Source: Thermococcus profundus (lineage in GTDB: Archaea > Methanobacteriota_B > Thermococci > Thermococcales > Thermococcaceae). Taken from it: a stretch of DNA of 64,000 nucleotides. How positions within the stretch are numbered: position 1 is the stretch's first letter; every line of letters begins with the position of its first letter. Where the stretch lies: positions 1,302,001 to 1,366,000 of the forward strand of contig NZ_CP014862.1 in assembly GCF_002214585.1 (NCBI RefSeq). The letters are read 5' to 3'. This document shows, one piece after another, positions 1 through 64,000 of this stretch. Both the position numbers and the translations under genes were made by a program. A model generated the notes under the pieces. That model was not told the DNA's origin. It made no database searches and was given only the letters and a program-made list of their open reading frames with translations.

Positions 1-111
1 GCCCTCCTTCTCAGCCTTCTCGGCGAAGATGAGGTACTTCATGTGAGCCATACTCTCCCCGGCAAAGGCCTCCTCCAGAAACTTCCTTGTCATTGCCCTT
101 TTGACTGTCAT
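1..111 (-). CDS. Rubrerythrin-like ferritin-family protein (5' part only)
   Basis: The first 37 codons are visible before the window edge; the 3' end is missing. The N-terminus (MTVKRAMTRKFLEEAFAGES, then MAHMKYLIFAEKAEKEG) matches the first helix of rubrerythrins, where the Glu of the FAGES segment is a di-iron ligand. Rubrerythrins act in the cytoplasm as peroxide reductases within the rubredoxin/superoxide-reductase oxygen defence of anaerobes. A TATA-like stretch (TTTTTATAC on the minus strand, about 153-161) lies some 45 bases upstream and a GGTGGTG ribosome binding site precedes the ATG. The family call is fairly sure; the subtype needs the missing C-terminal rubredoxin-like part. Confidence 0.8.
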   Translation of the reverse strand, partial: MTVKRAMTRKFLEEAFAGESMAHMKYLIFAEKAEKEG

Positions 112-174
112 CTACACCACCTTGAAAATCATCAACCTTATTTGTCCGTTGATGTATAAAAATGTTTCCTGAAC

Positions 175-462
175 CTAAGGTTTGCCTTTATCCCTGCCGA
201 GAAGTTTGTACTTCACAACGTAGCGGCCGTGTTCGAACTCATCCTCCTCCGCTTCAAGAACTTCGACGGGCTCAATCCTAAGTCCAAAGTCCATCGCATC
301 CCACTTGATATCCTCAAAGTAATCGTAGAGGCCGCAGGTGGCACAGAAGGATCCCTCAAATTCCAGGATGATCTCGTCACCGGTTATTTCTCGTATCCTT
401 GCAACGGCCTCACTGCCGTGAAGTTTATTGAATTCATTAATTACACGATTGAGTTCTTCCAT
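175..462 (-). CDS. Conserved small hypothetical protein with CxxC motif
   Basis: This is a 95-aa acidic soluble protein with no signal peptide or membrane segment. A central FCATCGLYDYFEDI stretch holds a CxxC pair that could bind metal or form a redox disulfide. The ATG follows GTGGTGATTAAATT, a plausible ribosome binding site. It starts 3 bases after the stop of the upstream gene (466-741), so the two are almost certainly one transcript. The arrangement around the CxxC faintly recalls the NifU C-terminal domain, but I would not name it on that. Function unknown. Confidence 0.7.
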   Translation of the reverse strand: MEELNRVINEFNKLHGSEAVARIREITGDEIILEFEGSFCATCGLYDYFEDIKWDAMDFGLRIEPVEVLEAEEDEFEHGRYVVKYKLLGRDKGKP

Positions 463-465
463 AAT

Positions 466-741
466 TTAATCACCACCGATGTAGTCGATGGCCTCTTCGA
501 GGAAGTCTTCAAAGGCCTCTTTATCGATCTCCTCCAGTCTAAGCCCGAACCCATCCCAGAGAGTCCAGCGGACTGCGATGTTTTCCCTGTCAGTTTCCGC
601 GATCACGAGTCCAAAGGGCATATCCCAATCCCAATGGTGCTTGGAGAACGTCACATGGAATCCCCCCTCCAGCTCATTCAGTATGGGCCCGCACGTCTTA
701 AGCGGTCCAACAGAGGTCCTGGCGAATCCAGCGTATGGCAT
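466..741 (-). CDS. Small hypothetical protein, first gene of a two-gene operon
   Basis: The 91-aa product begins MPYAGFARTS. I prefer this ATG to one nine codons upstream because GAGGTGAGAGG sits right before it, while the upstream ATG falls in a TATA-like stretch (AATATAAAAC). The protein is Trp- and acidic-rich (HHWDWDMPFG, WTLWDGFGL) with an acidic C-terminal helix, and shows no membrane segment or known motif. A second TATA candidate (TTTAAAG, about 790-797 on the minus strand) is better spaced for a short leader. Function unknown. Confidence 0.65.
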   Translation of the reverse strand: MPYAGFARTSVGPLKTCGPILNELEGGFHVTFSKHHWDWDMPFGLVIAETDRENIAVRWTLWDGFGLRLEEIDKEAFEDFLEEAIDYIGGD

Positions 742-988
742 CCTCTCACCTCGAGTTTTATATTCCACACATTAAGTTTGGCTTTCAAACTTTAAAGGTT
801 TTCTCTTTGACAGACAGTCCCTCTTCAGTGGATCCCTCCACAAGGCCGGCGTTGCACGAAGGCACTCGGTCTGCAAGTCTGGGTCTAAAATTGGATTTTC
901 CCTGCAGGCTTTTGAATTAACGGGGTCTGGTCTCTTATCCACCTGTTAGGACGAAACTTTCAAAAGAAGTGTAAAATAAACGGGTGGA

Positions 989-1465
989 TCACCCTCCAGA
1001 CCCCTTCACCTTTTCGACGACGTGAATGCCCTCTATCCTCGTGAACGGGTATTGGCCGTTCTCGTCCTTCTCCACTGCCTTTACCATGTCCCATATCGTC
1101 AGAAGGGCAACGCTGACGCCCGTGAGGGCTTCCATCTCGACGCCCGTCTTGTAGTAGGCCCTTACCTCGCAGGTGGCCTCTATGTAATCCTCCCCGAACT
1201 CAAACGAAATGTCGACGCCGGTGAGCGGTATCGGGTGGCAGAGGGGGATGAGCTCCGGCGTTTTCTTCACGGCCAGAATGCCAGCTATCTGCGCCGCCGC
1301 TATGACGTTCCCTTTCTTTGCCTTCCCGGCTTTGATAAGCTCTATCGTCTTCGGCTTCAGCCTTATCCTGCCCTTTGCAACGGCCTTCCTGAAGACCACG
1401 TCCTTGTGGCCCACCTCAACCATCTTGACGCCCTTCTCATCGACGTGGGTGAGTTCCCTGCCCAT
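989..1465 (-). CDS. moaC: Cyclic pyranopterin monophosphate synthase MoaC
   Basis: MoaC works with MoaA to convert GTP to cyclic pyranopterin monophosphate, the first stage of molybdopterin (here probably tungstopterin) cofactor synthesis, in the cytoplasm. The 158-aa product has the family's [16 protein letters not shown] start, the [14 protein letters not shown] active-site segment and the [22 protein letters not shown] segment. Length matches the family. The ATG at 1465 follows GGTGATAGA; an in-frame extension of 30 codons upstream has no family similarity and is rejected. It diverges from the esterase lipoprotein gene. Confidence 0.95.
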
Positions 1466-1573
1466 TCTATCACCGGAGAACTTTGGAGCCAGAGAATAAA
1501 ACGTTTCCGCGGTGGTCAGCTCTGGGCTTCGAAAGAAAAATAAGTCCATTCCCAAATCAGTGACGGTGATAAC

Positions 1574-2986
1574 ATGAAACCCGGTATAGCGAGGCTCTTA
1601 GCCATCATAGTATCAGTTTTAATCGTTGCGTCGAGCGGATGCATGGGCGGGGGCGAGAAGACAGCATCGTCTTCTCCCAGCCGAACGTCAACCACCGCAA
1701 CCCCGGCCTCCGGAAGTCCTACCACTCAAACAACATCAACAGCTCCCATCACGAGCACGGCCTCCGAGACAAGGACCTCTCCAAGCTCCACTGTAACTGC
1801 AAGCCCGAGCACGACCACCGCTATCTCCCACACCCACACCACAACGACGACAACCACGACCACTACAACCACCAGTACCGCTGAGACATCAGGGACGGTC
1901 AAAGTTACGTTCATTGTCTCGGTCCCTGACTACACCCCCAAGAACGACTCGATTTACATAGCGGGAGACTTTAATGGGTGGAACCCGGGAGATGAGGCGT
2001 ACAAACTCCAGAAGCGCGATGATGGGAAGTGGGCGATAACGCTCGAATTCCCCCGTGGAAAGGTCATAGAGTTCAAGTTCACGCGCGGCTCTTGGGAGAC
2101 CGTCGAGAAGGGCAAGAACGGCGAGGAGATTCCAAACCGGAGGTTTGTCTTCAGAAGCAGCGGGACCTACGAGTTCACCGTCTACAACTGGCGCGACTAC
2201 GTGGAGGAAGTAGGGGTTGGCGAACACACGGTAACCGGAAACGTCAAGACGTTCAAGATGTTCATCCCCCAGCTCAACAGGACGAGGAGGATATGGGTGT
2301 ACCTCCCACCAGACTACGAGACAAAAGAAAAGAAGCGCTACCCTGTCCTGTACATGTTCGACGGCCAGAACCTCTTCGACAGCGCAACTTCATTCGCAGG
2401 TGAATGGGGCGTCGACGAGGCCCTCGAAAGGCTCTACAACGAGAGCGGCTTCTCATTGATAGTTGTCGGTATCGACAACGGCGGAGATAAGAGGATCGAT
2501 GAATACGCCCCATGGGTGAACGGGGAGTACGGAAGGGGCGGCGAGGGCGACGCAATGGTTCGCTTCATAGTCGAGACCCTCAAACCGTACATCGACGCCC
2601 AGTACCGCACCGTTCCCAACGAGACCGGGATAATGGGCTCCTCGCTCGGTGGGCTGATGGCGGTCTACGCTGGCTTTGCCTACCCCGAGACGTTCAAATA
2701 CGTAGGAGCGATGAGCTCGGCCTTCTGGTTCAACCCCCAAATTTACGACTTCGTGAAGAACTCTACCTCCGGCCCAGTTAGGATTTACCTTGACTGGGGG
2801 ACGGATGAGGGGGACAACCCAACCGCCTTCGCCGAGAGCAACGAGAAAATGGTCCAAATTCTGAAGGAGAAGGGCTACGTGGAAGGGAAGAACCTCAAGG
2901 TCGTGGTCGATGAAGGAGGAGAGCACAACGAGTACTACTGGGGCAAACGCTTCCCGAATGCTGTGCTATGGCTCTTCGGCGGTTGA
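1574..2986 (+). CDS. Secreted lipoprotein: glycogen-binding-like domain plus alpha/beta-hydrolase esterase
   Basis: The 470-aa precursor has a lipobox-type signal peptide (VASSGC, Cys23), a Ser/Thr-rich linker to about residue 110, and an immunoglobulin-like domain at about 112-215 resembling CBM48/AMPK glycogen-binding modules ([12 protein letters not shown]). An esterase-D/enterochelin-esterase-type hydrolase follows. It shows the nucleophile elbow GSSLGG (Ser357), a candidate acid in [10 protein letters not shown] and a His in [10 protein letters not shown] near the end. It is probably anchored to the outer face of the membrane, the linker being likely glycosylated. The glucan-binding module suggests de-esterification of a polysaccharide, but the substrate is inferred only. 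GGTGATAAC precedes the ATG. Confidence 0.85.
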
Positions 2987-3016
2987 TTTTTAAACCCCCT
3001 CCACTTTTCTTCAAAC

Positions 3017-5364
<2,348 letters not shown>

Positions 5365-5540
5365 TCATTTCATCAATCAGGGGACTTAAATACCGAAAAT
5401 ATCTATTGAAATTTGCTTGAATGTACTATCATCTGTCTCTCACAGTATGTTCATCATCCAAAATTAATTAAAGTACAGACAGCAAAACTTATAATTTTAT
5501 ATGTTTTTACTCAGTTATCTTATATTTGGGAGGTCAAAAA

Positions 5541-6323
5541 ATGAGAGGTAGAGCATATAAAACTGTCGCACTGCTGTTGATAATCTTCGGCATCCTGGTC
5601 AATTTTGTTCCGGCGGCCTCTTATTATTTCGGAACCTACTCTCACGTTCCCCACAAGGGAGTTATCACCAATGGCAGTTCTCTTGATTATTACATGTTAA
5701 TCGGCCCATTCCCAGATAATAAGAGCGGTCAGTTATTTAATCTTGGCCTCGTGATTAACCCCACCTACCGCGGTAATGACGAGTACGAGGTCGGATATGA
5801 TGTATACAATCTTAGTGGGAGAAAAGGAGGCCTCAATCCCAACCTTTTGCCAAAGTTTCCATTCTACGCCTCGGGAGGAGTACATGAGGTTGGAGAGTAT
5901 CACAAGGCGGTCCAGGCTAACGATGACCTGATAGAACACCTCATATCCCCAAAGCCCCTCCCGGGCTGCTGGCTGAACGACACGTTCAACACATTTCCCA
6001 GCAAGTTCTACGGTATGCCGAGGGCATTCATGTGCGTTGGCAACGATACGAGGGGGATGTACGTGATCTTTGGAGACGGCCATTTCGTTCCAATCAACAT
6101 ACATCCGACCAATGCCACTTTCCTGCGGACGATCGTTCCGGAGGAGTACATCAACCCCGAATCAAAACCAGTGGTTGCAATCTTCCTCGGCTGGGGGAAC
6201 ACCGTTCCCAAACAGGACTGGAACGGCTGGTTAAAGTATGGCTTTGGTATTTCCTTCCCGCTCAACGTGGGCTTCGTGATAATCGGCATCCTCATGCTGA
6301 TAGTGGCGTCAAGGAGGGCCTGA
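5541..6323 (+). CDS. Membrane-anchored protein of unknown function in an ABC-type operon
   Basis: The 260-aa product has one N-terminal transmembrane segment (about 8-30) and one at the C-terminus (about 235-255), with a large hydrophilic domain between them that would face outside. The start is the ATG at 5541 because GGAGGT lies 6 bases upstream; a TTG five codons earlier would overlap that site. It is followed one base after its stop by an ABC ATPase and then a polytopic membrane protein, so the three are one operon. It may be an accessory or substrate-sensing component; no known family recognised. The 200 bases upstream are AT-rich and hold TATA-like sequences. Confidence 0.75.
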   Translation: MRGRAYKTVALLLIIFGILVNFVPAASYYFGTYSHVPHKGVITNGSSLDYYMLIGPFPDNKSGQLFNLGLVINPTYRGNDEYEVGYDVYNLSGRKGGLNPNLLPKFPFYASGGVHEVGEYHKAVQANDDLIEHLISPKPLPGCWLNDTFNTFPSKFYGMPRAFMCVGNDTRGMYVIFGDGHFVPINIHPTNATFLRTIVPEEYINPESKPVVAIFLGWGNTVPKQDWNGWLKYGFGISFPLNVGFVIIGILMLIVASRRA

Positions 6324-6324
6324 C

Positions 6325-7155
6325 GTGACGATTGAGATAAACGTCGAAGGCCTGAGCTTCAGCTACGATTCGCGGAACAGGGCGCTTGACAATGTTTCCT
6401 TTCACGTTGAGGGGGAGAGGATAGGGATAGTCGGCCAGAACGGGAGCGGAAAGACGACCCTCCTCTCCATCCTCATGGGCTTCCTGAAACCAGACGAGGG
6501 GAATGTCACGATCAACGGTATCATCCCTTCGAGGGAGCGGGGAAGGATCCTCAAGGTCTTCGCCCCTTCCTTTGAAAAGGGCCGCCTTCCCTACAGGATG
6601 AAGGTGAAGGAGCTCGTGGAACTCCTTGGAAAGGTCACGGGCGATCCCTCAGGGGTAAGAGAACTGGCGGAGGACATAGGGATAAGCACCTTCATGGACA
6701 AGAGGGTTTACGGCCTCTCCTCCGGTCAGGAGCAACTGGTGTGGATTTTCAATGCCCTGGCCGATCAGAACCGCATTCCTGCCCTTGATGAACCCTTCGT
6801 TCACCTCGACATCCATGCTTACAGGAGGGTCGTTAAGGCGCTTAAGGAACGCTTTGACAGCTACATACTCATCTCCCACGTCCCGGAGGATGTGGAACTC
6901 CTGACGGAGTCACTGGTGGTTCTTGAGATGGGGAAGGTCCGCTGGTACGGGCAGCTCTCCGGCCTTGAGCCTGCGTACGAGGTGTTTGTGCCATCGGGAG
7001 CGAACGTGGATCTTCCCGGAGTTCTAGTGGACTTTGGGAACGTCCTCGTGTGCAAATGCAGCCCGGAGCTGCTCGATTCCATGATGAAGGATGGTAAAAT
7101 CCTCGGATACAAACGTGCGGGGGTGCGGTTGCTCTATGCTCAAGTACTCGACTGA
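6325..7155 (+). CDS. ABC transporter ATP-binding protein
   Basis: The 276-aa cytoplasmic ATPase has Walker A GQNGSGKTTL, a signature-like GLSSGQEQL, a Walker B-like PALDEPF and a switch His in ILISHVPED. The order and spacing are those of CcmA/drug-exporter-type ABC ATPases. The signature (SSGQE rather than LSGGQ) and Walker B (PALDE) are slightly unusual. The GTG start lies one base beyond the TGA of the upstream gene. The last 20 bases overlap the start of the membrane partner. Together the three genes look like a small exporter or membrane-remodelling ABC system; the substrate cannot be told from sequence. Confidence 0.92.
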   Translation: MTIEINVEGLSFSYDSRNRALDNVSFHVEGERIGIVGQNGSGKTTLLSILMGFLKPDEGNVTINGIIPSRERGRILKVFAPSFEKGRLPYRMKVKELVELLGKVTGDPSGVRELAEDIGISTFMDKRVYGLSSGQEQLVWIFNALADQNRIPALDEPFVHLDIHAYRRVVKALKERFDSYILISHVPEDVELLTESLVVLEMGKVRWYGQLSGLEPAYEVFVPSGANVDLPGVLVDFGNVLVCKCSPELLDSMMKDGKILGYKRAGVRLLYAQVLD

Positions 7156-7828
7156 GATGTACCTTAAGGAGATACTGGCTAGCTCCACCTACTGGCTCGT
7201 GCTGGCCCTTCTTTTAGGAACCGAGTACTTTGCCATTACCCAATATAAGGAAGACCTCGCCTTCGTGGAGGTTCTCCAGTTCATAGCGATACCGGTGTAC
7301 ATATTCCTCGTCGCCGTCCCCTTCTTCACGGAGGACAGGGTTCTAACGTTCGAGCTCGTCATGTTCAGGGACTGGCTGACGGTTCCCCTTGCCAGGATGC
7401 TCTCCCTTCTGATTGCTCTGCTCCCTTTCCTCTTGACAACGATTGGGATAGCATGGGGAATGAATGAACAACCCTTCGCACTCCCCATCTTGGCATCCAC
7501 ACTCTTTTATGCCTCTCTGGTGCTCCTGATAACGGTCTTTGGTGGCGGGGGCAAAGTCTACATCCTCTCGATGGGGGCTCTCTTCATGCTCCCTTTCTCC
7601 TCGCTGGTTCTCATTCAGAACCAGGCGAGCATGGGTAACACCGTTGGAGGGCTCATCGGTTATCTCACCTACATAATGTCCCCCGTGTACGGTCTCCACG
7701 TCCATAACTCGGGCGTGCTAACGATCAGCGCCTCCGCGGGAAACGATGTCACGTTCCTTCTTTCAGCAGTATGGATGATTTTATACCTTCTAATCTCTCA
7801 GGTGAGGAACGTGAAGCCCTCTGGCTGA
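7136..7828 (+). CDS. ABC transporter permease-like polytopic membrane protein
   Basis: The 230-aa product begins MLKYSTEMYLKEI and has about six hydrophobic segments (near residues 17-33, 45-65, 80-110, 115-135, 140-170 and 205-225), typical of ABC-2-type permeases. The ATG overlaps the ATPase gene by 20 bases, implying translational coupling. It is taken as the permease half of the ABC unit because of context and topology, since permease sequences of this kind carry few motifs. Its TGA is immediately followed (7829) by the stop codon of the convergent oxidoreductase gene. Confidence 0.75.
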   Translation: MLKYSTEMYLKEILASSTYWLVLALLLGTEYFAITQYKEDLAFVEVLQFIAIPVYIFLVAVPFFTEDRVLTFELVMFRDWLTVPLARMLSLLIALLPFLLTTIGIAWGMNEQPFALPILASTLFYASLVLLITVFGGGGKVYILSMGALFMLPFSSLVLIQNQASMGNTVGGLIGYLTYIMSPVYGLHVHNSGVLTISASAGNDVTFLLSAVWMILYLLISQVRNVKPSG

Positions 7829-8875
7829 TCAGCACTTTCCATTTATCACCTGGTTAACGAGCCTCGCCGCCATAGAAACTGGAAACACCCTCTTTGGAGC
7901 TTTCTTGAGGAGCCACTCTTCTATCTCCTTTGCCCTCGCTTTTCCTTCTCTCATCGCAGTCCCAATGTTCCTGGGTGCGACCACGTCACCCGCGAAGAAG
8001 ATGCCGGCGTCCTTCAGTATCTCCTCGCTGGCGCAGACGACTTCCCTTATAGGGCTAGTGGGGAGCTGGCCGATAGCGTAAGCGACGATGTCGGCGTCGA
8101 GAAGGAAGTGCTCGTCCGTCGTGATGACGTTTCCCTCCTCTATCCTCGTCTTAGCAAACTCGACTCCTTGAACCCCTCCTTCTCCGATTATCCTCACTGG
8201 AGTGGCGAACTCTATGAACTCCACACCCTCGCTGATAAGCTTCCTGATCTCGGCCTTTGCGTAGCTGTGCTCCAGACCCCTCCTGTAAACCATTGTTATC
8301 TTTTCTGCTCCAAGGAGCCTGCCCTCGATGGCAACGTCAACCGCCGTGTAGCCGGCTCCGATAACAACAACGTGCTTGCCCTTGAAGTCGGGTATCCTAT
8401 CCCAGGAGTAGTAACCTATTCTTGCCATTTTTATGTGGTGGAGCAGGGTGAGGGCGTCGTAAACACCCGAAAGCTCCACCCCCGGAATTTTCAGCTTCCT
8501 CGGCCTCCATGCTCCAGTGGCTATGAGAAGTGCATCGAACTCACTGAGGAGCCTCTCCAGCGAGATGAAGCGCTCTGCCCACTCGTCGCCCAGCTCTCTG
8601 GGAGAGTCGTAGACTACCTTCGTCCTGAAGTGGAAGTTCGCCCCAAGTTTCTCGAGGTCTTTTACCCCTTCTCTAACGGCCTTTATTGGTATTCTTACCT
8701 CAGGGATTCCAAAGGCGACCATTCCCCCACCTTCGGGCATTTTCTCATAGACATGCACCTCGTAGCCCCTGCATGCGAGGTAGCCGGCCGCCGTTAACCC
8801 CGCGGGTCCAGCACCAATGATGGCTATTCTGAAAGGCTTCGGCTCTCCTTTTTCCCTACAGATGTAGAACTTCAC
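7829..8875 (-). CDS. NAD(P)H-dependent FAD oxidoreductase, glutamate synthase small-subunit type
   Basis: The 348-aa protein has an FAD-binding Rossmann motif IIGAGPAGLTAAGYL near the N-terminus, the family hallmark GGGMVAFGIPEVRIP, a second (NAD(P)H) nucleotide motif VVIGAGYTAVDVAIE and a C-terminal GIFFAGDVV FAD-contact segment. The N-terminal two-[4Fe-4S] domain of full GltD/NfnB proteins is absent, so it is a short stand-alone version. The GTG at 8875 follows GGGGTGATAAC; ten upstream codons are not needed. It may pass electrons from NAD(P)H to a partner protein, perhaps in sulfur or ferredoxin metabolism; the substrate is not deducible. A GTTn3AAC SurR-like site lies in its promoter region. 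Confidence 0.85.
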   Translation of the reverse strand: MKFYICREKGEPKPFRIAIIGAGPAGLTAAGYLACRGYEVHVYEKMPEGGGMVAFGIPEVRIPIKAVREGVKDLEKLGANFHFRTKVVYDSPRELGDEWAERFISLERLLSEFDALLIATGAWRPRKLKIPGVELSGVYDALTLLHHIKMARIGYYSWDRIPDFKGKHVVVIGAGYTAVDVAIEGRLLGAEKITMVYRRGLEHSYAKAEIRKLISEGVEFIEFATPVRIIGEGGVQGVEFAKTRIEEGNVITTDEHFLLDADIVAYAIGQLPTSPIREVVCASEEILKDAGIFFAGDVVAPRNIGTAMREGKARAKEIEEWLLKKAPKRVFPVSMAARLVNQVINGKC

Positions 8876-8919
8876 GTTATCACCCCAAAATTTTTCAGAA
8901 TTCACAATTTTAACAAAAA

Positions 8920-8928
8920 GTTTTCAAC
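8920..8928. promoter_or_regulatory. Candidate SurR-type operator (GTTn3AAC)
   Basis: The sequence GTTTTCAAC matches the GTTn3AAC consensus known for the redox-responsive regulator SurR of Thermococcales. It lies between a TATA-like box (ATAAAAAG on the minus strand reading, about 8938-8945) and the start of the oxidoreductase gene, a position suggesting repression. The consensus is short and the region is AT-rich, so chance is possible. Confidence 0.35.
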
Positions 8929-9010
8929 TTTAAGGCACTTTTTATGAAAATTTTGCACATATGGCAAAAATCTCCCAAATTCAGGAAGCCTAATTCGTCG
9001 AAGAGACAAG

Positions 9011-9019
9011 GTTATTAAC
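9011..9019. promoter_or_regulatory. Second GTTn3AAC site overlapping the SDR gene TATA region
   Basis: GTTATTAAC fits the SurR half-site consensus and overlaps the TATA-like TTATTAA that lies about 25 bases before the short-chain dehydrogenase ATG. With the site at 8920-8928 it makes two matches in one 165-base divergent intergenic region. Weak individually because of length and AT content. Confidence 0.3.
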
Positions 9020-9040
9020 CTTTTTGTCCGAGGGAATGAC

Positions 9041-9847
9041 ATGAGCGTGAAAATCGACCTCAACGGGCTTAGGGTCATCGTCACTGCATCATCGAGGGGC
9101 ATCGGCTTTAACGTCGCACGTGAGCTTCTGAAAAGGGGAGCGCGTGTTGTCATAAGCTCCAGAAACGAAGAGCACCTCTCGGAAGCAAAGAAAGAACTTG
9201 AGGAGTTAGGGGAGGTTTACACCGTAAGGGCCAACCTATACGACCAGAGGGATCTGGAAGACCTTGTAAAGACTTCCTGGGAGCTTCTCAGTGGGGTTGA
9301 CGCCCTCGTCTGGAACGCAGGGAACGTCAGATGTGAGCCCTGCCTTCTCCACGGGGCTACCTATATGGACTGGCTCGAAGCGGCCGCACTCCACTCCGTT
9401 GCGCCCGGCTATCTCACGACACTTTTAGTTCAGACATGGCTTGAGAAAAAGATGACGGGAACGCTAGTTTATCTCAACTCGGTCTCCGTAAAAGAGCCCA
9501 TGCCCCCACTGGTTCTAGCTGACGTGACGAGAGCTGGATTAATCCAGCTGGCCAAGAGCGTTTCGAGGACTTATGGGAAGAAAGGCATCAGGGCATATTC
9601 CGTGCTCCTAGGGAGTTTTGACACCCCCGGCGCGAGGGAGAACCTCCTACAGCTAGCCGAAGAAAGAGGTGAACCCTTTGAGAAAACGTGGGAGCGGGAG
9701 GTTTTAGCTAGAACACCACTCCACAGAACCGGCAGATGGGAGGAGCTTGGGTCACTCATCGCTTTCCTCCTGAGCGAGGAATCCGAATACATGCTCGGCT
9801 CGACGATCGTTATAGACGGTGCAATGACTAGGGCAGTGGATATCTGA
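9041..9847 (+). CDS. Atypical short-chain dehydrogenase/reductase
   Basis: The 268-aa protein has a Rossmann start (VTASSRGIGFNVARELL, where classical members have TGxxxGIG), the WNAGN segment equivalent to NAG, a Ser in LNSVSV and a C-terminal LGSTIVIDGAM. In the helix that normally carries the catalytic YxxxK, the sequence reads LVLADVTRAGLIQLAKS: Tyr and Lys are replaced by Ala and Arg. A subgroup of prokaryotic SDRs with RAG in this position exists, so this is probably a real subfamily with altered chemistry, not a broken gene. Substrate unknown. It diverges from the FAD oxidoreductase. Confidence 0.85.
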   Translation: MSVKIDLNGLRVIVTASSRGIGFNVARELLKRGARVVISSRNEEHLSEAKKELEELGEVYTVRANLYDQRDLEDLVKTSWELLSGVDALVWNAGNVRCEPCLLHGATYMDWLEAAALHSVAPGYLTTLLVQTWLEKKMTGTLVYLNSVSVKEPMPPLVLADVTRAGLIQLAKSVSRTYGKKGIRAYSVLLGSFDTPGARENLLQLAEERGEPFEKTWEREVLARTPLHRTGRWEELGSLIAFLLSEESEYMLGSTIVIDGAMTRAVDI

Positions 9848-9913
9848 CAAAGAGGGGTTTCTATTTTTCTTCAAAGAGAATTCCTGAAAAGATGAAATGA
9901 ACGAGGAACAAAC

Positions 9914-10786
9914 TCAGAAGTAGATCCCCATCTCTTCCGCTATCTTCCTGAGCCTCTCTATCCTCGCCTCCGTTGGCGGGTGGCTGGCGAAGAGGTTCGC
10001 TATGCTCATGCCCCTGAAGGGGTTCACGATGAACATGTGGGCTGTTGCAACGTTACCTCCTCTCATTGGGCGGTACCTGACCGCCTGCTCTATCTTCATC
10101 AGCGCACTTGCTAAAGCGTGGGGCTTGCCGCTTATCCTCGCTCCCCCTTCGTCAGCAAGGAACTCCCTTGAGCGGCTTATGGCGGCCTGAATTAGCATGG
10201 CAGCTATTGGAGCGAGAATCGCAACGAGTATCGCCCCTATTACCTCACCACCGTCGTCTCTATCCCTGCTGAAACCTCCAAAGATCGCTATCCAGCGGGC
10301 CCAGTAGGCAAGCTGCATTATTGCACCCGCCATTGCCGCGGCTACGGTTCCTATGAGTATGTCCCTGTTCTTCACGTGTGTTAGCTCGTGGCCAATAACC
10401 CCTTCCAGCTCATCCCGGTTGAGGATTCTGAGGAGGCCCTGGGTCACGGCCACTACAGCGTGCTTTGGGTCCCTTCCCGTTGCGAAGGCATTGGGGGTTT
10501 CCGTTGGAACTATCGCCACCCTCGGAGTTGGCAGGCCGGCCCTTTCAGCCAGGTCTCTGACTATAGCATACAGTTCCGGAGCCTCGCTCTCGTCAACTAT
10601 CCTCGCGTTGTACCAGCTCAGCACGATTCTGTCGCTGTACCAATAGGTGAAGAAGTTGAATATCAGAGAGAAGATGAACATCATCAGTGCCCAGCTCGGC
10701 CCGCCGAAGAGATAGCCTATGCCCATGAGAAGGCCGGTAAGCACCGCCATGAGGAAGCCAGTTCTCAACCACATTATGAGTCCCAT
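9914..10786 (-). CDS. htpX: HtpX-type membrane zinc metalloprotease (M48)
   Basis: The 290-aa protein has two N-terminal transmembrane segments (about 8-28 and 30-50), the zinc-binding catalytic motif [10 protein letters not shown], two further hydrophobic segments near 140-160 and 175-205, and the third zinc ligand Glu in [10 protein letters not shown]. HtpX degrades damaged membrane proteins at the cytoplasmic face. The ATG at 10786 follows GAGGTGAGAAGG; a 7-codon extension upstream is rejected. Its neighbours include the thermosome, consistent with a protein-quality-control region, though they are separate transcripts. Confidence 0.95.
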
Positions 10787-10844
10787 CCTTCTCACCTCCG
10801 AATTCAATTAAAATAACGGTAGGGTACTAAAATCTTTTGGTCGC

Positions 10845-11369
10845 TCATCCCAAGAGTTTGCCCCTGCACTCATCTATCTTGGCCAGGAACTCATCCATCG
10901 GGAGACAGCTTTCACCGCGCTTGAGCTTAACGGCCGCTATCTTGTAGTTGCCTTTACCAAAGAACCTGCAGACCTTATCGGGCTCATCAACGAGTCGCGC
11001 AACGGCGAGCGTTTCTCCACCGCACTCCACGTAGTCTATGACTGTGTCTTGGAAGCCAGTGAGGGAAACGACGCACTTCCTCCCCGGGTTTAGGGGGGCA
11101 AGGTCTTCATCAACGGGAGGAAGTCTCTTCACGATGCATGAATCCGGATAGTCCCCGGATTTAATGGCATTTATAACATCCGGAAGCTCACCAGTTTTCT
11201 CAAAGCGCTCTATCTCCTCTTTGCTAACGGGGACAGGCTTCATAGAATAGCAGAGCGTCTCTTCATCGTGGTACATGATGTAGGTGCCGTCCTGAAGGAA
11301 GAGGAACGCTATCCTCTCTCTGGGAAGATCGAATAAGTATCCGGAGCGGCTCTTCTTAACCCCGTACAT
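10845..11369 (-). CDS. Conserved hypothetical protein, cysteine-containing
   Basis: This 174-aa soluble protein has no signal peptide or membrane helix. It contains six Cys residues spread through the sequence (for example ETLCYSM, DSCIVKRL, GRKCVVSL, KVCRFFG, ESCLPM, DECRG), not in obvious CxxC pairs. The ATG follows GGTGGGTGTGAC at good spacing. It lies 58 bases upstream of htpX in the same direction and could be cotranscribed with it. No family recognised. Confidence 0.65.
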   Translation of the reverse strand: MYGVKKSRSGYLFDLPRERIAFLFLQDGTYIMYHDEETLCYSMKPVPVSKEEIERFEKTGELPDVINAIKSGDYPDSCIVKRLPPVDEDLAPLNPGRKCVVSLTGFQDTVIDYVECGGETLAVARLVDEPDKVCRFFGKGNYKIAAVKLKRGESCLPMDEFLAKIDECRGKLLG

Positions 11370-11445
11370 GTCACACCCACCGATAGAACTTCAGAATGAG
11401 GGCTTATAAAAATCTCTGGCCAGAAAAGAGAAGTGAAAGGGGGCA

Positions 11446-13110
11446 TCACATACCCATGTCCATGCCGCCCATTCCACCCATACCGCCCATGCCGCCGGGC
11501 ATTCCGCCGCCCTGGCCGCCTTCGGGCTTGCTGGCCTTCGCCGCTATGACGTCGTCGATTCTGAGGATCATTATGGCAGCCTCACTGGCGCTCTTGATGG
11601 CCTGCTTGGTGACGCGGAGCGGTGCTATTATTCCGCGCTCGAGCATGTCGGCCGGCTCGCCGGCGAAGACGTCGATGCCTATTCCGAGGCCCTTGTTCTT
11701 GTGCTCGCTGATGACCTTGACGAGGACGTCAACTGTGTCGAGACCGGCGTTCTCGGCGAGGGTCTTCGGGATTATCTTGAGGGCCTCTGCAAAGTTCTCG
11801 ATGGCTAGGGCCTCTTTTCCTCCGACCTGCTTGGCGTACTCGTCGAGCCTTATGCTGAGCTCAATCTCAGGGGCACCGCCGGCCGGAAGAACGGCGCCGT
11901 CCTCCATGACGTCCTTGACGACCTTGAGAGCATCCTCAAGGGCCCTCTCAACCTCATCGATGACGTGCTCGGTTCCACCGCGGATGAGTATGGTTACCGC
12001 CTTCGGGTTCTTGCAGCCCTCAACGAATATCATGCTCTCGCCGGCTATCTTACGCTCCTCAACGAGCTCGGCCTCTCCAAGGTCGTCGCTGGTGAGGTCC
12101 TTCACGTTGGTTACTATCTTCGCTCCAGTGGCCTTGGCGAGCTTCTCCATGTCGCTCTTCTTGACGCGCCTGACGGCGAGGATGCCCTTCTTGGCGAGGT
12201 AGTGCTGGGCTAGGTCATCAATGCCCTTCTGGACGAACACGACGTTGGCGCCGGTCTCGGCGATGTGGTCAACCATGTCCTTGAGCATCTTCTCCTCCTG
12301 CTCGAGGAAGCTCATGAGCTGGTCCGGGCTGGTGATGTTTATCTTGGCGTCCGTCTCGGTCTTCTTGACTTCAAGGGCCTCGTTGATGAGGGCTATCTTA
12401 GCGTTCTCAACCCTGGTAGGCATCCTCGGGTGGACGCGCTCCTTGTCGATGACGACGCCCCTAACGAGCTCGCTCTCCTCAACGCTCTCGCCGGCCTTCT
12501 TCTCGATCTTGATGTTGTCGATGTCAACGGTATATTTTCCGTCCTTCTTCTCGGCGACCTGCTTAACTGCCTCAACGGCGAGCTTTGCGAAGAGCTCCTT
12601 GTGGCTCTCGGCGTTCTTGCCGGTTATTGAGGTCATGGCTATCTTCATGAGGGTCTCATCGTCGTCGGGGTTGACCTTGATAGCTATCTCGTCGAGTATC
12701 TCCTGGGCCTTCTCGGCCGCCATGGTGTAGCCCTTGACGATGATGCTCGGGTGGATGTTCTGGTCGAGGAGTTCTTCAGCCTTCCTGAGGAGCTCGCCAG
12801 CGATAACAACGGCGGTAGTAGTACCATCGCCAGCCTCCTTGTCCTGAGTCTTCGCAACCTCGACCATCATCTTGGCAGCGGGGTGCTGGAGGTCGATCCT
12901 GTCGAGTATTGTAGCTCCATCGTTGGTGACAACGACGTCGCCGAGGCTGTCGACGAGCATTTTGTCCATTCCCTTTGGACCGAGGGTGGTCCTGACAGTC
13001 TCGGCTATGATCCTAGCGGCGAGAATGTTGAGCCTCTGAGCGTCCCTACCAACGTACCTCTGAGTCCCCTCAGGCAGAATAACAACCGGCTGTCCACTAA
13101 GCTGTGCCAT
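11446..13110 (-). CDS. ths: Thermosome (group II chaperonin) subunit
   Basis: The thermosome folds proteins in an ATP-driven closed ring with a built-in lid. The 554-aa product has [14 protein letters not shown], the ATP-site [19 protein letters not shown], and the Gly-Met-rich tail ([13 protein letters not shown]) usual for this family. Length is full. AGGAGGA precedes the ATG at good spacing and the upstream region has a strong TATA box. Thermococcales often have two paralogous subunits; I cannot tell from this sequence alone which one this is. Confidence 0.97.
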
Positions 13111-13200
13111 TTTAACATTCCTCCTATCAGATTACTTTTTGCAGAAACGCTTCGTCAGCGCTCTATAAAAAGTTTTGCTTCAGATATTTCAAAAAAATAC
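13111..13200 (-). promoter_or_regulatory. Thermosome promoter and ribosome binding site
   Basis: On the minus strand CTTTTTATAG (about 13163-13172) is a TATA box preceded by AT-rich DNA, about 55 bases before the ATG. AGGAGGA at about 13121-13127 is the Shine-Dalgarno sequence. Heat-shock control by Phr-like regulators is known for Thermococcales chaperone genes, but I did not find a convincing operator here. Confidence 0.6.
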
Positions 13201-13325
13201 CTCAAATTTGGCAGAATGATAAAAATGAGGTCAAAACACGGAGGAAAGGGCTAAAACGAGAGGGAGGTACTAACCAGAGATACAAAGTGAGACCGAGGAG
13301 TGGGACACGAACAAGGGGTGAGAAC

Positions 13326-13994
13326 GTGGAGCTGATAAAGCAGGGTGCGGAGGCGAAGATATACCTGACCAACTTTGATGAATACTTCGGTGCAGACATC
13401 CTGCCCGGAGAAAAGGTCATAGTCAAGCACAGGATTCCGAAGCGCTACCGCATAGAGGAGATAGACGTAAGGCTGAGGAAGGAAAGAACCGTCAGGGAAG
13501 CGAGGGTTCTTCACAGGGCGAAGGAGTTCGGCGTCAACTGCCCCTACGTGTATGAAGTCGATCTGAGGGATATGAAGATCGTTATGGAGTTCATAGAGGG
13601 TGAGAGGCTGAAAGAGCTCCTTGAGAGAGTCCCGATGGAGGAACGCCTGAGACTGTGCAGAGAGATAGGGAGACAGGTAGGGAAGCTCCACAAAGCTGGG
13701 ATAGTTCACGGTGATCTGACAACCTCCAACATGATCCTCCGTAAGGGAAGGGTCTACCTTATAGACTTCGGTTTAGCGGACTTCGATCCCACGCTGGAAG
13801 CGAGGGGCGTGGATCTTCATCTGCTCAGAAGGGCGATGGAGAGCACGCACTACACCTGGTTCGAGAGGGGCTTCGAGGAGGTTCTAGAAGGCTACGCGGA
13901 AGTGGTTGGCGAAGAGGCAAGGAATGAAATCAAAGAGAAGCTTGAGGAGATAGAGAGCAGGGGAAGGTACAGGGAGAGGGGCTGGATCGGGTAA
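13326..13994 (+). CDS. bud32: Bud32/PRPK-type small kinase, KEOPS subunit
   Basis: Bud32 is the ATPase/kinase of the KEOPS complex that makes t6A37 on ANN-decoding tRNAs. The 222-aa protein is a minimal kinase: N-lobe start ELIKQGAEAKIY, HRIPKRYR segment, catalytic loop VHGDLTTSNMIL, metal-binding YLIDFGLADF, and the Lys/Arg-rich C-terminal tail RGRYRERGWIG. It is the stand-alone archaeal form, not fused to Kae1. The GTG at 13326 follows GGGGTGAGAAC. Pcc1 of the same complex is encoded at 46459-46743, far away in this window. Confidence 0.95.
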   Translation: MELIKQGAEAKIYLTNFDEYFGADILPGEKVIVKHRIPKRYRIEEIDVRLRKERTVREARVLHRAKEFGVNCPYVYEVDLRDMKIVMEFIEGERLKELLERVPMEERLRLCREIGRQVGKLHKAGIVHGDLTTSNMILRKGRVYLIDFGLADFDPTLEARGVDLHLLRRAMESTHYTWFERGFEEVLEGYAEVVGEEARNEIKEKLEEIESRGRYRERGWIG

Positions 13995-14154
13995 CAAGGC
14001 CCCATATTTTTCATTACGTTTCCATAATTTTTCCAAATCTTTGGCAGATTTGTCGAAAAATATTCCAGATTATCGTGAGATGTCAAAAACCTTGCATGGC
14101 CTCTCCGGATTATGGGAAGGTTTTTAAAGCCATCATGACGAGGGGGGAGTGGTG

Positions 14155-14772
14155 ATGGGGTTGAAGTTCAAAGGCAGGGCCTTTGGTGAGACCGCGAGGA
14201 TAGAGTTCGAGATCATGACCCTCAGCGAGCTTAGAGTAGAGGACATTCGCGATTTTGACGTTGATTCGTTCAAGCTTGAGTTCAGGCCCGCTTCTTCTGG
14301 GATAAGGATCGTTGGAATATGGGAGGGCCCGATAGAGAGGGCAGGTGAGGGCATCAAGAAGGCCCTGGAGGAAAGCGGAAAGCTCCGCGAGAGGATTATG
14401 GGTAGAATAAAGGCCAAGGCAGATTCCATAAGAAGCACAATGCTCCAAATGGGGTTTAAGGAAGAGGTCGTCGGTTATGGGAGTGCCCTCAGGTTCACAA
14501 AGCACGTTAACGGCTATGAGATAGTGGTTGTCGTATCGACCACCGACAATCTGGTCAGGGTCGAGGTCTACGGAAACGAGGGGAAGATACTCAGCCCCGA
14601 GATAGAGAGCATCTTCGGCGACGTCGAGGTTGAAGAGCTCGAAGTTTACGACCTCGAGGATCAGCGCGACGAGAGGCTGGTAATCAACCTTGAAATCTCC
14701 AAAGACGACGAGAGGCCGGACAGGAAGATCGCCGAGGCGATAAGGATAATTGAAAACATGCTGATGACCTGA
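14155..14772 (+). CDS. Conserved hypothetical protein
   Basis: This 205-aa soluble, highly charged protein has no signal peptide or membrane helix. The ATG at 14155 is chosen because a GGGGGG stretch sits 7 bases upstream; two GTG codons just before it are too close. A TATA-like TTTTTAAAG (about 14119-14127) gives a transcription start just before the ribosome binding site. A helical stretch at about 65-100 is followed by a beta-rich region. No family recognised; likely Thermococcales-restricted. Confidence 0.7.
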   Translation: MGLKFKGRAFGETARIEFEIMTLSELRVEDIRDFDVDSFKLEFRPASSGIRIVGIWEGPIERAGEGIKKALEESGKLRERIMGRIKAKADSIRSTMLQMGFKEEVVGYGSALRFTKHVNGYEIVVVVSTTDNLVRVEVYGNEGKILSPEIESIFGDVEVEELEVYDLEDQRDERLVINLEISKDDERPDRKIAEAIRIIENMLMT

Positions 14773-14878
14773 GCAGTCCCCGTTCTTCCTTTTTATCTCT
14801 CAACACCTGGAACACGATGTAATAGCCCTCCTCGAAAAAGTTTTTAGGAAAGGGCACCCTATATAACTTAGTGATAAC

Positions 14879-15652
14879 ATGGGCGGCCACGAATCCCTTA
14901 GGAGGCTCTTTGAGAGCATCCTTCCCGGAACGACCGTGGCGTTCATCTACGAGACGTACTCAACGAGCTGGGAGCTTCCCCTATTTATGGTGAGGGAGAA
15001 GATTGAAAACGGAAACGCGGCGGTTATAACGAGCTACACCAAGCCCGCGGGGCATCTCTTCAGGGATTTAAGACTAATGGGGCTGGACGTTCATAAGGCC
15101 ATGGAAGACGACCTACTTTTCATAATAGACATTTTCGGCTCCCGCTACCGCCTCCGCGAGACGGCAAAGAACCTGTTTTATCTGGAAAACGTTGAACCCG
15201 AGACCCTCAACCCGAAGATATGGCGCATCTACACCGAGCACATCCTTCCCAGGATAGAGGACAGGGACCTTATCCGCCTTATTTATCCCCTCCACGGCGT
15301 CGTGCAGTTCGCAGGGGAAGAACCGACGACGAAGCTGATGAGTCAGGTCGTAGCAAGGTACGCATCTATAAACAACAGGAGTTCAATGGTAGTCACGCTC
15401 AACAAGGACACGGTTTCCCGGAGCTTCACCGCATGGACGGTCGAGCTCAGCGACTACGTCTTTCTCTCCAAGATATTCCTCGGAAAGGGAAACATCGAGG
15501 AGCACCTGTACTTTCTCAAGGCCCCCCTTCCAAACTTTAAACCCGAAGAGTTCATACTGAAGAAAACCGGAAAACCCGGAAGGGAGCGCTTCAAGATACA
15601 GAGGGTCCGTGAAGAAGAAGGAAAAAGAAACGGTGAGAGGCTCACCCTCTAA
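14879..15652 (+). CDS. RecA/KaiC-like fold protein lacking a P-loop (hypothetical)
   Basis: The 257-aa protein opens with [19 protein letters not shown] and has strand-helix alternation ([39 protein letters not shown]) resembling KaiC/GvpD-type RecA-fold ATPases. No GxxGxGKT/S motif is present where it would be expected, so ATP binding is doubtful. The ATG is preceded by TAGTGATAAC, with TATATAA about 20 bases upstream. Its last 11 bases overlap the end of the convergent thrS gene. Function unknown. Confidence 0.65.
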
Positions 15653-17522
15653 ACTTCGGCCTCCTGCTGAGGAGCAACGGAAGGGGCCTCGGCCTGTAGG
15701 GGAAGCCTTCCGTCTGCTGCTTGATTTCTTTGATGAGGTCTTCGAGCTGCATCTCCACCTGCTTTCCGTCGCTCCTCCTCCTTACGGTTACGGTGTTCTG
15801 CTCCTTCTCGTTCCTTCCGACGACGATTATGTAGGGAATCCACTCCTTCTCTGCCTTCCTTATCTTCTTGTTGAGCCTGTCGCCGGTGTCATCGACGTCG
15901 GCCCTTATCTTCGCGCCTTCGAGCTTGCCCGCAACGTAGAGGGCGTAGTCCATAACCTCGTCGCTGACCGGGATAACCCTGACCTGTATCGGGCTGAGCC
16001 AGAGCGGGAACATCGGCTTGATGCCTTTTGCTTGGAGCTTTGCCTGCTTCTCGAGGATTGCGTACATAACCCTCTCGATTGCCCCGCTCGGCGAGCAGTG
16101 GAGTATGAGTGGGTACTGCTCCTTGCCCTCCTCGTCGTAGTAGGTTATTCCAAAGCGCTCCGCGTTCTCAACGTCGATCTGGACGGTGCTGAGCGCGGCG
16201 GCTTTGTCGAGGTTGTCGACGAAGTTGAACTCGAACTTGAGGATGAAGTAGAAGAACCTCTGCTTCCACATCTCGATGAGGACGGGCTTTCCTATGATCT
16301 TGGCCAGCTCGACTATGAAGTTCTTGTTCTCGTTCCAGAAGTCCTCGGTGAACCTTATCGCAACCTCGTAGTCATCCGGAGTAAGCCCAACGCCCCTGAG
16401 GACTTCCATGCTGAGCTTGTACTGCTTCTTGAACTCGTCCATGGCCTGTTTCAGATCGCGAGCAACGGTGTGCATATCGGGCATCGTGAAGGCCCTGAGC
16501 CTTCTCAAACCTGAAAGCTCGCCGCTCTTCTCGCGCCTGAAGGAGTAGCGGGTGAGCTCGTACATCCTGAGCGGGAGGTTGCGGTAGCTTATGGTGGCGT
16601 CCTTCTTTATGAGGAACTGGCCGAAGCAGGCCGCAAAGCGGAGGAAGAACTTCTTGTCGCCGCTCTTAACAACGTACTGCCTGGCGGGGAACCTGTTAAG
16701 GTACTTCTCAAGGGCTGGGTGCTCGAAGTCATACATGATAGGCGTCTCGACTTCCATCGCTCCGTACTCGATGACCTTCTCGGTGACGTACTGCTCGAGG
16801 AGGCCCTTGATGAGCCTGCCCTTTGGATAGTACCTGAGGTTCCCAGGATCGCTTCCGGGCTCGTAATCAACGAGCTCCTGCTCGAGCATGAACTTGACGT
16901 GCGGCGGCTCCCTATCGGCTACCCTGTTCTTGCTTATCTCGTAGTTGGCGAACTTCCTGAGGTTCTCGTGGCCGGTGAAGTCGAACTTGTCGACCTCTAT
17001 CAGCTCGCCCTCCGGCGTGAGAATGTACCAGTAGCTCTTCAGCTCCTCCTCCTTTTCGAGGGCGATGTTGCGCTCCTCCTTGCTGACCGCTTCGCCGCTC
17101 GGCACTATCGTCCTGCTGAGCTCAGCGAGCGGGTGTCCCTTACAGCTGAGCTTGAAGGCCTTGTAGTATCCAAAGGGTGCGCGCTTGACTTCAAAACCTT
17201 CCTCCTTGAGCTTTTCTTCGATTTTCTGCAGAACCTTGAGCGCTATATCTGGCTTCGCCAGCTCGCTGCTGAGGTGCGCGAAGGGGTAGACGAATATCCT
17301 CTCGGCCTTGACCTGCGATGCCACATCCTTGATCTCCTTAACGGCCTTCTCAACTACTTCATCCGGGTTGCTCTCGTCGGCCTTTTCAACGCTCATGAAA
17401 ACCGCGAGAACCTCCTCCAGCCTGCCCCTCTTCTGCTCGTCGCTTATCGGCTCCGGGTTCTTCAGGGCCTTGTCCCTGACCTCGTATTCGAGGTAGTCCG
17501 AGTGTATCAGAAGCATCCTCAT
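15642..17522 (-). CDS. thrS: Threonyl-tRNA synthetase, archaeal type
   Basis: The enzyme charges tRNA(Thr). The 626-aa protein begins with the archaeal D-aminoacyl-tRNA deacylase-like editing domain ([13 protein letters not shown]; about 1-145), which clears mischarged Ser. The class II catalytic core includes motif 2-like [22 protein letters not shown] and motif 3 near [17 protein letters not shown]. The C-terminal anticodon-binding domain follows. GGTGGTTAAGG precedes the ATG at 17522; the next ATG two codons on is an alternative. Convergent with the RecA-like gene. Confidence 0.96.
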
Positions 17523-17598
17523 CCTTAACCACCACCTTAACATGGAGGGAAATTACTAAAAGTTTTCCCTCCGGCTTATAAATCTGCTTGAGGGGGAA

Positions 17599-18699
17599 TT
17601 AACTTTCGCGTTCCCCCTCGATCTTTATTCTCAACGGCTCGGCGAACCAGTTGACCCTCTGCGGGAACGGTATCTCTATACCCTCCCTGTCTAGAGCCTC
17701 CTTTATCCTCTGAAGGAGATGATACTTGGAGCGCAGGAGGTTCTGCCCTACCCAGAGAGTACTGGGAACCCACGCCCAGATCGTTATGTTCACGGAGCTG
17801 TCGGCGAGCTCGCTCACATAAACTCTGGGATCGGGCTCGGCTAAAACTATGGGTTCCTCATCGAGCACTTTCATGATGGCGTCTATTGCCCTCTGGGCAT
17901 CCTCTTTGTAGGCTATTCCAACCGTTATCTCAGCCCTCCTCGCTGGGTATTTCTGGAGGTTTACGATCTCGCTGTTGAAGAGCTTCTCGTTTGGAATCCT
18001 GACGAGGGTTCCGTCCCAGCGCCTTATCCTCGTCGAGAGAATCCTTATGTCAGTAACTATTCCCTCGAAATCCCCTATCCTGACCGCATCCCCTATCTTG
18101 AGGGGCTTGTCGAAGTACATGAAAACGCCTGAGATGAAGTTCGCAATAACCGTCTGAGCCGAGAAACCGAGAACGATACCTGTTATGCCGGCCGCAGCTA
18201 TAACCGTCGAGAGCCTGCCGCTGAGTCCGGCTATATCGAGGGCTATGAAAAAGGCTATAGTGACGACGGTGTAGTAGAAAAGCTTGGCCTTTATTTGAGT
18301 CTCCGGGAGTTTATCGGGTGGGGTGCGCATTACCATGTAGTCCCTTGACTTCTTTGCCAGGAGGTAGCTGAAGTAGAAGACGAGCAGAGCCGTAAGGAGC
18401 GTGCTTATCTCAACGCCGCCGACCTCGAAGGAAAGCCCAAGGGCCTTGACCGCGTAGACGAGGGCGACGAAGATCGTCATGTTGTAAAGGGTTCCGGCGG
18501 TGTCCTCGTTGAATATCCAGACATAGTTTGTTTCCCGCGATAGCTTGAGAATGTAGTACTTTAGAAACCGGGCGAATATGTACGCGGCAGCCATTATGGC
18601 CACTGCCTCGGCGATGCCCTTTGGGGTTATGTTGAGGAACAGCGATCTATCCCATGCGGACACTGCGGCCGTGGTGTTAGTTGCGTTCACCGGGTTCAT
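17599..18699 (-). CDS. MscS-family mechanosensitive channel
   Basis: The 366-aa membrane protein has about five hydrophobic segments (near 25-45, 70-90, 95-115, 140-160) and a TM3-like pore helix (VIAAAGITGIVLGFSAQT) followed by FISGVFMYFDKPLKIGD. The cytoplasmic beta domain shows the MscS hallmark GIVTDIRILSTRIRRWDG...IPNEKLFNSEIVN. It opens under membrane tension to relieve hypo-osmotic stress. The ATG at 18699 follows GAGGTGGTGAGG. It lies directly downstream of the DUF432 gene (2 bases between stop and start), so they are cotranscribed. Confidence 0.95.
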   Translation of the reverse strand: MNPVNATNTTAAVSAWDRSLFLNITPKGIAEAVAIMAAAYIFARFLKYYILKLSRETNYVWIFNEDTAGTLYNMTIFVALVYAVKALGLSFEVGGVEISTLLTALLVFYFSYLLAKKSRDYMVMRTPPDKLPETQIKAKLFYYTVVTIAFFIALDIAGLSGRLSTVIAAAGITGIVLGFSAQTVIANFISGVFMYFDKPLKIGDAVRIGDFEGIVTDIRILSTRIRRWDGTLVRIPNEKLFNSEIVNLQKYPARRAEITVGIAYKEDAQRAIDAIMKVLDEEPIVLAEPDPRVYVSELADSSVNITIWAWVPSTLWVGQNLLRSKYHLLQRIKEALDREGIEIPFPQRVNWFAEPLRIKIEGERES

Positions 18700-18701
18700 C
18701 C

Positions 18702-19346
18702 TCACCACCTCATCAGAAAGTTGGGAAGCGCATCGCCCGGTCCCACAGGGATGAGGCCCTCTTTGGGGGCCTTCCCGGTGTTGTTGACCTCGGGAATGTG
18801 GTTTTTCAGCGTAACAACGGTCAGGGGATAGTACGCTCTCTCAGGGGAGTAGTACATTGTGGAGTTCCATATGGGCATTACGAGTTTTTCCAAGGTCTTC
18901 CATTCCGCGGACGGGTTTGAGATAACCACCCTGAGTACCCCAATCGAGTCGGGCTCATCAATCCCAAAGTTCCCCACGTGGTATCTCGCGATGGCCCCGG
19001 CCTCAATCGTGCCGTAGAGCGCGTACTTCTCCCTAGAAACGTGGAACCTGTCGATGGTAGTTCCACCAACCTTCACCTCGACTTCCATGGGAACATCGAT
19101 GAACCCGGAGAGGGAATCCTTTGGGGGTATAACGATTGGCTCGCGAAGTTTTACCATGAGAAGCCTCACGCCGTAGCCAACTGCGGGTGCGGGAAGAACC
19201 TTGAGTTTTTCACCGTCTCTAGTTTTTATCAGCTTTTCAACGTTTTCCCTCCGGTACCTTACCAACCCGGGGGAGGCCTCAAGGAGATGAATTTTAGTGC
19301 TTCCGATTTTTATGAACTTGGTTCTAAGTTCGTGCTCACCGAACAT
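18702..19346 (-). CDS. DUF432 family protein
   Basis: This 214-aa soluble protein is beta-rich with no membrane helix. It carries stretches I associate with DUF432 (VGYGVRLLMVKLREPIVIPPK, DRFHVSREKYALYG). It is the first gene of a two-gene unit with the MscS channel, only 2 bases apart, a pairing I believe is common in archaea. The protein could bind or tune the channel, but that is inference from neighbourhood alone. Confidence 0.8.
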   Translation of the reverse strand: MFGEHELRTKFIKIGSTKIHLLEASPGLVRYRRENVEKLIKTRDGEKLKVLPAPAVGYGVRLLMVKLREPIVIPPKDSLSGFIDVPMEVEVKVGGTTIDRFHVSREKYALYGTIEAGAIARYHVGNFGIDEPDSIGVLRVVISNPSAEWKTLEKLVMPIWNSTMYYSPERAYYPLTVVTLKNHIPEVNNTGKAPKEGLIPVGPGDALPNFLMRW

Positions 19347-19436
19347 GTTTCTAGATTGGCTTCCCTCGATTTAAGGTTATCGCGTGCTGGCAAAGACTTA
19401 AAAAATCCCCGCTGGAATTTTCACGGAGGTGGGAGA

Positions 19437-20024
19437 GTGGAAGCCAAAAAACCCGCTAAAGATGGGGACGTAGTTCTCCCGGGAGATTACCTGGGCGTAA
19501 TAGAGGAGTACCTACCCGGGGAAGGGGTCAAGGAAGAGAACGGTGAGCTCATAGCCACCAGAGCCGGTAAAGTAAGGATCGATCCTGAGAGAATGGAGAT
19601 CCACGTTGAACCCGTCACGGATGTACCGCCTCTTCCCAAAGTGGGGGACGTTGTGATAGCGCAGGTACTTGAGGTGAAGCCGCAGGCGGTCATCGTCCAG
19701 CTCCTCACCATAGAGGGAAGGAAGGACAGGGATATCGCGACATCGAAGCTGGCCGGAATCCATGTTTCCCAGGTAAAGAACGGCTTCGTCGAGGATCTGA
19801 GCAAGGAGTTTAAGGTGGGGGATATAGTCAGGGCCAAGGTGATTGCGAACGAGAAGAGCCCAATCCAGCTCACAACGAAGGCTCCGGATCTGGGCGTTGT
19901 CTACGCGTTCTGCTCCCGCTGCAGAACCCCACTCGTCAGAAGGGGCAACCAGCTCGTATGTCCCAAGTGCGGGAACGTGGAAACCCGGAAGCTCTCAACG
20001 CTCTACAGAAAGCTGGTGATCTGA
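19437..20024 (+). CDS. csl4: Exosome RNA-binding subunit Csl4
   Basis: Csl4 forms part of the RNA-binding cap of the archaeal exosome together with or in place of Rrp4. The 195-aa protein has an N-terminal domain (VLPGDYLGVIEEYLPGEGV), an S1 RNA-binding domain at about 65-145 (PKVGDVVIAQVLEVKPQAVIV, FKVGDIVRAKVI) and a C-terminal zinc ribbon (FCSRCRTPL...LVCPKCGNVETR). GGAGGTG precedes the GTG at 19437. Its TGA is directly followed by the ATG of the DUF2067 gene; rpoL follows, so all three form one operon. Confidence 0.95.
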   Translation: MEAKKPAKDGDVVLPGDYLGVIEEYLPGEGVKEENGELIATRAGKVRIDPERMEIHVEPVTDVPPLPKVGDVVIAQVLEVKPQAVIVQLLTIEGRKDRDIATSKLAGIHVSQVKNGFVEDLSKEFKVGDIVRAKVIANEKSPIQLTTKAPDLGVVYAFCSRCRTPLVRRGNQLVCPKCGNVETRKLSTLYRKLVI

Positions 20025-20663
20025 ATGGCGAGGGCAAAGCGGGTGATAACGATACACGTGAAGGACGACAGGGAAAAGGAGGAGTTCATGAGGGAGCTGG
20101 AGAGGCTGAACGTTCCGGCCTTCATCTACGTCCACGGAAAGCTCGACTCGCTCAAGATAAACGTCCAGGGAACCAAGGACGAGATCAAAGAGGCACTAGG
20201 AAAAATCCACGCAATACACAACAGGGTCAGGGCAAAGCTCTATCCGGACAGGAGGGGCATGTATCACTACTATCCGGATGATCTCTTCCGCGACGCAGGA
20301 ACCAGCGTTTCCCTCCCAGTTCTTATGAAAAGCCTTGAACTCCTCGGGGAGAGTGCCGAGTTCGACGAGTCCAGAGGAGAGCTCATAACCTCCGCCCCCT
20401 GGGAGGAGATAGTGTCTCTGGTGAGAAAGCTGGGAGAGGCTTTGGCTGAGATATCCCTTCAGACAACGAGGCAGATAAGGGAGGTCATCTTGCCCGTCTC
20501 CGCGGCCTTTGGGCTCGATCCAGAGGAAGTCATCGACCTCCTCGTCGACCTCGGAGTGGCCGAGTGGAAGGAGGATAAGTTTAAATACGAACTCATAAAG
20601 AACAAGGAGCAGGCCCTTGAAGCAGTCCTGAATCATCTGAGGGGTGATAACGGTGAAGATTGA
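20025..20663 (+). CDS. DUF2067 family protein
   Basis: The 212-aa protein starts immediately after the csl4 stop codon (TGAATG) and its end overlaps the rpoL start by 11 bases. An N-terminal alpha/beta segment ([20 protein letters not shown]...[12 protein letters not shown]) resembles an RNA-binding or ACT-like fold. I associate this csl4-DUF2067-rpoL order with conserved archaeal gene order. A role in RNA degradation or transcription is suggested by context only. No catalytic motif is visible. Confidence 0.85.
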
Positions 20664-20940
20664 GGTCATCAAGAGGGAAGGGAACACCTTTGAGTTCTAT
20701 CTTGAGGGGGAGGATCACACCTTCGCCAACCTGCTCGTTGAGACCCTCCACGAGGACGAGCACGTTAAGTTCGCGGCCTACGCTATAGACCACCCGGTTC
20801 TCATGGCGAGGAAGCCGCGCTTCAAGATCACGACCGACGGAAGCGAAAGCCCCGAAGAGGCCCTTGAGAAAGCCGCCCAGAAGATATTCGACAGGGCCAG
20901 GGCGGTTCTTGAAGCCTGGAAGGAAGTAACGGAAGGGTGA
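20653..20940 (+). CDS. rpoL: RNA polymerase subunit L (Rpo11)
   Basis: RpoL pairs with RpoD to form the assembly platform of RNA polymerase, as Rpb11 does with Rpb3. The 95-aa product ([20 protein letters not shown]) has the family core [18 protein letters not shown] and [24 protein letters not shown] precedes the GTG at 20653, inside the 3' end of the DUF2067 gene. Typical length; third gene of the csl4 operon. Confidence 0.97.
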
Positions 20941-21008
20941 CCCCTTCCTACCCACTACCATCCGAAATTCTTTTAAAGGATTATGGGTACTCCCACAGGG
21001 AGAGGTAA

Positions 21009-22385
21009 ATGGGACAAGGCCATTTCATCAATGAAAACTTGAATCAGATGAGGAAAACCCTTTCGAAGAGACCTGTGCAGGTTCTCGCGGCTGTTCTCCT
21101 CATCGGCCTCTGGATCAGGCTTTACCTCGCCCCATACTCAAGTGGAAGCGACATACCACAGTTCTACGGCTTTGGCGGAACCATGCTCAGGCACCCCCTC
21201 GACTTCTACGCCTACGCCTCAGGGAACCAGTGGAAAACTGAAGGGTGGCCCTACAACTGGCCCTACGTTTACGGTCCTGTTCTGGCATATCTGCTGGCCT
21301 TTCTCAGGTTAATGGTTGGTAAAGGGGCCGTCAGGTTCTTCTGGGACTCAAACGGCTACCACGTCTTCGTCTCAAGGTCGTGGATCCTCGCGGTGAAATC
21401 GCTCTTCATCCTGGCCGACCTCAGCATAGCGGTTCTGCTCTACGCGATGATCAGGAAAAAATCCGAGTGGGGAGCCGTTATAGCTTCCGCCTTCTACATC
21501 CTCAACCCTATGGTCGTTTACGTCTCCTCGATCTACGGCATGTTCGACGGCCTGGCAGTTCTGCCATTCCTCCTAGGCATTTACTCCATCGAGCGGGGAA
21601 GGAAGAACCTCGGATACGGCCTCATCGGATTCAGCCTCGCTGTGAAGCACACCCTCCTCTTCCCGGCTTTGATAGTTCTGTGGGACGCGTTCCTGCCCCA
21701 GTGGAGGGATATTAAGTCCTGGGGTCGGGATTTTGCCTACTTCCTCTCCGGCCTTCTCCTGCCCTTCGTTCCATTCCTCCTGAAGCCCGGTTCCCTTATG
21801 GGGCTACACGATCTCCTCAAAGGAATGAAGCCAGACTACACCTACCCGGTAACGTACAACCTCAACGGCCTCGTCGCACTCCTAACTTTCATACACGACA
21901 AAACAGGGGTAAACACACTGTTCTACATGAAGCACTGGATCTACTTCGCGCTTCCCGCCCTAATCGTGGTGTTCTTTATCCACAGCGGGCTCAGGAACCT
22001 CAGGATCTCCACCGCCCTTGCCTACGCGGCTTTCGTTCTGACGTACTGGAGGGTGAACACCCAGTATATGCTCCCCCTCATAGCTCTCGTTGCTCTAGCC
22101 CTTCCGGAGCTGGACTGGCCGTCCAGGGCTGTTGCGTTCCTCACCACGATTCCGCCTACCATCTGGCCGATAGCATTCCCCACGAGCTTCTGGTTCCACG
22201 TTCACATCGAACACCCCAATTGGGAGATGGTAAAGTTAATAGACAGACACACCCTCATGATCTTCGACGTCGGGCCGTTCATAGTGCTCTCAATGGTCTT
22301 CACGATGCTACTCTTCGCCTGGCTGACTTGGATGCTATCCCTCGTCTTCGAACGCTGGAGGTGCCCCAGTTGGAGGTCGAATTGA
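21009..22385 (+). CDS. Polytopic membrane glycosyltransferase (GT-C-like)
   Basis: The 458-aa protein has roughly ten transmembrane segments and an early acidic motif in the first external loop (GSDIPQFYGFGG), followed by YGPVLAYLLAF and YVSSIYGMFDGLAVLPFLLG. This layout is that of GT-C mannosyl/arabinosyl-type transferases using polyprenyl-phosphate sugars outside the membrane. The ATG follows GAGAGGTAA. Its end overlaps the next gene by 16 bases. Candidate roles are protein or lipid glycosylation, but the donor and acceptor are unknown. Confidence 0.75.
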   Translation: MGQGHFINENLNQMRKTLSKRPVQVLAAVLLIGLWIRLYLAPYSSGSDIPQFYGFGGTMLRHPLDFYAYASGNQWKTEGWPYNWPYVYGPVLAYLLAFLRLMVGKGAVRFFWDSNGYHVFVSRSWILAVKSLFILADLSIAVLLYAMIRKKSEWGAVIASAFYILNPMVVYVSSIYGMFDGLAVLPFLLGIYSIERGRKNLGYGLIGFSLAVKHTLLFPALIVLWDAFLPQWRDIKSWGRDFAYFLSGLLLPFVPFLLKPGSLMGLHDLLKGMKPDYTYPVTYNLNGLVALLTFIHDKTGVNTLFYMKHWIYFALPALIVVFFIHSGLRNLRISTALAYAAFVLTYWRVNTQYMLPLIALVALALPELDWPSRAVAFLTTIPPTIWPIAFPTSFWFHVHIEHPNWEMVKLIDRHTLMIFDVGPFIVLSMVFTMLLFAWLTWMLSLVFERWRCPSWRSN

Positions 22386-22774
22386 AGGTGAGCTACCCCA
22401 GGGACTTCAGGGACAAGGGACTGGCCACGCTGGGGGATTCCCTTGCGAACTTTGTGTTCTCCCTTGCCCTGAGCGACTTCACCGGAAAACCGGCCGGCGG
22501 GAGGGTTCCCAACGCGGCCCTCGCGATAGCGATGGAGAGGGCGGGACTGAAACACGTGATACCGCCGAGAACCGACAAGCACGGAAAGGGGGACATAGCA
22601 GAGGCAATAATGGCCTACGCATGGCTCGAAGGGGTGCTCACCATTGAAGAGGCCGTCAGAATCCTGAAGGAAAACTTCGATGAAGACGTCCTTCATCCCT
22701 ACCGGAACAAAGAAGCTATCGGAAAGGCCTTTGGGGAACTTCTAAAGCTGATAAAAGAGAGGCTGGCCCTTTAA
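22370..22774 (+). CDS. RNase III-like family protein (archaeal)
   Basis: The 134-aa product carries two RNase III-like signatures: KGLATLGDSLANFVFSLALS (compare the LGD region) and KGDIAEAIMAYAWLEGVL (compare the D..EA.xGA region). There is no dsRNA-binding domain. This fits the small archaeal ribonuclease III family. The start is probably TTG at 22370, 6 bases after GGAGGTG, inside the upstream gene; TTG at 22382 is an alternative. The coupled start suggests cotranscription with the glycosyltransferase gene. Activity on RNA is predicted from family only. Confidence 0.75.
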   Translation: MEVELKVSYPRDFRDKGLATLGDSLANFVFSLALSDFTGKPAGGRVPNAALAIAMERAGLKHVIPPRTDKHGKGDIAEAIMAYAWLEGVLTIEEAVRILKENFDEDVLHPYRNKEAIGKAFGELLKLIKERLAL

Positions 22775-22781
22775 AATCCCT

Positions 22782-23351
22782 TCAAACCTTTGGGCCCATG
22801 ATGCCCTTTGCCTTAAGCGCCTCATAAGCCCTTCTCAGGGCGTCCCTGATGAGGTACCTCTTGTTCAGCCCGCCGAGTCTGTAGGCGGCTTTTCTCAGAC
22901 TCCCCGCTTTAAGGAAGAGCTCTATGAGCTTTCTGTCCTCCTCGGGAAGGTCGAGGTACTTCAGGGCATTCTCCGCTATCTCCAGGGGCAGGTTTCCCTC
23001 GTAGGCGTAGTCGGAGCTGGTGACGGGCTTCTCAAACTTCTCAATCAATCTGAAAACTACAACGTGGGCGGGGGAGTCGTCGTTCACGTACTTGTAATGA
23101 CTTTTCAGGGCATTCACGAGCTCTTCCCTTCCGGAGAAACCATCGAGGAAAGCGTCTTCGTCAGTAAGCTCCGCAACAGTTTTGCTCTCCACCCTCTCGA
23201 TGACCGCTTTTCCTATGGCGTAGCCGCCGGAGTGTATCAGAACCTCGTCCCCGGGCTTGAGGTTCGGCTTTCTCCCGAGCCTCACGGTAGCCCTCTTCTT
23301 CCCCCTCAGTATCGCCTCCGCGTACCTCCCATCGAACTCAAGGTGCTTCAT
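22782..23351 (-). CDS. ASCH-domain protein with helical C-terminal extension
   Basis: The 189-aa protein starts [20 protein letters not shown] and has the PUA-like ASCH fold pattern at about 1-105 ([48 protein letters not shown]). An alpha-helical tail follows (about 110-189). ASCH domains are thought to bind RNA. GGTGGTGGGAA precedes the ATG. The first 4 bases overlap the end of a second ASCH gene upstream, so the pair is translationally coupled. Confidence 0.85.
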
Positions 23352-23686
23352 TTCCCACCACCGAGGAGCTTGAACCGTATCGCTATCACGCCATACCTGT
23401 TCTCCTTCCATTTGGGGTATATCCCGTGGAAGCGCTTTACCGCGCTCTCAAAGCTCGGCTCGTCTGGGAAGATCTTCTTTATGGGCTCCTCACGCAAAAC
23501 CTGGCGGAAGGTTTCGTACTTCTTCACCCCCGTTACCACGGCTGGAACTTCGTCGTTGAAGATTATCCTGTCACCCTCTTTGATATTCCTCAGGGCGGGG
23601 TAGGCCACGCGAACCTCTATCCTCTTCTCCCCCGATTTTATGAAGTCTAGGTATTCCTCACGAACCCTGAGTCTGTAAACCCTCAT
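23348..23686 (-). CDS. ASCH-domain protein (short)
   Basis: The 112-aa protein is almost all ASCH domain: [20 protein letters not shown], the [10 protein letters not shown] barrel segment and [17 protein letters not shown]. It has no C-terminal extension, unlike its downstream partner. GGGTGTGAAA precedes the ATG at 23686; an upstream in-frame ATG seven codons earlier is not supported. ATGA overlap with the downstream ASCH gene indicates an operon. RNA-binding or nucleotide-related role inferred from fold. Confidence 0.85.
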
Positions 23687-23761
23687 TTTCACACCCGTCC
23701 ATCTCATCTCAGGGAAACTTTTAAATCTAATCGAGCCGAATTTACACTGGAGCTGATAGAG

Positions 23762-23953
23762 ATGCCTGGAGTAAAAAAAATGCCAGGGGTGAGGAGGGGA
23801 CAGAGCGCCCTGGAATACCTCTTCATGCTAGCCGCTGCGCTGGTGCTCGTGGCGGTCGCGATCAAGGTCGTCCTCGACGCTACAAAGGATCTCCAGCAGA
23901 ACATAGGCGACTACACAAGCAACGTCAGGAAGGAGATAATGGAAAACCTCTGA
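23762..23953 (+). CDS. Class III signal peptide pilin-like protein
   Basis: This 63-aa protein has a basic leader ([13 protein letters not shown]) followed by [20 protein letters not shown], the archaeal class III pilin signal (RRG before Q, Glu at +5). Cleavage before the Gln would leave a mature pilin of only 50 residues, with a hydrophobic helix and a short charged tail. GGAGCTGATAGAG precedes the ATG; a TATA-like TTTTAAA lies at about 23718-23724. It is followed 22 bases later by a prepilin peptidase gene, its likely processing enzyme. Confidence 0.9.
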
Positions 23954-23975
23954 AGAACCATCGGGGAGTGGTAGC

Positions 23976-25202
23976 GTGGAACCCTACTTCTGGATTATCC
24001 TGATCGTTGGATCGATTGCGGGGATTATAACATCCTACACGGATCTCAAAACCGGCTTCATATTTGACAACCACGTTTTCCCACTTCTGGCGCTTATAGA
24101 GAAGGCCAAAGGAATGGAGGATGAAGACGAGACCGGACTTCCGGAGTGGCTGGTTAAAATCCCCGTGCCCGCTGTGGAGGCTGGAATACTCCTCTACCTA
24201 TACCTCGGCCTCCGCAATGGGGATTACGTGCTGGCGATTTCAGGAGTTATAGGCTTGATCATGGGATTCATCCTCGGAATAGTCCTCTACTACGCCGGAG
24301 CCTGGGCTTCCGGTGATGTTCTCGTCCTGGCGGCTTTCTCAGCCCTCCTTCCATACCCCCTCAGCTATGCGAAGGTGGTTGCACCCTACGAATCCAGCTA
24401 CCCCCTCTATCCCCTGGCGATACTCTTCAACAGCATCCTGGCCATCTTCCCGTTCCTGATATTCTACGCCCTCGGGATTTTGATAGTCAGGAGGAAAATG
24501 AAGAGACTCAAGGAGGTTTTCTCGGAAAAGATCGTCCTCACCGTTGAAGTCTCGCTCTGGATCATGGGGGGAATAGCCCTGGTGGTTCTTCTTAACAGGA
24601 CTGCAGGAATAACCCTTCACCCCGCTGTTGGATACCTCCTAACGCTGGCCGTTATATTCGTCCTTGGGAAATGGAAGCGCGTTGGGGATGTAATCGGAGC
24701 GGCATCCCTGGGATACCTCGTCTATCTGGCGGGAGAGAGTGCCGTGTACAGTTTTGTCAAGCTAATGGTTGTGCTCTACACCTTCAAGGTGTTCTTCTCA
24801 ATCGTGAAAGTCCTAAGGGAGGAGGCCTTCATAGAGGAGGTTCCTGTGGAGGAGCTTGAGGAATGGGACATACTCGGTGAGACTATATACATCGACAACG
24901 GCGAGGTCGTGAGGGACAGAACGGGCTTCTTTGAAGCCCTGAAAAAGGCCCTCCTCTCAGGAAACATGGAAGCGCTTTCCTCCAGGGCAAGGGGAGAAGT
25001 GATAGCGTCCCCAACGGCCGAGGGTCTCTCGAAAGAGCAGATAGAGAGGTTAAAGGCCCTGGTCGCTGAGGGCAAGCTGGAAAACCGCTTTTTAAGGAAG
25101 AAATCAATGCCCTTCGCCCCCAGCATATTCCTAGGCTTCCTGATAGCCCTCCTGTGGGGCGATATATTCTGGTGGCTCGTTCTGAAAACAGCCGGTCTCT
25201 GA
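23976..25202 (+). CDS. eppA: Prepilin peptidase, EppA-like (A24 family)
   Basis: The 408-aa polytopic membrane aspartic peptidase has the first catalytic Asp in TSYTDLKTGFIFD near the N-terminus and the second in GAWASGDVLVLAAFSALLP, corresponding to the GxGD motif with Ser in place of the first Gly-x. About nine hydrophobic segments plus a soluble C-terminal insert (about 285-370) make it longer than flagellar FlaK peptidases, as expected for the EppA type that cleaves class III pilins. A GTG start follows GGGGAGTGG. Its partner pilin is directly upstream. Confidence 0.85.
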   Translation: MEPYFWIILIVGSIAGIITSYTDLKTGFIFDNHVFPLLALIEKAKGMEDEDETGLPEWLVKIPVPAVEAGILLYLYLGLRNGDYVLAISGVIGLIMGFILGIVLYYAGAWASGDVLVLAAFSALLPYPLSYAKVVAPYESSYPLYPLAILFNSILAIFPFLIFYALGILIVRRKMKRLKEVFSEKIVLTVEVSLWIMGGIALVVLLNRTAGITLHPAVGYLLTLAVIFVLGKWKRVGDVIGAASLGYLVYLAGESAVYSFVKLMVVLYTFKVFFSIVKVLREEAFIEEVPVEELEEWDILGETIYIDNGEVVRDRTGFFEALKKALLSGNMEALSSRARGEVIASPTAEGLSKEQIERLKALVAEGKLENRFLRKKSMPFAPSIFLGFLIALLWGDIFWWLVLKTAGL

Positions 25203-25280
25203 GGCCGATTTTCTCAAAATTTGAGTTTTAAGAGAAAGTTTGAGGGAAGCAGAAAGGGAAATCGATAAAGAAGGGAAGCT

Positions 25281-25979
25281 TCAGAGAAGCATTCTAGCAT
25301 CAACGGCAACGGCCGAGTCCTCGTAGGCGAAGATCGGGTTGATGTCGAGCTCCTTGATCTCCGGAAGCTCAAGGGCGAGCTCGCCGACCTTGGTGATGAT
25401 GTCAGCGAGGGCCTCGATGTCGACCGGCTTCTCACCGCGCGCTCCGGCCAGAATCGGGTAGGCCTTGATCTCCTTTATCATGTCGAGGGCTTCGTCCTTG
25501 CTTATCGGAGCAACGCGGAAGCTGACGTCCTTGAGTATCTCGACGAAGATGCCACCGAGACCGAACATGATGGCCGGGCCGAACTGCGGGTCGCGTATCA
25601 TACCGACGATGACCTCCTTTCCGAGCGGGAGCATCCTGTAGATTATGACGCCCCAGAGGTCAGCGTCCGGCTTGTAGTTCTTGGCGTTCTCCATTATGGT
25701 CCTGAAGGCTTCCCTCGCCTCCTCGTCGCTCTTGATGTTGACCTTAACTCCACCTGCGTCGCTCTTGTGGATGATCTGCGGGGAAACGATCTTCATGACG
25801 ACCGGGTAGCCGATCTCCTTGGCGAACTGAACGGCCTCTTCCTCGTTGGTGGCGACCTTAAATTCCGGAACCGGAACGCCGTAGAGCTTGAGTATCTCCT
25901 TGGCCTCCGGCTCAACGAGCGGCCTGTTTTCGGCCTTGGCCTTCTCAATTATTTCCTTAGCCTTTGCGATCCTGTCCAT
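25281..25979 (-). CDS. acdB: ADP-forming acetyl-CoA synthetase, beta subunit
   Basis: This is the ATP-grasp beta subunit of the enzyme that makes ATP, acetate and CoA from acetyl-CoA plus ADP, the main energy-conserving step of peptide and sugar fermentation in Thermococcales. The 232-aa length is that of stand-alone beta subunits. Motifs include YPVVMKIVSPQIIHKSDAGGV and FGPAIMFGLGGIFVEILKDV. The ATG at 25979 follows GAGGTGATTGAT. The alpha subunit is not in the window, as is usual. Sequence resembles isoform I from memory, not verified. Confidence 0.95.
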   Translation of the reverse strand: MDRIAKAKEIIEKAKAENRPLVEPEAKEILKLYGVPVPEFKVATNEEEAVQFAKEIGYPVVMKIVSPQIIHKSDAGGVKVNIKSDEEAREAFRTIMENAKNYKPDADLWGVIIYRMLPLGKEVIVGMIRDPQFGPAIMFGLGGIFVEILKDVSFRVAPISKDEALDMIKEIKAYPILAGARGEKPVDIEALADIITKVGELALELPEIKELDINPIFAYEDSAVAVDARMLL

Positions 25980-26064
25980 ATCAATCACCTCGTAAGCCTG
26001 ACAGTTGTGAATGCTCGGGGCCCGTTAAAAGGGTTTCCATTTGCCAACCCACAGAAAGGCAACA

Positions 26065-26082
26065 CTTCAACCATGGTTGAAG
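26065..26082. promoter_or_regulatory. 18-bp perfect palindrome in the acdB/DUF4139 divergent promoter
   Basis: The bases CTTCAACCATGGTTGAAG are perfectly self-complementary. They end 11 bases before a TATA-like GTATAAG (about 26094-26100) that serves the rightward gene, so they overlap or abut its BRE. They also lie 86 bases upstream of the acdB start. A dimeric transcription factor operator is the simplest reading; which factor is unknown. The sequence does not match GTTn3AAC or TATCAC-N5-GTGATA. Confidence 0.6.
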
Positions 26083-26133
26083 CTATGGTGGGGGTATAAG
26101 TAGTTTCCCGCCGTAGTAACTCTGGTGATAACC

Positions 26134-27453
26134 ATGCGAAGGCTATGGAAGCTGGCCGCGGGAGCGGTCGTGATCATAATATTGATGGTGGCCCTCTCTG
26201 GAACCGAGAGAACGAGGGCAGCAAAGGCCGACACAACAGTGGCCCTCTACGATTCGGCTAACCTGGGGGTCGTCAGCAGGGTTCTGAACCTCAGCCTTGA
26301 GAAGGGAATGAACAAGATACCGCTCGAGGAGCTGGCGGGACTAAACGTTGAGGAGATAACGGTGAGGCCGTTGAATTCAAGCGTCCAGTTCCTTGGACTC
26401 TACAGCGCCGAGTCGAGTGAGAACATCTACGACTCCAACGTCGGGAGTGACGTTGAAGTTAAGACGTCAAACGGGGACGTTATAAGCGGGAAGTTCCTCG
26501 GCCTTAAGGACGGAAAGCTGATAATCCAGGGGACCGACGGCCTCTACGCCGTTAACCCAGGGGAGCTGGTCTATTTCAAGGCATCGCGCATAGAGAAGAA
26601 AGGAGGCGTCTACGCCAGCTTCCTAGCGGAGAAGGAGGGCAAGTACCCCGTTGAGATAACCTACCGCGTCTCGGGGATGAGCTGGGGAACGAGGTACAAG
26701 CTCTACCTAGGTGACAACACGGCGAAGCTCGTTGGGTACATCGTTATGAAGAACCCCACCTCGAGGGAATACGAAAACGCGAAGGTGGTTCTGGTCTCTG
26801 GCGACGTTCACTTCTACAGGGATGTCTCGCCGAGGTACGTTTACGAGGTCGCGGCCAAAGAGAGCGCTGGAGAAGCTAACATCCAAGAACCGGTGAAGCT
26901 CGAACCCTTCTACACCTACCCCCTCGGTGCAGTTGACATAAAGCCCGCGAGCACTATGATGATCCCCTACATATCTACCGAGCTCAGCGTTAAGAGGGAG
27001 TACCTCTACGAGAGCTGGAACTACAACAGAGAGGGAGACGTCTACGAGTCAATATCCTTCAAGACGGACAAAGTTCTTCCAGCTGGAGTTGTTGAGATAT
27101 ACCGCGAGAGCGGTGAGGGAACAGTGCTCATCGGGGAAAGCCACATAGAGCACACGCCCAAGGGAGATACCGTTAGGATAGGTATTGGAAAGGAGTACGA
27201 CCTCAAGGGCACGACAAAAGTACTGAACTACGAGCACAGTGACCGCTGGGCCAAATACAAGATCCAGATAACCGTGGAAAACTTCGGGGACGAGGACAAG
27301 ACGGTCATCGTCAGGCACTACAAGTACCGGGGAAAGGTCCTGAGCTCAACGATTAAGCCAAGCGACGATACAAGCCAGTACGTAGAGTTCGTCCTGAACG
27401 TTCCAGCCGGGGAGTCCCGGAGCGTTACCTTCGAGTACGAAGTGAACTGGTGA
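26134..27453 (+). CDS. Secreted or membrane-anchored DUF4139-like protein
   Basis: The 439-aa protein has one N-terminal hydrophobic segment (about 7-24) that could be a signal peptide or anchor, and no other membrane helix. The remainder is beta-rich, ending in a region like DUF4139 (SWGTRYKLYLG, VLVSGDVHFYRD, VNVPAGESRSV-type ending LNVPAGESRSVTFEYEV). The ATG at 26134 follows GGTGATAACC. The TATA-like box at about 26094-26100 and the palindrome at 26065-26082 lie upstream. Function unknown; likely an extracytoplasmic structural or binding protein. Confidence 0.75.
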   Translation: MRRLWKLAAGAVVIIILMVALSGTERTRAAKADTTVALYDSANLGVVSRVLNLSLEKGMNKIPLEELAGLNVEEITVRPLNSSVQFLGLYSAESSENIYDSNVGSDVEVKTSNGDVISGKFLGLKDGKLIIQGTDGLYAVNPGELVYFKASRIEKKGGVYASFLAEKEGKYPVEITYRVSGMSWGTRYKLYLGDNTAKLVGYIVMKNPTSREYENAKVVLVSGDVHFYRDVSPRYVYEVAAKESAGEANIQEPVKLEPFYTYPLGAVDIKPASTMMIPYISTELSVKREYLYESWNYNREGDVYESISFKTDKVLPAGVVEIYRESGEGTVLIGESHIEHTPKGDTVRIGIGKEYDLKGTTKVLNYEHSDRWAKYKIQITVENFGDEDKTVIVRHYKYRGKVLSSTIKPSDDTSQYVEFVLNVPAGESRSVTFEYEVNW

Positions 27454-27583
27454 ACCGCAGGCTGGTTTTCATTTCCTTTTTTCTCCCTCTTCTGGTAAAC
27501 CACGCCCCGCCGTGGAGTACGGTCTGGAGAAAAAGATAACCTTAATAAACGACCCCGCTTTCTATGGTTAAGGGTGAGAGGAA

Positions 27584-28816
27584 ATGGCAAAGAAGAAGGA
27601 GTTTAAGCAGGCTGAGGTTAACATAGGGATGGTCGGTCACGTTGATCATGGTAAAACAACACTCACAAAGGCCCTGACCGGAATCTGGACTGACACCCAC
27701 AGCGAAGAGCTGAGGAGGGGCATCACAATAAAGATAGGCTTCGCCGATGCTGAGATAAGGAAGTGCCCGAACTGCGGCAGGTATTCGAGCTCTCCAGTCT
27801 GTCCCTACTGCGGCCACGAGACCGAGTTCGAGAGGCGCGTTTCTTTCATAGACGCACCCGGCCACGAGGCACTTATGACGACGATGCTCGCAGGCGCTTC
27901 TCTCATGGACGGTGCAGTTCTCGTTATAGCCGCCAACGAGGGAATAATGCCCCAGACCCGGGAGCACCTCATGGCCCTCCAGATCGTAGGCAACAAGAAC
28001 ATAGTCATAGCCCTCAACAAGATCGAGCTCGTTGACAGGGAGAAGGTTATGGAGCGCTACAATGAAATCAAGGAGTTCGTGAAGGGGACCGTGGCCGAGA
28101 ACGCCCCGATAATACCGATTTCTGCCCTTCACGGGGCGAATGTTGACGTTCTTCTGGCGGCCATAGAGGAGTTCATACCCACCCCAAAGCACGACCTAAA
28201 CAAGCCACCCAAGATGCTCGTTCTGAGGAGCTTCGACGTCAACAAGCCCGGAACCACGCCCGAGAAGCTCATTGGAGGCGTCATCGGAGGCTCGATAATC
28301 CAGGGCAAGCTCAAGGTTGGCGATGAGATCGAGATAAGGCCCGGTGTTCCATACGAAGACCACGGGAGGATACGCTACGAGCCGATAACGACTGAGATAA
28401 CCTCCCTCCAGGCCGGTGGAAGGTTCGTTGAAGAGGCCTACCCCGGTGGTCTCGTGGGTGTCGGAACCAAGCTCGACCCGTTCCTAACCAAGGGCGACTT
28501 GATGGCGGGAAACGTCGTCGGAAAGCCCGGAAAGCTCCCGCCGGTGTGGGACGATCTCAGGCTCGAGGTTCACCTGCTCGAGAGGGTGGTAGGAACCGAG
28601 GAAGAGCTGAAGGTAGAGCCGATAAAGAGACGCGAGGTGCTCCTCCTCAACGTCGGTACAGCGAGGACGATGGGTCTAGTTACAGGCCTCGGAAAGGACG
28701 AGGTCGAGCTCAAGCTCCAGATCCCTGTCTGTGCCGAGCCGGGGGATAGGGTCGCCATAAGCAGACAGGTCGGGAGCAGGTGGAGACTCATCGGCTACGG
28801 CTTCATAAAGGAGTGA
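27584..28816 (+). CDS. eif2g: Translation initiation factor aIF2 gamma subunit
   Basis: This GTPase brings initiator Met-tRNA to the small ribosomal subunit. The 410-aa protein has the P-loop [10 protein letters not shown], switch I region ([10 protein letters not shown]), a zinc knuckle ([17 protein letters not shown]), DAPGHE (G3), NKIE (G4) and two beta-barrel domains. GGTGAGAGGAA precedes the ATG. A PIN-domain gene follows 32 bases after its stop, probably in the same transcript. Confidence 0.98.
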
Positions 28817-28848
28817 TTTCTTCCCTATTTTCAATTCTGGTGGTTTTT

Positions 28849-29271
28849 ATGGGCGAAAGGCGGAGAAGAGAGTGGCTGGTTGTCCCAGACACGAACTTTC
28901 TCCTTGTCCCGGGCCAGTTTGGCGTTGACATAATCGGCGAGCTTCAAAGGGTTCTGGACGTTAAGTTCAGGGTGATCGTTCCAAACGTTGTCCTCGACGA
29001 GCTGAGCGTCATAGAAAGAAAATCCCGCGGTAGGGATCTGATGGCAGTGAGGATGGCGAAGAAGCTTGCCGAGAGGTTCGATGTTGTAGAAGTCGGCCGC
29101 TTCGGCGAGAGACCGATAGACGATCAGATATTTGATTTCGCGGTGGAAAACGAGCGGGTTATAGTCTGCACGAACGACAAGGGACTTAAGAGAAGGCTCC
29201 GCGAGAGGGGCGTTCCAGTTGTGTACCTCCGCTCGAAGAAGATACTTGAGCTTGAGGGGATGCTTGAATGA
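28849..29271 (+). CDS. PIN-domain protein (Fcf1/Utp24-like)
   Basis: The 140-aa protein has PIN catalytic acids in VPDTNFLLVPGQFGVD, NVVLDELSVIE, PIDDQIFDFAV and ICTNDKGLKRRL. It lacks an adjacent antitoxin and resembles the archaeal rRNA-processing PIN proteins related to Fcf1/Utp24, not VapC. GGTGGT precedes the ATG at 28849. Linkage to aIF2-gamma supports a translation or ribosome-assembly role; substrate unproven. Confidence 0.88.
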   Translation: MGERRRREWLVVPDTNFLLVPGQFGVDIIGELQRVLDVKFRVIVPNVVLDELSVIERKSRGRDLMAVRMAKKLAERFDVVEVGRFGERPIDDQIFDFAVENERVIVCTNDKGLKRRLRERGVPVVYLRSKKILELEGMLE

Positions 29272-29389
29272 GCTGAGTTTTTGGATTTCAGTGCCTACTC
29301 AGCCCACTTGGCAGCTCATTTTATTCACCGTTCCGTTCAAAACCCTTAAAACCCGATCTTCTCCAGCCTGGAGAATAGGGGGTGAGAAA

Positions 29390-30166
29390 ATGTACACGGA
29401 AGAGAACCTCCTGAATGAAATCCGCGAGCTTATGAACGATGACGAGCTCTTCAAGATGTACGAGAGGGCTTTCAGGGAGTACCAATACTACTTCGACACC
29501 ACTAACTACATCGTGCTCAACGTCTACGGCTTCAACGACCACGGGCCGGTTCACGTTCTCCTGACGACGAGGAGGGCCCTTGAGCTTCTGAGGATAATCA
29601 GGAAGTTCGGCATCCAGACGACCGCTGAAAAGCTCGGAAAACCATTCCGCTGGAGCAAGTTCATCGTTGCCTTCGGCGCGCTCTTCCACGACATCGGCAA
29701 CATGATACACAGGAGCCCCCACTACCAGTTCAGCGTCTTCCTGGCGGAGCCAATAATAGAGAAGCTTGTCAGCGAGTTTGAAAAGAGGGATCCCCTCCTC
29801 CTCAAGGCTCTAACCCTCAACGCCATCTACACCCACGACGAGCACGTGCCGTGCACGACCATTGAAGGCTCGCTGGTGACGATAGCGGACGGCTGTGACA
29901 TGGAAGCTGGAAGGAGCCGGCTCATATATAAGAAGGACAAGGTGGACATCCACGCAGTCTCGGCCCTCGCCATAGAGAGGGTCGAGATAAAGGAAGGGAA
30001 CGAGGAAGAGCCGATACTCATTGAAATCTGGATGAAGCACCCTGCCGGAATCTTCCAGGTTGACGAGATACTGACGAAGAAGGTCAAGAGTTCGCTCCTC
30101 AGCGGAAGGGTTAGGCTCAGAATACACACCGGTGCCGACGGGGAGATATTCGAGAAGATCGTCTAA
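29390..30166 (+). CDS. HD-domain phosphohydrolase
   Basis: The 258-aa protein has the HD metal-binding set: GFNDHGPVHVLLTTRRAL, FGALFHDIGNMIHRS (the HD pair), NAIYTHDEH and a later Asp in VTIADGCDMEAGRSR. A C-terminal beta segment follows (about 185-258). HD proteins of this sort hydrolyse nucleotide or phosphodiester substrates; the substrate is unknown. GGGGTGAGAA precedes the ATG at 29390, and upstream in-frame codons have no similarity to the family. Confidence 0.88.
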   Translation: MYTEENLLNEIRELMNDDELFKMYERAFREYQYYFDTTNYIVLNVYGFNDHGPVHVLLTTRRALELLRIIRKFGIQTTAEKLGKPFRWSKFIVAFGALFHDIGNMIHRSPHYQFSVFLAEPIIEKLVSEFEKRDPLLLKALTLNAIYTHDEHVPCTTIEGSLVTIADGCDMEAGRSRLIYKKDKVDIHAVSALAIERVEIKEGNEEEPILIEIWMKHPAGIFQVDEILTKKVKSSLLSGRVRLRIHTGADGEIFEKIV

Positions 30167-30198
30167 AGGCTTTTAATCCTTCCACCCTATTCTTTTTC

Positions 30199-30900
30199 AT
30201 GTCCCTCCTTGACGCTTATCGCGATTTAAAATATCTCCTCAACAGAGGCTACCCCAAGAAGAGCGCCCTGAAGTTCGTTGGGGATCACTACCGACTCCCT
30301 CTGAGGGGAAGGTACCTCCTGGCGAGGTGCGTCTTCCCTGACGCATGGATCGATGAGGTACGGAGGAAGCTCCTGAAGCCTGAGGAGCTCGCCGGGAAAC
30401 CGCTGGCCATAGACGGCTTCAACGTCCTCATAACCCTGGAATCCCTCAGAGATGGGGAGGCGATACTCTGCGAAGACGGCCTGGTGAGGGACTTGAAGTA
30501 TCAGGGAAAGTACCGACTGAATGAAAGAACCTCCGAAGTCATCGAAATGACTGTCGAGGCACTCTTCCGACTGAAAGTCTCTGAAGCGATCTTCCTCTAC
30601 GGCAAGAACATCCCGAAGAGCGGTGAAATAAGGAAAACAACAGAAGAGATCCTCCAGAGATTTGGGGTGTCTGGTGAAGTTAGATTAGCTAGAAACCCGG
30701 ATTTCGAGCTCAAATCCTTTGAAAACGTTGCAACCGCCGACACAGCCATAATTGATGCAGTTAAAGGGGTTTTCGACCTGGCCGCCTACGCTGGGAGGGA
30801 GTTCCGGCCCACAACCCTTGGTGAATTCTTCCGGAAAGAATCAGAATTTACCGACTTCTCACCGATTAGACGGTTTTCGAAAAACTACAATCCATTTTGA
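30199..30900 (+). CDS. DUF434/DUF5616 family protein
   Basis: The 233-aa soluble protein starts MSLLDAYRDLKYLLNRGY and matches the DUF434 pattern as I recall it: NRGYPKKSALKFVGDHYRL, LAGKPLAIDGFNVLITLE, and an acidic nuclease-like arrangement (AIDGFN, ATADTAIIDA) that hints at a PIN/NYN-type fold. A TATA-like CTTTTAATC (about 30169-30177) lies about 25 bases before the ATG without a Shine-Dalgarno sequence, so the transcript is probably leaderless. Function unknown. Confidence 0.8.
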   Translation: MSLLDAYRDLKYLLNRGYPKKSALKFVGDHYRLPLRGRYLLARCVFPDAWIDEVRRKLLKPEELAGKPLAIDGFNVLITLESLRDGEAILCEDGLVRDLKYQGKYRLNERTSEVIEMTVEALFRLKVSEAIFLYGKNIPKSGEIRKTTEEILQRFGVSGEVRLARNPDFELKSFENVATADTAIIDAVKGVFDLAAYAGREFRPTTLGEFFRKESEFTDFSPIRRFSKNYNPF

Positions 30901-30987
30901 AGTTTTGGGAAATCTTTAATAGGACGGAGTACGTATTATACCAGAGAGAAGCCCCTTTAGTTCTTTTGGGGTTGAGGAGGGATAGAT

Positions 30988-32295
30988 ATGAGGAAAATTT
31001 CATTGCTGATTCTTCTCTTTCTGATTTCAGGGTTAGTCATCACGAGCGGCTGTATGAGCGGTTCCGGCGGCCCTTCCACCACGAGTTCGCACGAAAGCAG
31101 TACATCATATACAACCACGACTGAAGGCTCATCGGCCTATTCCACCACTTCAAGAACAACGACCTACTCAACCACAGCTCATACGACAGCTCCCACGACC
31201 ACTACTTCATCCACAGTGACCACCTCAACCAGTTCCTCTGGGACCACAATACCCATAACGGAAAGCTCAGAAAGTTCCACCACAACGACGACTTCAAGCG
31301 GCTCAACCGTTACAACCTCAACGATCACTCACTCCTCCACAACGACTACATCTTCATCGACTACGACCACAACTACAACGACATCAACAACCACGACCAC
31401 CGCAACGCCCGCAGAGGAGGCCCGCTGGAACAACCCCTGGAGCTACGCTCCCGTCACCTTGGATGGGGAAACCTACTGGATAACCTACTACAAGTACCAC
31501 TGCAAGGTACAGCCCAACCAGAGCGCCCCGGTTTACGAGTACGAGGTCGAAAAGTGGCTCGGCAAGGAAAACGTCCGCGTGTACGGAACGGACATGACGG
31601 GGAATAAGGTCGACGTTGGGGAGCATGAGGTCTACGCCTACAAGACCAAAATAACCCCGATAAACGCGAAATCAATAACAGAGCCCGTAACGATAACCGT
31701 GTGGTCAACGATCCTGCTCAATGACACGTTTATCTACCCCTGGAACATCCTGTGGTTGTCCTCCATGTCCCCGTACGGAGGCAACAGTACTTTCGTGGGG
31801 TTTAGAATCGAATACAGAGGGGCCGAGGCCCTGGTAACAAACCCGTCTGCATTCCAGCGGGGGCTGTTCCCATACTTATCCGACGAGTCCCACGTGCTAA
31901 GCCAGATAAGCGACGACCTCGGCAACGTCTACCTCGGCTGGGTGGCCACAATAAGCATGGGCTTCTGGTACGAATGGAGCACTCTCAACCTCCTACAGCC
32001 CCACAGCGGTGTTTGGGATGATATGCGGGGCCACACTATAACTTGGAGCACCTCCCCAGACGGAACGGCCGAGTACGGGGGACACGAGTTCCTTCTCATC
32101 GACTACAGCTGGAGCTATGCCGGAGCCTCTGAAAACGTCTCCCTGAGCGGGAGCGGTAAGTTCTCCCCCTACCTGCCACTCCTGGTCCAGGGAGAGGGCC
32201 ACTACTCCTACAAGGACGAGAAGTCCGGAAAAACAACCGTTATCTACGCATACATCAAGCTTGAGGATATAAAGCTGGAGAGGGAGAGTGGATGA
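30988..32295 (+). CDS. Thr/Ser-rich lipoprotein with one copy of an unnamed beta domain
   Basis: The 435-aa precursor has a lipobox (VITSGC, Cys22), a very long Ser/Thr linker to about residue 143 with runs of Thr, and a globular C-terminal domain starting WNNPWSYAPVTLDGETYWIT and ending YIKLEDIKLERESG. The same domain occurs twice in the protein encoded at 33509-35422. GAGGAGGGATAGAT precedes the ATG. ATGA overlap couples it to the next gene. It is likely outside the membrane with an O-glycosylated stalk. Function unknown. Confidence 0.85.
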   Translation: MRKISLLILLFLISGLVITSGCMSGSGGPSTTSSHESSTSYTTTTEGSSAYSTTSRTTTYSTTAHTTAPTTTTSSTVTTSTSSSGTTIPITESSESSTTTTTSSGSTVTTSTITHSSTTTTSSSTTTTTTTTSTTTTTATPAEEARWNNPWSYAPVTLDGETYWITYYKYHCKVQPNQSAPVYEYEVEKWLGKENVRVYGTDMTGNKVDVGEHEVYAYKTKITPINAKSITEPVTITVWSTILLNDTFIYPWNILWLSSMSPYGGNSTFVGFRIEYRGAEALVTNPSAFQRGLFPYLSDESHVLSQISDDLGNVYLGWVATISMGFWYEWSTLNLLQPHSGVWDDMRGHTITWSTSPDGTAEYGGHEFLLIDYSWSYAGASENVSLSGSGKFSPYLPLLVQGEGHYSYKDEKSGKTTVIYAYIKLEDIKLERESG

Positions 32296-33497
32296 GGCGC
32301 TTTCTTTTTGTTCTAGCCCTCTCACTGATCCTCGTTTCAAGTGCCTGCATATCCCAAAATCAGACAGCTTCCTCAAAGATAACTACAAGTGAGAGCTCAT
32401 CCTCCAAATCTTCGACGACTTCTATTCCCCATCAGGAGACAACGACCACCCCTCCCACTACTACAACCCCTGAAACCGCCCCCGCAACCTCCGAAACTAC
32501 CGCCTCATCCAGCACAACGACTGCCACACCCCAAAAACCCGAAACTTGGAACATGACGCTCGTCTGGAACGTCTCCACAGTGGGGGTCCCATTCATGGAT
32601 TTGAACCCCGAAGGTAGTCTTGGGGCCGCAATAGATTGGAACAACGGTATTATTTACCTTGTGAAACCAAGCGGAGAGAGCACGGCTTTCAAGATCTGGG
32701 AAGGGGAGATGGTCCAGCCAACGATCTCCGGAGTGGCGATCAAAGATGGTGTCGCCTACGTTTTGGCCAAATACGAGGAGTTCGTCGGGGTCAGGAAGTA
32801 CTCCTGGGATGGAAAGGTCGGGGAGGAGAGACACGGCTGGGATGGGAGCATGCCAGACCAGATAGTCCGCTCCCCGAGCGGAAACCACCTCTGCTACCTT
32901 GTAACGCCGGACGCTGGGAAACAGGAGCTCTACTGCGACGGGGTTAAGATCTCGCTTAAGGGAGATGAGTACGTCCTAACGGGGGTTTCAGATACGGGCG
33001 TGGTGGTGCTCACGAGGGGAGACAGCGCACTGATCTTCAAGGAGGGCTCGAGGATTTTGGGCCTCAACACGAGCAACGTCATAGCTTATGGGGACAAACT
33101 CATAGCTAGCGAGGGGAATTATCTCAAGATCTACGACCTCAACGGAACATTACTTGCCGAAAAGGAGGGCTATCCCTTCAAGATGAGGACTCTCATTCCA
33201 ACTGGAAAGTACATCTTCAGAAACGAACCCCTTGAAGACACCTCGGTTCTCACGTGGAACCTTACGGAGGTGAGAACCCTTCCCGGCTTTCCGGAGTTCG
33301 CCAACGAGAAATTCGTTGTGATGCGGAAGGACGACTTCCTCATTTGCTACTCTCTAATGGACTTCCACGAGGTCTTCAAAATTAATGCTCCTGGCAGTTC
33401 AGTAAAGCTCAGCGACGATGGAAAGGTCATGCTCGTCTCAGATGAATACGGGAAGTACTGGCTGTATAAGGCCAATCTTCCCAAGGGAGAAAGTTAG
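32292..33497 (+). CDS. Lipoprotein with beta-propeller-like domain
   Basis: The 401-aa precursor has a lipobox (LVSSAC, Cys19), a Ser/Thr/Pro linker to about residue 80 and a beta-rich domain with repeating short strands (GIIYLVKPSG, GVAYVLAKYEE, KLIASEGNYLKIYDLNG, KYWLYKANL) as in WD40/YVTN-type propellers. It overlaps the upstream lipoprotein gene by 4 bases and precedes the next by 11, so all three form an operon. GGAGAGGGAGAGTGG lies before the ATG. No catalytic motif seen. Confidence 0.82.
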   Translation: MRRFLFVLALSLILVSSACISQNQTASSKITTSESSSSKSSTTSIPHQETTTTPPTTTTPETAPATSETTASSSTTTATPQKPETWNMTLVWNVSTVGVPFMDLNPEGSLGAAIDWNNGIIYLVKPSGESTAFKIWEGEMVQPTISGVAIKDGVAYVLAKYEEFVGVRKYSWDGKVGEERHGWDGSMPDQIVRSPSGNHLCYLVTPDAGKQELYCDGVKISLKGDEYVLTGVSDTGVVVLTRGDSALIFKEGSRILGLNTSNVIAYGDKLIASEGNYLKIYDLNGTLLAEKEGYPFKMRTLIPTGKYIFRNEPLEDTSVLTWNLTEVRTLPGFPEFANEKFVVMRKDDFLICYSLMDFHEVFKINAPGSSVKLSDDGKVMLVSDEYGKYWLYKANLPKGES

Positions 33498-33508
33498 GAG
33501 GTTTTGGA

Positions 33509-35422
33509 ATGAAAAGAAGAAAGATTTTGCCCGGTCTTCTGCTGGTGGCCATTCTCCTCCTGGGGGTGGTTGCCAGCGGCTGTATGGGTGGCGGTGGTGG
33601 AGGAAGCAACACTTCCTCCAGTGCTTCGGAAAGTGAATCGAGCTCCCAGAGCTCCTCCTACGGCGGAGGAACTTCCACCCAAAGCTCCCCCCATGGTGGG
33701 GGCACATCGACTCAGAGTCAGAGCCATTCGACCACAACGAGCGCCTCCCGTCCAGAGTACTGGAGTCCCTGGAACTCCACGGTGAAGGTCGCTCTCAACG
33801 GGAAGGAGTACTGGGTAACCTACGTCAAGTACAGGGTGAGCGTGAGCGGGAGCGAAGGAAGTGGGACGTACGAAATAGAGAAGTCTAGAGGCTACAACAA
33901 CATCCACCTCTACGCAACCGGTTCGAACGGGGGAAAGAAAGACCTCGGAGAGGTTCAGGTCTTCGAGTACTGGGGCAGGATAACCCCCATCCAGGATCCG
34001 GAGCTTCAGTATCCAGTAGAGTACAGGATTTGGGTGAAGGACTTCAGCCCCGAGACGGATCAGTACTTCCTCGCCCCGATGCCTAACTTCGCGGCCCTTA
34101 TTCAGGGCTCAACCGTTGGCATCGAGGTTAAGTACGGCGACTCCCACTACCTCTGGACGAACCCGGCTTCTCTCGGCCACTACTCGGAGATGCCCTATAC
34201 CGAGGGCGATTCAGAGGTCATGAACACCCTCGCCGGAGTCCCCATTTACGCCTACTGGATGTCGATGGTCATGGTACCGCTCTGGGGAGATATCTCAGAG
34301 AGGGATCTGAGAACCGGCGGAAGCTACAACGAGGGCTTCATGGGGATCGGCTACAGCTACCGCATAACCCCCGACGGCACCGTTCACATCGGCGGCTACT
34401 CCTTCTGGACTGCTGATGTGGAGTGGAGCTGGAGCGCCGGAACAGTCAAGGGCAACGGCTCAGCAAAGATATCCCCGGAACTCCCTGTTCCTGTGAAGAT
34501 AGCAGGATCCTTCGCTGGCTATTCCGAAGGTGCCAGCGGCCAGATATCCGCGAGTCTAGAACTTGAGGACATAAAGCTCTCAGAAAGCTTTGGTCAGGTT
34601 GAGGAGCCAGAATCAACCTGGACGCCGACGCACACGGAAACTACAACCACAACAACCATCACAACAACCACGACCACCCAGACGCAGACCCAGCCTGAGA
34701 ACTGGAAGAGAGCCTGGGACGCCTCGGAGCCGATAGCCATCGGCGACACTGCATACGTGATCAAAGGCGTGAGCTACGACATAACGTACAAGACGGCTGG
34801 AGAAGAAGTCCACTACACGATGGAGCGCGGCTACAACGAAACCGACGGGAGCTACGTTGCCTACGCGGTGGTTAGAATGGACGACGGCTCAACCTACACC
34901 TTCAAGGTCTACACCAACAACATAGGAGAGTACACCGGCTGGGTTCTCTGGGTTCCCTCCGTTTTCGAGCTGATTGAAAGCGGCTCCAGCTTTGAAAAGT
35001 ACACCGTGCAGGGGCCGAGCTGTTCCTACACCTACGACGCGAGCGGAAACATGAACGGTGATATGAACTGCGGCGCAGTGATAACCCAGAACCCCCTCGA
35101 TCAGATATGGGATGTTTACAACGGCTTCTCAGGCGGCATCTACGGCGACGTCGTTGACGTGAGCGACCTCTCATCGAACGGGAACGGCTACACAGTTTCC
35201 TCTGACGGAACCGTCAGCTTCTCGGGAATGGACTTCAACCTCTACAACGTCACCTGGAGCGGGAGCTTCATGAGCGCGCTCCCGGCCAACGGCTACACCC
35301 TCATCGCCAAGGAGCTTCCATTCCCGATCGAGATAGTGGCCTCGATAAGCGGCATGGGCGGAGGCTCACTCTACCTCCACGTGAAGATAACCGACATAAA
35401 AATGGAAGAGGCTCAGGACTGA
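33509..35422 (+). CDS. Lipoprotein with two copies of an unnamed beta domain
   Basis: The 637-aa precursor has a lipobox (VVASGC, Cys25), a Gly/Ser linker, domain copy A at about 83-360 (YWSPWNSTVKVALNGKEYWV ... LELEDIKLSES), a Thr-rich spacer at about 365-395, and copy B at about 396-637 (NWKRAWDASEPIAIGDTAYV ... HVKITDIKMEE). Copy A is the closer match to the domain of the first operon gene. GGAGG precedes the ATG. The end overlaps convergent nth by 10 bases. Surface binding or envelope structural role inferred from architecture only. Confidence 0.85.
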   Translation: MKRRKILPGLLLVAILLLGVVASGCMGGGGGGSNTSSSASESESSSQSSSYGGGTSTQSSPHGGGTSTQSQSHSTTTSASRPEYWSPWNSTVKVALNGKEYWVTYVKYRVSVSGSEGSGTYEIEKSRGYNNIHLYATGSNGGKKDLGEVQVFEYWGRITPIQDPELQYPVEYRIWVKDFSPETDQYFLAPMPNFAALIQGSTVGIEVKYGDSHYLWTNPASLGHYSEMPYTEGDSEVMNTLAGVPIYAYWMSMVMVPLWGDISERDLRTGGSYNEGFMGIGYSYRITPDGTVHIGGYSFWTADVEWSWSAGTVKGNGSAKISPELPVPVKIAGSFAGYSEGASGQISASLELEDIKLSESFGQVEEPESTWTPTHTETTTTTTITTTTTTQTQTQPENWKRAWDASEPIAIGDTAYVIKGVSYDITYKTAGEEVHYTMERGYNETDGSYVAYAVVRMDDGSTYTFKVYTNNIGEYTGWVLWVPSVFELIESGSSFEKYTVQGPSCSYTYDASGNMNGDMNCGAVITQNPLDQIWDVYNGFSGGIYGDVVDVSDLSSNGNGYTVSSDGTVSFSGMDFNLYNVTWSGSFMSALPANGYTLIAKELPFPIEIVASISGMGGGSLYLHVKITDIKMEEAQD

Positions 35423-36159
35423 GCGGTTTTCTTTTTCTTCCCGCTCCCCTTTATGTCTTCGTCCTTTACGAGCCCCTTCGCGTAGGGGCAGAGCTCTTTC
35501 AGGGGGCATTCTTCGCACTTCGGGTTTATCGGCCTGCAGATGCTCCTCCCGTGGTCGACCATCGCGTGGTTGACGTAGATCCACTTCTCCTTTGGAATCA
35601 GCTCCGTGAGGTATTCCTCGACCTTTTCAGGGGCAACGCGCGGAGGAGCCAGGCCCAACCTTTTGCTTATCCTGTTAACGTGGGTGTCAACGGGGATCGC
35701 CTGCCTTCCGAAGCCGTAGGCCAGAACTATGTTCGCACACTTCCTCCCGATCCCCGGAAGCTTCATGAGCTCATGAACCTCATCAGGCACCTTCCCATCG
35801 TATTTCTCAAGGATTAGCTGAGAGGCCTTTACTATCCACTCGCCCTTCGTCTTCCAGAGACCGACCCCCTGCTTTCTCAAAAATTCCTGCATATCCTCGA
35901 CGGGAGTGCTGGCTATCGTCTTGATGTCCTTGTATCTCCTGAAAAGCTCCTCCCAGACGCGATAGGTAACCTCATCCCTCATCCTCTGGGAGATTATGCA
36001 GTGGACGAGCGTTCGATAGGGGTCGCCGATGAGGAGCTTCTCCCTCGGATGGGTTTTCATCAGGATTTCGACTATCTTCTCGGCCCTCTTTCTCTTCTCC
36101 TCCCAGCTTTCCTCGAAGGTGAAGCCCTCAAGGCTCAATGATTGTGACTTTGCTCCCAT
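35413..36159 (-). CDS. nth: Endonuclease III (HhH-GPD DNA glycosylase/AP lyase)
   Basis: The enzyme removes oxidised pyrimidines and nicks the abasic site in base-excision repair. The 248-aa protein has the helix-hairpin-helix LPGIGRKCANIVLAYGFG with catalytic Lys, the catalytic Asp in VDTHVNRISKRLGL, and a [4Fe-4S] cluster motif C-x6-C-x2-C-x5-C near the C-terminus. GGTGGT precedes the ATG. Its start lies inside the 3' end of the frameshifted gene upstream (stop at 36128), indicating a shared transcript. Confidence 0.96.
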   Translation of the reverse strand: MGAKSQSLSLEGFTFEESWEEKRKRAEKIVEILMKTHPREKLLIGDPYRTLVHCIISQRMRDEVTYRVWEELFRRYKDIKTIASTPVEDMQEFLRKQGVGLWKTKGEWIVKASQLILEKYDGKVPDEVHELMKLPGIGRKCANIVLAYGFGRQAIPVDTHVNRISKRLGLAPPRVAPEKVEEYLTELIPKEKWIYVNHAMVDHGRSICRPINPKCEECPLKELCPYAKGLVKDEDIKGSGKKKKTAQS

Positions 36160-36555
36160 GGAGTACCACCACCTTATCTTCTGCTACCCTAACTTCCTTC
36201 AGTTCATCGAACTCCCTGCTATAAATCTTTTGCCCGTCCCAGTTGTAGATTCGAACCCCATCCCCCACGACAATGACAAGGCCCTTCGAGAAGGGAGCAC
36301 TTCTCTGACTTTTTCATCGAATTCAAGGGTTATCTCTTTCACCTCGCTCCTCGTTATCTCGATCCTTGTGTTCTTCGAAACCTTCATCGGATTTGGGTCT
36401 GCAAGGACGACCTTGAATGCTAGGGACTTTCCAAGGAGGTCTATCTCAACTGTCTCATCAGTCTTCACTTCCCTCCCAGTTAGTTTTGAACGGATGATCT
36501 CCTCAAAGCCGGACGGGAGTTCAACGTCGAAGAGGGGCTTGAGGACGAGGCGCAT
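36128..36555 (-). pseudogene. Hypothetical gene split by a one-base frameshift
   Basis: The ATG at 36555 opens a frame (MRLVLKPLFDVELPSGFEEI) that is coherent to about KVREVL (near 36300), then reads a low-quality tail to a TGA near 36199. From the same point another frame continues sensibly (APFSKGLVIVVGDGVRIYNW) to a TGA at 36128-36130. Adding one C to the CCC run (plus-strand GGG at 36293-36295) joins them into one roughly 143-aa protein. This is either a real inactivating or programmed shift or an assembly error. No family recognised. Confidence 0.7.
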
Positions 36556-36664
36556 GGTTCTCACTTATAGGGATAATGAGCAGAGCGATAATAAGGGTTT
36601 CCGAACCGAAACCGCTAAATATTCCGGCGTCTTACTTTCTCCAGTTTAATCGGGGGCGCGGGCG

Positions 36665-39600
36665 ATGAGCTACTGGGCGAAGACGTATGGTGAAGGAGAA
36701 GCGCATGGGGTGGCTGTGGATAAGAACGGAGATATTATCATAGTCGGACAAACTAAAGATGAGAATGCTTTTGTTGCCCGACTTAACAAGGGAGGGGACG
36801 TTAAGTGGTTCAAGATTTATGGTGGAAGCAAGCAGGACAGCTTCAACGACGTGAAGATAGCCCCAAACGGAGACATTATTGTCGCTGGATACACTAAAAG
36901 CTTTGGTGTTGGTATCTGGAATGCATGGGTTCTGAAGCTCGATAAAAACGGAAATGTGAAATGGCAGAAAACATACGGAGGAAAGAGCTGGGATGGGGCT
37001 CTGGCGGTTGGCATTGCTCCAAACGGGGACATTATTGTGGCAGGTTATACTTACAGCTTCGGCGCAAGTAGTGTTGACTTGAGTAAGAATGGACATGATC
37101 TACTAAAGAAATTCGCTCATGGGGGAGATTTTTGGGTTTTGAGGCTTGATGAGAATGGGAACGTTAAGTGGCAGAAGACTTACGGAGGAAGCGATTATGA
37201 TGGGGCTCACTCAGTTGCCATTGCTAACAATGGGGACATTATTGTAGCTGGAGGAACTTCAAGCTTTAGCGCTAGTAAGGTAGATGTTTGGGTTCTGAGG
37301 CTTGACAGCAAGGGGAACGTTAAATGGCAAAAAACTTACGGGGGAAGCGATTATGATAGTGCCTCCGCGGTTGCCATCACTGATGACGGGGGTATCATAG
37401 TAGCAGGCCACACCGAGAGCTTCGGCGCTGGCGGTAAAGATGTTTGGGTTTTGAGGCTTGATGAGAATGGGAACGTTAAGTGGCAGAAAACTTACGGAGG
37501 AACAAAGGACGACGAGGCCAACGCAGTCGCCATAGCATCCAACGGTGACATTATCGTAGCTGGAGGAACTTGGAGCTTCGGCACCGACAAGGAGAACGCT
37601 TGGATTTTGAGGCTTGATGAGAATGGGAACGTTAAGTGGCAGAAGACTTGCGGAGGAAGCGATGAGGATGATGCTCACGCGGTTGCTATCACCCCAAACG
37701 GGAACATTATCGTAGCCGGATGGACTGGCAGCTTCGGCGGTGTCTGGGTTCTTCGTCTCCCTCCAGATGGAAACCTTCCTGATTGTGACTTCTGCGGAGA
37801 TTCCCATGCACAGGTAACGGACACCAACGCAGAGGTAAGAGACACAAACTGCGAGGTTCTCAGTGGCATCCGAAAGTACCAAGTCGAAGTCGGGCTAATA
37901 CGGAAAAAGAAGAAGTGGCGCATTGAAAAAGCCACTCCTACAGTCAAAGGTTCACACGCCCGGATAAAAACCCTCCAAATAAAGCCAGAAACTCAGTACT
38001 ATCATCCCCTCCAAGAAGATGCTATAGAACCATCTACGTCTAAGGCCAAAAACATTAAACTTAACAAAACAGTCCACGTTGCTTCATTCCCCAAGGTATC
38101 TGTGGAGCTCAGAAGTATTCCGTATGTTTACGTGGAGGGCCTAAATTACCCGATAAAACTAACTGGACCAGGAGGAAAAACACTTAAAGATCGGACACTA
38201 TACGATATGGAGTTCAAAGAAAAAATTGGGCAGGCCGTTCTTAAGTTAATAAACAATGACACCTTCAGAGAGCTTATCGAACGTCTTGTTAATAAATACG
38301 GTGAGATAACCGAACTGGACATCAACTTTGCACCGTCAAACTTGAAGTTCAACGGATTCTCCGCGCTGTTAAAACAACCCTTCGGCCAAGTTTATAAATG
38401 GAACGTTAACCTGAAGCTGGGGAGTATCATCCTCCGGCCGAAGAAAGGAAACCAGGTTCTTTACCGGGAACCCCTCACACCCAACGAAATCCAAGAACTC
38501 AAAAACGCCTCACGTGAGCTAATGGAGCTAATGGACATCGCCAAAAACAGTGAAACCACAACTACAAAAATAACACCCCAACCAACTCATCAAAAATCAG
38601 CAATTCCACAAAACTCAGCAACGTCCATAACACCGGCCACCCCAGTAACTCCCTCTTCTGTCTCTTCCTATGTAAGCGTTACATCCTTCCCGGCTGAACT
38701 CCTCCAGTTCTACGAGCCCCTCGAAGAGCTTGGCAAAGGAGGCTTCGCCAAGGTTTACAAAGCAAGGAGGAAGAGGGACGGCGAGATAGTTGCGCTCAAA
38801 ATCCCCCTCAGCCTCGACGCGGCAACTGGCAAGTCCTTCCTGAGGGAGATTGAGAACTGGACTAAACTGAAGCACCCGAACATCGTCAGGGTTTACGACT
38901 ACAACATCCTCCCGGTTCCATTCTTTGAGATGGAATACTGCGAAGGCTCACTCGCACAGCTTCCCAAACCGCTCCCCCCGCGCGACGCCGCGCTCTTAAT
39001 CTTCAACATCGCCGAAGGTCTGGAGTACGCGCACTCCAAAGGTATAATCCACCGCGACCTTAAGCCTTCAAACATCCTCCTCAAGGGGGGAATTCCAAAG
39101 GTTTCGGACTGGGGATTGAGCAAGGTAATCGGAGAGTCCCGCTCCACCACGACCACAAGCTTTACAGCCCTCTACGCCGCCCCAGAACAGTTCAGCAAGT
39201 CACGCTTTGGCCCCACCGATCAGAGGACTGACATCTGGCAGCTGGGGATTATATTCTACGAGCTGGTAACGGGTAGGCTTCCCTTCGACAGTGAGGACCC
39301 CTTCGAATTGATGTCCATGATTATGATGGAAGATCCGGTCCCTCCCTCAGAGGTTAATCCAGAAGCGAAAGAGGTAGAGCCAGTAATCCTGAGAATGCTT
39401 GCTAAGCACAAGGAGGAGCGGTACGAGGACGTGGGAGAGCTTCAGATGGATTTGGCTGGTTATCTTGGCATAGAGTTCCGGCGGGAGTTGAGGAAGAGTA
39501 GGACGATGGGTGATAAGAGGCTGATCATTTACTATCTCAGCAACCTCCTCCTTATGAGCGTCAAGACTGGCAACTTGACCGGGGCCTACAAGTACTCGGA

Positions 39601-39757
39601 GGATTTTGCCAAGTTCATTGGTGGAAAGCTCGGCAATGAGTTTTCCTCGCTGGCGGAGCAGTTTAAACTTCGCCTTGAGGAGAGACTGGATATTCCCGTT
39701 GAATTGCTCGAAAAGACAGAGATACTCGTCCACAGGGTCATGGTGGACTACAAATAG
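36665..39757 (+). CDS. Seven-repeat beta-propeller fused to a Hanks-type Ser/Thr kinase
   Basis: The 1030-aa protein has seven repeats of about 50 aa at residues 1-375 (consensus YGG..D.A.AVAI...GDIIVAG, then WVLRLDENGNVKWQK), which should close a seven-bladed propeller. A middle domain (about 375-640), a Thr/Pro linker and a kinase domain at about 683-940 follow. Kinase residues are present: GKGGFAKV, Lys712, HRDLKPSN (Asp798), SDWG in place of DFG, and AAPEQF. A helical tail (about 945-1030) ends it. No signal peptide or membrane segment is visible, so both modules are probably cytoplasmic. Confidence 0.92.
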   Translation: MSYWAKTYGEGEAHGVAVDKNGDIIIVGQTKDENAFVARLNKGGDVKWFKIYGGSKQDSFNDVKIAPNGDIIVAGYTKSFGVGIWNAWVLKLDKNGNVKWQKTYGGKSWDGALAVGIAPNGDIIVAGYTYSFGASSVDLSKNGHDLLKKFAHGGDFWVLRLDENGNVKWQKTYGGSDYDGAHSVAIANNGDIIVAGGTSSFSASKVDVWVLRLDSKGNVKWQKTYGGSDYDSASAVAITDDGGIIVAGHTESFGAGGKDVWVLRLDENGNVKWQKTYGGTKDDEANAVAIASNGDIIVAGGTWSFGTDKENAWILRLDENGNVKWQKTCGGSDEDDAHAVAITPNGNIIVAGWTGSFGGVWVLRLPPDGNLPDCDFCGDSHAQVTDTNAEVRDTNCEVLSGIRKYQVEVGLIRKKKKWRIEKATPTVKGSHARIKTLQIKPETQYYHPLQEDAIEPSTSKAKNIKLNKTVHVASFPKVSVELRSIPYVYVEGLNYPIKLTGPGGKTLKDRTLYDMEFKEKIGQAVLKLINNDTFRELIERLVNKYGEITELDINFAPSNLKFNGFSALLKQPFGQVYKWNVNLKLGSIILRPKKGNQVLYREPLTPNEIQELKNASRELMELMDIAKNSETTTTKITPQPTHQKSAIPQNSATSITPATPVTPSSVSSYVSVTSFPAELLQFYEPLEELGKGGFAKVYKARRKRDGEIVALKIPLSLDAATGKSFLREIENWTKLKHPNIVRVYDYNILPVPFFEMEYCEGSLAQLPKPLPPRDAALLIFNIAEGLEYAHSKGIIHRDLKPSNILLKGGIPKVSDWGLSKVIGESRSTTTTSFTALYAAPEQFSKSRFGPTDQRTDIWQLGIIFYELVTGRLPFDSEDPFELMSMIMMEDPVPPSEVNPEAKEVEPVILRMLAKHKEERYEDVGELQMDLAGYLGIEFRRELRKSRTMGDKRLIIYYLSNLLLMSVKTGNLTGAYKYSEDFAKFIGGKLGNEFSSLAEQFKLRLEERLDIPVELLEKTEILVHRVMVDYK
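37131..37668 (+). repeat. 156-bp tandem direct repeats encoding propeller blades
   Basis: Within the kinase gene the DNA itself repeats with a 156-bp period (52 codons). A 46-base stretch at 37131-37176 is identical to 37443-37488, and about 40 bases of it recur from 37605. Such identity at synonymous sites implies recent blade duplication or gene conversion. Confidence 0.8.
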
Positions 39758-39794
39758 TCTAGAACTTCAAGAGAAAAGAAAGTTCAGATTAGGC

Positions 39795-41183
39795 TTACCA
39801 GAGCCCTTCATCGTCCTTTTTCAATCTCCTCCAGCCCCAGAACTTGAGGTCGTCCTCTATTTCGAGAAGAGCCTCCCTGTCTATAGCCAATATTGTGTCG
39901 CCGAGTTCGTTGATGAAGTACTCATCTCCATCATTCTCGACCCGGTATACTGTCCCGTCGCTGTCATAAACGTGGCGGTAGCCGGAGAGGACGTCGCTTA
40001 TCTCTATGGTCTCGTGGTAGCTCTGGTTCAGATCCGCGTAGAAGTTCTCCATTATTCCCCTGTTGATCTCGTCGAACGTGGAGTGCACGATGGCCGAAAT
40101 CTCGGCGTTGTGCCTCCTCATGCTGGCCAGCTCCTTCTGGAATATCCTGTTCATCTCCATGTTCATCGCCTGCATGTGGACGATGTAGGCGTTCATCCTG
40201 TAGGTCTCAAACTGTGGAAGAGGTTTGACCGAGGAGGCGATGCTCTGGACGATCGCCCTGTCAGTCCCGTAGTGGAAGGAAGCACCAGCACTGACCACTG
40301 AGAAGAAACCAACGCTGTTGAACAGCCCGTAATAGTCTCCCCAGAGGTAGAGACCATCCACCACGGCCTCGAAGCCCTCGCCGTTAAAGCCTTGAGCGGG
40401 CATGCCGAGGCTCATCAGCATCAGCCTCATCACGTTCTCATCGTAGGTGAAGCTCGAGAACTCCTGCAGGGAACCGTTGAGGTAGGGACTTATCTTTTCT
40501 ATGAACTCCCTGCAGGAAAGGCTTGAGAGAGGAGGAATCGGCCCCGAGATGCTCCCAACGAGGAAGCCCTGGGTGTTGGAATAGGCCACCTCGGCCCTTC
40601 CAGCATATCCCTCATCCCACCTGACCTCGTAGAGCATCTCCGGAACGCCCCCAATCTCGAAGGGAATCTCCCTGACCTGGCTCCCCTCCGGGACGAGGAT
40701 GGTAAGTGCCAGCATGCCGCGGTAGTGGAGGGTTCTCCTCTCAAAGGGCATTCTGTCCTCGACGGGACTGAGGCTCTCAACAACCGACCCAAATGCGTCG
40801 AGGTACTCCTCAAGCCTTTCCGCAGGAGCCGTCATGAGGATCCCAACGTTCCCGGAGCGCCTCAACACCGTCACGAAGTCCACGCCGAGCATGTTATGGG
40901 CAAAGAACTCCGTTGATTTGCCCTCGAACTTCTCAACACGATTCCCATCGCCGAGACTGTCGATGATCCTTTCTCTCAGGAGTTCAAATTCTTCGTCGTT
41001 TCTCATAAAGTAGAGAACCAGTGAAGCCAGCCTGTCAGTCACTCTAATGCTCCGCCCCTCCACTTTCACCTCCCAGGGCTCGGGAAGCTCCATCGAGAAG
41101 CCGTAGAAGACGTTCTCGTACTTCAAGTTCCCCACCGTTTTAATGTATGCACTCAGAAATTTTAAGACTTGGTTTGAAGCCAT
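39795..41183 (-). CDS. Hypothetical protein, 462 aa
   Basis: No family recognised. There is no signal peptide or membrane helix. The N-terminal part (about 20-150) has a strand-rich pattern (YGFSMELPEPWEVKVEGRS) and the C-terminus ends in beta strands around HVYDSDGTVYRVENDGDEYF and INELGDTILAID. A helical region sits at about 340-400 (MNAYIVHMQAMNMEMNRIFQ). The ATG at 41183 has no clear Shine-Dalgarno sequence; a TATA-like GGATATATTG about 25-30 bases upstream suggests a leaderless or short-leader mRNA. It converges on the propeller-kinase gene. Confidence 0.65.
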   Translation of the reverse strand: MASNQVLKFLSAYIKTVGNLKYENVFYGFSMELPEPWEVKVEGRSIRVTDRLASLVLYFMRNDEEFELLRERIIDSLGDGNRVEKFEGKSTEFFAHNMLGVDFVTVLRRSGNVGILMTAPAERLEEYLDAFGSVVESLSPVEDRMPFERRTLHYRGMLALTILVPEGSQVREIPFEIGGVPEMLYEVRWDEGYAGRAEVAYSNTQGFLVGSISGPIPPLSSLSCREFIEKISPYLNGSLQEFSSFTYDENVMRLMLMSLGMPAQGFNGEGFEAVVDGLYLWGDYYGLFNSVGFFSVVSAGASFHYGTDRAIVQSIASSVKPLPQFETYRMNAYIVHMQAMNMEMNRIFQKELASMRRHNAEISAIVHSTFDEINRGIMENFYADLNQSYHETIEISDVLSGYRHVYDSDGTVYRVENDGDEYFINELGDTILAIDREALLEIEDDLKFWGWRRLKKDDEGLW

Positions 41184-41500
41184 AAGTCAAACCCAGGGAG
41201 TTTCACATCGCAATATATCCAAATATCCACAGACATCATGCATGACTGAATAAAAGCCTCCCATGTCAACTCACTTACATATGCCGTTGACAATGCAAAA
41301 GTACTTCCTTGTGGGAACAAAGTTGACTTTGGAGTTCTTGCCGTTCTGGCGGCTCTCTTAGTAAACTGACCACATGAAGCTGAAGAGAGGATAACCCAAC
41401 GAACTTTTCATCTGAGGCTCCTCTCAAAGGGCAACTCATCAAACTCACAAAGCTTTTTAACCAACTGTGCTATAACTCCCAAACAGGCGAGGCGAAAATT
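41184..41500. other. Intergenic region of 317 bases between divergent genes
   Basis: It contains the presumed promoter of the 462-aa gene at its left end and a TATA-like CTTTTTAACC (about 41451-41460) for the DUF835 gene at its right end. Short frames exist but none exceeds about 40 codons with a good start. I see no RNA gene or repeat here. Confidence 0.5.
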
Positions 41501-42595
41501 ATGGTTGCCCCCAATGCTCTTGTGGTTTCAGAAGCTATAGCCGTTATGGCCGCAGACCTGTTTGCCTTCGGCATAGTTCTAAGGGCCTACCTCAGACACC
41601 GGCGGAGATCGGCGCTGATGTTTTCTCTGGCGTGGTTCTTTGATTTCCTAGCGATCGCGCTATCCTCTTCCGAAGGGACTCTTCAGGCCTTCGGCATACT
41701 GTCGTTCCCAGCCTTTTCCGCACTCCTCTTCGCAGGCGCAATCTACATGCTCCAAGAAGAGGGGATAGCTATAAACAGGAAAGCGCTCCTCTCCACTTCA
41801 CCCGCACCCCTTATTTTCATGCTGTACCTCCTTGGGGTATACGCATACACCGGGGATCCAGAGTGGACGGCCACTGCCGCGGCGTCGCTGGGGATAACCG
41901 GGATGTTCGTAACCATGGCTGGGATTCTCCTGAGGGGTCTCGTGGAAATCTATCACAGCGCGGCCAGATATTTTTATATCGGTGTTATTCTCTTCGGCTT
42001 CCATCTCGTTCCAGCCGCCCTCTTCGGCAAGAGCGCGTGGTATGAGCCCATAGGGTTCTCCCTCTCCGCAGTCCTTATAATCACGATGGTGGCGGCAATC
42101 CTTAAGATGGTGCACTCGGAAACCTTTATCAAAGGCGTTCCAGAGGGAAAGATAGGAAAGGTCAACCTTGAACCCGGCGTTTTGATAGTAACCCCTGAGG
42201 AATACCGCAACATACAGACGAAGCTTTTGAACTTCCCGGTTCTGGCGTTTTTGAGGGACACCTCAAGGATATCAAAGCAGTGGAAGGTCTACTTCGTCAC
42301 AAACGCCCCGTTCGGGGATAAAGGGAGCGAGAGCATACGTCCCACTGATCTGGCAAAGATAGGGGAGATGATATACCGCTACGTCAGTGAGATGAAGGAA
42401 AAAGGGCTCAGGGGAATTGTGGTAGTAGACTGTCTCGAGTACCTCATAATATACAACCACGAGGAAGGCTTTCTCAAGTTCATCTCCCAGGTCAGGGACT
42501 TTGTAGTCCTCAGCGGTGGAACGCTGATACTGGTAGTGGATCCCGAGAGCGTCGGGGAGAGGCTCATGGCCCAGCTTGAGAGGCTCCTCGCTTGA
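41501..42595 (+). CDS. DUF835 membrane protein
   Basis: The 364-aa protein has six or seven N-terminal membrane segments (residues about 8-215) and a soluble C-terminal DUF835-type domain at about 225-364 (PGVLIVTPEEYRNI, VVDCLEYLIIYNHEEGFLKF, GGTLILVVDPES), with a RecA-like strand order but no P-loop. The family is frequent in Thermococcales and may be involved in signalling. The ATG follows the weak GCGAGGCG. Function unknown. Confidence 0.82.
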   Translation: MVAPNALVVSEAIAVMAADLFAFGIVLRAYLRHRRRSALMFSLAWFFDFLAIALSSSEGTLQAFGILSFPAFSALLFAGAIYMLQEEGIAINRKALLSTSPAPLIFMLYLLGVYAYTGDPEWTATAAASLGITGMFVTMAGILLRGLVEIYHSAARYFYIGVILFGFHLVPAALFGKSAWYEPIGFSLSAVLIITMVAAILKMVHSETFIKGVPEGKIGKVNLEPGVLIVTPEEYRNIQTKLLNFPVLAFLRDTSRISKQWKVYFVTNAPFGDKGSESIRPTDLAKIGEMIYRYVSEMKEKGLRGIVVVDCLEYLIIYNHEEGFLKFISQVRDFVVLSGGTLILVVDPESVGERLMAQLERLLA

Positions 42596-42606
42596 ACACC
42601 ACAACC

Positions 42607-42613
42607 TTTTATA
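42607..42613 (+). promoter_or_regulatory. TATA box of the H/ACA RNA gene
   Basis: TTTTATA lies about 25 bases before the first base of the predicted RNA (about 42634), the spacing expected for archaeal promoters. It begins 11 bases after the stop codon of the DUF835 gene. Confidence 0.6.
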
Positions 42614-42633
42614 CCGTTCATCCTAACTTTCAA

Positions 42634-42850
42634 TGCCCCTGCGCGAGGACCCCGGGGAGAATGAACCGGGGGGCGATGTGGGGGCAACAGCCCGGTCTCA
42701 GCGAGGTCCCCACGGGAGGGCCTTCCGCGTTACGGAGCACGATGACCGTGGGAAACCCAGACCGGGCACAATTCTGGCCCGCCTGGGTTAACCCGCCCGA
42801 GTTCTGCCGCTGGCTGCAGTGACGGCGGGGGTTACGGGCGGGCCACATTT
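42634..42850 (+). ncRNA. H/ACA guide RNA with three hairpins and three ACA boxes
   Basis: Three consecutive GC-rich hairpins each end in a box ACA. Hairpin 1 pairs 42635-42639 with 42681-42685 (ACA at 42687-42689). Hairpin 2 pairs 42690-42698 with 42759-42767, nine base pairs (ACA at 42768-42770). Hairpin 3 pairs 42776-42783 with 42837-42844, eight base pairs (ACA at 42845-42847). Each has an internal loop that can be a pseudouridylation pocket and an apical UGA/GA-containing element that can form a K-turn or K-loop for L7Ae; in hairpin 3, CUGC/GCAG flanks it. A T-rich stretch follows. It should guide rRNA pseudouridylation with Cbf5; targets not assigned. It resembles the high-GC hgc RNAs known from Pyrococcus. 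Confidence 0.85.
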
Positions 42851-42996
42851 CCGTAATTAAGTTTTTGAACTTTTGTAGAATTGTGGAATTATGTAAATGG
42901 TGATAAGGTAATTGAAGGCTGTTTATACCAAAGAACCGATTCCTGCAAAGCCTGTGGGACTCCAACATGAAAAATCAGGGGAGAAGAGAAAGAGGT

Positions 42997-43194
42997 TCAC
43001 TCAAGAACCTCGAGGATCTTGGCCTTGATTATGCCCTTTCCGCCAGTCGGCTCGACAAGGGTGGCACCGCAGACGAGGCAGCGGACCTTGGTTGAAGGAT
43101 TGCTGAAGACTATCTGCTCGTTGCCGCAGTCGATGCACTTAACGCGGAGGAACCTGCTCCTCGGCATCGGGATGAGGTTCTTCGGAAGGGCCAT
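42997..43194 (-). CDS. rps27e: Ribosomal protein S27e
   Basis: The 65-aa small-subunit protein has the zinc finger C-x2-C-x14-C-x2-C ([20 protein letters not shown] then RCLVCG), typical of S27e. GAGGTGTGAAG precedes the ATG at 43194. Its start lies 4 bases after the L44e stop, so the two are cotranscribed, an order conserved in archaea. Confidence 0.97.
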
Positions 43195-43198
43195 CTCT

Positions 43199-43483
43199 TC
43201 ACACCTCCACCAGCTCAAACTTCTTCACACGGAAGCCCTGTCCCCTGGTGTGGGCCTTGCCGCAGACGGTACACCTGAAGCGCAGGTCGAGCTTCTTGAC
43301 CGGCTTCTCCCTTCCGGCCGGGTTCGGCCTCGGGAAACCGCGGTAGCCCTTCATAATCCTTCTGAATCTCCTCTGGCCCTGGCTGAGCTCGCTCCTCGGC
43401 CTCTTCTTGACCTTCTCGACCTTGTGGATCGTGTGCTTCTTACAGTAGGGGCAGTAAGTCCTTATCTTCTTCGGGTACTTCAT
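43199..43483 (-). CDS. rpl44e: Ribosomal protein L44e
   Basis: The 94-aa large-subunit protein has [20 protein letters not shown] near the start and [20 protein letters not shown] near the end, a split C2C2 zinc site, and contacts the E site. Length matches the family. GGAGGTGAGAGA precedes the ATG at 43483. A TATA-like TTTTTAAAG (minus strand, about 43590) lies upstream; the intervening leader of about 80 bases is unexplained. Confidence 0.97.
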
Positions 43484-43632
43484 TCTCTCACCTCCGAGAG
43501 CGGCCCGGTGGGCTCCTACTCGCCCCGGCCTCGGACACCCCCGAGCCATGAGGCATGATAGCGCCTGCAGGCATCGGTAAGTGGGAGGCTTTAAAAAGTT
43601 TTGTGGATCCCGAGTAAAACCATCAGTAAACT

Positions 43633-43959
43633 TCAACCTCTCATCTTCTCGTCCCACTTCTCAAGCATCGTATCCAGCGCGAGCAGACTGTTGAGCCTCA
43701 GCCTGACCTTCCCCTTCTCCCAGTCGATCGAGCCCTTGAACTCGTTGAGGAGCTCAAACACCTTCTCCGCCTCTTTCTCGGGCAGATTCCTCCCGTAGAA
43801 CTCCTCCCCGCAGTGGGGACACTTGAAGACGAAGCCCCTGAAGCTGGCAAGGAACTTCTCCCTGTCTTTAAGGGTTTCCTCGTTGAGGCCCTTCTCGATC
43901 ATCTGGTTTATCAGTTCTGCCCAGTCCAGTGAGCTTCCGCAGAGCGGGCACTTGGCCAT
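43633..43959 (-). CDS. Zinc-ribbon hypothetical protein
   Basis: The 108-aa protein begins [20 protein letters not shown] and has a second pair ([12 protein letters not shown]), so four Cys can bind one zinc; the rest is helical and charged. GAGGTGGTTGGA precedes the ATG. It lies 10 bases downstream of the DHH nuclease gene and is probably the last gene of the MNT-HEPN-DHH-zinc ribbon operon. Function unknown. Confidence 0.72.
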
Positions 43960-43969
43960 TCCAACCACC

Positions 43970-44953
43970 TCAACCGTTTTTGGAAAGGAACTTCTCAATC
44001 TCCCTCACTATCAGCTTGATGGCTTCATCGAGGTTCTTCTTCCCGTTGGCGCCGGCGGCTCCAGCGTGTCCACCGCCGGAGCCCTCAATGACGTCTCCAA
44101 CTTTCTCCATAATCTTCCCGAGGTGCAGGCCCTTTTTAACCAGGCTCTCCTTTGCCCTCGCCGAGATCCTGACCCCCTTCTTCTCGCTCCCGACTATCGA
44201 GACGTCCGCCCCGAGCTGGAGGAAGATCTTGCAGGCGTAGGACTCGTACGCGGAAACCTTCGAAACTGCGATTATGTGCCCCTTGAACTTCCTGATCTCC
44301 AATCTCTGACAGGCCTTCAGCACGGCCATCCTCTTGGCGTTGTCCAGGTTCTCATCGCTCACGGGGGCAACGAGCTGGAAGATCTCCCCCATCTGAATCG
44401 GGAAGGCATCAAGCATCTCACCTACCGCCTTAAACGTCATTGAGTTCGCGAACCTGAAATTGGCCGTATCAGTCACTATCCCCGCGAGAAGGGCCTTAAT
44501 GGAGGCCTCATCAGCAAATCCGAGGTACTTAAAGAGATCCCACACGATTTCAGCCGTGGAAGTACGGGTCGAGTCCACGACAGAGATATCCGCTTTTATT
44601 GGGTTCTCCTTCTCGATGTGGTGATCTATAAGGACCGTAAACTTATCCTCAGGGATCTCGATCGGTTCAAGCTGCTCCAACGAGGAGGTGTCGAATATGA
44701 TCACGACGTCCTCATCGACGGAGGGGTTCTTCTCAACGGGAACCGGAGAAAGCGTGAGAAGCCTCTTGGCGTAGGAAGAAACGCTTTGAGCAACCCCAAT
44801 CCTAACCTTTTCAACTCCTCTAGCATTCAGAAAGCGGGCAAAGGCTACGGCAGAGCCGAGGGAATCCGGATCGGCGTTGTGATGGCAGAGCAGGAGGAAA
44901 GATTTGTCTCCGGCGGTTTCAAGGAAGCGCCTGAGCTTTATCTTGCCCCTCAT
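43970..44953 (-). CDS. DHH/DHHA1 phosphoesterase (RecJ/NrnA-like)
   Basis: The 327-aa protein has the catalytic acids and histidines of the family: LLLCHHNADPDSLGSAVAFA, IIFDTSS, VLIDHHIEKENP (the DHH motif), GIVTDTANF, and the C-terminal DHHA1 signature GSGGGHAGAAGA. It should be a metal-dependent 3'- or 5'-exonuclease or nanoRNase. Archaeal relatives include nuclease partners of the Hel308 helicase, and this could be one, but I cannot verify the subfamily. The ATG overlaps the HEPN gene stop by 4 bases. Confidence 0.92.
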   Translation of the reverse strand: MRGKIKLRRFLETAGDKSFLLLCHHNADPDSLGSAVAFARFLNARGVEKVRIGVAQSVSSYAKRLLTLSPVPVEKNPSVDEDVVIIFDTSSLEQLEPIEIPEDKFTVLIDHHIEKENPIKADISVVDSTRTSTAEIVWDLFKYLGFADEASIKALLAGIVTDTANFRFANSMTFKAVGEMLDAFPIQMGEIFQLVAPVSDENLDNAKRMAVLKACQRLEIRKFKGHIIAVSKVSAYESYACKIFLQLGADVSIVGSEKKGVRISARAKESLVKKGLHLGKIMEKVGDVIEGSGGGHAGAAGANGKKNLDEAIKLIVREIEKFLSKNG

Positions 44954-45336
44954 TTCAACTCCTCCAAGGCTTTTTCTATCCTCTCCACGAACCTTCTGGC
45001 CTCTTCCGCTATCTCCTCCGCTTCTTCAAAGGTGGGCCTGAAGGTTGAGTCGTAGTCTGCCCGCTCTCTTAGACTCTCGGCCAGGGCGAGGGCTTTGGCA
45101 TAGTATGTCTCAACCATGCCACTCTTCACGAATTCAAGGCCAAATTTTGCTATGACTCCCCGGTGACTCTTCGTGACGATACCTTTGGCCCTGAGGAGCG
45201 CACTGGCAGCGTAAAACATGGCGTAATAAGCCCTGCTCATTGAGTCTCGGTAGAGGCCGTTTTCAAGGAGCAACTCCGCCGCATTGAGGGATTCATGGGC
45301 ATGTTCCATGAGAATGGCCACCTCTTCACTGACCAA
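44950..45336 (-). CDS. HEPN-domain protein
   Basis: The 128-aa all-helical protein matches HEPN domains: ILMEHAHESLNAAELLLENG, SRAYYAMFYAASALLRAKGI, KSHRGVIAKFG, YYAKALALAESLRERADYD. The compact RNxxxH catalytic motif of HepT-type RNases is not visible, so toxicity is uncertain. Its start overlaps the 3' end of the nucleotidyltransferase gene by 11 bases, and its stop overlaps the DHH gene, so it is the middle of an operon. Confidence 0.9.
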   Translation of the reverse strand: MVSEEVAILMEHAHESLNAAELLLENGLYRDSMSRAYYAMFYAASALLRAKGIVTKSHRGVIAKFGLEFVKSGMVETYYAKALALAESLRERADYDSTFRPTFEEAEEIAEEARRFVERIEKALEELK

Positions 45337-45652
45337 GTGAAACTCCCTCCCTGCGGATGTTGGTGTAGAAAGCGGTGTTGATGTCCTTCATGAGCTCAAA
45401 CTCCGAAAGACTCACGACTTTGGCCGAAACGTAAACACCATATTTCAGAAGGTATCCCACAACCAGATCGGAGATCCTCTTTTGAATCTCCCAAGGATCA
45501 GCATCAACAACAACAAGAACGTCGATATCGCTGTCGCTTCCATAATCCCCTCTGGCCACAGAGCCGAAGAGTATTATGTCCCTGACAAGGTTTCCGAAGG
45601 ATTTCTTGACGTCCTCTGCAAACTTTTCCGCTACACCATGATAGTCCATCAT
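45326..45652 (-). CDS. Minimal nucleotidyltransferase (MNT)
   Basis: The 108-aa protein has the Pol-beta-type core IILFGSVARGDYGSDSDIDV (Gly-Ser and paired Asp). The third acidic residue expected after the next strand reads VYVSAKVVSLSE, with Ser/Ala where many members have Asp, so activity is open. The ATG at 45652 follows GGTGACT; adjacent ATG (45649) or a TTG at 45661 are alternatives. MNT-HEPN pairs often form toxin-antitoxin modules in which the MNT modifies the HEPN toxin. Confidence 0.9.
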   Translation of the reverse strand: MMDYHGVAEKFAEDVKKSFGNLVRDIILFGSVARGDYGSDSDIDVLVVVDADPWEIQKRISDLVVGYLLKYGVYVSAKVVSLSEFELMKDINTAFYTNIRREGVSLGQ

Positions 45653-45684
45653 AGTCACCAATGTAATTTATTTTCCACGATGAT

Positions 45685-45996
45685 TTAATCCTTTCCTGCA
45701 ATCTCCCTCAGCCGCTTCTCAACGGCCGCGTAGGCTTTCTCAACGGCCTCATCTATTAGGGCATCCACGTCCACCCTAACAAAGACGGGAACCTCAAGGT
45801 AGACCTCGATCTCAAGGTCGAGGGTCTCTCCCCTGTTTATCCTCGCGGTCACTTCGATGTCCTTCACTTCGCTCTTGTTCAACGCGTCAAAGACGTGCTT
45901 TATCACGACTTCCTGGGCCAGCTCTCCGATTTCAACAAGCTGATCCTCGCTCAGCTCCGGAAGGCCGATGTGAATAACACGCTTGCCCTCCCCCAC
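45685..45996 (-). CDS. DUF3194 family protein
   Basis: The 103-aa protein begins MGEGKRVIHIGLPELSEDQL, with helix, strands (DIEVTARINRGETLDLEIEV, YLEVPVFVRVDVD) and a charged C-terminal helix. GGAGGAT precedes the GTG at 45996. It follows the prefoldin beta gene by 32 bases and closes the Brix-Pcc1-prefoldin operon. I recall this order as conserved in Thermococcales. Function unknown. Confidence 0.82.
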   Translation of the reverse strand: MGEGKRVIHIGLPELSEDQLVEIGELAQEVVIKHVFDALNKSEVKDIEVTARINRGETLDLEIEVYLEVPVFVRVDVDALIDEAVEKAYAAVEKRLREIAGKD

Positions 45997-46028
45997 TTCC
46001 GATCCTCCCCCAAGGGTAAGAAAAGGGA

Positions 46029-46382
46029 TCAGCCCGCAACAGGCTGCCGGAGAGCGCTCTGTATCTGAGCGGTGAGCTCCTTGAGCTTCTCGTTGAGCTT
46101 CTTCTCCTGCCTCTCAAGGGCGTTGAGGCGAACCTCAAGGGTCTCCACCTTCTCCTTGAGCTCCTGAACGGCCTTCTCCTTCTCTGTCTTCACTATGAGG
46201 GTTCCAACGGTCTTGTATATCACCGCGTCGTCCGGGAGCTTCTCGATCTCCTCAAGGGCCTTCTTCGCCTCAGTGAGCTCTGCCTGCACCTTCCCCTTCT
46301 GCTGGACGACGAGCTGGAGCTGCTGCTGATAACCCTCAAACTGCCCGAGCATGGCCTGGACCTGCGGCGGAATGTTCTGCAT
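46029..46382 (-). CDS. pfdB: Prefoldin beta subunit
   Basis: Prefoldin captures unfolded proteins and delivers them to the thermosome. The 117-aa protein is the beta form: two long coiled-coil helices (about 5-45 and 75-112) joined by a beta hairpin (DDAVIYKTVGTLIVKTEKEKA). GGAGGTGTTGGTT precedes the ATG at 46382. It lies downstream of pcc1. The chaperonin it serves is encoded at 11446-13110. Confidence 0.96.
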   Translation of the reverse strand: MQNIPPQVQAMLGQFEGYQQQLQLVVQQKGKVQAELTEAKKALEEIEKLPDDAVIYKTVGTLIVKTEKEKAVQELKEKVETLEVRLNALERQEKKLNEKLKELTAQIQSALRQPVAG

Positions 46383-46458
46383 AACCAACACCTCCGTAAT
46401 CGTGATCTCGGGTTAGAATAAGGGGGAGGCTTTAAATAGTTTCGGTGGCTTCCGAGCC

Positions 46459-46743
46459 TCAGATCTCAAGGGAATCGATGGCGACTTTTATCCAGCGGAG
46501 GTAGGAGTTCAGCGTTCCCCTGAGGGCGGAGTTGTCTTTGGCGAGGAAGCGGATCACCACCTTTTTTCCATCGAGAAGGAACTCAATCCTGCTCCGCCTG
46601 TACGGGACGCTCTCATGCTCGTACAGGACGCTTTCGTAAACAATCCTAGCTATATCCTCGCTTGGAAAAGAGAGTTCGATCACTCCCTCGATCGGCCAGT
46701 TCTCCTCTGGGGCTTTATTCCTAGACTCTCCTTGTAGTCCCAT
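46459..46743 (-). CDS. pcc1: KEOPS complex subunit Pcc1
   Basis: Pcc1 is the small dimeric KEOPS subunit needed for t6A37 formation on tRNA. The 94-aa protein has the fold pattern of the family: GVIELSFPSEDIARIVYESV, YRRSRIEFLLDGKKVVIRFL, SALRGTLNSYLRWIKVAID. GGAAGGAG precedes the ATG at 46743, inside the 3' end of the Brix gene (overlap 64 bases). Bud32, its complex partner, is at 13326-13994. Confidence 0.9.
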   Translation of the reverse strand: MGLQGESRNKAPEENWPIEGVIELSFPSEDIARIVYESVLYEHESVPYRRSRIEFLLDGKKVVIRFLAKDNSALRGTLNSYLRWIKVAIDSLEI

Positions 46744-47327
46744 CTCCTTCCGTCCTCCATTATCCATATCTTGACGCTTATCAAGGGGCCGACGGGGTTC
46801 TCCTTGCTGACGTCGAAGCGGTAGAAGTTAACGGCCATGCCGCGCGGGTGCCTCTCTATAACACCCAGAACGTCGGTGCCGTACCTGTCTGCTATCCCAG
46901 TGAGGGAGCGCTCCCTCCTCGGAACGAAGGTCCCGCCGGTGAGCTCGGCGAAGGCCTGGGCGAAGGCGACGTGATCAAGCCCAACACGCTTTGCGGTGGT
47001 GACAACGAAGGGCATCTCCTCCCTGATGGGGCGCACCTCCCTGAACCCCATCTCCCTCTGGAGCTTTATACCGTGGAGGTAGAGGTAGCCCAGGTAGCCC
47101 CAGTCCTCGGGGTCGACCTTTATGAACGTCATCTTTAGGGGGTTTCCCTTCCACACATTGACTATCAAAAGCCTCTCGTAGTTCCTGTCGTAGGCCTCCA
47201 TGAGGAGGTCGTGGATGGTCTTCTTGCCCCTGGTTAAGTAGAGTGAATTGGGGAAGACCTTCTCTAGGTCGTGCCCGAAGCTCCTCGTCCTCCTGGTGGG
47301 TCGGTGGGATGTCGTTATCAGCATCAT
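46680..47327 (-). CDS. Brix-domain ribosome biogenesis protein
   Basis: The 215-aa protein starts MMLITTSHRPTRRTRSFGHD and has the Brix/Imp4-like core (FPNSLYLTRGKKTIHDLLME, RLLIVNVWKGNPLKMTFIKV, RREVRPIRE-type segment). Archaeal members bind pre-rRNA during subunit assembly. The ATG at 47327 follows AAGGAATG; an in-frame ATG at 47369 lies right at a TATA-like CTTTTTAACC and is rejected. It is the first gene of the Brix-pcc1-pfdB-DUF3194 operon. Confidence 0.92.
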   Translation of the reverse strand: MMLITTSHRPTRRTRSFGHDLEKVFPNSLYLTRGKKTIHDLLMEAYDRNYERLLIVNVWKGNPLKMTFIKVDPEDWGYLGYLYLHGIKLQREMGFREVRPIREEMPFVVTTAKRVGLDHVAFAQAFAELTGGTFVPRRERSLTGIADRYGTDVLGVIERHPRGMAVNFYRFDVSKENPVGPLISVKIWIMEDGRRWDYKESLGIKPQRRTGRSRE

Positions 47328-47414
47328 GGCATTCCTTAGCTCAGGGACATGGTTAAAAAGCTTTTTCATGTTCTACTGCGAGATTTTTATCCCCCAGGGG
47401 GACCTCTCAGCATA

Positions 47415-47632
47415 GACGCTGAAGCCGCGGGAACCCTCCTAGACCTGGGCGGGATGCTCCTCTACGGCCTAGAGCCCGTCGTGATAAAGCCGAACCTTCC
47501 AACCCCCTCAGCTTTGCTTTCTTTGCCTCGGTGATCCTCTGGACCCTTGCCCTTTCCAGAGGCGGTGCCGAAAAGATAAGGACTGGAAGAACCCCCGGAG
47601 CAGTGAGGGCAAAAAGCGAGCTCAGAACTTGA
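47415..47632 (+). pseudogene. Decayed fragment of a DMT/EamA-type transporter gene
   Basis: Two plus-strand frames together give a membrane-protein N-terminus: AGTLLDLGGMLLYGLEPVVI then, one frame on, NPLSFAFFASVILWTLALSR. This order resembles the first two helices of EamA/DMT permeases. Neither frame has a good start nor the remaining eight helices; the first ends at TGA (47532-47534) and the second at TGA (47630-47632). It fills the otherwise unexplained 419-base gap between the Brix and panB genes. Identification is from hydrophobic pattern and recalled family sequence. Confidence 0.5.
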
Positions 47633-47746
47633 GATATGCTCTGACAAAAGGAACAAAGAAACCCCTAATCCAAAGCGTCTCCTAGTGGGATCGTATGTCG
47701 TCCCCAGAATTCATCTGTTCTCCCCCCACCCCCGCACCGCAGAGCA

Positions 47747-48601
47747 TCACTCGTCCTCTAGCCTTTCAAGGGCATTCCTCTTCTTCCTCTCAAAGTCGTC
47801 CTTGTCAAGGAACTCCCAGTAGTGCTCTTTAGCAGGGAACTTCTCCTCCTTTACCTCCTCACGGTAGCTCTCGAGGGCAAGCCGGATTATGCTCGCTAAA
47901 TCGGTGTATTTCCTAACGAAGGGCGGGACTTCCTCGTAGATTCCGAGAAGGTCGTGCCAGACGAGAACCTGACCGTCAACCCACGGACCGGAGCCTATGC
48001 CGATTGTCGGGATCGAAACCTCCTCCGTGACGAGCTTTGCCACATCCGCCAGCGTGAACTCGAGGACAACAGCGAAGGCACCCGCCTTCTCAAGGGCCTT
48101 GGCATCGCGCAGGATTTCCTCAATTTCATCCTCTGTCTCGCCCATGAGCCTATAACCGCCGAGGCGAAGGTAGCGCTGCGGGGTTAGGCCGGTGTGTCCC
48201 ATAACGGGAATACCCATGCGGACGAGCTTCCTAACGAGCTTCCTGTGGTCGTAGCCGCCCTCTATCTTTACCGCATCCGCCCCCGCCTGGATAAGTCTGA
48301 CCGCGTTCTTAACGCCCTCCTCAACGCTGATCTCATAGCTCCCGAAGGGCATGTCCGCCAGAACAAGCGCCCTCTTAACGGCCCTCGCCACAGCCCGCGT
48401 GTGAAATACCATCTGCTCCATGCTCACGTTGAGGGTGTTGGGCTCGCCGTAGACGACCATTCCCAGGGAGTCTCCAACGAAGACTATGTCCATCCCGGCT
48501 TTGTCAGCGAGAAGACCAGAGGGGTAATCGTAAGCCGTCACCATCGCTATCTTTTCCCGCCCCTTCATCTCGATTATCCTTCTCGGCGTTATCTCCCTCA
48601 T
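47747..48601 (-). CDS. panB: 3-methyl-2-oxobutanoate hydroxymethyltransferase PanB
   Basis: PanB adds a hydroxymethyl group from methylene-tetrahydrofolate (in archaea a pterin analogue) to ketoisovalerate, the first step of pantothenate/CoA synthesis. The 284-aa protein has the family blocks [57 protein letters not shown] and [30 protein letters not shown] precedes the ATG at 48601. Divergent from the VapBC pair. Confidence 0.96.
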
Positions 48602-48651
48602 GCCACCACCCACACCATTTCGACGGCGGTCTAATTAACGGTTTCGATGGG

Positions 48652-48681
48652 TTTATATATACCGATGTAGGTAAATACCGA
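48652..48681 (+). promoter_or_regulatory. vapBC promoter with TACCGA direct repeats
   Basis: TTTATATATA (48652-48661) is a strong TATA box about 40 bases before vapB. TACCGA occurs at 48660-48665 and again at 48676-48681, 16 bases apart, overlapping the TATA end and the expected transcription start. Ribbon-helix-helix antitoxins commonly bind such repeats to autorepress, so this is a candidate VapB operator. Confidence 0.45.
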
Positions 48682-48692
48682 CAGGTGAGAGC

Positions 48693-48953
48693 ATGGGTAA
48701 GGTCAAAACGAGCGTATACATCGATGAGGAGCTGTGGAAGGAGTTTAAAGAGCTTGCCCAAAGAGAGAACAGGGAGGTAAGCAAGCTTCTCGAGGAATCT
48801 CTTATGAACTACCTCATAAATGAGGTTCTTAAGGACGTTGATGACTCAAAAATCCCACTGTGGTTCGAGCCTCTGGACGTTCCCAAGGAGGACAGCGGAA
48901 AGCTCGTGAGGGAGATGCGGGATGAGAGGGAGAAGCGTCTACTTGGACAGTAG
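48693..48953 (+). CDS. vapB: Ribbon-helix-helix antitoxin VapB
   Basis: The 86-aa protein begins with the RHH DNA-binding strand and helices (VKTSVYIDEELWKEFKELAQ, REVSKLLEESLMNYLINEV) and ends in a charged tail that should wrap the toxin. Its end overlaps the PIN toxin gene by 32 bases, as usual for vapBC. GGTGAGAGC precedes the ATG. It probably represses its own promoter. Confidence 0.9.
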   Translation: MGKVKTSVYIDEELWKEFKELAQRENREVSKLLEESLMNYLINEVLKDVDDSKIPLWFEPLDVPKEDSGKLVREMRDEREKRLLGQ

Positions 48954-49383
48954 TGCCATCCTGAAGAGGTATCTAAATGACGAGTACAGCGAGATCGTGG
49001 AGGAAATATTCAAATCAGCTTACAGAGGAGAGGTAAAGCTTGCCTTCAGCTTCTGGAACATTGGAGAGGCTCTCGGCATCTTTGACAAGAGACTTAGGCG
49101 CGGCACCCTCAATCCCGAGGATTATCGGTTCATCAAAACTGCCTTTCTCGCGGAAGTGAAGCGCTTTACCCGGCTGGGAGTCCTTGAGATAGTACCCGTT
49201 CATTCTCTTCTTTTGGCTGATGCATGGAAGCTAATTGAGAAGTACCACATCTACCAGGCAGACGCCCTCCAGATAGTCTCAGCAAAGCGCGTTAATGCTT
49301 CAGAATTTTACACAGCTGACAGGAGACTCCACAATGCGGCCCTAAACGAGGGATTGAACTCTAATCTCCTTGGGGGTGAATAA
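48922..49383 (+). CDS. vapC: PIN-domain ribonuclease toxin VapC
   Basis: The 153-aa toxin has the four conserved acids of PIN RNases: [44 protein letters not shown] and [14 protein letters not shown]. VapC toxins cut tRNA or rRNA when released by VapB. The ATG at 48922 lies in the vapB 3' end. The archease ATG lies 1 base after its stop, so transcription may continue into the tRNA-repair genes. Confidence 0.92.
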
Positions 49384-49384
49384 A

Positions 49385-49813
49385 ATGAGAAAATGGGAAC
49401 ACTACGAGCATACCGCAGATATAGGCGTTCGCGGTTACGGTTCAACGCTGGAGAAGGCCTTTGAGGCCGTTGCCCTCGGCCTCTTCGACGTTATGGTGGA
49501 CGTGGGGAAGGTTGAGCCTAAGGAGTGCAGGGAAGTTGAGGTCGAAGAGGAAGACCTTGAGGCACTCCTCTACAGCTTCCTTGAGGAGCTTTTGGTTCTC
49601 CACGACATGGAGGGACTGGTTTTCGGGGACGTCAAAGTGAGCATCGAGAAGACTGAAGAAGGTTACAAGCTCAAGGCTAAGGCCTGTGGCGAGCCTTTGG
49701 ACTTAGAAAAGCACAATCCCAAAGAGGAGGTCAAAGCCATAACATACCACGACATGAGGATTGAAAAGCTTCCTGACGGTGGATGGATGGCTCAGTTCGT
49801 TCCGGATCTGTGA
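49385..49813 (+). CDS. Archease
   Basis: Archease is a small metal-binding chaperone that activates the RNA ligase RtcB and also improves Trm4 specificity. The 142-aa protein has [20 protein letters not shown] (conserved His and Asp), the [12 protein letters not shown] segment and [30 protein letters not shown] precedes the ATG at 49385. Both known client types follow directly: Trm4 (49823) and RtcB (51275). Confidence 0.96.
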
Positions 49814-49822
49814 GGTGTTGGG

Positions 49823-50761
49823 ATGAGCGCGAGGGACGTTATTAAAGAGACCAATCCCGCTTTCTATGAAAGGTATTCCAGGATTGAGGACAGCGATGAG
49901 TTCTGGGAGTTCATAATCAAGCCTCTACGTCAGAGCATCAGGGTGAACACACTAAAGGCACCGCTCGAAGTGGTAGTTGAGAGACTTAGTGAGGAGTTCG
50001 AGCTTGAACCGATCCCCTGGGTCAAGGAGGGCTTCTTCATAAACGTGGACAGTCTCGCGAAGATTCCGGAGCACGGTTTAGGAGTCGTCTTCGGCCAAGA
50101 GGCCAGCTCGATGATACCGCCGGTTGTTCTCGACCCCAAGCCAGGGGAGCTTGTCTTGGATATGGCGGCGGCGCCTGGATCAAAGACAGGACAGATAGCC
50201 CAGTACATGGAAAACGAAGGGTGCATAATAGCCAACGACCCCCAGATCAGCAGGGCCAACGTCCTCATGGCGAACCTCAACAGGATGGGCGTTCTTATAG
50301 CCAGGGTGACGATTAGGGACGGTGCCAGCTTCGCCCGCTTTGAGAACACCTTTGATAGGGTCCTCCTCGATGCTCCGTGCTCCTCTGTGGGAATGATACG
50401 GAAGAGGTGGAAGTTCCTGACCGAATGGCGCGAGAAGGCCGTTATCCGTTATATGAACATCCAGAAGAGGCTCATCCTGGCGGGATACAGGGCCCTAAAG
50501 CCAGGCGGAGTAATGGTATACTCCACCTGCACCATAGATCCGCTGGAGAACGAGGAGGTCGTCGACTACCTCCTGAGAAAGACGGACGCAAAGCTTGAGA
50601 AGATAGATCTGCAGGTTAAGACGAGCGAACCCGTCCTCGAATGGGAGGGAAAAGAGTACTCGGAGGATCTGAAGAAAGCTTTGAGGATCCACCCGAACGA
50701 CAACGACACCGAGGCGTTCTTCATTGCAAAAATCGTTAAGCCGGGTGATGGCGGTGAATGA
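49823..50761 (+). CDS. trm4: tRNA (cytosine-C5) methyltransferase, Trm4/NSUN type
   Basis: The 312-aa SAM-dependent enzyme methylates cytosines of tRNA. It shows motif I LDMAAAPGSKTGQIAQYM, motif IV LLDAPCSSVGM (one Cys of the two-Cys mechanism), motif VI TCTIDPLENEEVVDYLL (catalytic Cys) and the N-terminal RNA-binding segment. It starts 9 bases after archease, with GTGAGGTG in between. The archease-Trm4 pairing has been studied in Pyrococcus. Its 3' end overlaps the next gene by 8 bases. Confidence 0.95.
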   Translation: MSARDVIKETNPAFYERYSRIEDSDEFWEFIIKPLRQSIRVNTLKAPLEVVVERLSEEFELEPIPWVKEGFFINVDSLAKIPEHGLGVVFGQEASSMIPPVVLDPKPGELVLDMAAAPGSKTGQIAQYMENEGCIIANDPQISRANVLMANLNRMGVLIARVTIRDGASFARFENTFDRVLLDAPCSSVGMIRKRWKFLTEWREKAVIRYMNIQKRLILAGYRALKPGGVMVYSTCTIDPLENEEVVDYLLRKTDAKLEKIDLQVKTSEPVLEWEGKEYSEDLKKALRIHPNDNDTEAFFIAKIVKPGDGGE

Positions 50762-51215
50762 AGTGCAGAGAAAGTTCACAAATCCGCGGGAGGAGATAGG
50801 GAAAACCCCAGATACAGAGCTCGTTAAGAGACTCCTCATCGAGAACTACGGTCATGCTCCAGACCTGGTGTACCTCATCAGGGGCAATCACCAGAAGGTT
50901 TACGCCAGAAAGCCCTGCCCTCTCGAAATAAAAAGCGACGGCTGGCTCTACTTCGGAAGGATCGAGAGCGACGGAATAAGGCTGAGCATCGAGGGGAGCT
51001 TTCTCGTCGGGCCGAAAGCAACGAAGAACGTGGTTGAACTTGGCGATGATATGGCCAGGAGGTACTTAGCTGGAGAGAGTGTGGAAATTGAGAACAAAGA
51101 ACTCCACGGCTGGGTGATAGTGAAGTGGCGCTCCTACTACCTCGGCTCGGCGAAGGCAAAGGAGGGAAGGTTGATAAACTACGTGCCTAAGGAGAGGAGG
51201 CTGAGGGTTGAGTAA
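50754..51215 (+). CDS. PUA-like RNA-binding protein linked to Trm4
   Basis: The 153-aa protein starts MNEVQRKFTNPREEIGKTPD and has a C-terminal PUA-like barrel (SFLVGPKATKNVVELGDDMA, GWVIVKWRSYYLGSAKAKEG, INYVPKERRLRVE) similar to the domain fused to some bacterial NSUN-type rRNA methylases such as RsmF. The GTG at 50754 follows GGTGATG; an ATG two codons earlier is too close to that site. The overlap with trm4 implies coupled translation and a joint role in RNA modification. Confidence 0.8.
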   Translation: MNEVQRKFTNPREEIGKTPDTELVKRLLIENYGHAPDLVYLIRGNHQKVYARKPCPLEIKSDGWLYFGRIESDGIRLSIEGSFLVGPKATKNVVELGDDMARRYLAGESVEIENKELHGWVIVKWRSYYLGSAKAKEGRLINYVPKERRLRVE

Positions 51216-51274
51216 CGATTTTGTTCCTCGAAACCTTAAAATAACTTTAGGGCGACCTAAGAGGGGGTGAGAGG

Positions 51275-52714
51275 ATGGTACCGCTGAAGAGGATAGACAA
51301 GATCCGCTGGGAGATACCGAAGTTCGACAGGAGGATGCGCGTCCCCGGAAGGGTCTACGCCGACGACGCTCTAATCGAGAAGATGAAGAACGATCGGACG
51401 CTTGAACAGGCGGCGAACGTCGCCATGCTCCCGGGCATCTACAAGTACTCCATCGTAATGCCGGACGGACACCAGGGCTACGGCTTCCCAATCGGCGGAG
51501 TGGCGGCCTTTGACGCAAAGGAGGGTGTAATAAGCCCCGGAGGAGTCGGCTACGACATTAACTGCGGCGTCAGACTCATCAGAACTAACCTAACCAAGGA
51601 TGAAGTCAGACCGAGGATCAGGGAGCTCGTTGATACCCTCTTCAAGAACGTCCCAAGCGGACTGGGAAGCAAAGGCCGTGTGAGACTCCACTGGACCCAG
51701 CTTGATGATGTCCTCGCCGACGGAGCCAAGTGGGCAGTTGACAACGGCTACGGCTGGAAGGAAGATTTGGAGCACCTTGAAGAGGGCGGAAGGATGGAGG
51801 GAGCAAATCCGGAAGCTGTCAGCCAGAAGGCGAAGCAGAGGGGTGCACCCCAGCTCGGCTCCCTCGGCTCAGGAAACCACTTCCTTGAGGTTCAGTATGT
51901 TGACAAGATCTACGATGAGAAGATAGCCAAGGCGTACGGCCTCTTTGAGGGACAGGTTGTGGTCATGGTTCACACCGGAAGCAGGGGTCTTGGCCATCAG
52001 GTCGCGAGCGACTACCTAAGGATAATGGAGAAGGCCAACCGGAAGTACGGAATTCCCTGGCCGGACAGGGAGCTTGTGAGCGTCCCGTTCCAGAGCGAGG
52101 AGGGGCAGAGATACTTCAGCGCAATGAAGGCAGCGGCAAACTTCGCGTGGGCCAACAGGCAGATGATAACCCACTGGGTCAGGGAGAGCTTCGAGGAGGT
52201 CTTCAAGCGTAAAGCTGAGGACATGGAGATGGAGATCGTCTACGACGTCGCCCACAACATAGCCAAGCTTGAGGAGCACGAGGTTGATGGAAGGAAGGTG
52301 AAAGTTGTAGTCCACAGGAAGGGTGCAACGAGGGCCTTTCCGGCAGGCCATCCGGACGTTCCAAAGGCCTACCGCGACGTCGGCCAGCCCGTCCTCATCC
52401 CAGGCTCAATGGGTACCGCAAGCTACGTCCTCGCTGGAGCTGAGGGCTCGATGAAGGAAACCTTCGGAAGCTCCTGTCACGGAGCTGGCAGGCTGTTGAG
52501 CAGAAAAGCTGCCACACGGCAGTACCGCGGCGACAGGCTCAGGAACGAGCTGGCGCAGAAGGGAATCTACGTAAGGGCCGCCTCCCTTCGTGTTGTCGCA
52601 GAGGAAGCCCCCGGTGCCTACAAGAGCGTAGACAACGTCGTCAACACCGTCCACGAGGCAGGGATAGCGAACCTCGTTGCTAGAATGAGGCCGATGGGAG
52701 TTGCGAAGGGCTGA
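51275..52714 (+). CDS. rtcB: tRNA-splicing RNA ligase RtcB
   Basis: RtcB joins 2',3'-cyclic phosphate and 5'-OH RNA ends using GTP and Mn, completing tRNA splicing in archaea. The 479-aa protein has the metal and active-site residues in [44 protein letters not shown] and [13 protein letters not shown], the last with the His (near residue 402) that accepts GMP. No intein is present, unlike in some Pyrococcus genes. GGTGAGAGG precedes the ATG. Confidence 0.98.
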
Positions 52715-52725
52715 TGCCCTTTTTT
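52708..52725 (+). terminator. Hairpin plus T-run after rtcB
   Basis: GGGC (52708-52711) and GCCC (52716-52719) pair around TGAT, which contains the stop codon, and are followed by six T residues; another six-T run begins about 10 bases later. A T-run is the normal archaeal termination signal, so rtcB transcription probably ends here. Confidence 0.55.
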
Positions 52726-52785
52726 GAGCTTTTTTGACATTTTCTTCTATTTCTGAGAACAAGAGAAGAAAAGAAGGAAAAGGGT

Positions 52786-55023
52786 TCACCTTATCCTTGA
52801 GCCAAGCTTGACCTCCTTGTCCGGCATGAGCAGGGCGACGTTCTCGCCGTCGTCCGCAGCGAGGAGCATTCCCTGGCTTTCTACTCCTCTAAGCTTCTTG
52901 GGCTCGAGGTTGGCTATGATGACGACGTAGTGGTTGAGCAACTCCTCGGGCTTGTAGTACTTCTTGAGCCCGGCAACGAGCTGCCTGACCTCGTCTCCAA
53001 GGTCGACCTTGACGAGGTAGAGCCGGTCCGCGTTGGGGTGGTCCTTGACCTCTATTATCTTTCCAACCCTCAAATCGAGCTTGGCGAACTCATCAAAGCT
53101 GATATACTCCATCTTCTTACCCTCCTTGGCTTTCTCCTTCTTCTGGGGAGCCTTAGCTTTTTCGGCCTTCTCAGCCTTTCCGCCCTTTGAAGGGGCCTCC
53201 CCGTATATGCTCTTGAGGAGCGCGAGGGCCTCTTCCTCCCTCTTCTCCCCGAAGCGCTCTAAGATTACCTTAAAGACGTCGTCTCTCTTGTAGTACTTGT
53301 CGAGGAGTATCCTTGCGCTGGCGGGGTTGCCCCTGCCGATGTAGTTCACGATGAAGTGGATTATCTCCTCGTCGGTGACCTTTCTGAACATTGGGGTGGC
53401 CTTTCTCACGCGGTGTCCGGCCGGAAGCTCGGTGAACTCCCACTTCTTGAGCTCCTCAAGGTTGAGGAGGTGCCATATCTTCTCACTTGCATCCGGCAGG
53501 AACGGCTCGAGGAGTATTCCGAGTGCCTTGACTATCTGGAGCGAGACGTTGACGGTCGTCGCAGTCCTCTCGCGGTCGGTCTTGGCGGTCTTCCATGGCT
53601 TCTGGTAATCGAAGTAGCGGTTTCCGAAAATGGCCAGCTCCATAACACGCTTGAGCGCGTCCTTGAAGCGGTAGCTAGCTATGAGCTCGCCAGTCTCCTT
53701 AAAGGCCTTCTCTATCTCCTCAAAGGCCTGCTTGTCCAGCTCGTTCAGTTCACCCCTCTCCGGAACCTTTCCATCGAAGTAGCGGTTCACGAAGGTCATG
53801 GCCCTGTGCACAAAGTTTCCGAGGTTGTTCACGAGCTCCTCGTTTATCTTGCTCTTGAAGTCGGCGAAGTTAAAGTCAGAATCCCTCGTCTCGGGCATTA
53901 TGGCGGTGAGGTAGTAGCGGAGGTAATCGGCTGGAAACGCATCCAGGAACTCGTGGACCCATATCGCCCAGTTCCTGCTCGTTGAGAACTTCTTGCCCTC
54001 GAGGTTGAGGTACTCGTTGGCGGGGATGTCGTAGGGCAGGTTCCACTCGGCCTCGACTTCATCGTCCTTGTACTTGCCGTAGGCCATCAGGAAGGCGGGC
54101 CAGAATATCGCGTGGAAGGGAACGTTATCCTTTCCGATGAAGTGGATGACCTTGGTCTGACCGTCGAGGTTGAGCCAGAACTTCTTCCACTCGTTCTCCC
54201 TTCCTTCCCTCTTCAGGTGCTCGATGGTGATGCTGATGTAGCCGATCGGGGCCTCGAACCAGACGTAGAGGACCTTTCCCTTAACGTCTTCGTCGTCGAG
54301 CGGAACCGGGATACCCCAGTCGAGGTCGCGCGTCATGGCCCTCTCTTCGAGACCCTCGTTTATCCAGCCGAGGACTGTGTTGCGCACGTTCGGCTTCCAG
54401 TGCTCCTGACTCTCGACCCACTTCTTGAGTCTCTCCTGGAAGTCCCCCATGCGGATGTAGTAGTGCGCCGAGTCCTTAAAGGTGATCGGGTTGCCGCAGA
54501 TGTTGCAGCGGGGGTTGATGAGGATTTCGGGCGTTAGCGGGTGACCGCAGACCTCACACTGGTCGCCTCTCTGGTTTTCCGCCCCACAGTAGGGGCACGT
54601 TCCGATGACATACCTATCCGGCAGGAACATCTTGTCGTGCTCGCAGTAGGCCTGCTTGCTCACCTTTTTTACCAGATGACCGTTCTCAAGGGCCTTGAGG
54701 AAGAACTCCTGGCTTACCCGGTAGTGGACGGGAAGTTCAGTCCTTCCGAAGTAGTCGAAGCTTATCTTTGCCCTCTCGAAGGTGGTCTTTATGTGCTCGT
54801 GGAACTCGTCAACAATCTCCCTCGGGCTTCTGCCTTCCTTGAGCGCGCGGAAGGTTATCGGCGTTCCATGCTCGTCCGTTCCGCAGACGAAGAGAACCTC
54901 CTCACCCTTCAGGCGGAGGTAGCGCACGAAGATGTCCGCTGGCAGATAGGCTCCAGCTAAATGCCCCGCGTGAATCGGCCCGTTAGCGTAAGGCAACGCC
55001 GATGTGACCATGTACCTGACCAT
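52786..55023 (-). CDS. metG: Methionyl-tRNA synthetase with C-terminal tRNA-binding domain
   Basis: The 745-aa class I enzyme charges tRNA(Met). It has the HIGH-like PIHAGHLAG, a zinc-knuckle insert (CPYCGAENQRGDQCEVCG, CNICG), KFSTSRNW as the KMSKS motif, an anticodon-binding helical domain and, after a Lys/Ala-rich linker, an EMAP/Trbp111-type OB domain (FDEFAKLDLRVGKIIEVKDH) at about 640-745. GGTGGTTAAA precedes the ATG at 55023. The dimerising OB domain is fused here, while some archaea encode it separately. Confidence 0.97.
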   Translation of the reverse strand: MVRYMVTSALPYANGPIHAGHLAGAYLPADIFVRYLRLKGEEVLFVCGTDEHGTPITFRALKEGRSPREIVDEFHEHIKTTFERAKISFDYFGRTELPVHYRVSQEFFLKALENGHLVKKVSKQAYCEHDKMFLPDRYVIGTCPYCGAENQRGDQCEVCGHPLTPEILINPRCNICGNPITFKDSAHYYIRMGDFQERLKKWVESQEHWKPNVRNTVLGWINEGLEERAMTRDLDWGIPVPLDDEDVKGKVLYVWFEAPIGYISITIEHLKREGRENEWKKFWLNLDGQTKVIHFIGKDNVPFHAIFWPAFLMAYGKYKDDEVEAEWNLPYDIPANEYLNLEGKKFSTSRNWAIWVHEFLDAFPADYLRYYLTAIMPETRDSDFNFADFKSKINEELVNNLGNFVHRAMTFVNRYFDGKVPERGELNELDKQAFEEIEKAFKETGELIASYRFKDALKRVMELAIFGNRYFDYQKPWKTAKTDRERTATTVNVSLQIVKALGILLEPFLPDASEKIWHLLNLEELKKWEFTELPAGHRVRKATPMFRKVTDEEIIHFIVNYIGRGNPASARILLDKYYKRDDVFKVILERFGEKREEEALALLKSIYGEAPSKGGKAEKAEKAKAPQKKEKAKEGKKMEYISFDEFAKLDLRVGKIIEVKDHPNADRLYLVKVDLGDEVRQLVAGLKKYYKPEELLNHYVVIIANLEPKKLRGVESQGMLLAADDGENVALLMPDKEVKLGSRIR

Positions 55024-55255
55024 TTTAACCACCGTCCGGCAGTGGGTTCCCTCCCTTATAAGCCCTGCGGGTTTTAAACATTACGGTGGGTTATTAAGAT
55101 AGGGAGAAAATATGCAGGGTTTGATATATAGCAGAAGCGACTCATGGAGCGATCCTGAGGGACCCAAAAATTAATAAGTATTGCTTTCCAATTTTCATGC
55201 CCGTAAACCGGAAGGCTTAATAGTTAGGAGACCCTAATTAGAGGGAGGTGTGAAA

Positions 55256-56590
55256 ATGCCCGAGAAGTTTGACAAAATATATGACTACTATGTGGACAAG
55301 GACTACGAGCCCAACCGGAAAAGGGACGTCGTGGCCGTTTTTAGGATGACTCCGGCTAAAGGATACACCATCGAGCAGGCAGCCGGAGCAGTTGCCGCTG
55401 AGAGCTCTACTGGAACGTGGACGACGCTCTACCCCTGGTACGAGCACGAGAGATGGGCCGACATGTCGGCCAAGGCATACCACTTCACGGACATGGGCGA
55501 CGGTAGCTGGATAGTGAGAATAGCCTATCCGGAGCACATCTTTGAGGAGGGCAACATGCCCGCTTTCCTTGCGAGTGTGGCTGGAAACGTCTTCGGAATG
55601 AAGCGCGTCGAGTGGCTCCGCCTCGAGGACATCTACCTCCCGGAGAAGTTCCTGCGCAACTATCCCGGTCCGCAGTTCGGTATCGAGGGCGTCAGAAAGA
55701 AGCTCGAGATCTATGACAGGCCGCTCTACGGTGTCGTTCCCAAGCCCAAGGTTGGCTACTCCCCGGAGGAGCTCTACAAGCTCGCCCTCGACCTGTACAC
55801 TGGAGGGGCTGACTACATCAAGGACGACGAGAACCTGACCAGCCCTTGGTACAACCGCTTCGAGGAGCGCGTTAAGGTCGTCACCAAGGCCATGGAGAAG
55901 GCAGAAGCAGAGACGGGCGAAAAGAAGACCTGGTTCGCCAACATAACCTCCCCGATACTCGAGCTTGAGAACAGGCTTGAGATACTCGCTGAATACGGCG
56001 TTCCTCACGCGATGGTCGATGTGGTTGTCCTTGGATGGGGCGTCCTCGACTACATAAGGGACCTCGCCGAGGACTACGGCATAGCCCTCCACGCCCACAG
56101 GGCGATGCACACGGCCTTTGCCCGCTACAAGTACCACGGCATCTCGATGTTCGTCCTTGCCAAGCTCTACAGGGTCATCGGCGTTGACCAGCTCCACATC
56201 GGAACTGCCGGAGCCGGCAAGATGGAGGGCGAGAAGTGGGAGGTAATCCAGTACAAGCGCATAATCACCGAGGACCACTACGTTCCCGATGAAAACGACG
56301 TCTTCCACCTCGAGCAGAAGTTCTACCACATAAAGCCCGTCTTCCCGACGAGCTCCGGTGGATTGCACCCCGGCAACATCCAGCCCGTTATAGAGGCCCT
56401 CGGAAAGGACATCGTCCTCCAGCTCGGCGGCGGAACCATGGGTCACCCGGACGGGCCGAAGGCCGGAGCCATGGCCGTGAGGCAGGCGATAGACGCCATA
56501 ATGCAGGGAATACCGCTGGATGAGTATGCTAAGACCCACAAGGAGCTCGCAAGAGCACTGGAGAAGTGGGGCCACGTCACGCCGGTCTGA
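55256..56590 (+). CDS. rbcL: Type III RuBisCO large subunit
   Basis: In Thermococcales this enzyme carboxylates ribulose-1,5-bisphosphate derived from AMP to give 3-phosphoglycerate, a nucleotide-salvage route. The 444-aa protein has the catalytic KPKVGYSPEE, the carbamylation Lys189 in ADYIKDDENLTSPWYNRF, GTAGAGKMEG and SSGGLHPGNI. GGAGGTGTGAA precedes the ATG at 55256, with a TATA-like GGCTTAATAG (about 55213-55222). AMP phosphorylase and ribose-1,5-bisphosphate isomerase, its partners, are not in the window. Confidence 0.98.
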   Translation: MPEKFDKIYDYYVDKDYEPNRKRDVVAVFRMTPAKGYTIEQAAGAVAAESSTGTWTTLYPWYEHERWADMSAKAYHFTDMGDGSWIVRIAYPEHIFEEGNMPAFLASVAGNVFGMKRVEWLRLEDIYLPEKFLRNYPGPQFGIEGVRKKLEIYDRPLYGVVPKPKVGYSPEELYKLALDLYTGGADYIKDDENLTSPWYNRFEERVKVVTKAMEKAEAETGEKKTWFANITSPILELENRLEILAEYGVPHAMVDVVVLGWGVLDYIRDLAEDYGIALHAHRAMHTAFARYKYHGISMFVLAKLYRVIGVDQLHIGTAGAGKMEGEKWEVIQYKRIITEDHYVPDENDVFHLEQKFYHIKPVFPTSSGGLHPGNIQPVIEALGKDIVLQLGGGTMGHPDGPKAGAMAVRQAIDAIMQGIPLDEYAKTHKELARALEKWGHVTPV

Positions 56591-56678
56591 CGGGTTCTTT
56601 CTCCTCCTATTTTTAGATCTTTTGATCGGGGCCCTCGTTAGCATCTTCAACGAAAACCCTAATATACCCCCATTCACT

Positions 56679-56695
56679 ATTCACCGCCGGTGATA
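56679..56695 (+). promoter_or_regulatory. Thermococcales glycolytic motif (TGM) at the GH13 promoter
   Basis: ATTCAC-CGCCG-GTGATA matches the TATCAC-N5-GTGATA consensus at 10 of 12 positions. It lies downstream of the TATA-like TAATATA (56660-56666) and covers the expected transcription start, the position at which the TGM regulator (Tgr/TrmBL1) represses sugar genes when sugar is absent. Its right half also supplies the GGTGAT ribosome binding site, so part of the match is not independent. Confidence 0.6.
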
Positions 56696-56698
56696 CAT

Positions 56699-59056
56699 GT
56701 GGGAAAGAGAGCTTTGGGAGCCATTCTCCTTCTCGTCCTCCTGATGGGCGTCTTCGCCTCGGGCTGTCTGAGCGGCAAAGGAAATCCCGCGGCAAACACG
56801 ACCACAAGCCAACTCCCAACGTCCCAGAAATCATCGATCCCCAGTACAACCTCGGAGTCGATTACTGAAACTGCCACTACCACCCCGCACACATCAACAA
56901 CGCCCACCACATCCTCAAGCCCCACTACGACCACAGTCACGACAACGGCGACGACAACAACGCCTTCACAGTCTCACCGGGAGAACTACACGGTAATCTA
57001 CCTCTCCGGTTCCTCCGGCTCCTGCCCGGCGGGTAAAGTTCCGGTCACCTTCGTTTACGAGCCAAAAAACAAAACCGTCAAGCGCGTCAGCCTGAGGGGA
57101 ACCTTCAACAGCTGGGGCCAGTGGTACATGAGGAAGACCATCAACGGCACGTGGGTTCTCAAGACATGCCTCAAGCCGGGAACTTACCAGTACAAGTTCT
57201 ACATAGACGGCCGGTGGGTTGAGGACATGTCAGCAGTCGATCCAACCGCCGACGGCTACGTTGACGACGGCTACGGAGGTAAAAACGCCCTCAAGGTGGT
57301 CAAAGGAGAGAGCTTTCTCAGCGTTGAGCACGATCCCTCCGACCCCACTTATCTCTCCGTTGCCGACAACAGAACCGTTGTACGCTTTAAGGCAGCGCCC
57401 GGAGTTATAGAGTCCGCAGTTCTGGTTACATCGGTAGGGAACTTCACGATGGAAAAGCAGGTATGGTGGAGCTCAGGGGAGATCTGGCGCGCCGAGGCCC
57501 CAGTTGAGCCATTCACCTACCACTTCGTCGTGAAGGCCAACGGGAGCGGGTTCGCCATCTTCAACTCAAGCGACTCGAAGCTCTTCTCCTTCGACGGTGT
57601 CGACAACTTCCCGCAGGTATCATGGGTAAGCAGGTCGGTGGGCTATCAAATCTTTCCAGACCGCTTCTACAACGGCAACAGGAGCAACGACGTTCTGGCA
57701 CTGGATCACGACGAGCTCGTTCTCAACCAGGTCAATCCCGGCAAGCCCATACTCTCCAACTGGAGCGACCCGATAACCCCGCCCCACTGCTGCCATCAGT
57801 ACTTCGGCGGGGACATAGCAGGAATTACGCAGAAACTCGACTACCTCCAGTCCATCGGCGTTACCCTGATCTATTTGAACCCCATCTTCCTCTCGGGAAG
57901 TGCCCACGGCTACGACCCTTACAGCTACTACGAGATCGATCCAAAGTTTGGAACGGAGGAAGAGCTCAAAACTTTCCTCAACGAGGCCCACAAACGTGGA
58001 ATAAAGGTCATCTTCGACTTCGTGCCAGACCATACTGGCATTGGACACCCGGCTTTCCTGGACGTCTGGAGGAAGGGCAACCAGAGCCCCTACTGGGACT
58101 GGTACTTCATCAAGGAGTGGCCCTTCAGACTCGGCGACGGGAGCGCCTACGAGGGCTGGTGGGGGATAGGGAGCCTCCCGAAGCTCAACACCGCCAACCC
58201 TGAGGTGAAGGAACACCTCATAAACGCAACGCTCAAGTGGCTGGATTTCGGCTTCGACGGCTTCAGGGTTGACGTACCAAACGACCTCGTGAACGCGGAC
58301 GAGTTCTTCCGCGAGCTCAGGGGGAGGGTAAAAGAGGAACATCCGAACGCTTACATGGTTGGCGAAATATGGACGCTCTCCCCGGAGTGGGTTAGAGGGG
58401 ACCGCTTTGACTCCCTCATGAACTACGCCCTCGGGAGGGACATCCTCCTGCCCTACGCGGGGGGAACCCTAAACGGAAAGACCGCCCTCGACATGCTGGG
58501 AAGGTACTATGCCTCCTACGGTGAGAACGTCGTTGCCATGGGCTTCAACCTCGTCGATTCCCACGACACCTCACGGGCCCTCACGGATCTCGGCGGCGGA
58601 AAGTTAGGCGAGAAACCGAAGCCGGAAGCAGTCCAGAGACTCAAGCTCCTCTCCGCCCTGCTGTACACCCTCCCCGGGATGCCGGTGACGTTCCAGGGCG
58701 ACGAGTGCGGCTTTTTGGGTGACAAGAGCCACTACGACGAACAGCGCTATCCACTCCAGTGGGACGAGTGCAACCAGAGCCTCGTCCAGCACTACAGGGC
58801 CTTATCAGAGCTGAGAAAGAGTCTGCCAGCACTTACAAGCAGCAAGATAAAGTTCTACACCGTCAAAGAGGGAGTTGTATCGTTCTTCCGCGGGCATGAC
58901 GACGAAGTCCTAGTAATAGCCAACAACAGGGAAAACGCGACGATGATGGAGCTCCCACAGGGAACGTGGGAGGAATTCTGGCCTGGAAGCAGGAAGTTCA
59001 GCGGGGAGATCGAAGTCCCGCCCATAAGCCTGCTCGTGCTGGTAAAAGGAAAATAA
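56699..59056 (+). CDS. Secreted GH13 alpha-glucan hydrolase (pullulanase/neopullulanase type) lipoprotein
   Basis: The 785-aa precursor has a lipobox (VFASGC, Cys23), a Ser/Thr linker (about 25-95), a glycogen-binding CBM20/48-like domain (SLRGTFNSWGQWYM, YKFYIDG) and a second beta domain before the catalytic TIM barrel (about 310-690). Catalytic residues are Asp525 in GFDGFRVDVP, Glu556 in MVGEIWT and Asp623 in NLVDSHDT. A C-terminal beta domain follows. It is a cell-surface enzyme for starch, pullulan or maltodextrins, perhaps equivalent to the Thermococcus type III pullulan hydrolase; linkage specificity not deducible. The GTG start follows GGTGAT. Confidence 0.92.
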   Translation: MGKRALGAILLLVLLMGVFASGCLSGKGNPAANTTTSQLPTSQKSSIPSTTSESITETATTTPHTSTTPTTSSSPTTTTVTTTATTTTPSQSHRENYTVIYLSGSSGSCPAGKVPVTFVYEPKNKTVKRVSLRGTFNSWGQWYMRKTINGTWVLKTCLKPGTYQYKFYIDGRWVEDMSAVDPTADGYVDDGYGGKNALKVVKGESFLSVEHDPSDPTYLSVADNRTVVRFKAAPGVIESAVLVTSVGNFTMEKQVWWSSGEIWRAEAPVEPFTYHFVVKANGSGFAIFNSSDSKLFSFDGVDNFPQVSWVSRSVGYQIFPDRFYNGNRSNDVLALDHDELVLNQVNPGKPILSNWSDPITPPHCCHQYFGGDIAGITQKLDYLQSIGVTLIYLNPIFLSGSAHGYDPYSYYEIDPKFGTEEELKTFLNEAHKRGIKVIFDFVPDHTGIGHPAFLDVWRKGNQSPYWDWYFIKEWPFRLGDGSAYEGWWGIGSLPKLNTANPEVKEHLINATLKWLDFGFDGFRVDVPNDLVNADEFFRELRGRVKEEHPNAYMVGEIWTLSPEWVRGDRFDSLMNYALGRDILLPYAGGTLNGKTALDMLGRYYASYGENVVAMGFNLVDSHDTSRALTDLGGGKLGEKPKPEAVQRLKLLSALLYTLPGMPVTFQGDECGFLGDKSHYDEQRYPLQWDECNQSLVQHYRALSELRKSLPALTSSKIKFYTVKEGVVSFFRGHDDEVLVIANNRENATMMELPQGTWEEFWPGSRKFSGEIEVPPISLLVLVKGK

Positions 59057-59059
59057 AGG

Positions 59060-60304
59060 TCATCCGAAGATGACCTTCCTCCACGTTTCTCTAACTTTTT
59101 CCACGTACTTCGCTGGAGCCGCTATAAGAACGGCCCACCTCGGCGTCTGCCTCCTCTTAAGGGCGTTTGCGAGGGGGGTAACCTTAGTCAGGGGCTCCAG
59201 CTTTCCGTCTTCCATGAGGACGTTTATTTCCGTGGCCTTGAGCCTCGGCTCGCTGAGCATTAGATCGGCTATGCTGAACTCAAGGATGACCTCTCCCTCC
59301 CTTGCACCCGCGGCATCGGCAAGGGCCCTCTCTATCTCCTGCCTTCTCTTCACGTTCTTGTAGGCCGTCAGGAGTTCTCTTTTCTCCTCAGTGCTCAGCT
59401 CGTCGGTTCCAGCTAAGACGGCCGCTTTGTATAGGTTGCGGTACTTTATGCGTCTGACCATCTCCGAGGGGAAGCCCTCAAGGTCCTCCAGCTCAACGAG
59501 AACCCTGCAGTCTATCATCTTCCAGAAGTCCCACAGGTGATCCTCCTCAAGGGCGAACTCAAGGGCCCTGGTAAGCATTCCCTCGGCTATTTTGACGGTG
59601 TGGTGGAAGTAAACGCGCGAGTACATGAGGGAGCGCGCCACCATCATGCCCTCGACGGCCTCTATTCCCTTCTCCTCAACGGCAAGTTCCCCGTCATGGA
59701 TAGTCAGAACCTTCAGGAGTCTCTCCATGTCGATTATGCCGTGTGCAACGCCGGTGTAGTGGGCGTCGCGGATTAAATAGTCGATCTGGTCAACGTCAAC
59801 GTCGCCGTGTAGCGCCTGTCCGAGGTACCTCCTCCCGTGCTTTCCAAGGATGAGCTTTGCAACTTCGTGGGGATCGATGCCGTGCTTTCCAAGAATCTCA
59901 GGGATCCTTCCTCCCCCGTTGCCGTCGGTGAGGTCTATCTCCCCCAGGATTATCTTCTGGCCGAGCCTCATGTGATCGTATTCCTTCGTGTAGTGCTTGT
60001 ATATCATCTCAAACGTGTGGCTGAAGGGGCCGTGGCCGATGTCGTGGAGCAGGGCCGCTATCTCAAGGACTTCCGCCTCCTCTTTCTCCAGCCCGAGCTC
60101 ATCAGAGAGCCTTCTCGCAACGTTCCACGTTCCGAGCGAGTGCTCAAAGCGGCTGTGGTTTGCTCCAGGATAGACGAGAAAGGCAAGGCCCAGCTGTCTT
60201 ATGTGCCTGAGCCTCTGGAACTCGGGCGTTTTAACGAGATCGAGAACGACGCCGTCGATCTTCATGCTGCCGTGAATGCCGTCGTGGATAACCTTTCCAC
60301 CCAT
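59060..60304 (-). CDS. HD-domain phosphohydrolase (dGTPase/SAMHD1-like)
   Basis: The 414-aa protein has the HD set LRHIRQLGLAFLVYPGANHS, RFEHSLGTWNVA (first His), AALLHDIGHGPFSHTFE (HD pair) and VDQIDYLIRDAHYTG (last Asp), the pattern of dNTP triphosphohydrolases related to SAMHD1. It likely degrades dNTPs or similar nucleotides; substrate unproven. GGTGGTGATT precedes the ATG at 60304, and an in-frame upstream extension to 60406 is rejected. It is 82 bases downstream of the 717-aa gene. Confidence 0.9.
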   Translation of the reverse strand: MGGKVIHDGIHGSMKIDGVVLDLVKTPEFQRLRHIRQLGLAFLVYPGANHSRFEHSLGTWNVARRLSDELGLEKEEAEVLEIAALLHDIGHGPFSHTFEMIYKHYTKEYDHMRLGQKIILGEIDLTDGNGGGRIPEILGKHGIDPHEVAKLILGKHGRRYLGQALHGDVDVDQIDYLIRDAHYTGVAHGIIDMERLLKVLTIHDGELAVEEKGIEAVEGMMVARSLMYSRVYFHHTVKIAEGMLTRALEFALEEDHLWDFWKMIDCRVLVELEDLEGFPSEMVRRIKYRNLYKAAVLAGTDELSTEEKRELLTAYKNVKRRQEIERALADAAGAREGEVILEFSIADLMLSEPRLKATEINVLMEDGKLEPLTKVTPLANALKRRQTPRWAVLIAAPAKYVEKVRETWRKVIFG

Positions 60305-60386
60305 AATCACCACCGAAAAACGTTCGTCAAGTAATTTAAAAGGGTTTTCCACAGATCGCCAAAAATTGAAGGAGAAAATAGGAGGA

Positions 60387-62528
60387 TTACCTATACTCGC
60401 GCTCAAGGTTCATCTGCTTAAGCCTGGCCGTTAATCCCTTAGCTGAAACGGAGTCCTCCTTAAGGATCCCGCCGCTCCTCGTATCGATCCTCGCGTAGTA
60501 GAGCCTGTCCTTGCCGGAGACCTTTATGTGGACGTAGCCCTTGTCCTTGTAGTGGGTCAGCCGCTCGGTCCTCGGGTTCTCCTCGCCGTATTTCTCACGC
60601 ACATGCCTGTGGTAGAACTCCTCCAGCGCCCTCTCGGTGAAGTAAGCTTCCTTCTCAACGATTTCTCCCGTTGCCCTGTGGAGAACCAGCTTTCCCACCT
60701 TTGAAACGCCCGTGAACGTGACTACCCAGTCCTTGGCCAGCTCGATGGAGTCCACCTTCGCCTCGGGATCCACTTCCCTCGCCTTCTCCTCCGCGATCTT
60801 CTCGGCCAGCTTCCGCCTTAGGATTCTGTCAATCTCCTCCATCATCTTGCCGTCCTTGCTCAGGCGGACCTTTATCTCGTGAGTCTCGTTGGCGGCGTCG
60901 ACCAGGTACTCGTCTCCTTCATCGGACACCGATGCTATCTCATAGCCGGGATACTTCTCCAGAACGAGTTCTCCTGCCCTCTTCTCAGAGATCTCAACGT
61001 AGTAGTCTAGAACGTCTCCTGTAGAGCCGTCTATCCTCACCCGGGCCATTCCGTCCTCCCCTGAAAGCTCAAGTTCGAGGTACTTGTGTTCAACCACCCG
61101 GTAGGAGGAGAGCGAAAGCCCATTGACGGGAAAGTTCTCCTCGATTATGGATTTCCCCTTTTCGACGGCCCCTTTGAGGGAGGGAAACCTGGCGACCTCT
61201 CTGGTTTCTCCGTTGCTCAGATCAATGGCTACAGAGACCACTGTGTCCCCGGTCAGAAGATCGGCGACGGCGCTCTTCTTGTTGAACTCAACACCCAATA
61301 TTTCACTTCCGGGATAGGACTCAGCCAGGAGCTTCTTAACTGCCTCCTCGCTCATCCTCGTGTCTAGACGGAGGAGCTTCCCGGTGTAGGGATTGAACGC
61401 GGCCTCAAAGGAGAACCTCTCGGTGGTTCCGGAGACGAGCACTTTTTTCTTCTTCTTTGTTATCTTGACCCCCTTTCCCTTGATCCCCTCCCCCGTTGCC
61501 TTCATAACTGCCTCTCTGGCCTTCTCCACGAAGTACTTCTCGGGGAGGGGTTCTATTGATGCCTCAACTTTGCCTTTTGGAAGCTTCACTAGGGCCGTTC
61601 CCCTGTTGGCGCCGATTTTGAACTCAAGCTCTGCCTCTTTCGGCACGTAGACCTTTCTTCTATCTGAAATCTGAACCTTGTTCTCGGACGTTCCCAGTTC
61701 CTTCGCCGCGGTCTCCTTAAGAACGAGGACGGCTTCCCCAGGGGTCAGCGGAACCTCCAGCTCCCTTTCCGTAGCCCTGATGACCGCCGGAGAATCCAGT
61801 CTGGCCTTTCTGATTGGGTTGCTCAGCTCGGCATCCTCATCCGCACGCAGAACGATCTTGTCCCTGGAGAAAACGACAGCACGTCCCTTGTTTTCATCGT
61901 CCACTGCCCAAGAGATTATGTACGCACTCTGGAGCTTCACTCTCAGGCCGGAAAGCTCCACCTCATCGGGTTCGATGGGGTAATTCGAGGACAGGTACCT
62001 GGCGACACCCTTCAGGATTTCCTCGGGGGAGAACTCGTACAGAAGGGGGGCATCGAGGTTGAACTCCCTCAGGGTCTCCTCTTGGTGGTTTACCTCTTCC
62101 CTCTCCTCGAGGATTCTTTCAATGTCCTCTGGAACCGGAACGGAGTAGTTGTTTAGGAGTGAAGCCAGCTTGTCCCCGTCCCAGGGGACGATCCTCCCCC
62201 GGTACTCGCGGGAAAGAAGGAGCTTCGCGTCCTTTGTAAAGCCAGCGGGGGACACAAAAACCCCCTTATCGGCCCGGTGCTCGTCCAGAAGTTCCCCGAA
62301 CTGGTTCACCCTACGCGAATCGGCAAGGCCCTTCTCGTGGAGGGCAATAATGACCTTCTCAGTCCCGGCTATCGGATCCTTTCTGAGGGCGATTATGTCG
62401 AGGCCCCACTCCCCCCGCCGGGGAACCTTTTCGTACTCCATGAAGCCCATCCTTTTGAGTAGCTCGATCAAAACATCGATGAGACTGTCCCTAGGTGAGA
62501 GCATCACGATCTCCGACGTCCATGCCAC
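60387..62528 (-). CDS. Restriction-endonuclease-fold protein with PepSY-like C-terminal repeats
   Basis: The protein of about 713 aa begins with an Mrr-like endonuclease fold (residues about 10-130): SPRDSLIDVLIELLKRMGF, GEWGLDIIALRKDPIAGTEK, VIIALHEKGLADSRRVNQF, VFVSPAGFTKDAKLLLSREY. The catalytic D-(E/Q)xK pattern looks altered (LHEKG). From about residue 330 to the end come repeated strand-helix units (AREAVMKATGEG, EEAVKKLLAESYPGSEIL, RAGELVLEKYPGYEI) like PepSY domains. No membrane helix. GTG at 62528 follows GGTGATGAC; GTG at 62540 or ATG at 62534 are alternatives. Function unknown. Confidence 0.78.
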   Translation of the reverse strand: MAWTSEIVMLSPRDSLIDVLIELLKRMGFMEYEKVPRRGEWGLDIIALRKDPIAGTEKVIIALHEKGLADSRRVNQFGELLDEHRADKGVFVSPAGFTKDAKLLLSREYRGRIVPWDGDKLASLLNNYSVPVPEDIERILEEREEVNHQEETLREFNLDAPLLYEFSPEEILKGVARYLSSNYPIEPDEVELSGLRVKLQSAYIISWAVDDENKGRAVVFSRDKIVLRADEDAELSNPIRKARLDSPAVIRATERELEVPLTPGEAVLVLKETAAKELGTSENKVQISDRRKVYVPKEAELEFKIGANRGTALVKLPKGKVEASIEPLPEKYFVEKAREAVMKATGEGIKGKGVKITKKKKKVLVSGTTERFSFEAAFNPYTGKLLRLDTRMSEEAVKKLLAESYPGSEILGVEFNKKSAVADLLTGDTVVSVAIDLSNGETREVARFPSLKGAVEKGKSIIEENFPVNGLSLSSYRVVEHKYLELELSGEDGMARVRIDGSTGDVLDYYVEISEKRAGELVLEKYPGYEIASVSDEGDEYLVDAANETHEIKVRLSKDGKMMEEIDRILRRKLAEKIAEEKAREVDPEAKVDSIELAKDWVVTFTGVSKVGKLVLHRATGEIVEKEAYFTERALEEFYHRHVREKYGEENPRTERLTHYKDKGYVHIKVSGKDRLYYARIDTRSGGILKEDSVSAKGLTARLKQMNLEREYR

Positions 62529-62586
62529 CGTCATCACCACACTGTAATCCCTTGGGCGGCATCCTATAAATCTCTTTCTTCGCGGT

Positions 62587-62603
62587 TATCACCCCGGGTG
62601 TTC
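62587..62603 (+). promoter_or_regulatory. TGM-like site upstream of the pgk TATA box
   Basis: TATCAC-CCCGG-GTGTTC has a perfect left half and three of six matches in the right half of TATCAC-N5-GTGATA. It ends about 8 bases before a TATA-like TTTTTAACA (62611-62619). In this upstream position the TGM regulator activates gluconeogenic genes, and pgk acts in that direction in Thermococcales. The imperfect half lowers confidence. Confidence 0.45.
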
Positions 62604-62651
62604 AGAATGATTTTTAACACTTTGAAAGCAACATCCACCGGTGAAAGGGGG

Positions 62652-63896
62652 ATGGAAAAAGCGTTCAAGCTCACGGACTTCGACTTCCACGATAAAACCG
62701 TCTTTCTGAGGGCGGATCTCAACTCTCCTGTCAAGGACGGGAGGATAATAAGCGACGCCAGGTTCAGGGCGGTTCTCCCCACGATAAAGACCCTTCTCGA
62801 AAGCGGGGCAAAGGTGGTTATAGCCACCCATCAGAGCAAGCCCTACAAAAGCGACTACATAACGACCGAGGAGCACGCAGAGATACTCTCCAGGCTCCTG
62901 GGGATCACCGTTGAGTACGTCGAGGACATCTTCGGAAGATATGCTAGGGAGAGAATAAAAGCCCTCAAGCCGGGAGAGGCCGTAATCCTAGAAAACCTGC
63001 GCTTCTCCGCCGAGGAAACCCTCTACAAGCCCATTGAGGAATGCGAAAAGACTCACTTCGTCAGAAAGCTGGCCCCGCTCATAGACTACGTCGTCAACGA
63101 CGCCTTCGCGGCCGCCCACCGGAGCCAGCCTTCCCTCGTCGGCTTTGCCCGGCTGAAGCCGATGATAATGGGAAAGCTCATGGAAGCTGAGGTAGAAGCC
63201 CTCGGGAGGGCCTACGAAACGGGGGAGAAGCCCAGGGTCTACGTTCTTGGAGGGGCAAAGGTCGACGACTCCCTCAGGGTAGCGGAGAACGTCCTCAGGA
63301 TGGGAAGGGCCGATGTAATACTCACCGGCGGCCTCGTCGCCCAGGTTTTCACCCTCGCCAAGGGCTTCAACATTGGGGATGCGAACCTCTCGTTCCTCGA
63401 AAGAAAGGGCCTCTTGGAACTCGTTGACTGGGCGGAAAGGATCCTCGACGAATTCTATCCCTACGTTAGAACCCCCGTCGACTTCGCGATCGATTACAGG
63501 GGGGAGAGGCGTGAGATAGATCTTCTAAGCGATGAAAAGCGGCTCTTCGATGAGTACCCGATACTGGACATCGGCGGGAGGACGATAGAGAAGTACAGAA
63601 AGATCCTCCTCGATGCCAGAACGATAGTCGCCAACGGTCCGATGGGCGTCTTCGAGAGGGAAGAGTTCGCCAGGGGCACCGTTGGAGTTTTCAGAGCCGT
63701 TGGGGAAAGCGAAGCCTTCAGCGTCGTCGGGGGCGGCCACTCGATAGCCAGCATCTACCAGTACGGCATAGAGGGCATAAGCCACGTATCCACCGGAGGG
63801 GGAGCCATGCTGAGCTTCTTCGCCGGGGAAAGGCTTCCAGTCCTGGAGGCGCTCAGTGTGAGCTACCAAAGGTTCAGGAGCGCTCTGGGGGGATAA
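62652..63896 (+). CDS. pgk: Phosphoglycerate kinase
   Basis: The enzyme interconverts 1,3-bisphosphoglycerate and 3-phosphoglycerate with ATP. The 414-aa protein has the PGK signature FLRADLNSPVKDGRI, the basic-patch LENLRFSAEE, VNDAFAAAHRSQPSLVGF, GGAKVDDSLRV and the C-terminal ATP-site VVGGGHSIASIYQYG and HVSTGGGAMLSFFAG. GTGAAAGGGGG precedes the ATG at 62652; an 18-codon upstream extension is rejected. Because glyceraldehyde-3-phosphate is oxidised in one step by GAPOR in sugar catabolism, pgk is mainly gluconeogenic here, as the upstream site suggests. Confidence 0.97.
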   Translation: MEKAFKLTDFDFHDKTVFLRADLNSPVKDGRIISDARFRAVLPTIKTLLESGAKVVIATHQSKPYKSDYITTEEHAEILSRLLGITVEYVEDIFGRYARERIKALKPGEAVILENLRFSAEETLYKPIEECEKTHFVRKLAPLIDYVVNDAFAAAHRSQPSLVGFARLKPMIMGKLMEAEVEALGRAYETGEKPRVYVLGGAKVDDSLRVAENVLRMGRADVILTGGLVAQVFTLAKGFNIGDANLSFLERKGLLELVDWAERILDEFYPYVRTPVDFAIDYRGERREIDLLSDEKRLFDEYPILDIGGRTIEKYRKILLDARTIVANGPMGVFEREEFARGTVGVFRAVGESEAFSVVGGGHSIASIYQYGIEGISHVSTGGGAMLSFFAGERLPVLEALSVSYQRFRSALGG

Positions 63897-63919
63897 AGGG
63901 GGCACCAGGTTTATCCCCC
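63888..63919. terminator. Perfect 10-bp inverted repeat spanning two convergent stop codons
   Basis: GGGGGATAAA (63888-63897) pairs perfectly with TTTATCCCCC (63910-63919) across a 12-base loop. It holds the pgk TAA and the TAA of the convergent gene, both proteins ending Gly-Gly. It may act as a two-way terminator or mRNA 3'-end stabiliser, though coding similarity alone explains part of it. Confidence 0.45.
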
Positions 63920-64000
63920 TTCCACCGTCTTCTTGATTGAGTCTAAAATCCCGCGCATGGCCTTTCCTGCGGGCAGGGGGATAAAAAGATCCGCTATCGG
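63911..64000 (-). CDS. Partial gene (C-terminal 29 codons)
   Basis: The minus strand reads PIADLFIPLPAGKAMRGILD and nine more residues to a TAA at 63911-63913, an open frame running off the window edge. It is convergent with pgk, 14 bases away. Codon use is like that of its neighbours. The family cannot be told from the visible part. Confidence 0.55.
   Translation of the reverse strand, partial: PIADLFIPLPAGKAMRGILDSIKKTVEGG

Follow-up and report, generated by a model that had tools for sequence, protein, structure and literature searches.

A propeller-fused kinase of Thermococcus profundus belongs to a relocated branch of the ESCRT-associated Ser/Thr kinase family

Introduction

What is a beta-propeller doing in front of a Hanks-type protein kinase in an archaeon, and does such a protein represent a signalling architecture of its own? 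The question is raised by a gene of Thermococcus profundus, located in a 64,000-nucleotide stretch of contig NZ_CP014862.1 (positions 1,302,001 to 1,366,000 of the forward strand), which we refer to as the window and whose numbering is used for its features. The original prediction, made from the sequence alone, described the product as a cytoplasmic seven-bladed propeller fused through a middle domain to a complete kinase, and suggested that it would be a distinct archaeal signalling architecture.

A kinase termed STK has been described in the ‘Main’ clade of archaeal ESCRT loci (Makarova et al. 2024, mBio, PMC10936438). As presented in the available text of that paper, these STKs are typically membrane-bound proteins encoded in the ESCRT locus, with an N-terminal membrane segment and Ig-like repeats, and phosphorylation is proposed to be key for euryarchaeal ESCRT function; propellers are mentioned, in the same text, for Halo_adaptin proteins and eukaryotic coats only. 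Beyond this one, our search found no papers dealing with kinases of Thermococcales or with a propeller placed ahead of a kinase.

Results

Domain layout and predicted location

The gene and its parts are as follows.

36665..39757, + strand: propeller-kinase gene, 1030 amino acids, ATG start (open reading frame list, Pfam/NCBIfam, structure)
36671..37777, + strand: seven-bladed, predicted cytosolic beta-propeller of the delta-60/CylK type, residues 3-371 (NCBIfam, AlphaFold2, Foldseek, phmmer, blade HMM)
37778..38089, + strand: cap/linker with a CDFC...CEVLSG motif, residues 372-475 (alignment, AlphaFold2)
38090..38557, + strand: rare alpha/beta module, residues 476-631, sitting where relatives have Ig-like module(s)
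38558..38686, + strand: Thr/Pro/Ser-rich flexible linker, residues 632-674 (sequence, pLDDT near 31)
38711..39469, + strand: Hanks-type Ser/Thr kinase domain, residues 683-935, with DWG for DFG and a TTTTS-rich activation loop
39470..39754, + strand: all-helical tail, residues 936-1030, common to ESCRT-locus STKs (alignment, AlphaFold2)

Neither a signal peptide nor, in a hydropathy scan, a membrane segment was found in the 1030-residue protein (highest value over 19 residues, 1.2), and the open frame (36665-39757) adds only five codons upstream of the ATG, too few to encode an overlooked signal peptide. Together, the low hydropathy and the short upstream frame support a cytoplasmic location, as judged from sequence, and so agree with the original placing of the propeller in the cytoplasm of a protein devoid of membrane segments. 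The domain order, with the propeller N-terminal to the kinase and no membrane segment, is indeed the reverse of that in PknD. AlphaFold2 modelled the full-length protein with a mean pLDDT of 70 and a pTM of 0.43, from an alignment that consisted of the window protein alone for the propeller and middle domain, and of the window protein plus one homologue (L059) for the tail.

Seven blades of the delta-60/CylK family

The NCBIfam delta-60 repeat model TIGR02608 matches six stretches of the window protein (99.5 bits against a cut-off of 76.5), and a blade HMM, which was built from the propeller family with the window sequence in it and is therefore not independent, tiles exactly seven contiguous blades (residues 3-46, 47-98, 99-167, 168-219, 220-271, 272-323 and 324-371). 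AlphaFold2 places 27 blade strands, a seven-by-four pattern but for the N-terminal closing strand (residues 2-8), which is modelled as a helix at low confidence. The N-terminal SYWAKTYG is equivalent to the KWQKTYG strand of other blades and would close the ring, making closure very likely by sequence equivalence rather than by a confident model. The best Foldseek match in the PDB is CylK (about 400 columns; TM 0.48 when normalised to the target, a chain of 653 amino acids), which phmmer also finds with the propeller alone (E 3e-26) and whose propeller is seven-bladed by crystallography (PMC8916777). The window blades are members of the delta-60/CylK propeller family, and their number is well supported: the seven repeats of about 50 amino acids noticed originally correspond to seven blades by HMM, AlphaFold2 and the CylK fold match. 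The expectation of a closed seven-bladed propeller is thus borne out by the model for the blades, although not for the low-confidence closing strand.

A composite middle region

The middle region (residues ∼375-640) had been read as one domain resembling nothing recognizable. The lack of recognizable kinship stands, but the region is not a single domain, comprising the cap, the alpha/beta module and the linker listed above. Three cysteines of the cap (C374, C377, C396) are invariant in ten aligned relatives, and residues 371-480 are mostly disordered in the prediction (AlphaFold2 pLDDT 23-40). Folded alone by AlphaFold2, the alpha/beta module reaches a pLDDT of 81.7 and a pTM of 0.75; it has no Pfam match, and comparison of the middle domain with PDB sequences, PDB folds and viral folds gave no convincing match. 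Its carriers occupy three of the 115 genomes sampled from the phylum: the window protein, the ESCRT-locus kinase of genome G060, which has the module at its front (57% identity), and a lone 177-residue ORF in G021. Relatives have one or two copies of an Ig-like module between propeller and kinase, this middle module matching the Ig-like module of membrane STKs (hhalign probability 80, E 1.4e-5). An Ig-like identity for the window's own middle domain was ruled out (probability 0.2 against the Ig-like module).

The long unstructured linker between the front modules and the kinase fits recruitment more readily than direct allostery, and bears on one reading of the protein, a PknD-like sensor whose propeller would bind a small ligand or metal and switch the kinase allosterically. 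Propeller and kinase do share one chain, and Ca2+ is bound at the blade junctions of CylK, the closest propeller of known structure (PMC8916777); given this linker, however, and the opposite order of PknD, with its membrane segment and outside propeller, we consider such a sensor quite unlikely.

A kinase with a complete catalytic set

Pfam Pkinase matches residues 683-920 (E 2.1e-47), and the glycine loop, VAIK lysine, alpha-C glutamate, HRD aspartate, asparagine and DFG aspartate form a complete set: G692, K712, E728, H796-R797-D798, K800, N803 and D815-x-G817 are invariant in comparison with 22 bacterial kinases and one archaeal kinase, as is the APE-like P840-E841. Lys712 and Asp798, on which the original call of a complete kinase was based, are thus both confirmed. 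Thr and Ser abound in the activation loop (TTTTS), where T828, T829, S832 and T834 are invariant in the alignment of relatives. SDWG does occupy the DFG position, but the change is confined to Trp for Phe, and loss of the motif was ruled out because the metal-binding, catalytic D815 is retained. Active kinases with Trp for Phe at this position include CK2. On these residues the kinase is most likely catalytically competent. PknB is the nearest solved kinase by both sequence and fold. In a sample of contigs picked by kinase motif, mostly holding bacterial kinases, no ORF joined a kinase to delta-60/CylK-type blades.

Kinship with the STK of ‘Main’ ESCRT loci

Strong matches to the window protein were confined, among 115 genomes of the phylum, to four genera of one family. 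A minimal ESCRT locus (L162 of genome G058) encodes arCOG08177-like, arCOG09748-like and ESCRT-III-like proteins, a 573-residue STK, Vps4 and PP2C; in such loci the AAA/Vps4_C ATPase, PP2C and kinases are confirmed by Pfam, and the arCOG and ESCRT-III labels were assigned by position, size and likeness to the T. profundus locus and to the description in PMC10936438. The window protein is 57% identical to this 573-residue STK over kinase and tail, and its kinase is 62-66% identical to those of membrane-bound STK members. The tail is modelled as helices only (AlphaFold2 pLDDT about 44-72); its PCI-like assignment in STKs comes from PMC10936438.

Across 61 congeneric genomes, 28 contain both the kinase (at least 365 bits covering kinase and tail, the edge-truncated G054 included) and Vps4-Main (at least 600 bits), five only the kinase, two only Vps4-Main and 26 neither (Fisher p 4.6e-10, uncorrected for kinship); the five kinase-only genomes are mostly fragmentary assemblies. 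Of the 28 genomes that carry both genes, 27 have such a kinase no more than 6 kb from Vps4. The sole exception is T. profundus itself, in which the window copy, the only kinase above the threshold, lies 457 kb from Vps4.

T. profundus encodes three paralogues with the same propeller type ahead of a kinase. In two of them, of receptor type (L039_7038 and L040_4205), a signal peptide precedes the propeller and a membrane segment separates it from the kinase. The third, L041_5157, is a cytosolic propeller kinase that lacks both, is 63% identical to the window protein over the propeller, and is encoded in the ESCRT locus of this genome (contig 1,791-1,823 kb), near Vps4 with one channel gene between; cytosolic propeller kinases are thus also found inside ESCRT loci. 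Among the neighbours of the ESCRT-locus propeller kinase, a gene for a channel with pentapeptide repeats and an Ion_trans_2 domain recurs (L041 7630-8751; also L045, L053, L056 and L058). These loci also hold a conserved cytosolic kinase (L041 14899-16869, L056 12372-14360, L058 12308-14293, L045 331-2316), the N-terminal part of which is helical and, in L056, weakly matches MIT (PF04212, E 0.0044), the ESCRT-III-binding domain of Vps4.

Exchange of front modules and relocation

The domain order of the window protein recurs in relatives: cytosolic propeller, middle module, kinase and tail are joined in a single ORF in at least seven of the 61 genomes of the genus. A quick IQ-TREE analysis of 51 kinase domains places the cytosolic propeller on several separate branches, which requires at least five state changes and therefore repeated exchange of front modules. 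The window kinase groups with L044, L046, L047, L048 and L051 (SH-aLRT 98), a clade of six whose members are all cytosolic propeller kinases and, judging by their flanks, all lie outside ESCRT loci; the clade is nested among kinases from ESCRT loci. We conclude that the window kinase represents a branch of the ESCRT-associated STK family that carries a propeller and has been relocated. The proposal of a stand-alone architecture is not supported, since kinase and tail are those of the ‘Main’ ESCRT-locus STK, and the N-terminal propeller is one among several interchangeable front modules of this kinase family.

Other rearrangements were observed in the family. In genome G020, one ORF (L050 57-4166, - strand) carries a propeller and two complete tandem kinase domains; in G060, a single ORF (L052 6091-8925, - strand) runs from a cytosolic propeller and an Ig-like module through the first part of a kinase N-lobe to pentapeptide repeats and an ion channel domain, and is apparently a recombinant of adjoining ESCRT-locus genes. 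Such patchiness and reshuffling, including this fusion of propeller, kinase fragment and channel, would also be expected if the window gene were a selfish or decaying duplicate, devoid of function and left by ongoing recombination among repeat-rich kinase genes. We regard this as very improbable, as the gene is a full ORF with every catalytic residue intact, and its kinase is 75-82% identical to the sister copies in other species, which argues for constraint.

The window gene is flanked by genes for endonuclease III and a small CDC48_2-like protein, both found across the genus, and in five related genomes the same place, marked by one or both of these conserved genes, has no kinase. The kinase was therefore gained here or lost elsewhere; given the tree, gain is more economical. 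The CDC48_2-like gene (36199-36564, - strand; divergent to the kinase gene) encodes a 121-residue stand-alone CDC48_2 domain protein (E 5.8e-10) that nearly all genomes of the genus share; in several of them its gene sits next to the one for endonuclease III, as it does in T. profundus. Directly downstream, a convergent gene (39795-41183, - strand) encodes a 462-residue protein with no convincing Pfam match.

All five sister kinases adjoin a gene for an AAA_14/DUF4143 or ATPase_2 type ATPase rather than ESCRT genes (L044 3158-4405, L047 9219-10472, L048 4048-5355, L046 2439-3782, L051 1-375). These neighbours may point to a role other than ESCRT. The relocated copy would then have been repurposed as a soluble kinase sensing a ligand or partner, unrelated to ESCRT and perhaps working with such ATPases or with DNA-repair or proteostasis neighbours, a reading with which the non-conserved site outside the ESCRT locus and a middle module unlike that of relatives are also consistent. 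On the other side, no AAA_14/DUF4143 or ATPase_2 gene lies beside the window copy itself, the window copy retains the helical tail, and genomes with relocated copies retain the Main Vps4 (the fragmentary G054 aside). Repurposing is, in our estimate, a possible but doubtful explanation.

Discussion

We lean, without great assurance, towards the view that the window gene encodes a soluble, competent Ser/Thr kinase, derived from a propeller-bearing ‘Main’ ESCRT STK by duplication and relocation, that acts in ESCRT-type remodelling. The cytosolic propeller and alpha/beta module would recruit client proteins, which the flexible Thr/Pro/Ser linker would allow the kinase to reach; the helical tail may oligomerise, or dock the protein onto partners of the ESCRT type; and phosphatases of the PP2C type, encoded in the ESCRT locus, could reverse the phosphorylation. 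In this way the phosphorylation state of soluble clients would be linked to membrane remodelling of the ESCRT type. The functional tie of the relocated copy to ESCRT is deduced from kinship, and the copy may have been repurposed. Against an ESCRT role, the window copy lacks three features of the published STKs, namely the locus, the membrane segment and the Ig-like module, because of which we do not class it as an ESCRT STK.

By analogy, soluble propeller kinases might serve more generally as client adaptors for archaeal ESCRT, the propeller picking, the kinase marking and the tail delivering the client, and swaps of front modules diversifying recognition; we put this forward tentatively and think it rather unlikely to hold as stated. 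In such a role the putative adaptor propeller would be likened to those of clathrin and COPI.

The window gene emerges as one modular version of a signalling system already known, not an isolated oddity. The soluble, propeller-bearing STK branch, with swappable front modules and several members per genome, provides specific genes for probing kinase recognition and for asking whether phosphorylation controls archaeal ESCRT, in an order, the Thermococcales, that is genetically tractable.

Among known systems, PknD of Mycobacterium tuberculosis likewise joins a Hanks-type kinase and a beta-propeller in one chain, but in reversed order (kinase, membrane segment, outside propeller) and with NHL-type blades. 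The catalytic domain of PknB is the closest solved counterpart of the kinase, although PknB has no propeller and its PASTA repeats lie outside the cell. CylK and the delta-60 repeats (TIGR02608) share the blade family and the seven blades; CylK, however, has no kinase: it is an alkylating enzyme whose N-terminal domain binds Ca2+. In comparison with the published ESCRT ‘Main’ STK, the window protein lacks the N-terminal membrane segment and the Ig-like (adaptin-appendage-like) repeat ahead of the kinase, has a cytosolic propeller together with the rare alpha/beta module, and is encoded outside the Vps4/ESCRT-III locus, 457 kb away; it shares with that family, many members of which adjoin Vps4 and PP2C, both the kinase subfamily and the C-terminal helical tail.
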